From the NCBI GenBank assembly GCA_028279065.1, contig JANQSY010000155.1, forward strand, positions 1-34,123: a stretch of 34,123 nt of DNA. The letters are read 5' to 3'. Source of the stretch: Cytophagales bacterium (GTDB taxonomy: Bacteria > Bacteroidota > Bacteroidia > Cytophagales > CCMP332). This document shows, piece by piece, positions 1 to 34,123 of this stretch; position 1 is the stretch's first letter, and each line of letters starts with the position of its first letter. The notes below the pieces were generated by a model. It worked only from the letters and a program-made list of their open reading frames with translations, made no database searches and was not told the DNA's origin. The translations under genes were made by a program, and so were the position numbers.

Positions 1-310
1 CCTGATCCTTTTCCACAGCTCCAAGGCTTTCGCATTCATGTCTTAGAAAAACATTGTATCTGAACCAGATTGGATGATAGATCTCTTCACTAATAATAAC
101 AAGGGCATCTATCCTTACAGAATCATCCTTTGAATTATGGTAAAGGTTAAGGCCAGAATCCAGGATGTTCCTGTCATATGATTCCAGCTCTGTAAGGTCA
201 ATGGAATCGATCAGATAGGTTTTTTTATCAGCATAATCGGTCCCCGGAAGCTGAGAAAACAAGCTGGGGGAGATAAGGAAAAAAAGCAGGACAAAAGCTA
301 TCCTACTCAT
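1..310 (-). CDS. Secreted protein, N-terminal part (runs off left edge)
   Basis: An open frame starts at the ATG complementary to 308-310 and stays open for 103 codons to the window edge. It begins MSRIAFVLLFFLISPSLFSQ, a classic signal peptide with a likely cut before or after the Gln. The following segment (about residues 25-103) is hydrophilic and looks helical, with leucines spaced as in TPR-like repeats (for example IDSIDLTELESYDRNILDSG). In Bacteroidota, proteins beginning this way are often TPR-containing sensor histidine kinases or cyclases, but that is inference because the C-terminal domains lie outside the window. The gene diverges from the ABC permease at 478. Coding status is well supported by the signal peptide; the product is uncertain. 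Confidence 0.65.
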   Translation of the reverse strand, partial: MSRIAFVLLFFLISPSLFSQLPGTDYADKKTYLIDSIDLTELESYDRNILDSGLNLYHNSKDDSVRIDALVIISEEIYHPIWFRYNVFLRHECESLGAVEKDQ

Positions 311-477
311 AGTTTCTGGTAGTTTTCACGGAAACCAATTTAAAGAGAAATGGCGAATGAGAAGATGAAACTCCTGATTTGCAGCCTTTTCCGCTCTTAT
401 CCTTCGCCCGAGTAAGAAATCCTCCCTTCGCATAAAATGGACCGACCCAAATTTTCTTCTTTTCCTTTTTTTGAACC

Positions 478-1422
478 ATGATTCTGGGCTTTTTAAGGAT
501 GAGGTCAAGGCAATTTCTCAGGATGTACAGATCCCTTGGACTGATCTACATGCTTCTCCTTTTTTTCTTTGCCTTATTGGTATTATATGTGCTTGACTCT
601 ATCCGTTTTGATCAGCAGGCATGCCTTTCGGTGCTGGGGATCACGGCTACCATTTTGATCCTCATTCATTTCAACCGCAAGGATCTGGCCTTTATACGAA
701 AATTGGACGTGAGGCCATCAGGCCTGATACTACTGGAATATGCGCTGATCACTTTACCTGTATGGATCATGATATTGTTTGGGTCTAATTGGTATTACTC
801 AATCCTCTTTTTATCGTTCCTTATCCCCTTATCACTGTATTTTCCAAAAAAATCCAGGACCATTCATGCATTTATGCCCAGGAATTTTTATTGGCTTGGA
901 TACGAGTTTCGCTCGGGCATCAGAAGGAACATTTTAGGCATCCTCATTTTGTTATTACTTGCGATCTCATCTTTTTTTGAGCCCTATCTGGTGCTTGGCT
1001 ATAACTTTCTATTACTTGTTCTATTGGCTACTGTTTATCAGCAATGTGAATCCAGGGAAGTGCTCGAAGCAGGTGAACTGCCAACCAAGCTATTCCTTAG
1101 GAAAAAGATCGGTTCCTTGATGGTCGTATGGTTCCTGAGCATTATCCCAATCAACCTGTTGGTGCTTTTCCTTTTTTCCCCTAATCCTTATTTGATCCTT
1201 TTCTCAATTCTTATCAGTCTGGTGATCTCGGTTTATTTCCTGATGGCTAAGTATGCTTATTTTACTCCCAATGAGGATCTCAGCAGTCAATCCGCTACAA
1301 CCTCCTTGGTTTTGTTAGGCTATTTCATACCTATCTTTTCTCTTATGACCCTGGTGTTGATCCTGATCAACATTCCCAAGGCAAGGTCCAGGCTTAATTC
1401 TTACTTACATGATTTCGATTAA
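478..1422 (+). CDS. ABC transporter permease-like membrane protein
   Basis: This 314-residue protein is almost entirely hydrophobic, with about eight or nine membrane segments (roughly residues 19-41, 47-65, 83-122 as two, 153-187 as two, 210-259 as two, 276-302). Short basic linkers such as RNFYWLGYEFRSGIRRN separate them. I see no recognisable catalytic motif. Its 3' end overlaps the ATP-binding gene at 1409 by 14 bases, so the two are almost certainly co-translated and form one exporter. By context it is the membrane subunit of an ABC-2-like exporter, probably working as a dimer in the inner membrane. The substrate is unknown. The start could be the ATG at 478 or the one at 499, which has AGGA-like bases just before it. 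The family assignment rests mainly on the neighbour. Confidence 0.75.
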   Translation: MILGFLRMRSRQFLRMYRSLGLIYMLLLFFFALLVLYVLDSIRFDQQACLSVLGITATILILIHFNRKDLAFIRKLDVRPSGLILLEYALITLPVWIMILFGSNWYYSILFLSFLIPLSLYFPKKSRTIHAFMPRNFYWLGYEFRSGIRRNILGILILLLLAISSFFEPYLVLGYNFLLLVLLATVYQQCESREVLEAGELPTKLFLRKKIGSLMVVWFLSIIPINLLVLFLFSPNPYLILFSILISLVISVYFLMAKYAYFTPNEDLSSQSATTSLVLLGYFIPIFSLMTLVLILINIPKARSRLNSYLHDFD

Positions 1423-2095
1423 GGACCTTGAATTTTCATATGGAGATCACCATGTGATCAAAGGATTGGAGATCGACCTTTCCGAAGGCGAGGTTCATGG
1501 GATCCTGGGAGTTAATGGTGCCGGGAAATCCACCTTTTTCAAATTGCTCTATGGATTGGAAAATTCTGACAAGGGGAGTATTCAATGGAAGGGAGGGAAC
1601 CTTTCCAAAAAGCAATCTTTCCTTCTGGAAACTTCCAACTTCTTTTATCCAATGATCACCGGAAGGGAATACCTCGGTTTATTTCCAGGGGCATCATCCA
1701 TAATTAATCAGGAAGATCTTGAAAGCCTTTTTCATCTACCGCTTGATGACCTGATTGATAGCTATTCCACAGGGATGAAGAAAAAACTTGCCATTATGGG
1801 AATGCTCAAAGCAGATAGAGAGATCTTCCTAATGGATGAGCCTTTCAATGGCCTTGACCTTGAGTCCAGTCGGGTTCTGGTATTACTGATGGAAAGATTA
1901 AAGAAAGATGGAAGGACTATCCTGGTTTCTTCCCATATCCTTGAAACCCTGACAAACTCTTGTGATCAGATCCACCTCCTAAGAGATGGCGTATTTGCCG
2001 AAACCTTTGGAAAAGACAAATTCGAGGAATTGGAAAAGGACTTTTTTAAGGAGTTCGATAAGTCAATAAGATCAAGACTGAACAGGGATCAATGA
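1409..2095 (+). CDS. ABC transporter ATP-binding protein
   Basis: This 228-residue nucleotide-binding subunit hydrolyses ATP to power the permease encoded just upstream. It has Walker A GVNGAGKST (residues 34-42, Lys40), a Walker B segment IFLMDEPFNGLD with its D-loop, and an H-loop SSHILE. The signature is YSTGMKKKL rather than LSGGQ. Such YSxGM forms are common in small exporter ATPases of the NatA/CcmA type, so it is not evidence of inactivity. The usual Q-loop glutamine appears to be replaced (LLETSNFFYP), which is a little unusual. The gene overlaps the permease by 14 bases and overlaps the convergent acetyltransferase by 7 bases at its 3' end. Substrate and direction of transport cannot be read from the sequence; export is the likelier role. 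Confidence 0.92.
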   Translation: MISIKDLEFSYGDHHVIKGLEIDLSEGEVHGILGVNGAGKSTFFKLLYGLENSDKGSIQWKGGNLSKKQSFLLETSNFFYPMITGREYLGLFPGASSIINQEDLESLFHLPLDDLIDSYSTGMKKKLAIMGMLKADREIFLMDEPFNGLDLESSRVLVLLMERLKKDGRTILVSSHILETLTNSCDQIHLLRDGVFAETFGKDKFEELEKDFFKEFDKSIRSRLNRDQ

Positions 2096-2541
2096 TCGGC
2101 AAGGATCATTTCGATCTTATCAAGACCGGGTCCCCAACCATCCTTGACGTTCTTTATCTGCAAAAAACCATGCTTCTCAAAGAAATGTACAGTATGCTGG
2201 GAGGTTCTTACCACCTTCATGAATTCGGGAGGAAGAGTTCTTAGAAGATCGAGCCGGAATTTCAGAAGCGAGCTCCCATATCCCAGTCCATGATAGTCAG
2301 ATCTTATCATTCCCCAGGCAAGACCGACTTCCTTGGATTTTTCATCAATGAATATCCCACCGCACCCTACAGTAGTTTCACCGTCGAGAATCAAGTAGTA
2401 ATCTTTCGCTTGCTCACCTCCTAACCATTCTGAAAAATCCTTTCTTTCCGAGGTCGCGAAGTACTTGGGGCAATTGCTGTCAAAGATCTCAAGGCAGGTC
2501 TCCTTATCGCCTTTTTTGTATTTTCTGAATAATTGAGACAA
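2089..2541 (-). CDS. GNAT-family N-acetyltransferase
   Basis: This is a predicted acetyl-CoA-dependent acetyltransferase of about 150 residues. The acetyl-CoA pyrophosphate loop is visible as YHGLGYGSSLL, matching the family's Q/RxxGxG/A motif A. It is preceded by a beta-strand (VGLAWGMIRSD) and followed by HTVHFFEKHGF, the usual motif-B region ending in a conserved KxGF. The frame is open up to a TTG at 2556. I prefer the TTG at 2541 because the protein then starts close to the RKY...ETCLEIF segment typical of the family N-terminus, and because a TAnnTTTG promoter element at 2559-2566 would sit too close to 2556. The substrate is unknown. It is convergent with the ABC ATPase and divergent from the membrane protein at 2573. 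Confidence 0.85.
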   Translation of the reverse strand: MSQLFRKYKKGDKETCLEIFDSNCPKYFATSERKDFSEWLGGEQAKDYYLILDGETTVGCGGIFIDEKSKEVGLAWGMIRSDYHGLGYGSSLLKFRLDLLRTLPPEFMKVVRTSQHTVHFFEKHGFLQIKNVKDGWGPGLDKIEMILADH

Positions 2542-2558
2542 TTGGCTATTTTTCAATC

Positions 2559-2566
2559 CAAAATTA
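2559..2566 (-). promoter_or_regulatory. Candidate -7 promoter element for GNAT gene
   Basis: The minus strand reads TAATTTTG, an exact match to the Bacteroidota -7 consensus TAnnTTTG. It lies 17 bases upstream of the TTG start proposed at 2541. No clear TTG -33 element was identified at the right spacing, so this rests on the -7 match and its position. Confidence 0.4.
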
Positions 2567-2572
2567 TCCTAA

Positions 2573-3109
2573 ATGAGCCAGGTCGAATTCCTTATTCTAA
2601 TACCGGGGATTTTAATTGCCCTCGCCCTTGCTGAAATTATCATCTATCTGGGCAAAGCGATTCGGAATAAGGTAAAGGTGTATTGGGAGCTTGCACTATT
2701 GGTGTTGGTTTCACTGGACCTTCTTTTTGGGAACTGGTTCGCCTTCTATCAGCGCATTCAGTTTATCAATGAAAGCTACTTCTCCTTCTTGTTGATCAAT
2801 GTAGTGCCGATCTTGTTCTTTATTTACACGGCGCTTTTGATCCCTGAAGGAGCCCTGGAAAATGATATTTCCGATGGCAAAGATCATTATCTCGGTAATC
2901 GAAAGATGATCTGGGGCCTTCTCTGTCTATATGTGATTGGAAACTATGTTACGGTCACCATTTTGGGAGAAGATGAATTCCAAATTGTACGGATCATTTT
3001 CATTCCTCTGATTGGTCTGAATGTTTTTGTTGACAGTAAGATCCTGCGAAGTTCAGTTATGATCGCAGCGGTAATAATCAAGTATATTCAGCTAATAGCC
3101 GAGTTGTAG
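2573..3109 (+). CDS. Multi-pass membrane protein of unknown function
   Basis: This 178-residue protein has five or six predicted membrane helices: about residues 5-27, 37-55, 66-90, 112-134, 140-155 and a weaker C-terminal one near 160-175. Only short loops connect them, one of them acidic (about residues 92-106). I recognise no catalytic motif and cannot name a family. It starts with ATG 16 bases from the divergently transcribed acetyltransferase, so their 5' control regions overlap. The closing hydrophobic stretch ends directly at the stop. Product function is unknown; coding status is supported by length, composition and tight packing. Confidence 0.7.
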   Translation: MSQVEFLILIPGILIALALAEIIIYLGKAIRNKVKVYWELALLVLVSLDLLFGNWFAFYQRIQFINESYFSFLLINVVPILFFIYTALLIPEGALENDISDGKDHYLGNRKMIWGLLCLYVIGNYVTVTILGEDEFQIVRIIFIPLIGLNVFVDSKILRSSVMIAAVIIKYIQLIAEL

Positions 3110-3115
3110 TAAAAA

Positions 3116-3178
3116 TCAAAGTGCCAAAATGGCTATGAGCGTGAGTCCGATAAGGATGTAGTTGATCAGATTTTTCAT
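3116..3178 (-). CDS. Possible 20-residue single-pass membrane peptide
   Basis: A short frame on the minus strand encodes MKNLINYILIGLTLIAILAL followed by TGA. It has a charged start and one continuous hydrophobic helix, which is the profile of known bacterial membrane microproteins. AAAGA lies just before the ATG. It sits downstream of the terminator of the ThDP enzyme/aldehyde dehydrogenase operon (3224-3255) and is convergent with the 2573-3109 gene. A chance ORF of this size is entirely possible, so confidence is low without expression or conservation data. Confidence 0.3.
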   Translation of the reverse strand: MKNLINYILIGLTLIAILAL

Positions 3179-3223
3179 TCTTTATTGTCGAGCAAGAAGT
3201 TGACTGCGAAGATATCCAAAGAG

Positions 3224-3255
3224 AAAAAAACCCACTCAATTTCATGAGCAGGTTT
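3224..3255 (-). terminator. Intrinsic terminator after the ALDH gene
   Basis: Read on the minus strand, AAACCTGCTCA and TGAGTGGGTTT form an 11-bp stem (with two G-U pairs) around a six-base loop. Seven T residues in total follow the last G, three in the stem and four beyond it. It begins about 57 bases beyond the aldehyde dehydrogenase stop codon, so it should end the two-gene operon that starts at 6383. Confidence 0.7.
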
Positions 3256-3311
3256 CTTCAAAAGTTTTCCACATGTCAACAATCTTAGGTCCTGATCGTG
3301 GGAATGATCGG

Positions 3312-4706
3312 CTACCGGAGCCCCGGACTTTTTATGACCATCAGTTTTTCCCTGACCATATCGGCCATGGATTGAGGGATCCCTCCCATGTTCAAACCAC
3401 TTTGTTCCTTTCCCCCAAAAGGCATCCAATCCACCCTAAATGCCGTATGGTCATTGACCATTACAGCCATTGCCTTGAGCTTCTGAACCCCTTCAAGGGC
3501 CCTGTCGATGTTCTTGGTAAAGATCGCTGCCTGAAAATCGAAAGGAAGGCTGTTGGCCTTTTTTACCGCTTCGTCAAAATCTGTATAGGAGTAGATACAG
3601 ACAACCGGACCAAAGATCTCTTCACAAGTGACCTTAACATCATCATGTGGGTTTAAGATCACAGTTGGGGCATATGTGGTATTGCTTAGCTTTTTCCCAC
3701 CTGTCAATATTTTGGCACCCTTTGATTCTGCTTCTTTCACCCATTCATGCACCCTGTCCACCTCACCTGGCCTGATCAATGGCCCAACTTCGGTTCTGGG
3801 ATCATGGGGGTCACCCACGATCTGCTTTTCTGCAAGGTCTTTTAAACCATTTGCAACTGCATCAAACACATCCTCATGCGCGAATACTCGTTGTACGGAG
3901 ACACAAACCTGTCCTGCATGGTAAAAAGCACCCTTGGCCAATGGAGCCAGGGCTCCCTGGATATCAGCTTCGGGTTCCACGATCACAGGAGCCGCTCCGC
4001 CGTGTTCAAGTGCACATCCAAGTCCGGGAGCAAGCTTGCTTCTAAGCATCCAGCCAACCCTCGACGAACCTATGAAAGTAAAGAAGTTCACGCGAGGGTC
4101 AGTGTAAAGAGGGTCCGCATCCTTCACATCGCATAGGACGCATTGGGCATAATCTCTCGGCAATCCGGCTTCATAAAGGATCTTTATGAGATTGAAAGCG
4201 GAAAGGGGCGTAACCTCCGCTGGCTTGACAATGACCGGACATCCTGTTGCGACTGCAGGAATCACCTGATGGATGATCAGATTGAGAGGATGGTTAAAAG
4301 CTGAAATCGCGGTCACCACTCCTCCCGGCTCCTTCAGGGTGTAAGCCATTCTTCCTTCAGATGCAGGGTTCAGACCCATTGGGATCTCTTCTCCTGCAAT
4401 GTTTCCAATTTCCTCAACCGCAACCTGGATCCCATTGATTGCTCTAAGAACCTCTGCCTTGGAATCCTGGTATGGCTTTCCTCCTTCATCCGTAGCAAGG
4501 CGGGTTAATTCCTCAATTCTGCCGGACATTAGCTTTCCTGCTTTTTCAAGGATGGATTTTAGCTCATGCTTTTTCAACCATCGGCTCCTGTCCAAAAACA
4601 AAGCATGGGCTCTGTCGATGGCTTTTACAATTTCTTCTCTACTGATCAGTTCTACCTCGCCTATTTCTTTTCGGTCAAAGGGATTGAAAACTTTTTGCTT
4701 GCCCAT
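3312..4706 (-). CDS. NAD(P)-dependent aldehyde dehydrogenase
   Basis: A 464-residue member of the aldehyde dehydrogenase superfamily, which oxidises an aldehyde to its acid with NAD(P)+. The catalytic cysteine is Cys268 in GQVCVSVQRVF. The general base is Glu234 in LEHGGAAPVIV, 34 residues earlier, the same spacing as Glu268/Cys302 of classical enzymes. The substrate-pocket segment ISAFNHPLN and cofactor segment VIVKPAEVTPLSA are present, as is the late motif EEIFGPVVCI. The usual ELGG is EHGG here, a variant seen in several subfamilies. The length is slightly below the typical 480-500 residues. It follows the ThDP enzyme gene by 27 bases, so it probably oxidises an aldehyde made by, or related to, that enzyme. 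The precise substrate is not evident. Confidence 0.9.
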   Translation of the reverse strand: MGKQKVFNPFDRKEIGEVELISREEIVKAIDRAHALFLDRSRWLKKHELKSILEKAGKLMSGRIEELTRLATDEGGKPYQDSKAEVLRAINGIQVAVEEIGNIAGEEIPMGLNPASEGRMAYTLKEPGGVVTAISAFNHPLNLIIHQVIPAVATGCPVIVKPAEVTPLSAFNLIKILYEAGLPRDYAQCVLCDVKDADPLYTDPRVNFFTFIGSSRVGWMLRSKLAPGLGCALEHGGAAPVIVEPEADIQGALAPLAKGAFYHAGQVCVSVQRVFAHEDVFDAVANGLKDLAEKQIVGDPHDPRTEVGPLIRPGEVDRVHEWVKEAESKGAKILTGGKKLSNTTYAPTVILNPHDDVKVTCEEIFGPVVCIYSYTDFDEAVKKANSLPFDFQAAIFTKNIDRALEGVQKLKAMAVMVNDHTAFRVDWMPFGGKEQSGLNMGGIPQSMADMVREKLMVIKSPGLR

Positions 4707-4733
4707 TTTAGTTTCGATTGAGCTGTTAATTAA

Positions 4734-6383
4734 TCAATTTTTTGCCTTCTTGACTTCCTCTTTCAACAAAACATTCAGGATGGAGTGGTTCATTGAATAA
4801 TCAACCGCCAGGTCGATCAAATGAACCCCCGGCTCCTCCAATGTCTTGTTAAGAATGTCCTGAAAATCCTTATCGTTTTGGGGCCTGTGACCGATCGCTC
4901 CATAACTCTCTGCATATTTAACGAAATCCGGATTTTTATAATCCAGCCCCCAGTTTTCGAACCCCATTCCTTCCTGTTTCCATTTGATCATCCCATAGGC
5001 ACTGTCATTAAGAACTATAACCACAAGGTTCAGGCCCATCCTCACAGCGGTTTCCAGTTCCTGGGAATTCATCATAAATCCGCCATCACCGGCAATTGCG
5101 ACTACCGGTGCTTCCGGGTTCAACAATTTGGCAGCCATGGCACTGGGTAGTCCGGCTCCCATCGTTGCGAGGGCGTTATCCAACAAGATGGTATTTGCTT
5201 CATAGGCCTTGTAGTTCCTTGCAAACCAGATCTTGTAAATTCCGTTGTCCAAAGCAAGAATTGCATTTCCAGGTAACCTTTTTCTGAGCAGGTGAACAAG
5301 TCGTTGCGGAACCATTGGAAATCGATCATCTTGAAAATGCTTGCTCAACCTTTGATCGATCTGATCTTTGATCTCGAACATGGATCCTGAATCCCAGTTG
5401 CCTGCATTCTTCACCTCCTGGCTGATCCTCCAAACCGAGTTTGCAATATCCCCCACCACATTTAGCTGAGGGAAATAAACTTCATCCACTTCGGCAGGGA
5501 AGAAATTTATGTGGATCACCTTTTTTCCTCCATGCTTCATGAAGAAAGGAGGTTTTTCGATCACATCATGACCAACATTTATGATCAGGTCTGCCATGTC
5601 GATCGCATGGTGTATGAAATCCGTTGATGAGAGGGCAGCTGTCCCAAGGAAATTGGGATGACGTTCATCAATAACCCCCTTGCCCATCTGAGTGTTGAAG
5701 AATGGGATGTTGAGTTTTTCAATGAATTCCTTCAGCATCTTGCCCGTTCTTTTTCTGTTGGCTGCCGCACCGATCAACAGCAACGGGTTTTTCGATTCAT
5801 CGATCATTTTAGCTGCAAGCATGATGGCCTTGTCGTCAGGGACCGGTCTGCGGCTGCCGACAGGTTCGAAGACAGTTGGGTTGTCCACCTCTTCAGCTGC
5901 GATGTCCTCAGGCAGCTCGATATGGGTAGCCCCTGGTCTTTCTTCTATGGCGATCCGGAATGCTTCCCTGATGATCGAGGCGATCCGGCTGCCATCTACC
6001 ACCGAATGGGTGTACTTGGTAAGAGGACGCATCGTGTCCACAATATCTACGATCTGAAAGCGACCCTGCTTGCTGGATTTGATCGGTTTTTGGCCTGTGA
6101 TCATTAGCATGGGCATAGCTCCGAGCTGGGCATAGGCTGCAGCTGTTACAAAATTGGTGGCTCCGGGACCCAAAGTGGAAAGACAGACGCCAGGCTTCCC
6201 CGTTAACCTTCCATAGGTAGCCGCCATGAACCCCGCCGCCTGTTCATGACGTGTAATGATCAATTCGATCTTTGACTTACGAAGGGACTCAAGGAAATCC
6301 AGGTTTTCTTCGCCAGGTATCCCGAAAATGTATTCAACACCTTCGTTTTCCAGAGCTTTAATAAAGAGGTCGGATGCTTTCAT
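4734..6383 (-). CDS. Acetolactate synthase-like ThDP-dependent enzyme
   Basis: A 549-residue enzyme with the three-domain layout of acetolactate synthase, pyruvate oxidase and related decarboxylases. It has an N-terminal pyrimidine-binding domain with the catalytic Glu47 (ITRHEQAAGFMA), a central domain (about 190-330), and a C-terminal ThDP-binding domain. The latter carries the metal/diphosphate motif beginning GDGGFMMN at residue 432 and ending near VLND at 460. It would act on a 2-oxo acid in the cytoplasm. No small regulatory subunit and no ilvC or ilvD lie nearby, so a branched-chain biosynthetic role is unlikely. The 27-base link to an aldehyde dehydrogenase points to a catabolic decarboxylase or ligase. 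A gene symbol is withheld because the substrate is unknown. The ATG start at 6383 lies 20 bases after a near-consensus -7 element. Confidence 0.88.
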   Translation of the reverse strand: MKASDLFIKALENEGVEYIFGIPGEENLDFLESLRKSKIELIITRHEQAAGFMAATYGRLTGKPGVCLSTLGPGATNFVTAAAYAQLGAMPMLMITGQKPIKSSKQGRFQIVDIVDTMRPLTKYTHSVVDGSRIASIIREAFRIAIEERPGATHIELPEDIAAEEVDNPTVFEPVGSRRPVPDDKAIMLAAKMIDESKNPLLLIGAAANRKRTGKMLKEFIEKLNIPFFNTQMGKGVIDERHPNFLGTAALSSTDFIHHAIDMADLIINVGHDVIEKPPFFMKHGGKKVIHINFFPAEVDEVYFPQLNVVGDIANSVWRISQEVKNAGNWDSGSMFEIKDQIDQRLSKHFQDDRFPMVPQRLVHLLRKRLPGNAILALDNGIYKIWFARNYKAYEANTILLDNALATMGAGLPSAMAAKLLNPEAPVVAIAGDGGFMMNSQELETAVRMGLNLVVIVLNDSAYGMIKWKQEGMGFENWGLDYKNPDFVKYAESYGAIGHRPQNDKDFQDILNKTLEEPGVHLIDLAVDYSMNHSILNVLLKEEVKKAKN

Positions 6384-6403
6384 TTTAGATATAGATCAGC
6401 CTC

Positions 6404-6411
6404 TAAAACTA
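6404..6411 (-). promoter_or_regulatory. Candidate -7 element for ThDP enzyme operon
   Basis: The minus strand reads TAGTTTTA, 7 of 8 matches to TAnnTTTG, 20 bases upstream of the ATG at 6383. The position matches other predicted promoters in this window. No convincing -33 TTG was found. Confidence 0.35.
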
Positions 6412-6450
6412 AGTAATGAAAGCTTTTAGTTCCAGTACGTATGAAAAGGG

Positions 6451-7878
6451 CTAGATCTTAGAGAAACGGAGGGTTTTAAGGCCTTTTCCGGATCTTATCC
6501 TTAGCAAATAGCTTCCTGGCACGATTCCACGTACATCGATCTTCTTTTCCTGGCCCTCCATGATGATCTTTCCCTTGAGATCTGTCATCTGCCAGATCTC
6601 GATTTCCTCAAGATCGATCCTGATCTCCTCATGAGATGGATTGGGATAGACCGAAATAGCATCGTGCTCATCATCGAATTCATCCGTACCGGTCACCCAT
6701 AACTGAAACCTTGCAATACGCGAGAGGGGAGTATTGGCTACATCATTTGTATTGGTAAAGAACCCCCCTGCCACGATGGCGCCATCCCAATATAATAGAC
6801 CCTCCACATCGTTATTCAGGCCATTGTTCAGAGTGCTCAAGGAATCTATGTATTGTCCGTTGGATTGGATCAAGGCTGCAATACTTCCGGCCGGAACCGT
6901 GCCATTTGGGTATTGGATCTCATCGAATCCACCGGAAATCAGGAATCTACGCCATAGAGCCCCCTCGTCCAAGAGTTTAATCGTATGTACGAATCCGAAT
7001 CGTTGCGGATTGTTCATTTTTAGATCGAATCCGGGGTTTTCCCAGGCCGTCCCATTCCACCGGGCTACCATAGAAGTTCCTGTAGAACCTGACATTGTAA
7101 AAGCCCCCCCGACGTAGAGGTCTCCAAGTTCTGTTGCTCCAATGGCGTAGACCGTATTATCGAAACCGGAGCCCATAGCCTCCCAACTTGCCCCATTCCA
7201 TTTTGCTATTCCATTAACCGTGATCCCACCGGCCTTCAGGAAGTTTCCGCAAACCAGGAGATCCCCGTTGTATACGAACAATTGATGAGGGTTGATCACC
7301 GACCCGAACATGGGATCTGAGAGCCCGGAGCCAAAGGGATTCCAATCACTCCCATCCCACCACGCAATTCCATTGATCGTATCGGAACCGACTCTGTTGA
7401 ATTCTCCACATGCTACGATCTTGTTATCCCATTCGATCACATCGAACAAGTTGCAGGTATAGAATTGGGAGGGGTTATTCCCCTCCAGAAAAAAACCTGA
7501 ACCCAGCTTTTTCCAGCTCCCGTTGTCAAGGTAGTGGACCCAATTTGAGTCTGAACCCAATTCATACCTGACCAGGAAGAGCGTGTCCCCGATCTTTTCC
7601 ATGGCATGGCCGGCGTCGTCCAGTCCTCCTCCAACCTCTACCCAATTTCCGACTCCAAAATCATATTTGGCCGCATAACTTGCGGGTACTCCTTCAATAG
7701 TGGTAAAGAATCCAGTTGCATAGATCTCTTCCAGGTTATGGGGATCGCCATTATCAGAGTGCAGATCAACAATTGTTCCATTTGTGGGACCCTTGTATTG
7801 ATAATCGAATGGTACCCATTGACCGAATGAAACCTGCCAAATAAGAACTAAAGGAATGGTTAAAAGTATTCTTTTCAT
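6451..7878 (-). CDS. T9SS-exported beta-propeller-like repeat protein
   Basis: A 475-residue secreted protein. I place the start at the ATG complementary to 7876-7878, giving MKRILLTIPLVLIWQVSFGQ, a good signal peptide; the frame extends 32 codons further upstream but without secretion-like sequence. The body holds repeats of the pattern NGIAxWxGxxWxxxGSG (for example NGIAKWNGASWEAMGSGF), spaced about 50-60 residues apart, as in kelch- or delta-60-like propellers. The C-terminal 75 residues are a T9SS type-A sorting domain: ISVYPNPSHEEI, then DLKGK, GSYLLRI and a basic end KTLRFSKI. It should be secreted through the outer membrane and anchored or released at the cell surface. The ligand is unknown. 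It is separated from the ThDP enzyme gene by 67 bases and is probably transcribed independently. Confidence 0.85.
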   Translation of the reverse strand: MKRILLTIPLVLIWQVSFGQWVPFDYQYKGPTNGTIVDLHSDNGDPHNLEEIYATGFFTTIEGVPASYAAKYDFGVGNWVEVGGGLDDAGHAMEKIGDTLFLVRYELGSDSNWVHYLDNGSWKKLGSGFFLEGNNPSQFYTCNLFDVIEWDNKIVACGEFNRVGSDTINGIAWWDGSDWNPFGSGLSDPMFGSVINPHQLFVYNGDLLVCGNFLKAGGITVNGIAKWNGASWEAMGSGFDNTVYAIGATELGDLYVGGAFTMSGSTGTSMVARWNGTAWENPGFDLKMNNPQRFGFVHTIKLLDEGALWRRFLISGGFDEIQYPNGTVPAGSIAALIQSNGQYIDSLSTLNNGLNNDVEGLLYWDGAIVAGGFFTNTNDVANTPLSRIARFQLWVTGTDEFDDEHDAISVYPNPSHEEIRIDLEEIEIWQMTDLKGKIIMEGQEKKIDVRGIVPGSYLLRIRSGKGLKTLRFSKI

Positions 7879-8074
7879 CGCAATACAAATCAGGTATGGA
7901 ACCTCGAAATCTGAAATAATTTGTTTTGGTTGTTTTTTCAGTGCCCTATGACCTTTAAGTAGAAAAAATTGCATCCTCTAAGGATTTTACAACCGTAACT
8001 TTCTATCCTCCGTAAACCTTTTCACCACGCATTTAAATCGTTATTTTTAACGTGGGAGAGTAGCCTTCAATCCT
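7879..8074. other. Divergent intergenic region
   Basis: These 196 bases lie between two divergent starts and should hold both promoters. On the plus strand TATTTTTA (8042-8049) is a 7-of-8 match to the -7 consensus, 25 bases before the ATG at 8075. It lies within a small inverted repeat, CGTTA/TAACG (8039-8043 and 8048-8052), itself flanked by CCACG (8025-8029) and CGTGG (8051-8055). I found no equally good element for the leftward gene, and no RNA gene or small ORF I trust. Confidence 0.3.
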
Positions 8075-9553
8075 ATGAGGAAAAAGGGAAACATCCATGC
8101 GCTGGTCCACGCACTGACCAAGACCGAGAAGAGGTATGTAAAAGTTTTTGCTAAACTCCATGGCGATAGCCCCAATTACATACGCCTGCTTGAGGCGATC
8201 GAGGAACAGGTCCAGTACGACGAGGCCGCAATCAAAAAGAAGTTTGAGGGAGAAGCTTTTACGAAACAGCTCCATGTAACCAAGAACTATCTTCAGAACC
8301 TTATCCTCAAAGCGCTCCGAAATTTCTATCATCATCCGCTTTCCAGGGCGGAGCTCCTTGACATGCTCCGTAACATCGAGATCCTTTTTGAGAAGGGGTT
8401 AAAGGATCATGTAGAGTTCTACCTTTTAAAGGGCATAAAATGGTCCCGGGAGATCGAATGTTTTGATCTTCAATTCTCTTTTCTGGACTGGCAGAAAAAA
8501 TGGCTTCAAAGCTTCTGGTCTGAAGCATTTAGGGAGCACAGCAAGTATATGGACCGGGATTTTACATCCTGTCTGAATAGCATGATGAATCTGGATGAGT
8601 ACCGGCACCTTTACGATAATATGGACAAGCTGCTTTCGAGCTCCAGGATAGCGAAGGGTTATTACACCGATGAGGTTATAGGGAGCCCATTGATGGAGAG
8701 TTCCAAAAAAGTACTTTCCATCAGAGGAAGGATGATCTTCCATAAGATACTATTCAGGTACCATTATATCCATAAGGACAATCTAAAAAGAGGCATCCAG
8801 GAAGGCAGAAAATTGCTGGAGTTGGGCAGGGACCATAAACACATAATAGTCCACCATTTGGAAGATTTCCTTGAGGGACTTTGGTCCATGGTAAGAGCCC
8901 TCTTTAAAGCTGGCGAGACCGAGATACTGCAGGAGTTTCTCAATGAGCTGAGCGCGATCTTCAAGTCCCTTGGGGATGGCCAATCTTTTTCCAATATCCA
9001 CGTGAATCAACTCGAGGTTCTTTCCTGGCAACTAAGGGTGCTTGAGATTGATCCCTCCAGATTTAACCGGAGCCAGTGGGAGAAACAATTTGAAAGAGAG
9101 GTTGAGTCAAATAAGTCTCGTCTGTTTGCGAAACCATTAGCCAAAACCCTATTGATCAAGGCGTGGATGGCATATTACTACGGCGATCTCGGTAGCTGCA
9201 AGGAATTCTCAAACCAGATCCTGGGCGAATTCAATTATCCTACCTATATCGCCTACAGGGATTCCGCATTGATGTTCCTGAACCTGGTGGCCTTGAGAAG
9301 CAACCGCATCCCATCCCTGAAGCTGACCTACAATAACTCTCGGAAGATCTGGGCCTCAGACGGGAAAGGACCCCTTTCTGAAAGGAGGAAGATCTTCGGT
9401 TCTCTGGTGAATCAAAAAAGGGAAAACTGGGGCAGGGAGATCAACAAGACCATTCAATCAGAGAAAAAGAAAAGAGATAAAAGGTTTCTCTCAGCTATCA
9501 ACGAAAAAGAGGTATTTGTTTTCTTTGGAAAACAATATCTGGAAAATGCTTAA
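8075..9553 (+). CDS. Large helical protein of unknown function
   Basis: This 492-residue protein has no signal peptide or membrane segment, so it is probably cytoplasmic. It is rich in Lys, Glu, Arg and Leu and appears almost wholly alpha-helical. The N-terminus reads as a compact charged domain (HALTKTEKRYVKVFAKLH near residues 12-29). The remainder has helix-pair spacing reminiscent of TPR or similar alpha-solenoids (for example YYGDLGSCKEFSNQILGEF). I do not recognise a named family; proteins of this look occur as uncharacterised genes in Bacteroidota. It is followed with an 8-base overlap by a small membrane protein and then a GH20 hexosaminidase, so it may be part of that unit. A protein-interaction scaffold is the most I would infer. 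Confidence 0.75.
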   Translation: MRKKGNIHALVHALTKTEKRYVKVFAKLHGDSPNYIRLLEAIEEQVQYDEAAIKKKFEGEAFTKQLHVTKNYLQNLILKALRNFYHHPLSRAELLDMLRNIEILFEKGLKDHVEFYLLKGIKWSREIECFDLQFSFLDWQKKWLQSFWSEAFREHSKYMDRDFTSCLNSMMNLDEYRHLYDNMDKLLSSSRIAKGYYTDEVIGSPLMESSKKVLSIRGRMIFHKILFRYHYIHKDNLKRGIQEGRKLLELGRDHKHIIVHHLEDFLEGLWSMVRALFKAGETEILQEFLNELSAIFKSLGDGQSFSNIHVNQLEVLSWQLRVLEIDPSRFNRSQWEKQFEREVESNKSRLFAKPLAKTLLIKAWMAYYYGDLGSCKEFSNQILGEFNYPTYIAYRDSALMFLNLVALRSNRIPSLKLTYNNSRKIWASDGKGPLSERRKIFGSLVNQKRENWGREINKTIQSEKKKRDKRFLSAINEKEVFVFFGKQYLENA

Positions 9554-9719
9554 AGCAGCAGTTGCACTCAACGTCTTTGCTTTCATTCTTTTTACCGCGA
9601 ATTCATTTATTCTTTTGGACCGGGATTCAGAGCAATATAAATTCTCATTTACTATGGCGGCCCTATTTTTGATCCTTTCGGTCTTTTATGGAAGGAAACT
9701 CAGAAAACTCAATAAATAG
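9546..9719 (+). CDS. Small two-helix membrane protein
   Basis: A 57-residue protein beginning MLKAAVALNVFAFILFTANS, with two hydrophobic helices (about residues 3-22 and 34-49) and a basic tail GRKLRKLNK. The frame is also open from an ATG at 9516, but the ATG at 9546 overlaps the upstream stop codon by only 8 bases and gives a cleaner start, so I prefer it. The hexosaminidase gene starts two bases after its stop, so all three genes are probably one operon. The function is unknown. Confidence 0.6.
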   Translation: MLKAAVALNVFAFILFTANSFILLDRDSEQYKFSFTMAALFLILSVFYGRKLRKLNK

Positions 9720-9721
9720 AT

Positions 9722-11740
9722 ATGCATAAGGCCTTAATACTTGTATTCGTACTCGGTTTCATTTCTGAAGAGATCTTCTCACAGGACAAACCATCATTAA
9801 TGCCTATGCCTCAACATCTGGAATGGGGTGTTGGACAAATGAAGGTCACGGAAAAGATCAAGATCACGTATACCGGGAATGTCGACGGAACCCGTGTTCG
9901 TCCGAACATGGATAGATACTTGAAGTTTTTGAATGAGACTACAGGACTATTCATTCTGAAACATGCCCACGAAGAAAATGAGAACGGAAACCTGTCTATC
10001 ACGGTCCAAAGAAGAGGAGAACTGACTCCCTGGGAAGATGAGAGCTATGACCTGCACATCGATCCCCGCGGCATAGTGATCGAAGCAGAGACCGACCTGG
10101 GAGTGATCCATGCCCTTCAGACCCTCAGGCAATTATTGGTCCCGGGCGATAAGCATTATTATTTCCCCTTTGTCAGCATTCATGACGAACCCAGGTTCAG
10201 ATGGAGGGGATTGTTGATGGATGTTTGCAGGCATTTCATGCCTATGGACGTGATCAAGAGGAATATTCGCGGGATGAATTTTCTCAAGATGAATGTCTTC
10301 CATTGGCACCTGACGGAAGATCAAGGATTCCGTATCGAAAGCAAGAAATTTCCAAAGCTTTTGGAGGGCTCAGGAGGAAAATACTATACCCAGGAGCAGG
10401 TGAAGGAGATCATTCAGTATGCGGATTCCTTCGGAATAAGGGTGATCCCTGAATTTGATATGCCGGGGCATACCACCAGTTGGTTTGTCGGTCATCCGGA
10501 ACTGGCGAGTCGGCCGGGTCCCTACAAGCTGGGGACCACCTTTGGTGTACAGGATGCAGCCATGGACCCCACCAAACCGGAGGTCTATAGTTTCCTGGAT
10601 ACATTTTTGACTGAGATGGCGGGATTGTTTCCCGATGAGTATATCCACATCGGCGGAGATGAGGTCAATGGGAAGGTCTGGGATTCGGAGCCCCATATTG
10701 TAGAGTACAAACTGATGAACGGGCACCATAGAAATGAACAACTTCAGGCCCATTTTAACCGGGAGATCTATGGGATCCTGACGCGGAATAACAAAAAAAT
10801 GATCGGTTGGGATGAGATCCTCCAACCCGAACTTGGGCAAGGACATATTCTGATCCAGAGCTGGAGGGGAAAAGAGGCAATGTTTGAAGCAGCGGAGAAG
10901 GGGTATCAATCTATACTCTCCCAGGGGTATTATATTGACCTGTGTCAGCCCAGCTCATACCATTATGAAAATGACCCCATACCTATCGAAACGAAGGTTT
11001 CAGAAAAAGTCCGGAAGAATATCCTGGGTGGCGAGGCGACCATGTGGGCTGAGCTGGTTGATGAGCTGACGGTGGACAGCCGCATCTGGCCGCGAACCGC
11101 GGCTATAGCCGAAAGGCTATGGTCTCCTGTTCAGATCAGGGATGTGCGCGACATGTATTTCCGTCTCTGGGACATCAGCAGAGAGTTGAGGTCCTTTGGA
11201 CTGCTCAATGATTCAGCCCAGGAGATATTACTCGACCAAACCATCGGGGATGCTGATCATAGCAGTCTGAGTCAAATGATACAGTATATCCAGCCGATCA
11301 AGGGTTATGCAAGGCATAGGTCACATAGTTACACAACTTCAACACCTCTGAACAGGATACCGGATGCGGCTGTGCCAGATCCACTGGAATCTAGGAAGTT
11401 CTATTATGCCGTCCAGGACCTGATTAAGGGAATAGATGTGAGCAAGAACCGACTGGATGTCCAATCCCGGCTGGAGACCATTCGTTATTCCTTTCAACGC
11501 TTTCTTGAACTGGAGGCTCATAGTGTCACCTGGCAGGAGGATAAGCTGATCTTCCAAAACCTTGATGAGGCTGCCGCCCTGGGACTGGAAGTCCTCAAAG
11601 CCATGGATGAGAACGCTGCCTATAGTCCCGAATGGAAGGAAGAGAAAAAAGAGATCCTAAAGATCCTGAATCAGCCTACCGTGGAGTGCGAATTGGCGAT
11701 TTACGATGGCCTTTATTCGCTGATCGATAGCTATCACTGA
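9722..11740 (+). CDS. GH20 beta-N-acetylhexosaminidase, secreted
   Basis: A 672-residue glycoside hydrolase family 20 enzyme that removes terminal beta-linked GlcNAc or GalNAc by substrate-assisted catalysis. The N-terminus (MHKALILVFVLGFISEEIFS, then Q) is a signal peptide, so it acts in the periplasm or outside the cell. A GH20b-like domain (about 25-150) precedes the catalytic barrel, which starts around RGLLMDVCRHF. The barrel contains FHWHLTEDQGFRIE and the catalytic Asp-Glu pair Asp313-Glu314 in HIGGDEV; the late tryptophan segment SWRGKEAM is also present. A C-terminal helical extension of about 150 residues follows the barrel. It starts two bases after the small membrane protein. Likely substrates are chitin oligosaccharides, N-glycans or peptidoglycan fragments; the sequence does not choose between them. 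Confidence 0.93.
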   Translation: MHKALILVFVLGFISEEIFSQDKPSLMPMPQHLEWGVGQMKVTEKIKITYTGNVDGTRVRPNMDRYLKFLNETTGLFILKHAHEENENGNLSITVQRRGELTPWEDESYDLHIDPRGIVIEAETDLGVIHALQTLRQLLVPGDKHYYFPFVSIHDEPRFRWRGLLMDVCRHFMPMDVIKRNIRGMNFLKMNVFHWHLTEDQGFRIESKKFPKLLEGSGGKYYTQEQVKEIIQYADSFGIRVIPEFDMPGHTTSWFVGHPELASRPGPYKLGTTFGVQDAAMDPTKPEVYSFLDTFLTEMAGLFPDEYIHIGGDEVNGKVWDSEPHIVEYKLMNGHHRNEQLQAHFNREIYGILTRNNKKMIGWDEILQPELGQGHILIQSWRGKEAMFEAAEKGYQSILSQGYYIDLCQPSSYHYENDPIPIETKVSEKVRKNILGGEATMWAELVDELTVDSRIWPRTAAIAERLWSPVQIRDVRDMYFRLWDISRELRSFGLLNDSAQEILLDQTIGDADHSSLSQMIQYIQPIKGYARHRSHSYTTSTPLNRIPDAAVPDPLESRKFYYAVQDLIKGIDVSKNRLDVQSRLETIRYSFQRFLELEAHSVTWQEDKLIFQNLDEAAALGLEVLKAMDENAAYSPEWKEEKKEILKILNQPTVECELAIYDGLYSLIDSYH

Positions 11741-14269
11741 TCAGCGATAGTCGTTCAAACAAACCACCCTGAGTTCTAAGGCTCCTTGAGATCTTTCTCC
11801 TGATGGGATGAATTTTACTATAGTTTTTTGCCCTGGTACCAGATCCAGGAGATTGTTTTCGAAGTAGCCTTCCTGGTTAATCGCCTCCAGCCATACATCT
11901 TTCGCAAGGAAATCTGAGCTGAGCTCGATAAGAAACCCCTCTTCTGATTTTGTGATATCATACTTCAGCTCTGTTTTTTTTAGCCATAATGACCTGGGTT
12001 TTTCCAGAAAATGAATGTCTTCCTGGACGAGATCGGCCCCATTAAAAACCTGGGTCTGAAAGAAGGTCCATCTTCCTTGTCCGGTATCCAGGATACTGCC
12101 AATATATCTTTCAAAAAGAATCGAAGATTGCCCTTCATCCAATCGAAGAGGAATTGAATCCCTGCTAAGGGTTGTCCCGAAAAAGTTCTTGCGAAAAACC
12201 ATTGCATGACCTCGGAAACTAGTCCCGGATTCATTCAATACTTTGGTCTTTAGTCTTCGATTTTTTTGATCTGAGAAGATCACTATGGGCTCAAAAGCCT
12301 TTTTCAGACTATAATAAGCTGGTTTTTCAACCTGTCTGTGATCCAGAATCGACCAGGAAATTCCAGGCCAGGTATCATTGATCTGCCATACCAGGACGCC
12401 CATGGTTCTTGGTTGCTCCAATCGCATGAATTCCGCAGCCTTGCCAATGGCCATTGCCTGATGAATCTGGCTAAGGTAAACCTGGTGTTCAATAGTTCTG
12501 GGCCTTCGATACTGTTCTGATAAGTATCGGTTCAGCCTTTCCCAACCCAAATTGGCCTGTTGCCTGAAGCTCATGAATTCATCACCGATCAGGAGGGTAT
12601 CCTCTGTATAGTTGTTGAGAAGGGCCAGGGAAGGAATACTTTGCATTCCGAACTCGGAATTAAACCTTGGTGACCTGTCAGTCCACGCCTCGATGGGTTT
12701 ATCTCCATGCCAAACAGCCCAATCATGTACATTCCCTGAACGAAAATCCGAATCATCTGAGAAATTGGAAATCGGGCTGGAACTTAGGTAACTTCGGTTG
12801 GGGTCAAGTTCTCTTAGGATGCCTGGGATCAAACTATCGAACAGGTACTTTTGGTTTTTCCAGATCAATACTGAATCAGCTGCTCCAATTCCAAGAGTTT
12901 CCTGCCATCCCCAGTTCCTCCAGGCTAGCTCGATCTCATTGTTCCCGCACCAAAGAACTATGCATGGATGATCCTTCAGGCGGGTGACCTGATGTCTGAC
13001 CTCATCTTCAACCGCTATGAGGAATGCAGAATCCCAAGGATACAAGGTGTTGGCAAACATCAGATCCTGCCATACCATTATCCCGTTTTGGTCACAGAGA
13101 TCGTAAAATTCATCTGCCGGATAATGTCCTCCTCCCCAAACCCGGATCATATTGAAATTGGCCTTCTTTATCTTTTCGATCAGAGACAGATAGTCTTCCG
13201 GTTTGACCCTGTCCAGTTGAATATCCAGAGGGACGAGGTTTCCGCCTTTGGCAAATACCGGCTCGCCATTTATTCGGAAAAAAAAGCTTTCGCCAATACT
13301 GTCTTTTTCCCTGACCAGGCTGGCATTGGAATAGCCAACGGTCTTTTCCTTTTCATCCAGCCCACGGAGGTCCTTCATGAGCTTTACATTCATCAGGCTC
13401 AATTCCTGCTCACCGATACCTATGGGATTCCATGGTTTGATTCCATTGTCTTCCAGTTTGATCAGATGACTGTTTTCACCCTTCTTAAGATCAATACTCT
13501 CAGAAGCAGTGACAGAATTATTGATCCTGATCTGAACAGAATAGGAGCCTGCATCTTCCGCGATCGTTGTCAACCTGCAAAAGGATACGTCCTCCATTCG
13601 GACCAGATCTATGCCCTTGATGATCGCAGAGCTCCATGCATTGATCACTGGTAATGAATATATCCCTGCTGTCATCAGCTTAGGGGAAAAGTCCCAACCA
13701 AATTGATATGCAGGCTTTCTAACAAACGGGCGGAGATCTTTCTCCAATCGTTGAAAACTTTGCTCGGCTTTGGTAAAATGGCCCAAGGCCATATCTTTTT
13801 CAATTTTCTTTTCAGGATCCTGGAATACCAGCTTTATCCGGTTTTTTCCCTCTTTGAGTAAATGCCTGATGGGCAGCTGTTGCTCAACAAAAAAATTGGA
13901 GCAGGACCCCGCCGGACTATCATTGACAAAGACCTGCGCATAAGTATCAATCTGGCCAAGTGTCAGGTCGATCCGATCATGCCTGAAAAAGTCTGTTGAA
14001 ATTTGAAACTCAGTTTCGTAAACCCAATCATTTCCCCAGATCCAATCCAAGCTATCCAGGTTTTGATCTCGGTATGGGTCGTTTATCAACCCGTTTGCAA
14101 AAAGTACCGAATGGATGCCTGAAGGCAGGCTAATATTGAACTTGCTTTTTAAGACTTCACTGTTTAACGACCAGTTTTTATCCAAGGCTAGGCTTTTGGG
14201 CTTTTCTGGCTTGTGAAAACAGGAGGATAGCCCCAGAGCGATTATGAGGAGTGAGGCGGTCAGGCGCAT
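11741..14269 (-). CDS. GH2 beta-mannosidase-like lipoprotein
   Basis: An 842-residue glycoside hydrolase family 2 enzyme. The start MRLTASLLIIALGLSSCFHK carries a lipobox (LSSC), so it is an envelope lipoprotein. An N-terminal jelly-roll domain (about 40-210) and an immunoglobulin-like domain precede the catalytic barrel. The acid/base is Glu445 in WCGNNEIELAW and the nucleophile is Glu539 in RFNSEFGMQS; GGGHYPADEFYDLCDQNGI and VLVWQINDTWPGISW are typical of beta-mannosidases. It should hydrolyse terminal beta-mannosides, perhaps from N-glycan cores or mannans. Its stop codon lies directly against that of the GH20 gene (TGATCA), with no intergenic base. It follows the UDG-like gene by three bases and is probably cotranscribed with it, an odd pairing. 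Specificity within GH2 is inferred from motifs only. Confidence 0.9.
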   Translation of the reverse strand: MRLTASLLIIALGLSSCFHKPEKPKSLALDKNWSLNSEVLKSKFNISLPSGIHSVLFANGLINDPYRDQNLDSLDWIWGNDWVYETEFQISTDFFRHDRIDLTLGQIDTYAQVFVNDSPAGSCSNFFVEQQLPIRHLLKEGKNRIKLVFQDPEKKIEKDMALGHFTKAEQSFQRLEKDLRPFVRKPAYQFGWDFSPKLMTAGIYSLPVINAWSSAIIKGIDLVRMEDVSFCRLTTIAEDAGSYSVQIRINNSVTASESIDLKKGENSHLIKLEDNGIKPWNPIGIGEQELSLMNVKLMKDLRGLDEKEKTVGYSNASLVREKDSIGESFFFRINGEPVFAKGGNLVPLDIQLDRVKPEDYLSLIEKIKKANFNMIRVWGGGHYPADEFYDLCDQNGIMVWQDLMFANTLYPWDSAFLIAVEDEVRHQVTRLKDHPCIVLWCGNNEIELAWRNWGWQETLGIGAADSVLIWKNQKYLFDSLIPGILRELDPNRSYLSSSPISNFSDDSDFRSGNVHDWAVWHGDKPIEAWTDRSPRFNSEFGMQSIPSLALLNNYTEDTLLIGDEFMSFRQQANLGWERLNRYLSEQYRRPRTIEHQVYLSQIHQAMAIGKAAEFMRLEQPRTMGVLVWQINDTWPGISWSILDHRQVEKPAYYSLKKAFEPIVIFSDQKNRRLKTKVLNESGTSFRGHAMVFRKNFFGTTLSRDSIPLRLDEGQSSILFERYIGSILDTGQGRWTFFQTQVFNGADLVQEDIHFLEKPRSLWLKKTELKYDITKSEEGFLIELSSDFLAKDVWLEAINQEGYFENNLLDLVPGQKTIVKFIPSGERSQGALELRVVCLNDYR

Positions 14270-14272
14270 TAT

Positions 14273-14845
14273 TCAAAGTAAGGCATTATTTACCAGCTTC
14301 TCCAGCTCTGGAACCAACTCCCTTTCGAACCAGGGATTTCTCTTTAACCAGCCATAATTTCTGGGGGAGGGATGGACCGTTGGAATGAATTCGGGAAGGT
14401 ATTCCCTGAAGTTCTTTACTGTTTCGGTAAGGGTCTTCTTCTTTCGTTTTCCCAGGTAATGATTGATGGCATAACTCCCGATCAGCAATGTGAGTTTTAC
14501 ATTGGCAAGCTCAGGAAGGAGCTTTGGATGCCATTGAGGCGCACACTCCGGCCTGGGTGGTAGGTCCCCGGACCTTCCTTTCCCAGGATAACAAAATCCC
14601 ATAGGGATGATTGCTATTCTGGACTCATCATAGAACTTCTCCCTGCCCATGTTCAGCCAGGACCTTAATCTGTCTCCTGAGGGGTCATTCCATGGGATTC
14701 CACTGTTATGGACCTTCGTACCCGGTGCCTGCCCTATAATGTTGATGCTGGCTGTTTTTGAAGCTCTTAGAACAGGGTTGGGCCCCAATGGAAGGTGCTT
14801 TTCGCATATCCTGCAGCCACGGATTTCTTTCAGGAGATCTTCCAA
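14273..14845 (-). CDS. Uracil-DNA glycosylase family protein (4-Cys type)
   Basis: A 190-residue member of the uracil-DNA glycosylase superfamily (COG1573-like), which excises damaged bases, usually uracil, from DNA. Motif 1 is GQAPGTKVHNSGIPWND (residues 38-54) and motif 3 is HPSPRN (158-163). Cys11, Cys14, Cys85 and Cys101 show the CxxC plus C-x15-C arrangement of iron-sulfur family 4/5 enzymes, so a [4Fe-4S] cluster is likely. The start must be TTG at 14845, because an in-frame TAA is immediately upstream and the resulting N-terminus MEDLLKEIRGCRICEKHLPL fits the family. It precedes the GH2 lipoprotein gene by three bases. Which lesion it removes is uncertain. Confidence 0.85.
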   Translation of the reverse strand: MEDLLKEIRGCRICEKHLPLGPNPVLRASKTASINIIGQAPGTKVHNSGIPWNDPSGDRLRSWLNMGREKFYDESRIAIIPMGFCYPGKGRSGDLPPRPECAPQWHPKLLPELANVKLTLLIGSYAINHYLGKRKKKTLTETVKNFREYLPEFIPTVHPSPRNYGWLKRNPWFERELVPELEKLVNNALL

Positions 14846-14893
14846 TTATTGTTTTTTGTTTTTCATGGTTTTCTGACCTAAGGCATCTAAGAT

Positions 14894-14901
14894 GATTTTT
14901 G
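14894..14901 (+). promoter_or_regulatory. Weak candidate -7 element for DUF4389 operon
   Basis: GATTTTTG matches 7 of 8 positions of TAnnTTTG and lies 54 bases before the ATG at 14956. It sits in the short gap between divergent genes, where a rightward promoter is expected. If used, transcription would start after the alternative ATG at 14899, supporting the downstream start. Confidence 0.25.
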
Positions 14902-14955
14902 GAACACAAAAATCCAATTATTGCTAAATTGCCTTATCTACTAACCTATGCTACT

Positions 14956-15726
14956 ATGAGATTTTACATTTCCCATCAGGAGGAGTATTCCAGGCTTGAG
15001 TTGATCCTCAGGACGCTATTCGGGTACTTCTACATTGTTCTTCCCCATGCATTCATTTTAATGTTTCTTGCTTTATGGGGATCGATCTTGACCTTTATTG
15101 CATTCTGGTCAATCCTATTCACCGGCCGGTACCCGGAGAGTTTCTTCGAGTACCAGGTCAAGCTGATCAGGTGGCAAACCAGGGTCAACGCAAGAATGTA
15201 CAATCTGGCGGATGAATACCCCGCATTCGGATTGAATGCCGAGGATTCCCATGTCGATGTGCAGATCGCTTATCCTCAGTCCTTAGGCCGAGGGATGGCT
15301 ATTGTCAAAGTATTATTTGGTGGACTTTATGTTGGACTGCCTCATGGATTCATTCTGATCTTCAGAGTGATCTGGACCTTTATCCTGGTGATTGTTGCCT
15401 GGTTTGTGGTTCTTTTCACAGGAAAATTTCCCGAAAGCATGCATGAGTTCATCGTGGGTACAATGAGGTGGTCCACCAGGGTCAATCTTTATTTGGGATT
15501 GATGACCGACGACTATCCGCCTTTTTCAGGTGCTCCGGATCCTGACCATGATTCCTATGGAGGCGGCAGTTCAGCCCCTGAGGCACCTGCACCTACAGCT
15601 CCACCCGCAGTAGAACCTCCACCTCCACCTGCCCCTGAACCGAGTTCAGAAGGAAGTGCTGATGCGGGATCCGACGAGGTTAGTGGAGAATCCGAAGGTG
15701 ATAGGGAAGAGAAAAAGGAGGAATAG
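14956..15726 (+). CDS. Membrane protein with two DUF4389 domains
   Basis: A 256-residue inner-membrane protein with two tandem copies of the DUF4389 unit. Each copy has a pair of membrane helices followed by ILFTGRYPESFFEYQV or VLFTGKFPESMHEFIV, then RWQTRVN or RWSTRVN, and ends in EYPAF or DYPPF. The copies cover about residues 10-90 and 115-195. The C-terminal 60 residues are a Pro/Ala/Ser linker that becomes strongly acidic (SEGDREEKKEE). I chose the ATG at 14956 because MRFYISHQEEYSRLEL resembles the usual family N-terminus; the ATG at 14899 adds 19 unsupported residues. The DUF4870 gene follows two bases later. The molecular function of DUF4389 is not known to me. Confidence 0.8.
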   Translation: MRFYISHQEEYSRLELILRTLFGYFYIVLPHAFILMFLALWGSILTFIAFWSILFTGRYPESFFEYQVKLIRWQTRVNARMYNLADEYPAFGLNAEDSHVDVQIAYPQSLGRGMAIVKVLFGGLYVGLPHGFILIFRVIWTFILVIVAWFVVLFTGKFPESMHEFIVGTMRWSTRVNLYLGLMTDDYPPFSGAPDPDHDSYGGGSSAPEAPAPTAPPAVEPPPPPAPEPSSEGSADAGSDEVSGESEGDREEKKEE

Positions 15727-15728
15727 GA

Positions 15729-16217
15729 TTGACGGAATATCACCCACTACCCCAACCGGACGATATACCGGTTAGAGAAAAGGAAGATGCCATGGGAGCT
15801 TACTTCATGATGTTTGCTTCCGTGGCCATCGGCCTTCCTTTGCCCATTGTTAACCTTATTGCTGCCATTGTCTATTATTATCTTAACAAGGACAAAAGCA
15901 GGTATGTGAATTTTCACGCCCTTCAGTCTCTCCTTTCCCAGCTTCCAACCACGGTGATCAATTGGGGTGTGTTTTATATCCTTATCAGGTATTTTTTTTG
16001 GGAGGATGAGTTCACCCGTATCCATATGGCTTACATAGGGATGGCGGTTGTTGCTAATCTTCTTTACTTTATTTTTTCCATTGTGGCTGCGGTGAAGGCA
16101 AGAAAGGGCAGATTCTATTATTTTGTTTTCTTCGGATCATTTTGCTATAACCAGGTTTACAAGATCAGGGAAGAAAGGCCCCAAGGTAAAGCCGAAAACC
16201 TACCTCCAAAGATCTGA
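15729..16217 (+). CDS. DUF4870-like membrane protein
   Basis: A 162-residue protein with four hydrophobic helices (about 24-50, 66-86, 98-124 and a weaker one near 128-142). The segment NKDKSRYVNFHALQSLLSQ, between the first two helices, is the hallmark of the DUF4870/TIC20-like family of small membrane proteins. Translation appears to begin with TTG at 15729, two bases after the preceding stop, because the N-terminal segment PVREKEDAMGAYFMM reads as conserved; the first ATG (15792) would cut into it. Its TGA overlaps the ATG of the M48 protease by one base. It is presumably made together with its DUF4389 and protease neighbours. Function is unknown. Confidence 0.75.
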   Translation: MTEYHPLPQPDDIPVREKEDAMGAYFMMFASVAIGLPLPIVNLIAAIVYYYLNKDKSRYVNFHALQSLLSQLPTTVINWGVFYILIRYFFWEDEFTRIHMAYIGMAVVANLLYFIFSIVAAVKARKGRFYYFVFFGSFCYNQVYKIREERPQGKAENLPPKI

Positions 16218-17026
16218 TGCAGGGCAGGATGTTATTGGGCCTTTTGGCCCTCGTCGTGTTTTTTGGAGGAATCATGGGTCTGTTTTACCTATGGGACCCC
16301 AATATTGATGCGGAGCTTGCCGCAACCATCTCAATTGAGTCTGAGGATGACCTTGGAGATCTGATCTATGAAAGCCTTTTGGAAGATCCTGATATAAACA
16401 TTTACTCCGACCCGGAGATCGATTCCATGTTGCTGGTGATTATAGATCCATTAATGGAAAACCATGATCCATCAGATTTCGATTTTCGGTTTTATATTCT
16501 CGATGACCCATTGATCAATGCCTTTGCTATTCCCGGAGGAAGGATCTTTGTTGGGCGAGGTCTGATAGAGCTTGTGAACACTCAGGAGGAATTTCTGGGT
16601 GTTATGGGTCATGAGATGGGCCATGTGCATCACCGACACGTGATAGAAAGACTGGCCAGAGAATTGGGTATGAATGTCCTTCTTGGCCTTGCGACCGGAA
16701 CCGATGCCATTCTGATAAGTGATATAGGTAGGTCTCTACTCAGTACGGGGTTTGATCGCAAATCCGAAAAGGAGGCCGATGAATACTCCCTTGATCTACT
16801 GGTTAAATGCGGGATCCATCCCCACCATATGGCTACATTTTTCAGGCGCCTTAACCGTGAGAAGCTGAGCTATAATGAAAATCTGGAGTTCATGATGTCA
16901 CACCCTCATAACAATGCCAGGATAAAAACCGCTATGGAATATGAGGTCCCTGTGGATTTTGAATCCGTAGATCTAGGGGACTCCTGGGAAAGCTTTCAAT
17001 CCCACCTGGCGAAGGAACCCACTTGA
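16217..17026 (+). CDS. M48-family zinc metalloprotease, membrane-anchored
   Basis: A 269-residue M48-type peptidase. An N-terminal anchor (MLLGLLALVVFFGGIMGLFY) is followed by an acidic segment and the catalytic domain. The zinc site is His132-Glu133-x-x-His136 (GHEMGHVHHRH), with the third ligand Glu184 in the ExxxD motif EKEADEYSLDLL. NAFAIPGGRIFVGRGLIEL and the closing SHPHNNARIKTA are also typical of this family. It is likely an envelope-facing protease in membrane protein quality control, comparable to BepA/LoiP-type enzymes, though without a TPR domain. The start codon overlaps the DUF4870 stop. The AlkB gene follows after 50 bases. Confidence 0.9.
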   Translation: MQGRMLLGLLALVVFFGGIMGLFYLWDPNIDAELAATISIESEDDLGDLIYESLLEDPDINIYSDPEIDSMLLVIIDPLMENHDPSDFDFRFYILDDPLINAFAIPGGRIFVGRGLIELVNTQEEFLGVMGHEMGHVHHRHVIERLARELGMNVLLGLATGTDAILISDIGRSLLSTGFDRKSEKEADEYSLDLLVKCGIHPHHMATFFRRLNREKLSYNENLEFMMSHPHNNARIKTAMEYEVPVDFESVDLGDSWESFQSHLAKEPT

Positions 17027-17076
17027 AATTCTTGAACCTATCTTTATCCAAATTGTTGGAGATTTGGGGATAGGAA

Positions 17077-18117
17077 ATGTTCAAACCACTCAAGTATTTT
17101 TCGATCATTACTCTGCCTGTCCTGGCAGTGATTGCCCTGGTGCATAAGGGGATATTCTCTTTCCTGCCAGTCATGGAAGCCTTTCTAATGGTACCTCTAT
17201 TTGAGTTGTTCTTTAGGCCTCAACACGCGAATCATACGGCAGAGGAAGAATCGGAATTGCTAAAAAACCCACTTTTTGACTGGGTTCTGTATCTGTTTGT
17301 ACCGGTTCATTTTTCTGTCCTGCTTTTGTTTCTTTTTTTCATGTCAGGGTTTGAAGGGGCCTGGTGGGAAGGATTGGGTCTAACCCTTTCAATGGGTTTG
17401 CTCTGCGGCGTGTTTGGGATCAATCTTGCGCACGAGTTGGGGCATAGGAGCCGGATCGGAGAAAGGTTTCTTTCAAAAGCCCTTTTGATGACCTCCCTGT
17501 ATATGCACTTCAACATTGAACATAACCGTGGGCATCATAAGCATGTAGGAACCCCGGATGACCCTTCTACAGCAAGGTTTGGCGAGCCCATTTTCATTTT
17601 TTGGTTTCGTTCGGTTTTCGGAACCTGGATCTCGGCTTGGCATATCGAATTTGACCGACTGCGAAAGCTTGGTAAGGGTAAGTTTTCCATAGAAAACGAA
17701 ATGCTGAGAATGCAGCTTATACAGATCGGGTTCATGATGGCTATTTTCACTGTTTTCGGGCTGAAAGCCCTAATCTTTTTTCTTCTTGCGGCCATTACGG
17801 GATTCCTTTTATTGGAGACTGTCAATTATATCGAGCACTATGGCTTGAGAAGGGACAAACTGGAGAATGGGAATTATGAAAGGGTGATGCCCAAACATTC
17901 CTGGAATTCCGACCATATTTTTGGAAGGATACTCCTCTTTGAATTATCAAGGCATTCCGATCATCATTACAAGGCAAGCAGAAAGTATCAGATCCTTAGA
18001 TACCATGAGGATTCACCACAGATGCCAACCGGGTATCCGGGCATGATGATCCTTGCGCTGGTCCCACCTATCTGGTTCAGCGTAATGAATCCAAGGATCA
18101 GGAGAGCTTCAAAATGA
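17077..18117 (+). CDS. AlkB-type alkane monooxygenase-like di-iron hydroxylase
   Basis: A 346-residue integral membrane protein of the AlkB/xylene monooxygenase family, non-heme di-iron enzymes that hydroxylate terminal carbons of alkanes or fatty compounds. The histidine ligands are present: HELGH (His119-123), HNRGHHKH (His149-154), NYIEHYGL (His254) and RHSDHH (His293-297). About six membrane helices surround them. The length is somewhat under the roughly 400 residues of Pseudomonas AlkB. No rubredoxin or rubredoxin reductase gene is in the window, so the electron donor is encoded elsewhere or differs. The stop codon overlaps the start of a 54-residue membrane protein (ATGA), implying translational coupling. 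The substrate could be alkanes or a native lipid; the neighbourhood favours a membrane-lipid role, but that is inference. Confidence 0.88.
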   Translation: MFKPLKYFSIITLPVLAVIALVHKGIFSFLPVMEAFLMVPLFELFFRPQHANHTAEEESELLKNPLFDWVLYLFVPVHFSVLLLFLFFMSGFEGAWWEGLGLTLSMGLLCGVFGINLAHELGHRSRIGERFLSKALLMTSLYMHFNIEHNRGHHKHVGTPDDPSTARFGEPIFIFWFRSVFGTWISAWHIEFDRLRKLGKGKFSIENEMLRMQLIQIGFMMAIFTVFGLKALIFFLLAAITGFLLLETVNYIEHYGLRRDKLENGNYERVMPKHSWNSDHIFGRILLFELSRHSDHHYKASRKYQILRYHEDSPQMPTGYPGMMILALVPPIWFSVMNPRIRRASK

Positions 18118-18278
18118 AACTTGGAGCCTATTTGAACATTTTTGCCGGTATCATGGTCTTGCTAGCCGGAGCCTGGCGGGGAAATCTCGAAATGAACTTC
18201 TACGTTATTTTTCCGATCGGGATATTCTTCCTGGCCATAGGCTTGTTTTATTTGTGGCGGCTAAAAAAAGGTCGCTAG
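18114..18278 (+). CDS. Small two-helix membrane protein coupled to AlkB
   Basis: A 54-residue ORF whose ATG overlaps the alkB-like stop codon as ATGA. It encodes MKLGAYLNIFAGIMVLLAGA, a short polar turn (WRGNLEMNFY), a second helix ending AIGLFYLW, and a basic tail RLKKGR. Two membrane passes with a positive cytoplasmic end are likely. The four-base overlap, clean composition and absence of any conflicting gene make it a credible missed gene. The next gene (18281) begins two bases after its stop. It may be an accessory subunit or stabiliser of the hydroxylase; no family is recognised. Confidence 0.65.
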   Translation: MKLGAYLNIFAGIMVLLAGAWRGNLEMNFYVIFPIGIFFLAIGLFYLWRLKKGR

Positions 18279-18280
18279 CC

Positions 18281-19996
18281 ATGGAGAAAGTCCTTTTTCT
18301 CTTTCTGGCAGTTATTTCTTTTCCAGGCTTGGCTCAAAATCCTGCATGGCAGAAAACCTATTCCGGAGGTGGAAGCTTCAGCTCACCGAAGTCTGTGGAT
18401 CTTAATAATGATGGATTTGAAGACATAGTTCTTGGAGCCGGTAGGGAGGATTCAAGCTCAGTTCTTGGTGTCTTGGCAATTAACGGGCGGAATGGGGATA
18501 CCCTTTGGACCATTCCCAGCAGGAATCAGATCTATACCTCGGCCGTGTTTGAGGATATTGATGGAGATAGTATACCCGATATTTTCATTGGAGGCAGGAG
18601 AGCCCTGCTGTTTTGCCTTAGTGGGGTAAGCGGCCAAAAGATCTGGGAATTTTGGCCGGATCATGTTGGCAGACCCGATACAGCGGGATGGTATAATTTC
18701 TACTCCCCTTTCTTGATCCAAGATATTACCGGAGATGGAAGAAGGGATATCATTATCACCAATGGTGGAGATCCGGGAGCATTGGGGGGGAATCCTGACA
18801 GACCTGCAGGTAGTCTTTTAGCCATCAATTCTTCAGATGGGTCGATAATTCAGATGGACAGCATGCCGGACGGCGCCGAAACCTATTTTTCACCTCTTGT
18901 GCTTGATCATGATAATGATGGTTTGGAATCTATCTTTTTCGGATCAGGCGGGGAGACGCTTCCGGGAGGATTCTGGGAGATCGGCCTTCAGGAATTCCTG
19001 AATAATGGACTCTCAAATGCAAACCTGATCGACTCAGATACCAATAAGGGCTTTATTGCCGTATGCAGCTTTGCTGACCTGAACGGTGATGGAGTGTTCG
19101 ATCCCATAGTCCCACATATGAACTCCAAACTGACTGCCTATGATGGAAGTGATTTCAGTACTCTTTGGGAGCATTTTGTACCTGGTACGGAGGTATATAT
19201 GTCACCGGTTCCCGGCAACTTCACTTCAAACCTTGCTCCCGATATCTATGTGTCTTTTGCAGTTGGAGTTTGGCCCTTTTATACTTCCTACGTTGCAACC
19301 CTCATTGATGGTGGATCAGGGCAATTGATCTGGTCCGATACCCTACAATACTTTCACTTGGCCTCCCCGAATGCTTTAGATTATGACCAGGATGGATTTG
19401 ATGAGATACTATTTATGGAGAATGTTGACCAGGGCTCAACCACCGTTTCAATTGTAAATAGATGGAAGCTATACGATTTTTCTCCTTTCTCTTTTCAGTA
19501 CTTGGGTGGAATCCGGCCGGGCAGCAACCTTTTTTCTACCCCACTGATCAAGGATATGAACAAAGACGGCGAGCTCGAGATTGGATTCAACTTTTATCCC
19601 GCAACTATTGAATGGTATGGTTTTGAAAGTGTGGGATTTGGAAGATGGGATATAGGGATATTCCAGGATCCGGTCCCATGGGGGGGATACCTTGGCAGTT
19701 TCGGGGATGGGACCTATAGGAACAATCTGATCAGCCAATTGAAAGGCGATTTTGAGGAAGAAATTTTTGTTTACCCAAACCCAGTTAGACAATCAGACGA
19801 AGTCCTGATCACCACTCCGTTTCACCAAGAGCACATGGTTAGGTTATTCGACCAGGCAGGTAAGCAATTGGACAAAAATGCCATCAAACGCGGTCCAAAT
19901 CTGATTGCCATGGATGTAAGTGATTTAAAATCAGGATTTTATATTCTTTTGTTAGAAAATGGTTGGAGTAAGAAACTCCTGATTATTGGCGATTAA
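18281..19996 (+). CDS. T9SS-exported FG-GAP/VCBS repeat protein
   Basis: A 571-residue secreted protein starting MEKVLFLFLAVISFPGLAQN, a signal peptide. The frame is open nine codons further upstream, but that part overlaps the 54-residue gene and lacks signal features. The body carries FG-GAP/VCBS repeats with EF-hand-like calcium loops DxNxDGxxD: DLNNDGFEDIVLG, DIDGDSIPDIFIG, DITGDGRRDIIIT, DLNGDGVFDP, DYDQDGFDEILF and DMNKDGELEIGF. A seven-bladed integrin-alpha-like propeller is likely. The C-terminal domain (IFVYPNPVRQ, FDQAGKQL, SGFYILLLENG, KKLLIIGD) is a T9SS type-A sorting signal, so the protein goes to the cell surface or medium. Ligand unknown; adhesion or polymer binding is plausible. 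Confidence 0.88.
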   Translation: MEKVLFLFLAVISFPGLAQNPAWQKTYSGGGSFSSPKSVDLNNDGFEDIVLGAGREDSSSVLGVLAINGRNGDTLWTIPSRNQIYTSAVFEDIDGDSIPDIFIGGRRALLFCLSGVSGQKIWEFWPDHVGRPDTAGWYNFYSPFLIQDITGDGRRDIIITNGGDPGALGGNPDRPAGSLLAINSSDGSIIQMDSMPDGAETYFSPLVLDHDNDGLESIFFGSGGETLPGGFWEIGLQEFLNNGLSNANLIDSDTNKGFIAVCSFADLNGDGVFDPIVPHMNSKLTAYDGSDFSTLWEHFVPGTEVYMSPVPGNFTSNLAPDIYVSFAVGVWPFYTSYVATLIDGGSGQLIWSDTLQYFHLASPNALDYDQDGFDEILFMENVDQGSTTVSIVNRWKLYDFSPFSFQYLGGIRPGSNLFSTPLIKDMNKDGELEIGFNFYPATIEWYGFESVGFGRWDIGIFQDPVPWGGYLGSFGDGTYRNNLISQLKGDFEEEIFVYPNPVRQSDEVLITTPFHQEHMVRLFDQAGKQLDKNAIKRGPNLIAMDVSDLKSGFYILLLENGWSKKLLIIGD

Positions 19997-20013
19997 TTGG
20001 GTTTTTACAGTCT

Positions 20014-20021
20014 TAGTTTTG
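20014..20021 (+). promoter_or_regulatory. Candidate -7 element for T9SS adhesin gene
   Basis: TAGTTTTG is an exact TAnnTTTG match in the 64-base gap between two T9SS genes, 39 bases before the ATG at 20061. Nearby TTG triplets are at spacings of 14 and 25, outside the usual 17-23, so only the -7 part is supported. Confidence 0.35.
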
Positions 20022-20060
20022 GGCCTTTAAAAAACTACGCCTTATCTCATACTGTAAACA

Positions 20061-21383
20061 ATGAATATTAATCACCTTAGAACGACCTTATTTTCTTTGA
20101 TCTTAATCGCAGGGACTCTTGTGGAATCACGGGCTCAGGCGGTGTCAGTGCTTTCGATGAATTTACCTCCGAATGCAACAAGCTGCACCCCATCCACCGT
20201 GACTCTGAACCTGCAGATCCTCTGCACCAATTACATCTTTGACAGTACAAACTACAATATTGTAGGAGATACCGTCCATGTAGGAGTATATTATTCCGAT
20301 CCGGGGATCTGTTTACCGGCCATAGGTTTTCCGATTCATAATGTGAACATGGGCAATGTTCCTGCGAACACCTATACCGTGATCGCAACTGCATATTTCG
20401 ATTTATCCGCAACATCAGCTCAGGCTGCTTTCCCTTGGACAGTGATCTCCTGTTGTAATGCAACTCCTGCATTTACCAGCAGCAGCACATCAGTATGTCC
20501 AGGAGATACCGTGAACTTTGTTAATACATCTTCCAACGACAGCGCTCATGTCTGGTACGTCGATAACATGCTTATCGGATCTCCTGACAGTTTTGAGTAC
20601 GTTTTCAATAATCCTGGGAATGTGGATGTAAAGCTTGTGGTTTATGGTTCAAATTGTGCGGATTCCACCATTCAGGCAATAACGGTTAACTCTCTTCCAG
20701 CTGTAGATCTTGGTCCGGATGTGGATTTCTGTGAAGGAACTTCGACCCTTCTCGATGCCGGTCCAGGTTGGGTTGATGTTTCTTGGTCCAATGGGGACAG
20801 CACGCGAAGAACTACGGTCAGCCTTCCTGGAGATTATTCAGCAATGGTAACCGATGGTAATGGATGTGTGAACTCCGATACAATTACGGTAACTGAATTG
20901 CCTGCACCGGTAGTTGATCTTGGAGGTGATACCGTGGCTTGTACAGGCACCCTGGTTTTCCTCAATGCCGGCAATGCAGGATCCACGTTTAGCTGGAATA
21001 CTGGTGACACTACTCAGTCAATACCGGTTTCTCAAGCAGGCGGATATGCGGTTACCGTTACCGGAAGCAACGGATGTAGCGGATATGATTCAGCTTTTGT
21101 TTTGTTTACCGTCTGCAACAGCCTTTCATCTGAATTTGGAAAAGGGGTTGATCTTTATCCAAATCCTGTTGAAACTGAGCTGACCCTGAAGATCCAAGAT
21201 GGAACTCAAGGCAGGGTTAACTATGTTGTTGTTGGAGTTGATGCTAGAGAGTATCTAAAAGGGACCGTTGATAAAAAATCTGGTCAAGCAATCATCAATA
21301 TGGAAAAACTGGAAGCGGGGATTTACTATATTCAAATCTCAAATGGTACCGATTTTGCTACGCATAAGATCGTGAAGCGTTAA
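20061..21383 (+). CDS. T9SS-exported protein with PKD/Ig-like repeats
   Basis: A 440-residue secreted protein. An N-terminal signal peptide (LRTTLFSLILIAGTLVESRAQ) is followed by a cysteine-containing domain. A PKD-like stretch (FTSSSTSVCPGDTVNFVNTS) comes next, then two Ig-like repeats of the type common in gliding-associated proteins: VDLGPDVDFCEGTSTLLDAG...WSNGDST...GDYSAMVTDGNGC, repeated as VDLGGDTVACTGTLVFLNAG...WNTGDTT...GGYAVTVTGSNGC. Paired cysteines in each repeat suggest disulfides. The end is a T9SS type-A domain (VDLYPNPVETELTLKI, AGIYYIQISNG, THKIVKR). It is probably a surface adhesin or matrix component. A strong terminator follows. Confidence 0.87.
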   Translation: MNINHLRTTLFSLILIAGTLVESRAQAVSVLSMNLPPNATSCTPSTVTLNLQILCTNYIFDSTNYNIVGDTVHVGVYYSDPGICLPAIGFPIHNVNMGNVPANTYTVIATAYFDLSATSAQAAFPWTVISCCNATPAFTSSSTSVCPGDTVNFVNTSSNDSAHVWYVDNMLIGSPDSFEYVFNNPGNVDVKLVVYGSNCADSTIQAITVNSLPAVDLGPDVDFCEGTSTLLDAGPGWVDVSWSNGDSTRRTTVSLPGDYSAMVTDGNGCVNSDTITVTELPAPVVDLGGDTVACTGTLVFLNAGNAGSTFSWNTGDTTQSIPVSQAGGYAVTVTGSNGCSGYDSAFVLFTVCNSLSSEFGKGVDLYPNPVETELTLKIQDGTQGRVNYVVVGVDAREYLKGTVDKKSGQAIINMEKLEAGIYYIQISNGTDFATHKIVKR

Positions 21384-21407
21384 GATTTTAATTTGACCTC
21401 CAATTGA

Positions 21408-21445
21408 AGACCCTTGTGAAGCTTGCTTTGCGGGGTCTTTTTTTT
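21408..21445 (+). terminator. Intrinsic terminator after T9SS adhesin gene
   Basis: AGACCC (21408-21413) pairs with GGGTCT (21433-21438), and the inner GTGAAGC/GCTTTGC segment can extend the stem with two G-U pairs. Seven further T residues follow to 21445. The T-run reaches the stop codon of the convergent DUF4440 gene. There is no matching T-run on the other strand, so it acts rightward only. Confidence 0.8.
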
Positions 21446-21881
21446 ATTCGTTCCGGTTCCAGATGTCCAAGTAGATCTGCCAGCCTTCATTGGGATTTCT
21501 TCTCCAGACCACCACATACTTTCCCTTGAAGCTGACTTTTGTGCCATCGGGTTTTTGGTTGACAACCGAATAGTAGCCATAATCGTAGGCATGGTCTCCA
21601 AGTATCTTCAATTCAAGGACCTCAAGTTTATGTTCCAATACTTTCCAGCCTTCTTTCATGGTCCACTGCTCCTTTATCGCTTTTCGTCCTTCCACGATAT
21701 CCTTACCGCCTGGAAACATCTTGCCATCAAAGGTGTACATATTGGTAAGGGCATCGATATCTCCGCTGACATAGGTTTCTGAGAATTTTTTTGCGAGCTT
21801 TTTGATCTGATCTGCATCTTCCTGCTGGGCAATTCCCTGCACGGGAATGATCAATAAACCAATTAGGATAATCTTTTTCAT
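21444..21881 (-). CDS. Secreted DUF4440/SnoaL-like (NTF2-fold) protein
   Basis: A 145-residue protein with a signal peptide (MKKIILIGLLIIPVQGIAQQ) and an NTF2-like domain. KFSETYVSGDIDALTNMYTFDG, the GRKAIKEQW helix and a C-terminal KYVVVWRRNPNEGWQIYLDIWN match the DUF4440/SnoaL pattern, where the last strand carries the conserved Trp-rich ending. These small cone-shaped domains bind or isomerise small molecules; no specific reaction can be assigned. Its start overlaps the stop of the upstream GNAT gene by four bases (ATGA), so they are coupled. Periplasmic location is likely. Confidence 0.82.
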   Translation of the reverse strand: MKKIILIGLLIIPVQGIAQQEDADQIKKLAKKFSETYVSGDIDALTNMYTFDGKMFPGGKDIVEGRKAIKEQWTMKEGWKVLEHKLEVLELKILGDHAYDYGYYSVVNQKPDGTKVSFKGKYVVVWRRNPNEGWQIYLDIWNRNE

Positions 21882-22276
21882 TTCTTGAATTCTTTATGGT
21901 ACCAGTCCAGATCGGACTTTTCAAATCCGTATTTCACGTATAGATCCCTTGCGATGAAGTTCTTCTTTTCAACCTCCAGGTGCATTCCGGAAAGATCGAA
22001 TTTTTCGGCTTCTTCAATTATGAGCTTCAGATATTGTTCTCCAAGGCCCTTGTTTCGGAATTCTTCCTTGAGATAAAACTCATCAAGCAGGGCGTCCTTT
22101 CCACCGTATCCAAAACTGAAACGGAAGGGCATGGCCGCATATCCCGCCAACTGATCATCCTGCTTCAGAAGCCAAAGCCTTCCAAGGCTTTGATCTTGAA
22201 TAAACCCCTTGATATTTGCCAGAGCTTTTTCACGATCAAAGGGATAACTAAACATCCCATAGAAATCATCCATCAT
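21878..22276 (-). CDS. GNAT-family N-acetyltransferase, start uncertain
   Basis: A GNAT acetyltransferase of at least 132 residues. The acetyl-CoA loop is FRNKGLGEQYLK, followed by LEVEKKNFIARDLYVKYGF, the classic motif-B Y-x-K-x-GF ending. The first ATG (22276) gives MMDDFYGMFSYPFD, but the same frame continues upstream as NLIPAFHSDAPEIAE, which reads like the normal GNAT first strand and helix (xIRPATxxDAPEI). No ATG, GTG or TTG is available there before an in-frame TAA near 22373; an ATA codon (22322-22324) sits where a start would be expected. Either a rare start codon is used or the 5' end is damaged. The gene overlaps the DUF4440 gene by four bases. Confidence 0.75.
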   Translation of the reverse strand: MMDDFYGMFSYPFDREKALANIKGFIQDQSLGRLWLLKQDDQLAGYAAMPFRFSFGYGGKDALLDEFYLKEEFRNKGLGEQYLKLIIEEAEKFDLSGMHLEVEKKNFIARDLYVKYGFEKSDLDWYHKEFKK

Positions 22277-22376
22277 CTCCGCGATCTCAGGAGCATCGGA
22301 ATGGAATGCCGGGATCAGGTTTATGCCTTTGTTGGGGAGCTTATCGGGGATGAATACTTGCAGTTTGCTAGGATCT

Positions 22377-22420
22377 TATCTCAAAGTTAGTTGAATTGTA
22401 GTGTTATAGGATTTGAGATA
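22377..22420. repeat. Short inverted repeat at parE 3' end
   Basis: TATCTCAAA (22377-22385) and TTTGAGATA (22412-22420) form perfect 9-bp arms with a 26-base spacer, straddling the end of parE and the leader of the GNAT gene. No T-run follows on either strand, so a terminator is doubtful. It may be fortuitous. Confidence 0.25.
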
Positions 22421-22691
22421 TGTTTTGCCTTCCCACGATTGCCATGATCTCCACATTGCCCTTAAATATTCTATAAAAGATACTATCTACTCCGCATACA
22501 CATCTTCTATAACCTGGTTTTATATGGTCTACAGACTCGAAAGCCATTGGCCTTTGAGCAATGATCTCGAAATACTCGAAAAATTGATCGAAGTATTTAT
22601 CAGCTTGGAATTCGCCAAAATTCTTCATTCCATATTGATGGATTCTGATGAGGTCCTCTCTAGCTTCATTACTGAGTTTGTAATTAGCCAT
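22404..22691 (-). CDS. parE: ParE-family toxin
   Basis: A 95-residue RelE/ParE superfamily toxin. It begins MANYKLSNEAREDLIRIHQYG, the typical first strand and helix, and continues with the core FFEYFEIIAQRPMAFESVDH, GYRRCVCGVDSIFYRIFKGN and the last strand VEIMAIVGRQN. The R-x-(10)-FYR pattern and the C-terminal I-x-I-x-x-I/V-x-x-R fit ParE, which usually poisons DNA gyrase, rather than ribosome-dependent RelE, though the split is not certain. The start overlaps the antitoxin stop by eight bases, the usual antitoxin-first order. Transcription should be autoregulated by the antitoxin. Confidence 0.9.
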   Translation of the reverse strand: MANYKLSNEAREDLIRIHQYGMKNFGEFQADKYFDQFFEYFEIIAQRPMAFESVDHIKPGYRRCVCGVDSIFYRIFKGNVEIMAIVGRQNISQIL

Positions 22692-22923
22692 TCAATCTAT
22701 CCTTCGATTGTTGAAGGATATCTTGCTGCGATTCTGTAGTGAATCCATTCTCCTCAGCACTTTCCAATTTTTTCCTTAGCCAGTCTACCTGGGCTTGTTG
22801 ATTCCTAGCCTGCCGAACCAGATCATTGATCACCTCACTTTTGCTTGAATACTCCTCACTTGCGACCTGCTCTTTCAGCCAGCTATCATTTGGTTTCGTA
22901 AGAGATATGCTTTGACGGGCCAT
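22684..22923 (-). CDS. parD: ParD-family antitoxin
   Basis: A 79-residue antitoxin. The start is the ATG at 22923 (MARQSISLTKPNDSWLKEQV); the frame extends 14 codons further, but those cover the operator. Residues 1-45 form a ribbon-helix-helix DNA-binding domain (QSISLTKP strand, then SEEYSSKSEVINDLVRQA). The C-terminal part (DWLRKKLESAEENGF) is the acidic helix that wraps around and neutralises ParE. It should bind the palindrome in its own promoter. Toxin and antitoxin genes overlap by eight bases. Confidence 0.9.
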   Translation of the reverse strand: MARQSISLTKPNDSWLKEQVASEEYSSKSEVINDLVRQARNQQAQVDWLRKKLESAEENGFTTESQQDILQQSKDRLNG

Positions 22924-22936
22924 TGTCTTGTATTTA

Positions 22937-22952
22937 GGTGTAAATATACACC
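22937..22952 (-). promoter_or_regulatory. parDE promoter/operator palindrome
   Basis: GGTGTA-AATA-TACACC has perfect 6-bp arms. On the minus strand its centre reads TATATTTA (22941-22948), 7 of 8 matches to the -7 consensus, 17 bases before the parD ATG. A ParD ribbon-helix-helix dimer bound here would block the promoter, the standard autoregulation of such pairs. Confidence 0.6.
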
Positions 22953-23045
22953 AATTTCGCATCATTTTCCTTGATTGAAAGATTTCCTTCTAGCTCCTGG
23001 ATTCGTCGATTGGCTAACGCCATCTATGACATGATTGAAGATCTT

Positions 23046-23840
23046 TTATTCCACAATCACAAAAGGAATAGAGTTCAGATCCCAATCGATCACCATGCCT
23101 TCTGCGATCTCATCGGCTACCTTTTTTCCATAAAGCAACTCGATCAAATACAAGGAGGCCTCAAACGATTTTGCTCCCCCTACTGAGGTGATGAACTTGC
23201 CATCATGAACGAAAAGCACGGAATCATGAACAACCAGGCCCGGGTACCTTTGCCTGTATTCGGGAATGTCTGCCGGGAAAGTGGTACTTTCCCTGCCTTC
23301 CAATACCCCTGATTCTGCGAGCACAAAAGCCCCATCACAATGGGACATAACAAATTGAGCCTCATCTGAAACCCTTCTGACAAGTTCCAGCATTTTCTCG
23401 TCCTCAAGATCCGAACTCAAATGATTTTCCGCGCTTGGGACAACCAGCATATCTATTTTCGGTAAACTATCTTCCAGGTAATTCAGGTCTGGGATCAACA
23501 TTAACCCTTCGAAAGTCTTGATGGGCTCCGCTGTGTTTGCAATTGTGAACACTTTCATAGCCTTGATGTTATCTCTTAAAATGGTATGATGGAAGATGTC
23601 AAAGGGAGCGGTAAGCTCGGTGTTGTAAACGCCGTCCATGATGAGGAAAGCAACATTGTATCGGGTGGAGTCGAGATTGAGATGCGAGAAACGAGGTAGG
23701 TCTCTTGAATATTCCCGTTTGTCCTTTTGACTACAAGAAAAGGTAATTATGGAAAGGAAAATCAGTCCCCAAAGGCCGTGAGGACGAGTTTTCTTGAAGA
23801 AGCGTGGTCCCGATGCTCGCAAAGGTAAATTCCCTGCCAT
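23046..23840 (-). CDS. DJ-1/PfpI-family lipoprotein
   Basis: A 264-residue protein combining a lipoprotein signal (LWGLIFLSIITFSC, Cys36) with a DJ-1/PfpI (class I GATase-like) domain. The nucleophile elbow is SHCDGAFVLAESGVLEGR with Cys168. The downstream TTFPADIPEYRQRYP and SVGGAKSFEASLYLIELLYG resemble the non-DNA-binding half of GlxA/AraC-type DJ-1 proteins. The function may be a glutamine-amidotransferase-like hydrolase or a stress-related cysteine protein, but envelope-anchored versions are uncommon. The only in-frame ATG (23840) makes it overlap yjbQ by 79 bases; internal TTG or CTG starts are possible, but the basic FFKKTRPHG before the helix fits a signal-peptide n-region. It is the last gene of the prfA operon. 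Confidence 0.82.
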   Translation of the reverse strand: MAGNLPLRASGPRFFKKTRPHGLWGLIFLSIITFSCSQKDKREYSRDLPRFSHLNLDSTRYNVAFLIMDGVYNTELTAPFDIFHHTILRDNIKAMKVFTIANTAEPIKTFEGLMLIPDLNYLEDSLPKIDMLVVPSAENHLSSDLEDEKMLELVRRVSDEAQFVMSHCDGAFVLAESGVLEGRESTTFPADIPEYRQRYPGLVVHDSVLFVHDGKFITSVGGAKSFEASLYLIELLYGKKVADEIAEGMVIDWDLNSIPFVIVE

Positions 23841-24181
23841 GTGCCCAAATTAAGATTTCCGTTGGAGATCGGCATTTGAACAGAGCTGCCCAGTAGGGAA
23901 GACTTGATATGAGCTGGCATATCATCAGGCCCTTCATATGTATGCCTGTAATATGGGGCATTTTCAGGCACCATTTTGTTGAAATGGCTTTCAAAATCCT
24001 GCCTAACCGTAGGGTCTGCATTTTCATTCAGGGTCAATGATGCAGAGGTGTGCTTAATGAAAACCTGGAGTATCCCTGACTTAAAGTCCGAGATCTCCGG
24101 AATTCCCTTAATAACCTCATTGGTGATCAGATGAAAGCCTCTCGAATAAGGGCCCACTATGATCTCCCTTTGGGTTGTCAT
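23762..24181 (-). CDS. yjbQ: YjbQ/UPF0047 family protein
   Basis: A 139-residue member of the YjbQ (UPF0047) family, small cytoplasmic proteins with thiamine-phosphate synthase activity reported for some members. The family signature HTSASLTLNENADPTVRQDF is intact, as is the C-terminal GTWQGIYLCEHRDH with conserved His and Glu likely to bind metal. The length is the family standard. The ATG overlaps the upstream beta-helix gene stop by four bases (ATGA), and the 3' end overlaps the DJ-1 lipoprotein start, so it is translated within one operon. The physiological role is still poorly defined. Confidence 0.93.
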   Translation of the reverse strand: MTTQREIIVGPYSRGFHLITNEVIKGIPEISDFKSGILQVFIKHTSASLTLNENADPTVRQDFESHFNKMVPENAPYYRHTYEGPDDMPAHIKSSLLGSSVQMPISNGNLNLGTWQGIYLCEHRDHASSRKLVLTAFGD

Positions 24182-25629
24182 CCGTCCCCCCTTTCGTAAG
24201 CTCCCATATCTGGCTTTCCGTCGTTCCTTGGATCTCCATTCAGGTCCTGGGGCGGAATGGCGATACCTTGATCCCCGACATTTTGTGCTGGAGATAAAGT
24301 ATCCAATCGATAATCGTATTCCTCAGGATCGACGAACTGCAGGGTATCGGTATTGGAGGAAACTATATTTCCCAGTAATTCCAATTCATTTTGGGCATCC
24401 TTGTCCGTCACCTTAAGGAAGTTGAATGAGGCATCAAAACCGTTTCCTACGCCCAGGAATGAAGAAATGAATTCATCCTGGATATTTCCCCATGCGATGG
24501 AATTCCTCATATAGAAATTCATAGGATTGATCTCATTGCTGCCCGGAATGCCGGTGGAATCGGGAAACCAATCGGTCACAAAGATGGAAGGGTCTTCCTG
24601 CCTGCTGAAATCGAAACCATAACTGGCCACAGTAATGTGTCGCAGATCCCAGGTCCCGCCCAGAAATGCCCCGATACCGTACCTTCCGCAGTTGGTGATC
24701 AATAAATTTGATCCTGTGCAGGTTCCTCCATAAGATACTATTCCATCCAGCGTCATGTTCTTTATGATGGTGTTAGTTATTGTGATATCCGGCCTGTTTG
24801 CATCATAGACATTCCCGATCTGAACCCCGGAGGTCCCATTCTTGATCACGGCCCAGTTGATCTCATTGTTGTTTGAAGGGTCAAGCAGCCAAATCCCTGC
24901 CTGAAATCCTGAATTTCCCCATTGTCCCGGTTGATTGTCAAATTCCTCTTCCAGGCGTGAACCGCAAAAGGTCACAGGCTCATTCTCGGTTCCCATTACC
25001 TTTATGGTTCCCCAAACAAAAAAGGTCGACCTGCCGTCCAGATAAACCTTGGTCCCGGGGTCTATCACAAGCGTCTGTGCGGTGTCAACCCCGACAGAGT
25101 TCACGATAACAATGGGAAGGTCAGGGGTCCAGTGCAATTCTTCAGGTGGGAAATTGTTCCCCTCTCCAAGGAGATAGTTTTCATAGTAGATAGCATCCTG
25201 CCCCCATGATCGGAGATAGATCTGCTGCATATTCCCATTCGTAACAAATAGGATTGAGTCCTCAACCAAGAAAGGAAGGTTTTGCCCGCTGGCTTCTACC
25301 TGTACGGTGACCAGGACATAAATGCTATCGTTTCCTCTGATCTCAACGTCCTTGGCCTGATCGGTTTCGTCACCATTCACGATAATGGTATAAGGGGAGG
25401 AAGATCCTCCTGCAAGGGTCACCCTGGAAACATTGACCGCGTTTTCCGACGGATTAAATACTCTGATCCTTTTTGTGATGTTCTTGATCTCAGCAAATAC
25501 AGTATCGAAGATGACCGAGTCGGTTGAGAACCTCAGTTTTGCATTGGGATCGGTAGTGAGAACCTCATCCTTGGGAGTGCAGGCCCAAAGGGCCAATAGG
25601 ACCAATATCAGGTTTCGGATGTTGTTCAT
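24178..25629 (-). CDS. Beta-helix lipoprotein with choice-of-anchor Q-type end
   Basis: A 483-residue lipoprotein. The start MNNIRNLILVLLALWACTPK has a lipobox ending at Cys17. An N-terminal Ig-like domain (about 30-130; FAEIKNITKRIRVFNPSENA) is followed by a parallel beta-helix region (about 190-400) with repeats such as ITITNTIIKNMTLDGIVSYG and LLITNCGRYGIGAF. The end, DYRLDTLSPAQNVGDQG then GKPDMGAYERGD, matches the choice-of-anchor Q / pectate-lyase-like terminal motif. I see no defined catalytic triad, so it is likely a surface carbohydrate-binding or structural protein rather than a proven enzyme. It sits two bases after prfA and overlaps yjbQ. Confidence 0.82.
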   Translation of the reverse strand: MNNIRNLILVLLALWACTPKDEVLTTDPNAKLRFSTDSVIFDTVFAEIKNITKRIRVFNPSENAVNVSRVTLAGGSSSPYTIIVNGDETDQAKDVEIRGNDSIYVLVTVQVEASGQNLPFLVEDSILFVTNGNMQQIYLRSWGQDAIYYENYLLGEGNNFPPEELHWTPDLPIVIVNSVGVDTAQTLVIDPGTKVYLDGRSTFFVWGTIKVMGTENEPVTFCGSRLEEEFDNQPGQWGNSGFQAGIWLLDPSNNNEINWAVIKNGTSGVQIGNVYDANRPDITITNTIIKNMTLDGIVSYGGTCTGSNLLITNCGRYGIGAFLGGTWDLRHITVASYGFDFSRQEDPSIFVTDWFPDSTGIPGSNEINPMNFYMRNSIAWGNIQDEFISSFLGVGNGFDASFNFLKVTDKDAQNELELLGNIVSSNTDTLQFVDPEEYDYRLDTLSPAQNVGDQGIAIPPQDLNGDPRNDGKPDMGAYERGDG

Positions 25630-25631
25630 GA

Positions 25632-26711
25632 TCAGGAAGAGATCTCCTCGCCTTCCTTCATTTTCTCGGCATTCTCTGCCAATTGAAGTTCCTCGATGAA
25701 TTCGTCGAGCTCACCATTCACTATGTTCGGAAGATTGTAAACAGTTTTATTGATCCGGTGGTCGGTCACCCTGCCCTGGGGATAGTTATAGGTCCGGATC
25801 TTGTCAGATCTGTCTCCGGAACCCACCATGGATTTCCGTTTTGCCCCGATCTCCTTTTGCTGCTTTTCGAGTTCAATGGCCAATATTCTGGACATCAACT
25901 CCTTCTTGGCCTTCTCAAGATTCTTGATCTGGGATTTCTCGTCCTGACACTGGACCACGATCCCAGTAGGCTCATGTGTGAGCCTCACAGCTGAATATGT
26001 GGTGTTCACAGACTGCCCTCCCGGGCCAGAGGAACAAAAACGATCGACTCTTACGTCGTTCATATCAAGATCCACCTCTACGTCATCTACCTCTGGAAGG
26101 ACGGCTACAGAAGCTGCTGAGGTGTGAACCCTTCCCTGGCTTTCAGTCACAGGGACACGCTGAACTCTATGTACACCGGATTCGAACTTCAGCTTTCCAT
26201 ATGCCCCGGCACCACTAACGTTGGCTACAATCTTAGAGTATCCCCCTGCATCTCCCTCGCTAAAATCAGTAATGCTCAATCTCCAGCTTTGCTTATCAGC
26301 ATAACGCTGATACATTCTGAAAAGGTCCCCGGCGAATATCGCGCTCTCATCACCGCCTGAACCTGCCCTGATCTCCAGGATGGCATTCTTGTCGTCATGG
26401 GGATCCTTGGGGATCAAAAGGAATTTCAGTTCGCCCTCCATCGTTTCCTTTTTCGGCTCAAGCTCTTCAAGTTCCTCCTTGGCCATCGCCTTCAACTCGT
26501 CATCCTTTTCGTTCTCCAGGATCTCTCTTGATTCCTGAATACCTTCAAGCGTCTTTTTATATTCCCCATAAACAGAAACCAGCTTCTCAAGGTCCTTATA
26601 CTCCTTTGTCAATTTCATGTACCTGTTCTGATCCGAGATGACCTCGGGGTCCAGGATCAATTGTCCTACCTCTTCAAAGCGGTTCTTGATGGATTCTAGT
26701 TTCTCCAGCAT
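25632..26711 (-). CDS. prfA: Peptide chain release factor 1
   Basis: Release factor 1 terminates translation at UAA and UAG. The peptidyl-hydrolysis GGQ is at residues 231-233 (SSGPGGQSVNTT) and the stop-codon-reading tripeptide is PVT (187-189) in RVPVTESQGRVHTS; the PxT form marks RF1, not RF2. The coiled N-terminal domain (residues 1-110) and GSGGDESAIFAGDLFRMY are standard. I set the start at ATG 26711 (359 residues, MLEKLESIKNRFEEVGQLI), the normal length; a TTG at 26732 would add seven residues and lies on top of the promoter -7 element. The gene leads the operon of beta-helix lipoprotein, yjbQ and DJ-1 lipoprotein. Confidence 0.97.
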   Translation of the reverse strand: MLEKLESIKNRFEEVGQLILDPEVISDQNRYMKLTKEYKDLEKLVSVYGEYKKTLEGIQESREILENEKDDELKAMAKEELEELEPKKETMEGELKFLLIPKDPHDDKNAILEIRAGSGGDESAIFAGDLFRMYQRYADKQSWRLSITDFSEGDAGGYSKIVANVSGAGAYGKLKFESGVHRVQRVPVTESQGRVHTSAASVAVLPEVDDVEVDLDMNDVRVDRFCSSGPGGQSVNTTYSAVRLTHEPTGIVVQCQDEKSQIKNLEKAKKELMSRILAIELEKQQKEIGAKRKSMVGSGDRSDKIRTYNYPQGRVTDHRINKTVYNLPNIVNGELDEFIEELQLAENAEKMKEGEEISS

Positions 26712-26729
26712 GGGAATCTTATTGGCCTG

Positions 26730-26737
26730 CAAAATTA
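26730..26737 (-). promoter_or_regulatory. prfA operon -7 promoter element
   Basis: The minus strand reads TAATTTTG, an exact TAnnTTTG match 18 bases upstream of the prfA ATG. A T-rich TTTTTG lies 15 bases further upstream, slightly closer than the usual -33 spacing. Confidence 0.5.
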
Positions 26738-26815
26738 CAAAACCCCGTGCGACAAAAATTTTGATATACTAACGATTTGACCTTGATTTAGTATTCAAAT
26801 ACCCAATTCTATTAC

Positions 26816-27469
26816 ATGAAGGCATTCGCGATTCTCTCAATTGTAGGCATGGTTCTCCTGTCATGCGGAGGCGATCAAAGCCAGCTTGATAGTAAAGCAT
26901 TAAAAAAGGAGATGTCGGATAGGGAGATCAAAAAGATTAGTGAGAGCGAAATTTTGAATCTGGCGAAGGAACGGGGAGATAAGATTGCCACCCAGGCACA
27001 GATGGCTTTAGGATCCAAACTGAAAGAAGCTCTTCAGGAAGGTGGTCCCGTGCACGCCCTGGAATTTTGCAATGTAAATGCTTACCCACTCCTTGATGAT
27101 CTGCGAGAAACCTATAATGTTTCAATCAAACGAGCCAGCCTGAGAACCAGAAACCCCGATGATAAGCCTAATGATATCGAAGCTCAGATCCTGGATGCCT
27201 ACCAGTACAATATTGAAAATGAATTGGAATTAAATGATAATCTTCAAAAACTGGGAGATTCTGCGATTTTGTTTACCAGGCCAATTAGCCTTAACAATGG
27301 CATCTGCTTGAATTGCCATGGCGAGGTAGGAACAGAAATAAACCAGCTCACCCTTGAGAAGATCGAAGAACTATACCCTGAAGACAATGCCAAAGGACAT
27401 AAATTGGGGGATCTAAGGGGAATGTGGAGTATTGTATTCGATCGGAAGGAGTTGGTTCTGGACCTTTAG
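26816..27469 (+). CDS. DUF3365 (Tll0287-like) c-type heme lipoprotein
   Basis: A 217-residue lipoprotein. MKAFAILSIVGMVLLSCGGD has a lipobox (LLSC). The domain resembles the DUF3365/Tll0287-like sensor fold: an early helix (QAQMALGSKLKEALQEGG), AFEF-like ALEFCNVNAYPLLDD, and SIKRASLRTRNPDDKPNDIE, followed by the heme-attachment motif CLNCH at Cys164-Cys167-His168. The protein is free-standing, whereas the domain is often fused to signalling modules, so an electron-transfer or redox-sensing role in the periplasm is inferred. It is divergent from prfA and its stop lies two bases from that of yicC. Confidence 0.85.
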   Translation: MKAFAILSIVGMVLLSCGGDQSQLDSKALKKEMSDREIKKISESEILNLAKERGDKIATQAQMALGSKLKEALQEGGPVHALEFCNVNAYPLLDDLRETYNVSIKRASLRTRNPDDKPNDIEAQILDAYQYNIENELELNDNLQKLGDSAILFTRPISLNNGICLNCHGEVGTEINQLTLEKIEELYPEDNAKGHKLGDLRGMWSIVFDRKELVLDL

Positions 27470-27471
27470 TG

Positions 27472-28344
27472 TCAAACGATATTCTGAACCTGCTCCCTTA
27501 TCTTTTCCAACTCCTCCTTCATATCGACCACGGTTTTTTGAATACCGGCATTATTGGCTTTCGCTCCCATCGTATTGATCTCCCTGCCCATTTCCTGGGA
27601 AATGAAATTCAACCTTTTTCCATTTGATCTGCCATCCATCACTTCCTTGAAATGCTTCAGGTGGCTGTCTAGCCTTACGATCTCCTCGTCGATGTCCAGC
27701 TTTTCCAGGTAGTAGATCAGTTCCTGCTCAAAGCGATTCTGGTCCACACTATGATCATCTTTCCATTCCTCCAATGATGCCTTGATCTTCTCCCGTACAG
27801 CATTAGCCCTCTCGGGTGCAAGATCACCTACTTTTTTCAGGGAATCGGAAATGGAATCAATACTACTTGAAAGCTGGTCAGAGAGCTTCTGACCTTCGTT
27901 CTTTCTGAAATCCTCCACTCCGTTTACTGCCTGATCTATGGCCTGTTGAGTTAGCTCCCATTTTTCTTCAAGGTCTTCATCTTCATTGGATTCAACAACT
28001 TCCGGCATACCCAGGGCTATCCTGAACAGATCCTGGCCCTTGTCATCCAATTCTTCCTGAACGGATTTCAGCTGGGAATAATACTCCTTCAGTAACTCCT
28101 TATTGATGGAAACTTTTGAATTGTCCTTCTTGCTTTCCCTCCATTCTATGCTGATGCTGACTTTCCCGCGTCCAATTTTCTCCTGAATGACCTCTCTGAT
28201 CTGGGGTTCGAATTGGTTCAATGTCTTTGGGATCCTCAAGGAAAGGTCGAGGAATTTGGAATTCAAACACCTTATTTCCACCTCTGTTGTGAAGCCGTTA
28301 TTTGAAAGGTTGGCCGAGCCGAAGCCAGTCATCGAAAGCACCAT
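27472..28344 (-). CDS. yicC: YicC-family endoribonuclease
   Basis: A 290-residue YicC protein, a stress-linked endoribonuclease family. The start MVLSMTGFGSA is the family's near-invariant N-terminus, which fixes the ATG at 28344; an upstream TTG (28377) would only add unrelated residues. The N-terminal domain contains EVEIRCLNSKFLDLSLRIP, and the C-terminal DUF1732 part contains RLDSHLKHFKEVMDGRSNGK followed by KRLNFISQEMGREINTMG, both diagnostic. The region between (about 150-200) is a charged coiled helix. It diverges from purQ across 38 bases and converges on the DUF3365 gene. Confidence 0.95.
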   Translation of the reverse strand: MVLSMTGFGSANLSNNGFTTEVEIRCLNSKFLDLSLRIPKTLNQFEPQIREVIQEKIGRGKVSISIEWRESKKDNSKVSINKELLKEYYSQLKSVQEELDDKGQDLFRIALGMPEVVESNEDEDLEEKWELTQQAIDQAVNGVEDFRKNEGQKLSDQLSSSIDSISDSLKKVGDLAPERANAVREKIKASLEEWKDDHSVDQNRFEQELIYYLEKLDIDEEIVRLDSHLKHFKEVMDGRSNGKRLNFISQEMGREINTMGAKANNAGIQKTVVDMKEELEKIREQVQNIV

Positions 28345-28352
28345 AAAATCCT

Positions 28353-28360
28353 TAGTTTTG
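28353..28360 (+). promoter_or_regulatory. Candidate -7 element for purQ
   Basis: TAGTTTTG, an exact TAnnTTTG match, lies in the 38-base gap between yicC and purQ, 22 bases before the purQ ATG. No TTG at -33 is evident. No PurR-like box or riboswitch was recognised in this short gap. Confidence 0.45.
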
Positions 28361-28382
28361 CCGCGTTTAATCCCCAAAGGAA

Positions 28383-29087
28383 ATGAAATTTGGTGTCATA
28401 GTATATCCCGGTTCAAATTGTGATGACGATATGCTTTATCTGATCGGTAATGATCTGGGTCAGGATGTGGAAAAGCTATGGCATAAGGATAAGGACCTCA
28501 AGGGTTGTGATTTCCTAATTCTACCCGGTGGCTTTGCCTACGGAGATTATCTCAGGGCAGGCGCTATTGCTCGTTTTTCTCCGATCATGGAATCTGTCAT
28601 TGATCACGCAAAAGCCGGTGGGTTCGTTTACGGGATCTGCAATGGATTTCAGGTCCTGACCGAGAGCCATTTGCTTCCCGGGGTACTTCTCAACAATGAT
28701 CATAGGAAGTATACCTGCAAGAACGTTTTCCTGAAACCCCAGACCCGGAATTCACATCTGACCAGGAAAATGGACCTTGATAAGCCCTATCAGATCCCAA
28801 TTGCTCATGGGGAAGGAAGGTTTTTCGCTGATGAAATCACCCTCAAAGCCTTAAATGACAATGACCAGGTCCTGTTCCGGTATTGTGATGAAAACGGGCA
28901 GATCAGTGAAGCATCCAATCCAAACGGTTCACTTGAAAACATAGCTGGAATTTGCAATGAAGGAAGGAATGTTTTCGGAATGATGCCCCATCCGGAGCGT
29001 TCAGCAAGCCCTGACCTTGGGTGTACTGATGGTCTAGCGATCTTTGACTCCATTCTGGAGCCGATCAAAAGTCATGTCCCAGGGTAA
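28383..29087 (+). CDS. purQ: FGAM synthase glutaminase subunit PurQ
   Basis: A 234-residue class I glutamine amidotransferase that supplies ammonia to PurL for formylglycinamidine synthesis in purine biosynthesis. The start MKFGVIVYPGSNCDDDM is diagnostic of PurQ. The oxyanion segment LPGGFAYGDYLRAG, catalytic Cys86 in YGICNGFQVL, and His203/Glu205 in MMPHPER are all in place. This is the small stand-alone subunit type, so separate purL and purS genes would be expected elsewhere. Its last 23 bases overlap the convergent outer membrane protein gene. Confidence 0.96.
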   Translation: MKFGVIVYPGSNCDDDMLYLIGNDLGQDVEKLWHKDKDLKGCDFLILPGGFAYGDYLRAGAIARFSPIMESVIDHAKAGGFVYGICNGFQVLTESHLLPGVLLNNDHRKYTCKNVFLKPQTRNSHLTRKMDLDKPYQIPIAHGEGRFFADEITLKALNDNDQVLFRYCDENGQISEASNPNGSLENIAGICNEGRNVFGMMPHPERSASPDLGCTDGLAIFDSILEPIKSHVPG

Positions 29088-32000
29088 AATAATACATGGG
29101 GTCTTCCGTTCTTTGGTAGTTCTCAACCCCCCAACCAACATCGAATTTCACATAGTAGCCAAACATGGTTGAGCGGAACCCAAAACCGTATCCCACTAGG
29201 TATGGGTTAGTATAATTTCTTGTGTTAATGATGAAGCCGGTGGCATCTATGGTCTCTGTATTGAAAGAGTTCTCGTTGCTCAAAGGGCTTTTTCCTGTCC
29301 AGGCAGACCCGATATCCATAAATCCTGAAAGCTGAAGGTTTCTAAAAAAACTGCTGGAAATTGGCTTGCTGGAAACGAATTGGAAAACCGGGAATCTCAA
29401 CTCAAAATTCAGAAGAGCGAAATTCTCGCCAAAAGCCTGATTCAAGGGAAAGCCCCTTAGGCTGGTTGCAAATTCGGTAAACAGAAGATCGTCATTGTTC
29501 AAAAGTGCGCCATCAAGGCCTTGGTCTTCGAGCGGACCCTGGCTTTGCCTTTCCTGTGTGATGAACCAGTTATCCATTCCTCCCAACAAATAGTTTTTTG
29601 GATCGTTTCCAAAGAATTTTCCAAAGGAAAAGCGCGTTGCGAAGATCAATTCACGATAGATTGGAAAATGGTTTCTTAGATCCAGATAGAACTTGCCAAA
29701 GTTTCTGTGGCTGGCTTGGATGCCTTTGTATTCCTTGAAACCCAATTTGACCTTGGTCCCCTGGCTCATATTGATTCCTGTCTCAGAGGAGTTATCAAAA
29801 ACCACCTCAATATTGTAGCCCAGATAATTCGTTGAGAAATCAGAAACCGGCATCAGGCTGATATTCTGGTAAGTTGTATTGGCATAAAATGGGGTTAAAC
29901 TTACCCTGAAAGCCTCAGTTACCGGAAGGGACACCGTGAAGTCTCCCTCATTCAAAACATAGTTGTGGAAAATGGTGGCATTTTCACTGACGGGGTAAAA
30001 GATCCTTTTTCTGAAGTACATAGCACCATAATCCAAACGACCCTTCAGATACCTGTATTCAGCGTAAAAGTCACTGGATTTGAGATCAAAATAGATCGTG
30101 GCCCCTAGTTTGAATTTGTTGTTTCCGAACATATCGGACAAGCCATATTCAACCACTCCACCAAGTCCCCTGAGGTTGTCGCAGATCAATGCTGTGATGA
30201 TGTTTTCTGCCCTCAACTTGTTTTGTCCTTCATAGGGTCCGAAAATATTCACTGTGGCCTCTTCATTCCTCTCAAGCTTTTTGAGGATATCTGTTTCGGT
30301 TTCTTTCCGGTTAACATCCGCAAGTGATTTCTCCTTTTTTTCCGACTCAAAGATCAGGTCGTCAAAATCGATCTCATCTGGGTCCACAGCTTCCAGCTCA
30401 CGTTCCATCATCTTGTTTAACTGGATAAGATTGTTCTGGACCATGTCATCATCATTCAACCCATATTTCATCCCCTCCACTATCCAGGTATTTCTGAAAG
30501 TTTCATGCTCGGTAATGGATTTATCAAGGTCAGGGAGGTTTTGCAGATACACCAATTCTGAACCACCATTATTCATCCGGAAAACCCATTTATTGGTAGC
30601 AGGATTTACATCGAAATACTGAATGTTCTGTTGGAAATCCGTGATCTGTCGCTGAACCCTTTTGTCCCTTTCAAGTATGTATAGATTCAGGATCCCATTG
30701 AGATCCGACAGGAACAAGACCCGATTTTCATCCAACGGATAGGGTAGATAGTTCTGAAAGTAATTGTTGGTCAGTTTTTCTACCCTTGTCTTTGAAACCT
30801 TAGGATCGAATAAATAGAGGTTAAAATTATCAGAGAGGGAAAGCTTGTTTCCTTTCTTTATCCTGAGTGAATCGGTAGTCCTGTTGGAAGAAAAAACCAG
30901 CTTGTTCGTTCCAGGAATGAATCTTGGATTGATATCATCAAATTCATCGTTTGTGACCCTTTTGATATTCCCCGACCTCACAGCCATAGAATAGACATCC
31001 ACCTGACCGAAATTCTCCGCGCTGATAGCAATGAAGGTGCCATTGGAATTAAATGAAACGTCCTGAATATTGGTGAATCTGAAGGCCCGGCTTTTTTTGA
31101 GTTTATTGGTCGATACCTGGAAGGTGTTCCTTCGGATCCGGTTGTTTTGTACATCAACGATGTTGAGGTTATCGCTGTTCTGCCAGGCAAGGATCGGCAA
31201 TGAGAAGTTTACCTTGCGGTCATTGAATATATATCCCGATTTGTAGATCTTCTTTTTCTTCCCGGTCAACAGATCTACAAGGATCACTGAAACCTTTCCG
31301 GAATTGTTCTCCGAATAAACGAGATGGTTGCCATCAGGGGAGAATTTCACATGGTTATACCTCAATGAATTCTTGTTCTTCTTGATCAGAAGGGTTTCAT
31401 CTGCCGGCATTTCGGAATTCTCCAATACCTGTGCGGTCATCGAATAGTAATAATCCTGCCACTCCCTGTAAAATGCAGGAAAAGGTATTCCCAGGGTATT
31501 TGTGATACTGTTTTCAGGATTTCTGAGAATTCTGGTCAGGTTCAGAATGCTTCCGATGTTGTTTTTTCCGTACTGTACAGCGATGTAGTTCCAGAGGCTT
31601 TGGCCAAGGAACCTTGCATCTCTTCCTGTCAATCCTCTCAGGGTTTTGATTTTTCCGGAGGCGAAAAGATCACGGACGTGATCGTCCATCTCTATGCTCC
31701 ATCCCCTCGCAGCGTACTCGGCGGCTCCCTCAACAAACCATTCCGGAAGAGATAGCAGATAGGAGCTCTGGATAACATCTTTAAAACTTCCTCCATACAT
31801 CATCTCGTTAATCAGAGTTTTAGAAACTCCGTATTTGATTTCCTGAATGAACTCTTCGTTGGTTCCGGTAAAAGGAATTTCTACGCTATGAGTAACAAAA
31901 CTGGTCTCCCCGCCGGCCTTATAGTATTGGATCTTGTAATCGATATTACTTTGCCTGAGGTCTGACTTGGAATTATAGATGAATAGCCGGATACGGGTAT

Positions 32001-32283
32001 AGGGTGTGAATCCTATTAGATCGGAGATCTGGTCGAAGGTTGATTCGGCCAGTTCGGTTGCAAATTTTGCATGCTTCTGGCCTCCTTCATAATAATAGAT
32101 CTCGAAGTTGTCAGAGACGAAGACATTCCAGTCGATGTTCTTGGTTTGGACACGGTTCTTTCCAAAGATCTCATTGGCATTCTGAGCCCGGGAAAGGGCC
32201 GAGACCAGGAGAAGCACAGAAAAAAGACCGTATCGTAGAATGTTCTTCAGATGAATAATTTGATCAACCTTCAAAAAACGCAA
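29065..32283 (-). CDS. Large TolB-like propeller plus surface-antigen barrel protein
   Basis: A 1,072-residue outer membrane protein. After a signal peptide (LKNILRYGLFSVLLLVSALSRAQ), residues about 50-280 resemble a peptidase-MA/gluzincin-type domain (DNFEIYYYEGG, LPEWFVEGAAEYAARGW), but the expected HExxH is replaced by TLINEMMYGG, so it is probably not a protease. Residues about 300-620 form a TolB-like beta-propeller (FSPDGNHLVYSENN, PGTNKLVFSSNRT). The C-terminal 400 residues are a D15/Omp85-like beta-barrel ending MYYFTLGHDF, with the terminal Phe typical of barrels. No ATG fits the N-terminus; TTG at 32283 or 32274 is the likely start, overlapping the upstream FAD gene. It may assemble or guide surface proteins; the exact role is unknown. 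Confidence 0.82.
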   Translation of the reverse strand: MRFLKVDQIIHLKNILRYGLFSVLLLVSALSRAQNANEIFGKNRVQTKNIDWNVFVSDNFEIYYYEGGQKHAKFATELAESTFDQISDLIGFTPYTRIRLFIYNSKSDLRQSNIDYKIQYYKAGGETSFVTHSVEIPFTGTNEEFIQEIKYGVSKTLINEMMYGGSFKDVIQSSYLLSLPEWFVEGAAEYAARGWSIEMDDHVRDLFASGKIKTLRGLTGRDARFLGQSLWNYIAVQYGKNNIGSILNLTRILRNPENSITNTLGIPFPAFYREWQDYYYSMTAQVLENSEMPADETLLIKKNKNSLRYNHVKFSPDGNHLVYSENNSGKVSVILVDLLTGKKKKIYKSGYIFNDRKVNFSLPILAWQNSDNLNIVDVQNNRIRRNTFQVSTNKLKKSRAFRFTNIQDVSFNSNGTFIAISAENFGQVDVYSMAVRSGNIKRVTNDEFDDINPRFIPGTNKLVFSSNRTTDSLRIKKGNKLSLSDNFNLYLFDPKVSKTRVEKLTNNYFQNYLPYPLDENRVLFLSDLNGILNLYILERDKRVQRQITDFQQNIQYFDVNPATNKWVFRMNNGGSELVYLQNLPDLDKSITEHETFRNTWIVEGMKYGLNDDDMVQNNLIQLNKMMERELEAVDPDEIDFDDLIFESEKKEKSLADVNRKETETDILKKLERNEEATVNIFGPYEGQNKLRAENIITALICDNLRGLGGVVEYGLSDMFGNNKFKLGATIYFDLKSSDFYAEYRYLKGRLDYGAMYFRKRIFYPVSENATIFHNYVLNEGDFTVSLPVTEAFRVSLTPFYANTTYQNISLMPVSDFSTNYLGYNIEVVFDNSSETGINMSQGTKVKLGFKEYKGIQASHRNFGKFYLDLRNHFPIYRELIFATRFSFGKFFGNDPKNYLLGGMDNWFITQERQSQGPLEDQGLDGALLNNDDLLFTEFATSLRGFPLNQAFGENFALLNFELRFPVFQFVSSKPISSSFFRNLQLSGFMDIGSAWTGKSPLSNENSFNTETIDATGFIINTRNYTNPYLVGYGFGFRSTMFGYYVKFDVGWGVENYQRTEDPMYYFTLGHDF

Positions 32284-33319
32284 AAAACCGGCTTATATTA
32301 AGCTCTTTTGGGATTTGTTCCTCCTTAATAATTGCATTTACGAGGAATTGCGCAACAAACGGGCCAAGAGAGACCCCTTTTGAACCTAAACCATTCAAAA
32401 TACCTATTTGTTCGTGCTCCGAATGAAATCCAGCCAGGGGCCTTCGATCCTTGACATTTGGCCTGATCCCTACCCGATGATCTACCACCCTGTATGAGGA
32501 TTTGAAAAATGATCTGAGCCGTTCCTCAAGGTATTCCCTGCTTGCAGGTGTTTTTTCCAGGTTAAGGTTTGTCCTGTCATATGTAGCACCCACCAATGCC
32601 CGGTTCCCCGATAGTGGTAGAAAAAATACCCTCTTGGTGAAAATGGAATCCTTTAGATCGGCGTTCGTTTCTATCTCCATCAACTCCCCTTTGGTAGGGC
32701 TGAAAGGCAACCAGGAAAAATAGGGGTTCCTTCTACCTTCCGGTCCTTCGCAGAAAACTACCTTCTTAGCTTTATATTCTTCCCACCTGACCCCTTCATG
32801 GAGTATCTCGATACGCTCGGTATTGAGGCTTAGTCCTTCCTTCACCTTTGAAGGCCCAAAGAATTCTTTGGCGGCTTGCAAAAAGGACTTTACCCGAAGT
32901 ATTCCTGCGTTTGAGACCTTTATTCCGCCAAAACCGGGATCAATGTATTCCGGAATCTGCTCATCTAGTTCAGAGATAAATGGATTTGGTGATGAAGAAT
33001 CCCAGTCATTTGAAGCTTTGGCGGTTGGGAAAAGCCGGATCAGCGGCCTTGGTTCAAAGAAATCTGCCCCAAGCTTCTTCTCCATTTTAGGATAGAACTC
33101 GTGGATCAATGGAAAGATGTGCTCTGCCTCCCAGGATTTAACAAATTTTCTTCCGGTAACGGGATTGAAAAGCCCCGAGGCCACATATGAAGAATGATTG
33201 TTTTTATGGTCGTCAACGAGGATAAAATCCAGCCCCCCCTGCTCGCAGAGCAATGCCAGGCAGGTCCCGGCGATGCCTCCTCCGACTATGATAAGATCGA
33301 TGTTCCTCGTAGAGCTCAA
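32264..33319 (-). CDS. FAD-dependent oxidoreductase (DAO family)
   Basis: A predicted flavoprotein of about 351 residues in the D-amino-acid-oxidase/glycine-oxidase family. The FAD-binding motif is DLIIVGGGIAGTCLALL near the N-terminus, with acidic LVDDH ending the second strand. GILRVKSFLQAA, KVVFCEGPEGRRNPYFSWLP and SPTKGELMEIE match the family, as does the late RVGIRPNVKDRRPLAGFH with LNGLGSKGVSLGP. The frame is open to ATG 33382, but that would overlap conserved MBL coding sequence and its promoter, so TTG 33319 (MSSTRNIDLIIVGGG) is preferred. It resembles the oxidoreductase half of MnmC, but without its partner domain; the substrate is unknown. It is cotranscribed with the large barrel protein gene. 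Confidence 0.86.
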   Translation of the reverse strand: MSSTRNIDLIIVGGGIAGTCLALLCEQGGLDFILVDDHKNNHSSYVASGLFNPVTGRKFVKSWEAEHIFPLIHEFYPKMEKKLGADFFEPRPLIRLFPTAKASNDWDSSSPNPFISELDEQIPEYIDPGFGGIKVSNAGILRVKSFLQAAKEFFGPSKVKEGLSLNTERIEILHEGVRWEEYKAKKVVFCEGPEGRRNPYFSWLPFSPTKGELMEIETNADLKDSIFTKRVFFLPLSGNRALVGATYDRTNLNLEKTPASREYLEERLRSFFKSSYRVVDHRVGIRPNVKDRRPLAGFHSEHEQIGILNGLGSKGVSLGPFVAQFLVNAIIKEEQIPKELNISRFFAFFEG

Positions 33320-33324
33320 ATCAA

Positions 33325-33332
33325 TATTTTTG
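33325..33332 (+). promoter_or_regulatory. Candidate -7 element for MBL hydrolase-pssA
   Basis: TATTTTTG is an exact TAnnTTTG match, 21 bases before the TTG start proposed at 33354. It lies between the preferred starts of the two divergent genes, which supports both start choices. Confidence 0.45.
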
Positions 33333-33353
33333 GACCCTAAAAGAACGCAGGAA

Positions 33354-33998
33354 TTGCTAAACGTTAAGTCTTTTTCATTCAATCCCTTTGAAGAGAATAC
33401 CTATGTGGTTTCCACGTCCAATGGTGATGCCATCATTATCGACCCGGGTTGCTACTTCCCTGAAGAAAGAGAGGAATTGGATGCCTATTTAAAGGAAAAC
33501 AATCTCAAGCCTTTGGCCATCTATAATACACATTGCCATATCGACCATGTTCTTGGGGCTGGCTACGTCAAAAGGGCTCATGAGATCCCCTTGATGATCC
33601 ATAAGGAGGATCTTCAATGGTTGGGGGCTGTAAAGAGCTATTCTACTAATTACGGATTCAACGATTATGAAGAAGTGGAACATGATGGATTCTATGGGGA
33701 GGGGGATAGCATCTTCTCAGGAGAGGATGAGTTGGAAGTGGTTTTTCTTCCAGGTCATTCACCAGGCCATACCGGTCTGATTAACCATAAGGGAAGGTTC
33801 TGCATAGTCGGTGATGTTCTTTTCAATGGGAGTATTGGTAGGACCGATCTTCCTGGGGGAGACCATGATACCTTGATCTCATCGATTCAGGATAAGCTAT
33901 TTAAGCTTCCAGATGATTATACAGTCTATTGCGGGCATGGGCCAACTACAACTATTGGAAAAGAAAAAAGGACAAATCCTTTTTGCGCGGTTGAATGA
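33354..33998 (+). CDS. Metallo-beta-lactamase-fold hydrolase (glyoxalase II-like)
   Basis: A 214-residue MBL-fold hydrolase. The metal site THCHIDHVLG (HxHxDH) is followed by LPGHSPGHTGLI (third-ligand His) and GDVLFNGSIGRTDLPGGD (bridging Asp). The final ligand is YCGHGPTTTIGKEKRTNPF. This full pattern is that of glyoxalase II-like thioester or related hydrolases, using one or two metal ions. The natural start is probably TTG at 33354, giving MLNVKSFSFNPFEENTYVVS as in relatives; ATG codons further upstream (33198, 33300) fall inside the divergent FAD gene. The stop overlaps the pssA start (ATGA). The substrate is unknown; a detoxification role is conventional but unproven here. Confidence 0.9.
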   Translation: MLNVKSFSFNPFEENTYVVSTSNGDAIIIDPGCYFPEEREELDAYLKENNLKPLAIYNTHCHIDHVLGAGYVKRAHEIPLMIHKEDLQWLGAVKSYSTNYGFNDYEEVEHDGFYGEGDSIFSGEDELEVVFLPGHSPGHTGLINHKGRFCIVGDVLFNGSIGRTDLPGGDHDTLISSIQDKLFKLPDDYTVYCGHGPTTTIGKEKRTNPFCAVE

Positions 33999-34123
33999 AT
34001 AGTTTAAGATCCCATATCCCTAATCTTTTCACTCTTGGTAATCTGTTGTGCGGATGTATTGGGATCTGGATGACGATTATGCAGGAAATAGAGATTGCCT
34101 TCTATTTCATGCTTATTGGAGTA
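33995..34123 (+). CDS. pssA: Phosphatidylserine synthase, N-terminal part
   Basis: The ATG overlaps the MBL gene stop by four bases, and the frame runs 43 codons to the right edge. The peptide begins MNSLRSHIPNLFTLGNLLCG and continues with hydrophobic membrane segments. HIPNLFTLxNLxCGC is the characteristic N-terminus of CDP-diacylglycerol-serine O-phosphatidyltransferases, which make phosphatidylserine at the inner membrane. The catalytic CDP-alcohol phosphotransferase motif lies beyond the window, so the assignment rests on this segment. Another CDP-alcohol transferase is the main alternative. Confidence 0.75.
   Translation, partial: MNSLRSHIPNLFTLGNLLCGCIGIWMTIMQEIEIAFYFMLIGV

Follow-up and report, generated by a model that had tools for sequence, protein, structure and literature searches.

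Results

Genes at the locus

The window analysed here is a stretch of 34,123 nucleotides from a Cytophagales bacterium (assembly GCA_028279065.1, contig JANQSY010000155.1). It contains a run of five rightward-reading genes (Table 1), the positions and spacings of which (2, -1, 50 and -4 bases) had been given correctly in the initial annotation. For gene A, all six rows of an alignment share the ATG at 14956. In the case of gene B, residues Q9, P10 and E17 lie upstream of the first ATG and are each shared by 90% or more of 77 homologues, and because of this conservation we take the TTG at 15729, or a nearby start, to be the one that is used. The 54-residue protein has no significant match in Pfam. 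The run continues past 18278 with a gene for an FG-GAP protein carrying a type IX sorting tail, which starts 2 bases on, at 18281, whereas a same-genus relative has a different gene 3′ of the small protein. An anti-phage defence system was ruled out, since none of the five proteins matched a PADLOC model (0 families at E ≤ 0.01).

Table 1. Genes at the locus, with positions in the window and the evidence for each assignment.
Feature	Position	Strand	Evidence
Uracil-DNA-glycosylase (UDG)-superfamily gene	14273..14845	-	PF03167, E=4.9e-22
Gene A, tandem DUF4389 membrane protein, 256 aa	14956..15726	+	Pfam PF14333, E=3.1e-19, two repeats
Gene B, DUF4870/HOTT (Tic20-related) membrane protein, 162 aa, TTG start	15729..16217	+	PF09685, E=9.8e-11
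Gene C, M48 metalloprotease, 269 aa, one N-terminal membrane anchor	16217..17026	+	PF01435 (Peptidase_M48), E=3.9e-28
AlkB-family diiron monooxygenase homologue	17077..18117	+	FA_desaturase, E=2.9e-33
54-residue two-helix membrane protein, overlaps the alkB end	18114..18278	+	Two hydrophobic segments

Two units side by side

The initial annotation had proposed the five genes as one candidate unit whose order should be conserved across genera. This is not borne out: the five-gene order occurs in 2 of 98 order-level genomes, both from the window's genus and thus close relatives only, and the five-gene unit was rejected on this ground. The A-B-C trio is present in 5 of the 98 genomes, two of which have no AlkB, and trio and AlkB presence are not associated (Fisher p=1.0). 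Among 80 named loci found through HOTT, AlkB stands beside the trio in a single one, which comes from the window's own genus, and a genome of the same family has trio and AlkB some 0.9 Mb apart. At locus L037 of that genome, the UDG gene (6305-6886, minus strand), AlkB (6953-7999, plus strand) and the small protein (7992-8165, plus strand) directly adjoin each other; with UDG and AlkB as direct neighbours there, it follows that the trio sits between them in the window's genus.

The block is thus two unrelated units, A-B-C on the one hand and AlkB with the small protein on the other, which became neighbours in the window's genus only. We consider it highly probable that A-B-C is a self-contained module and that AlkB and the small protein are separate from it. 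The suggestion of an undescribed membrane unit at this locus hence holds for the three genes, but not for AlkB and its small neighbour, and a lipid-modifying role of the block found no support. The reading of all five genes, AlkB included, as one membrane-maintenance or lipid-modifying system is favoured by their lying close together on one strand, both in the window and in its same-genus relative, but is extremely improbable given the distribution described above.

Conservation of the trio

A scan of GTDB genomes for HOTT, the family of gene B, returned 448 relatives, of which the 80 most similar to the window's HOTT were kept, the other 368 being outside the counts. Among these best 80 of 448, the order DUF4389-DUF4870-M48 is found in 71 loci (68 without an extra copy), with a median spacing of 3.5 bases between A and B and 1 base between B and C. 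Counting only the well-flanked loci within the same best 80 of 448, DUF4389 precedes HOTT in 73 of 74 and M48 follows it in 72 of 76; both flank HOTT in 65 of 70, and 5 of the 70 are without gene A or gene C. The next commonest neighbour family of HOTT reaches 17 of these best 80 loci. By label, the carriers among the best 80 of 448 belong to Cytophagales, Flavobacteriales, Bacteroidales, Chitinophagales/Saprospiraceae and Ignavibacteriota, and there is one "Myxococcota" MAG. The named loci include ones from the cultured carriers Reichenbachiella and Marivirga (L117, L141, L155, L165 and L166).

A sample of 395 genomes across the phylum yielded 14 HOTT matches, and M48 adjoins HOTT in 11 of 13 once the window itself is left out. 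Weak HOTT matches in two genomes, G058 and G029 (25-26% identity), were kept outside the neighbourhood counts. L102 is apparently the contig of L035 (both 7346 bases, layout reversed), and the locus sets were not summed. No fusion among A, B and C was seen in the loci examined, and on plasmids HOTT had no match at E ≤ 1e-4. Genes A, B and C are a compact, widely conserved operon that is kept without AlkB.

A second architecture

Another arrangement occurs among eighteen further HOTT loci. The order TM2-DUF2752-DUF4870-M48 is complete in 12 of them, HOTT and M48 are adjacent in 15, and DUF4389 is found in none (0/18). In L093, L193 and L194, HOTT is present without M48. Conversely, DUF4389 occurs alone, with neither HOTT nor M48 within the fetched flanks, in nine loci (L092, L094-L101), and for this reason it is not an obligate partner. 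HOTT and M48 are the core pair, and DUF4389 or TM2 plus DUF2752 are exchangeable accessory sets; gene A is accordingly a variable accessory of the HOTT-M48 module.

The proteins of the module

Gene B scores 42 bits against the Pfam DUF4870 gathering cut-off of 25, and all 77 aligned homologues match DUF4870 at E ≤ 0.001 (some similar, short or broken rows were left out of this alignment by hand, as they were for the two other module proteins). According to PMC11628618, DUF4870 is the HOTT family, which is linked to Tic20 and is called completely uncharacterised outside magnetosomes; a role in protein targeting is shown there only for its MamF-like members. The predicted model of gene B (pLDDT 90.7) is in weak agreement with this family assignment. 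When it was re-aligned to PDB structures with VIA, Chlamydomonas and Arabidopsis chains of the TIC complex took the top three rows (Z 8.5, 8.0 and 8.0), followed by an unrelated row at 7.3. The Foldseek search likewise placed the Arabidopsis TIC complex first, though weakly (E=0.3, probability 0.89). The Tic20 match is weak, with a Z margin below 1 over unrelated helical proteins, and rests in part on the published family assignment. The sequence profile of the 77 HOTT rows had no match among PDB chains at E ≤ 1. Gene B can be described as a Tic20-related HOTT protein with a predicted fold that weakly resembles Tic20. While the MamF-like proteins and Tic20 act on magnetosomes or plastids (PMC11628618), gene B is instead tied to a protease gene.

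Gene C scores 99 bits against the Peptidase_M48 cut-off of 20.3. HExxH and an N-terminal hydrophobic segment are present in all 43 homologues aligned, a selection of roughly half the M48 rows obtained. The nearest solved relatives of the M48 profile are 3c37 and BepA (6sar). Gene C shares the M48 domain with BepA- and LoiP-type proteases, and its single N-terminal hydrophobic segment would fit an exported catalytic domain. It differs from them in its length of 269 aa, which leaves it without a TPR-sized extension, and in its genetic tie to HOTT, and it stays far below the curated models for BepA (100.2 bits, equivalog cut-off 570) and LoiP (75.3 bits, cut-off 365). HtpX is, like gene C, a membrane-associated M48 protease, but it has a multi-pass membrane domain in place of the one N-terminal segment of gene C, which scores 29.8 bits against the best HtpX model (cut-off 275). 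In the 98 genomes of the order, nine M48 proteins adjacent to HOTT score 234.7-363.9 bits against the profile, compared with 184.4 for the next best, and four of the nine were absent from the scoring profile. Judged by these scores, the M48 proteins beside HOTT are a distinct subfamily.

For gene A, the predicted model (pLDDT 88.7) consists of two helical repeats. Foldseek gave no PDB fold match at E ≤ 0.001 and the best VIA Z was 4.0; this is the absence of a match and no proof of a new fold. A sequence search with DUF4389 (81 aligned rows) for solved relatives returned none at E ≤ 1.

The AlkB homologue and its neighbour

The AlkB homologue matches the alkane monooxygenase structures 8f6t and 8sbb over nearly its full length (phmmer E=1.8e-78 and 7.8e-78) and keeps every histidine motif. 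Nine histidines (H119, H123, H149, H153, H154, H254, H293, H296 and H297), which are the diiron ligands, are identical in 59 of 59 rows. The identity of the homologue to eight annotated references from plasmids is 27-51%. A grouping with the rubredoxin-linked hydroxylases, named in the initial annotation as the outcome that would count against it, was not found: the homologue is separate from that clade in a tree from which, with XylM on a very long branch, this separation alone was used.

The initial annotation was also right that no rubredoxin lies near AlkB, and the window's whole genome (97% complete) has no PF00301 match at E ≤ 0.001. Among the 98 order-level genomes, PF00301 is present in 8 of 50 that bear AlkB and in 22 of 48 others, and 29 of the 30 matches lie in open frames of at least 472 residues. 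In the two of these that were scanned, rubredoxin forms the end of a long protein, in one case with an NIR/SIR half domain, and no stand-alone rubredoxin was found in the window's order. The absence of AlkG and AlkT in Dokdonia is already published (PMC10654063).

The protein is a full-motif alkane-monooxygenase homologue with putative hydroxylase activity. With its small partner it could well be an alkane or fatty-chain hydroxylase that draws on an electron donor other than rubredoxin, for which the intact histidine motifs, the distribution and long frames of the PF00301 matches and the Dokdonia precedent all speak. Against this, the families that recur around alkB at 51 loci include none recognised as ferredoxin-like, and a divergent rubredoxin could be overlooked. 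A conserved electron-transfer neighbour of alkB was rejected, as recurring families reach at most 9 of the 51 loci. Some of these recurring families are opposite-strand shadows of alkB itself. The 54-residue protein was ruled out as a general AlkB partner, since only 3 of the 51 loci, each belonging to the window's family, have it.

Discussion

In the open-licence papers searched we found no prior description of a unit built from the HOTT-M48 module, DUF4389 or DUF2752. Among these papers, DUF4389 appears as one row of a gene table for P. aeruginosa and DUF2752 not at all, and the terms M48 and Bacteroid do not occur in the main text of PMC11628618. The three-gene set A-B-C is thus apparently undescribed.

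What the genomes establish goes as far as the genetic linkage of HOTT and M48; the protease and client-handling roles are ones that we infer. Our preferred reading, which we put forward tentatively, is that A-B-C may encode an inner-membrane quality-control or maturation protease with HOTT as its client adaptor. The M48 domain would face the periplasm, held by its single N-terminal anchor, and would degrade or trim proteins that are exported or reside in the membrane. HOTT may bind clients within the bilayer and hand them over, and the accessory, either DUF4389 or TM2 plus DUF2752, might gate or tune the complex.

Alternatively, HOTT could itself be an insertase or translocation conduit, as proposed for Tic20 and the MamF-like proteins, with M48 processing or clearing passing cargo and proteolysis coming downstream. 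The TIC-complex chains at the head of the structural list for gene B speak for such a conduit, but free-living bacteria already have Sec, and we regard it as unlikely. The published part of the case is similarly two-sided, since the family assignment and the deletion phenotype reported for MamF-like proteins favour the conduit, while the paper that reports them regards the exact function of Tic20 as not yet settled (PMC11628618).

Similarly unlikely is the possibility that DUF4389 or TM2 plus DUF2752, together with HOTT, are sensors of the membrane state that switch M48 on without any handling of clients, in the manner of a stress-response protease. The swapping of accessories around a constant HOTT-M48 core speaks for such sensors, but the module has no other strongly recurrent neighbour family, the commonest one being the one counted above among the best 80 of 448 loci.

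The adaptor-protease reading that we prefer has a bolder relative, which we consider quite improbable. In it, HOTT-M48 would be a machine that couples translocation to membrane proteolysis, the Tic20-type protein passing clients through or out of the membrane to a dedicated periplasmic M48, with interchangeable accessories. If this were true, it would provide a bacterial context for the Tic20/HOTT fold working outside organelles.

For the window itself, our analysis means that AlkB is best treated as lying outside the HOTT-M48 unit. For the family, the strict genetic tie of HOTT to one M48 subfamily, with its two alternative sets of membrane partners, offers a first testable role for HOTT in free-living bacteria, and the link may open a way to study the function of Tic20-like folds before plastids arose.

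Trio and AlkB unit are separate

In the initial annotation, five consecutive genes were a candidate for a single functional unit; their positions, spacings and families were confirmed. For the DUF4870 gene, conserved residues are found 5' of the first ATG, so that the TTG at 15729, or a nearby start, is real. The end of the block at 18278 did not hold up, since the gene run goes on at 18281 with the gene of a type IX cargo protein of the FG-GAP kind, which is absent from the corresponding place in the genus mate. A beta-helix and a Tll0287-like protein are encoded close to the genes of a release factor and a YicC-like protein.

Features of the window
Feature	Position	Strand	Remark
DUF4389 protein	14956-15726	+	trio
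DUF4870 (HOTT, Tic20-related) protein	15729-16217	+	trio
M48 protease	16217-17026	+	trio
AlkB homologue	17077-18117	+	AlkB unit
54-residue small membrane protein	18114-18278	+	AlkB unit
Type IX secretion cargo protein, FG-GAP	18281-19996		3' of block
Type IX secretion cargo protein, FG-GAP or PKD-like	20061-21383		3' of block
Beta-helix protein	24178-25629		
Tll0287-like protein	26816-27469		

We looked for AlkB, DUF4389 and DUF4870 in 98 genomes from the window's order, its own genome among them, and retrieved the surrounding loci. AlkB is present in 50 and the trio in five: the window's genome (G000), its genus mate (G001), a member of the same family (G002), and G004 and G061, from which AlkB is absent. 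The five-gene order occurs only in G000 and G001, thus in a single genus, and trio and AlkB are not associated (AlkB in 3 of 5 genomes with the trio versus 47 of 93 without; p=1.0). The block is therefore two units rather than one. In G002, the trio (at ~0.79 Mb) and AlkB (at ~1.69 Mb) lie apart on one contig, and AlkB with its small protein directly adjoins a divergent uracil-DNA-glycosylase gene; in the window, the trio is placed exactly between these. The simplest reading is that the trio was inserted at this junction within the window's genus, though it may instead have been lost or moved in G002.

AlkB and rubredoxin

The window's AlkB matches two solved alkane monooxygenases (E about 1e-78), and nine histidines are identical across all 59 aligned AlkB rows. 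A grouping with rubredoxin-linked enzymes, raised earlier, was not seen: in the tree, the protein falls into a Bacteroidota group, apart from a clade formed by six reference enzymes encoded on plasmids. For five of the six, a rubredoxin is annotated within the retrieved stretch. None was found in the window's own genome (97% complete), which extends the initial remark that none lies nearby. In a family of small genomes (~1.1-1.6 Mb), alkB lies directly upstream of a gene run (loci L036, L038-L041) which, from its sequence, we take to resemble the tryptophan pathway.

Across the 98 genomes, the rubredoxin domain PF00301 is found less often in those with AlkB (8 of 50) than in those without (22 of 48; p=0.002, a statistic that ignores genome relatedness). 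All but one of its 30 matches lie in frames of 472-586 residues, thus within proteins of ~490 residues, the remaining one in a 70-residue frame. Both long proteins scanned carry the rubredoxin C-terminally, one also with a NIR/SIR half domain; a probable moaA-like ORF is situated downstream of one of the two and also of the 70-residue frame. No free-standing rubredoxin of the AlkG type was thus found in the 98 genomes; PMC10654063 already reports AlkG and AlkT as absent from Dokdonia.

A conserved module with apparently exchangeable partners

When GTDB genomes were scanned with a HOTT-gene alignment, 448 relatives came up, and the best 80 were kept. Of the loci with enough flank among these best 80 of 448, 73 of 74 carry DUF4389 upstream, 72 of 76 carry M48 downstream, and 65 of 70 carry both, with median gaps of 3.5 bases (DUF4389-HOTT) and 1 base (HOTT-M48). 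The next commonest neighbour family reaches 17 of the 80, AlkB occurs in one (the genus mate), and TM2 and DUF2752 in none. Taxon labels, for MAGs those of the depositors, are Cytophagales, Flavobacteriales, Bacteroidales, Saprospiraceae, Ignavibacteriota and, for one MAG, Myxococcota. DUF4389-DUF4870-M48 is thus a widespread module in strict order, patchy in the phylum because only 14 of 395 sampled genomes have a HOTT match of this kind.

In 18 other HOTT loci examined, HOTT adjoins M48 in 15, DUF4389 is found in none, and 12 show the order TM2-DUF2752-HOTT-M48 (Pfam names verified on L183 and L188). Loci L182-L192 show this operon in other Bacteroidota. The HOTT-M48 pair is common to both architectures and is therefore the core; DUF4389 and TM2+DUF2752, never together in the loci examined, look like alternatives to each other. 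Nine loci (L092, L094-L101) encode two-repeat DUF4389 proteins, and neither HOTT nor M48 appears in their retrieved flanks; such further settings of DUF4389 speak against a strict pairing rule.

Some M48 match (E<=1e-20) occurs in 83 of the 98 order genomes, and in this profile search the nine HOTT-adjacent proteins score 234.7-363.9 bits, all others 184.4 or less. The profile included none of the G001, G002, G004 and G061 rows among the nine; for the last three, a near-identical locus from another collection may be in it. Judged by sequence, the HOTT-adjacent M48s are a dedicated protease subfamily. A single N-terminal hydrophobic segment and HExxH are present in 43 of 43 aligned rows. Among solved structures, 3c37 and BepA come closest, yet the protease falls short of the curated score for BepA itself.

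Structural re-alignment of the HOTT model (pLDDT 90.7) against the PDB placed three TIC-complex chains, probably Tic20 from size and context, at the top: 7vcf_W (Z 8.5, 3.7 A, 130 aligned), then 7xzi_B (Z 8.0, 4.0 A, 133 aligned) and 8z9y_B (Z 8.0, 3.7 A, 122 aligned). The next row follows by a small margin at Z 7.3, and helical proteins readily give middling Z, so these rows are consistent with, and no proof of, a HOTT-Tic20 link. Such a link is described in PMC11628618, in which 7xzi is the Tic20 structure entry used. The DUF4389 model (pLDDT 88.7) consists of two repeats, each made up of one long helix and one shorter one, and has no PDB match at E<=0.001.

Possible function

Linkage, order and subfamily specificity are shown for the module, together with a fold similarity of small margin. 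Our tentative reading is a membrane complex in which HOTT would handle clients, M48 would cleave them on the periplasmic side, and an accessory (DUF4389 or TM2+DUF2752) would tune the complex. That HOTT is instead a conduit, with processing by M48, seems rather unlikely, and a sensor-plus-protease module equally so. In the open-licence papers searched, we found no prior description of the trio or of the TM2-DUF2752-HOTT-M48 architecture, and no mention of DUF2752. The member families are already known; a protease-HOTT module with exchangeable partners appears to be new.
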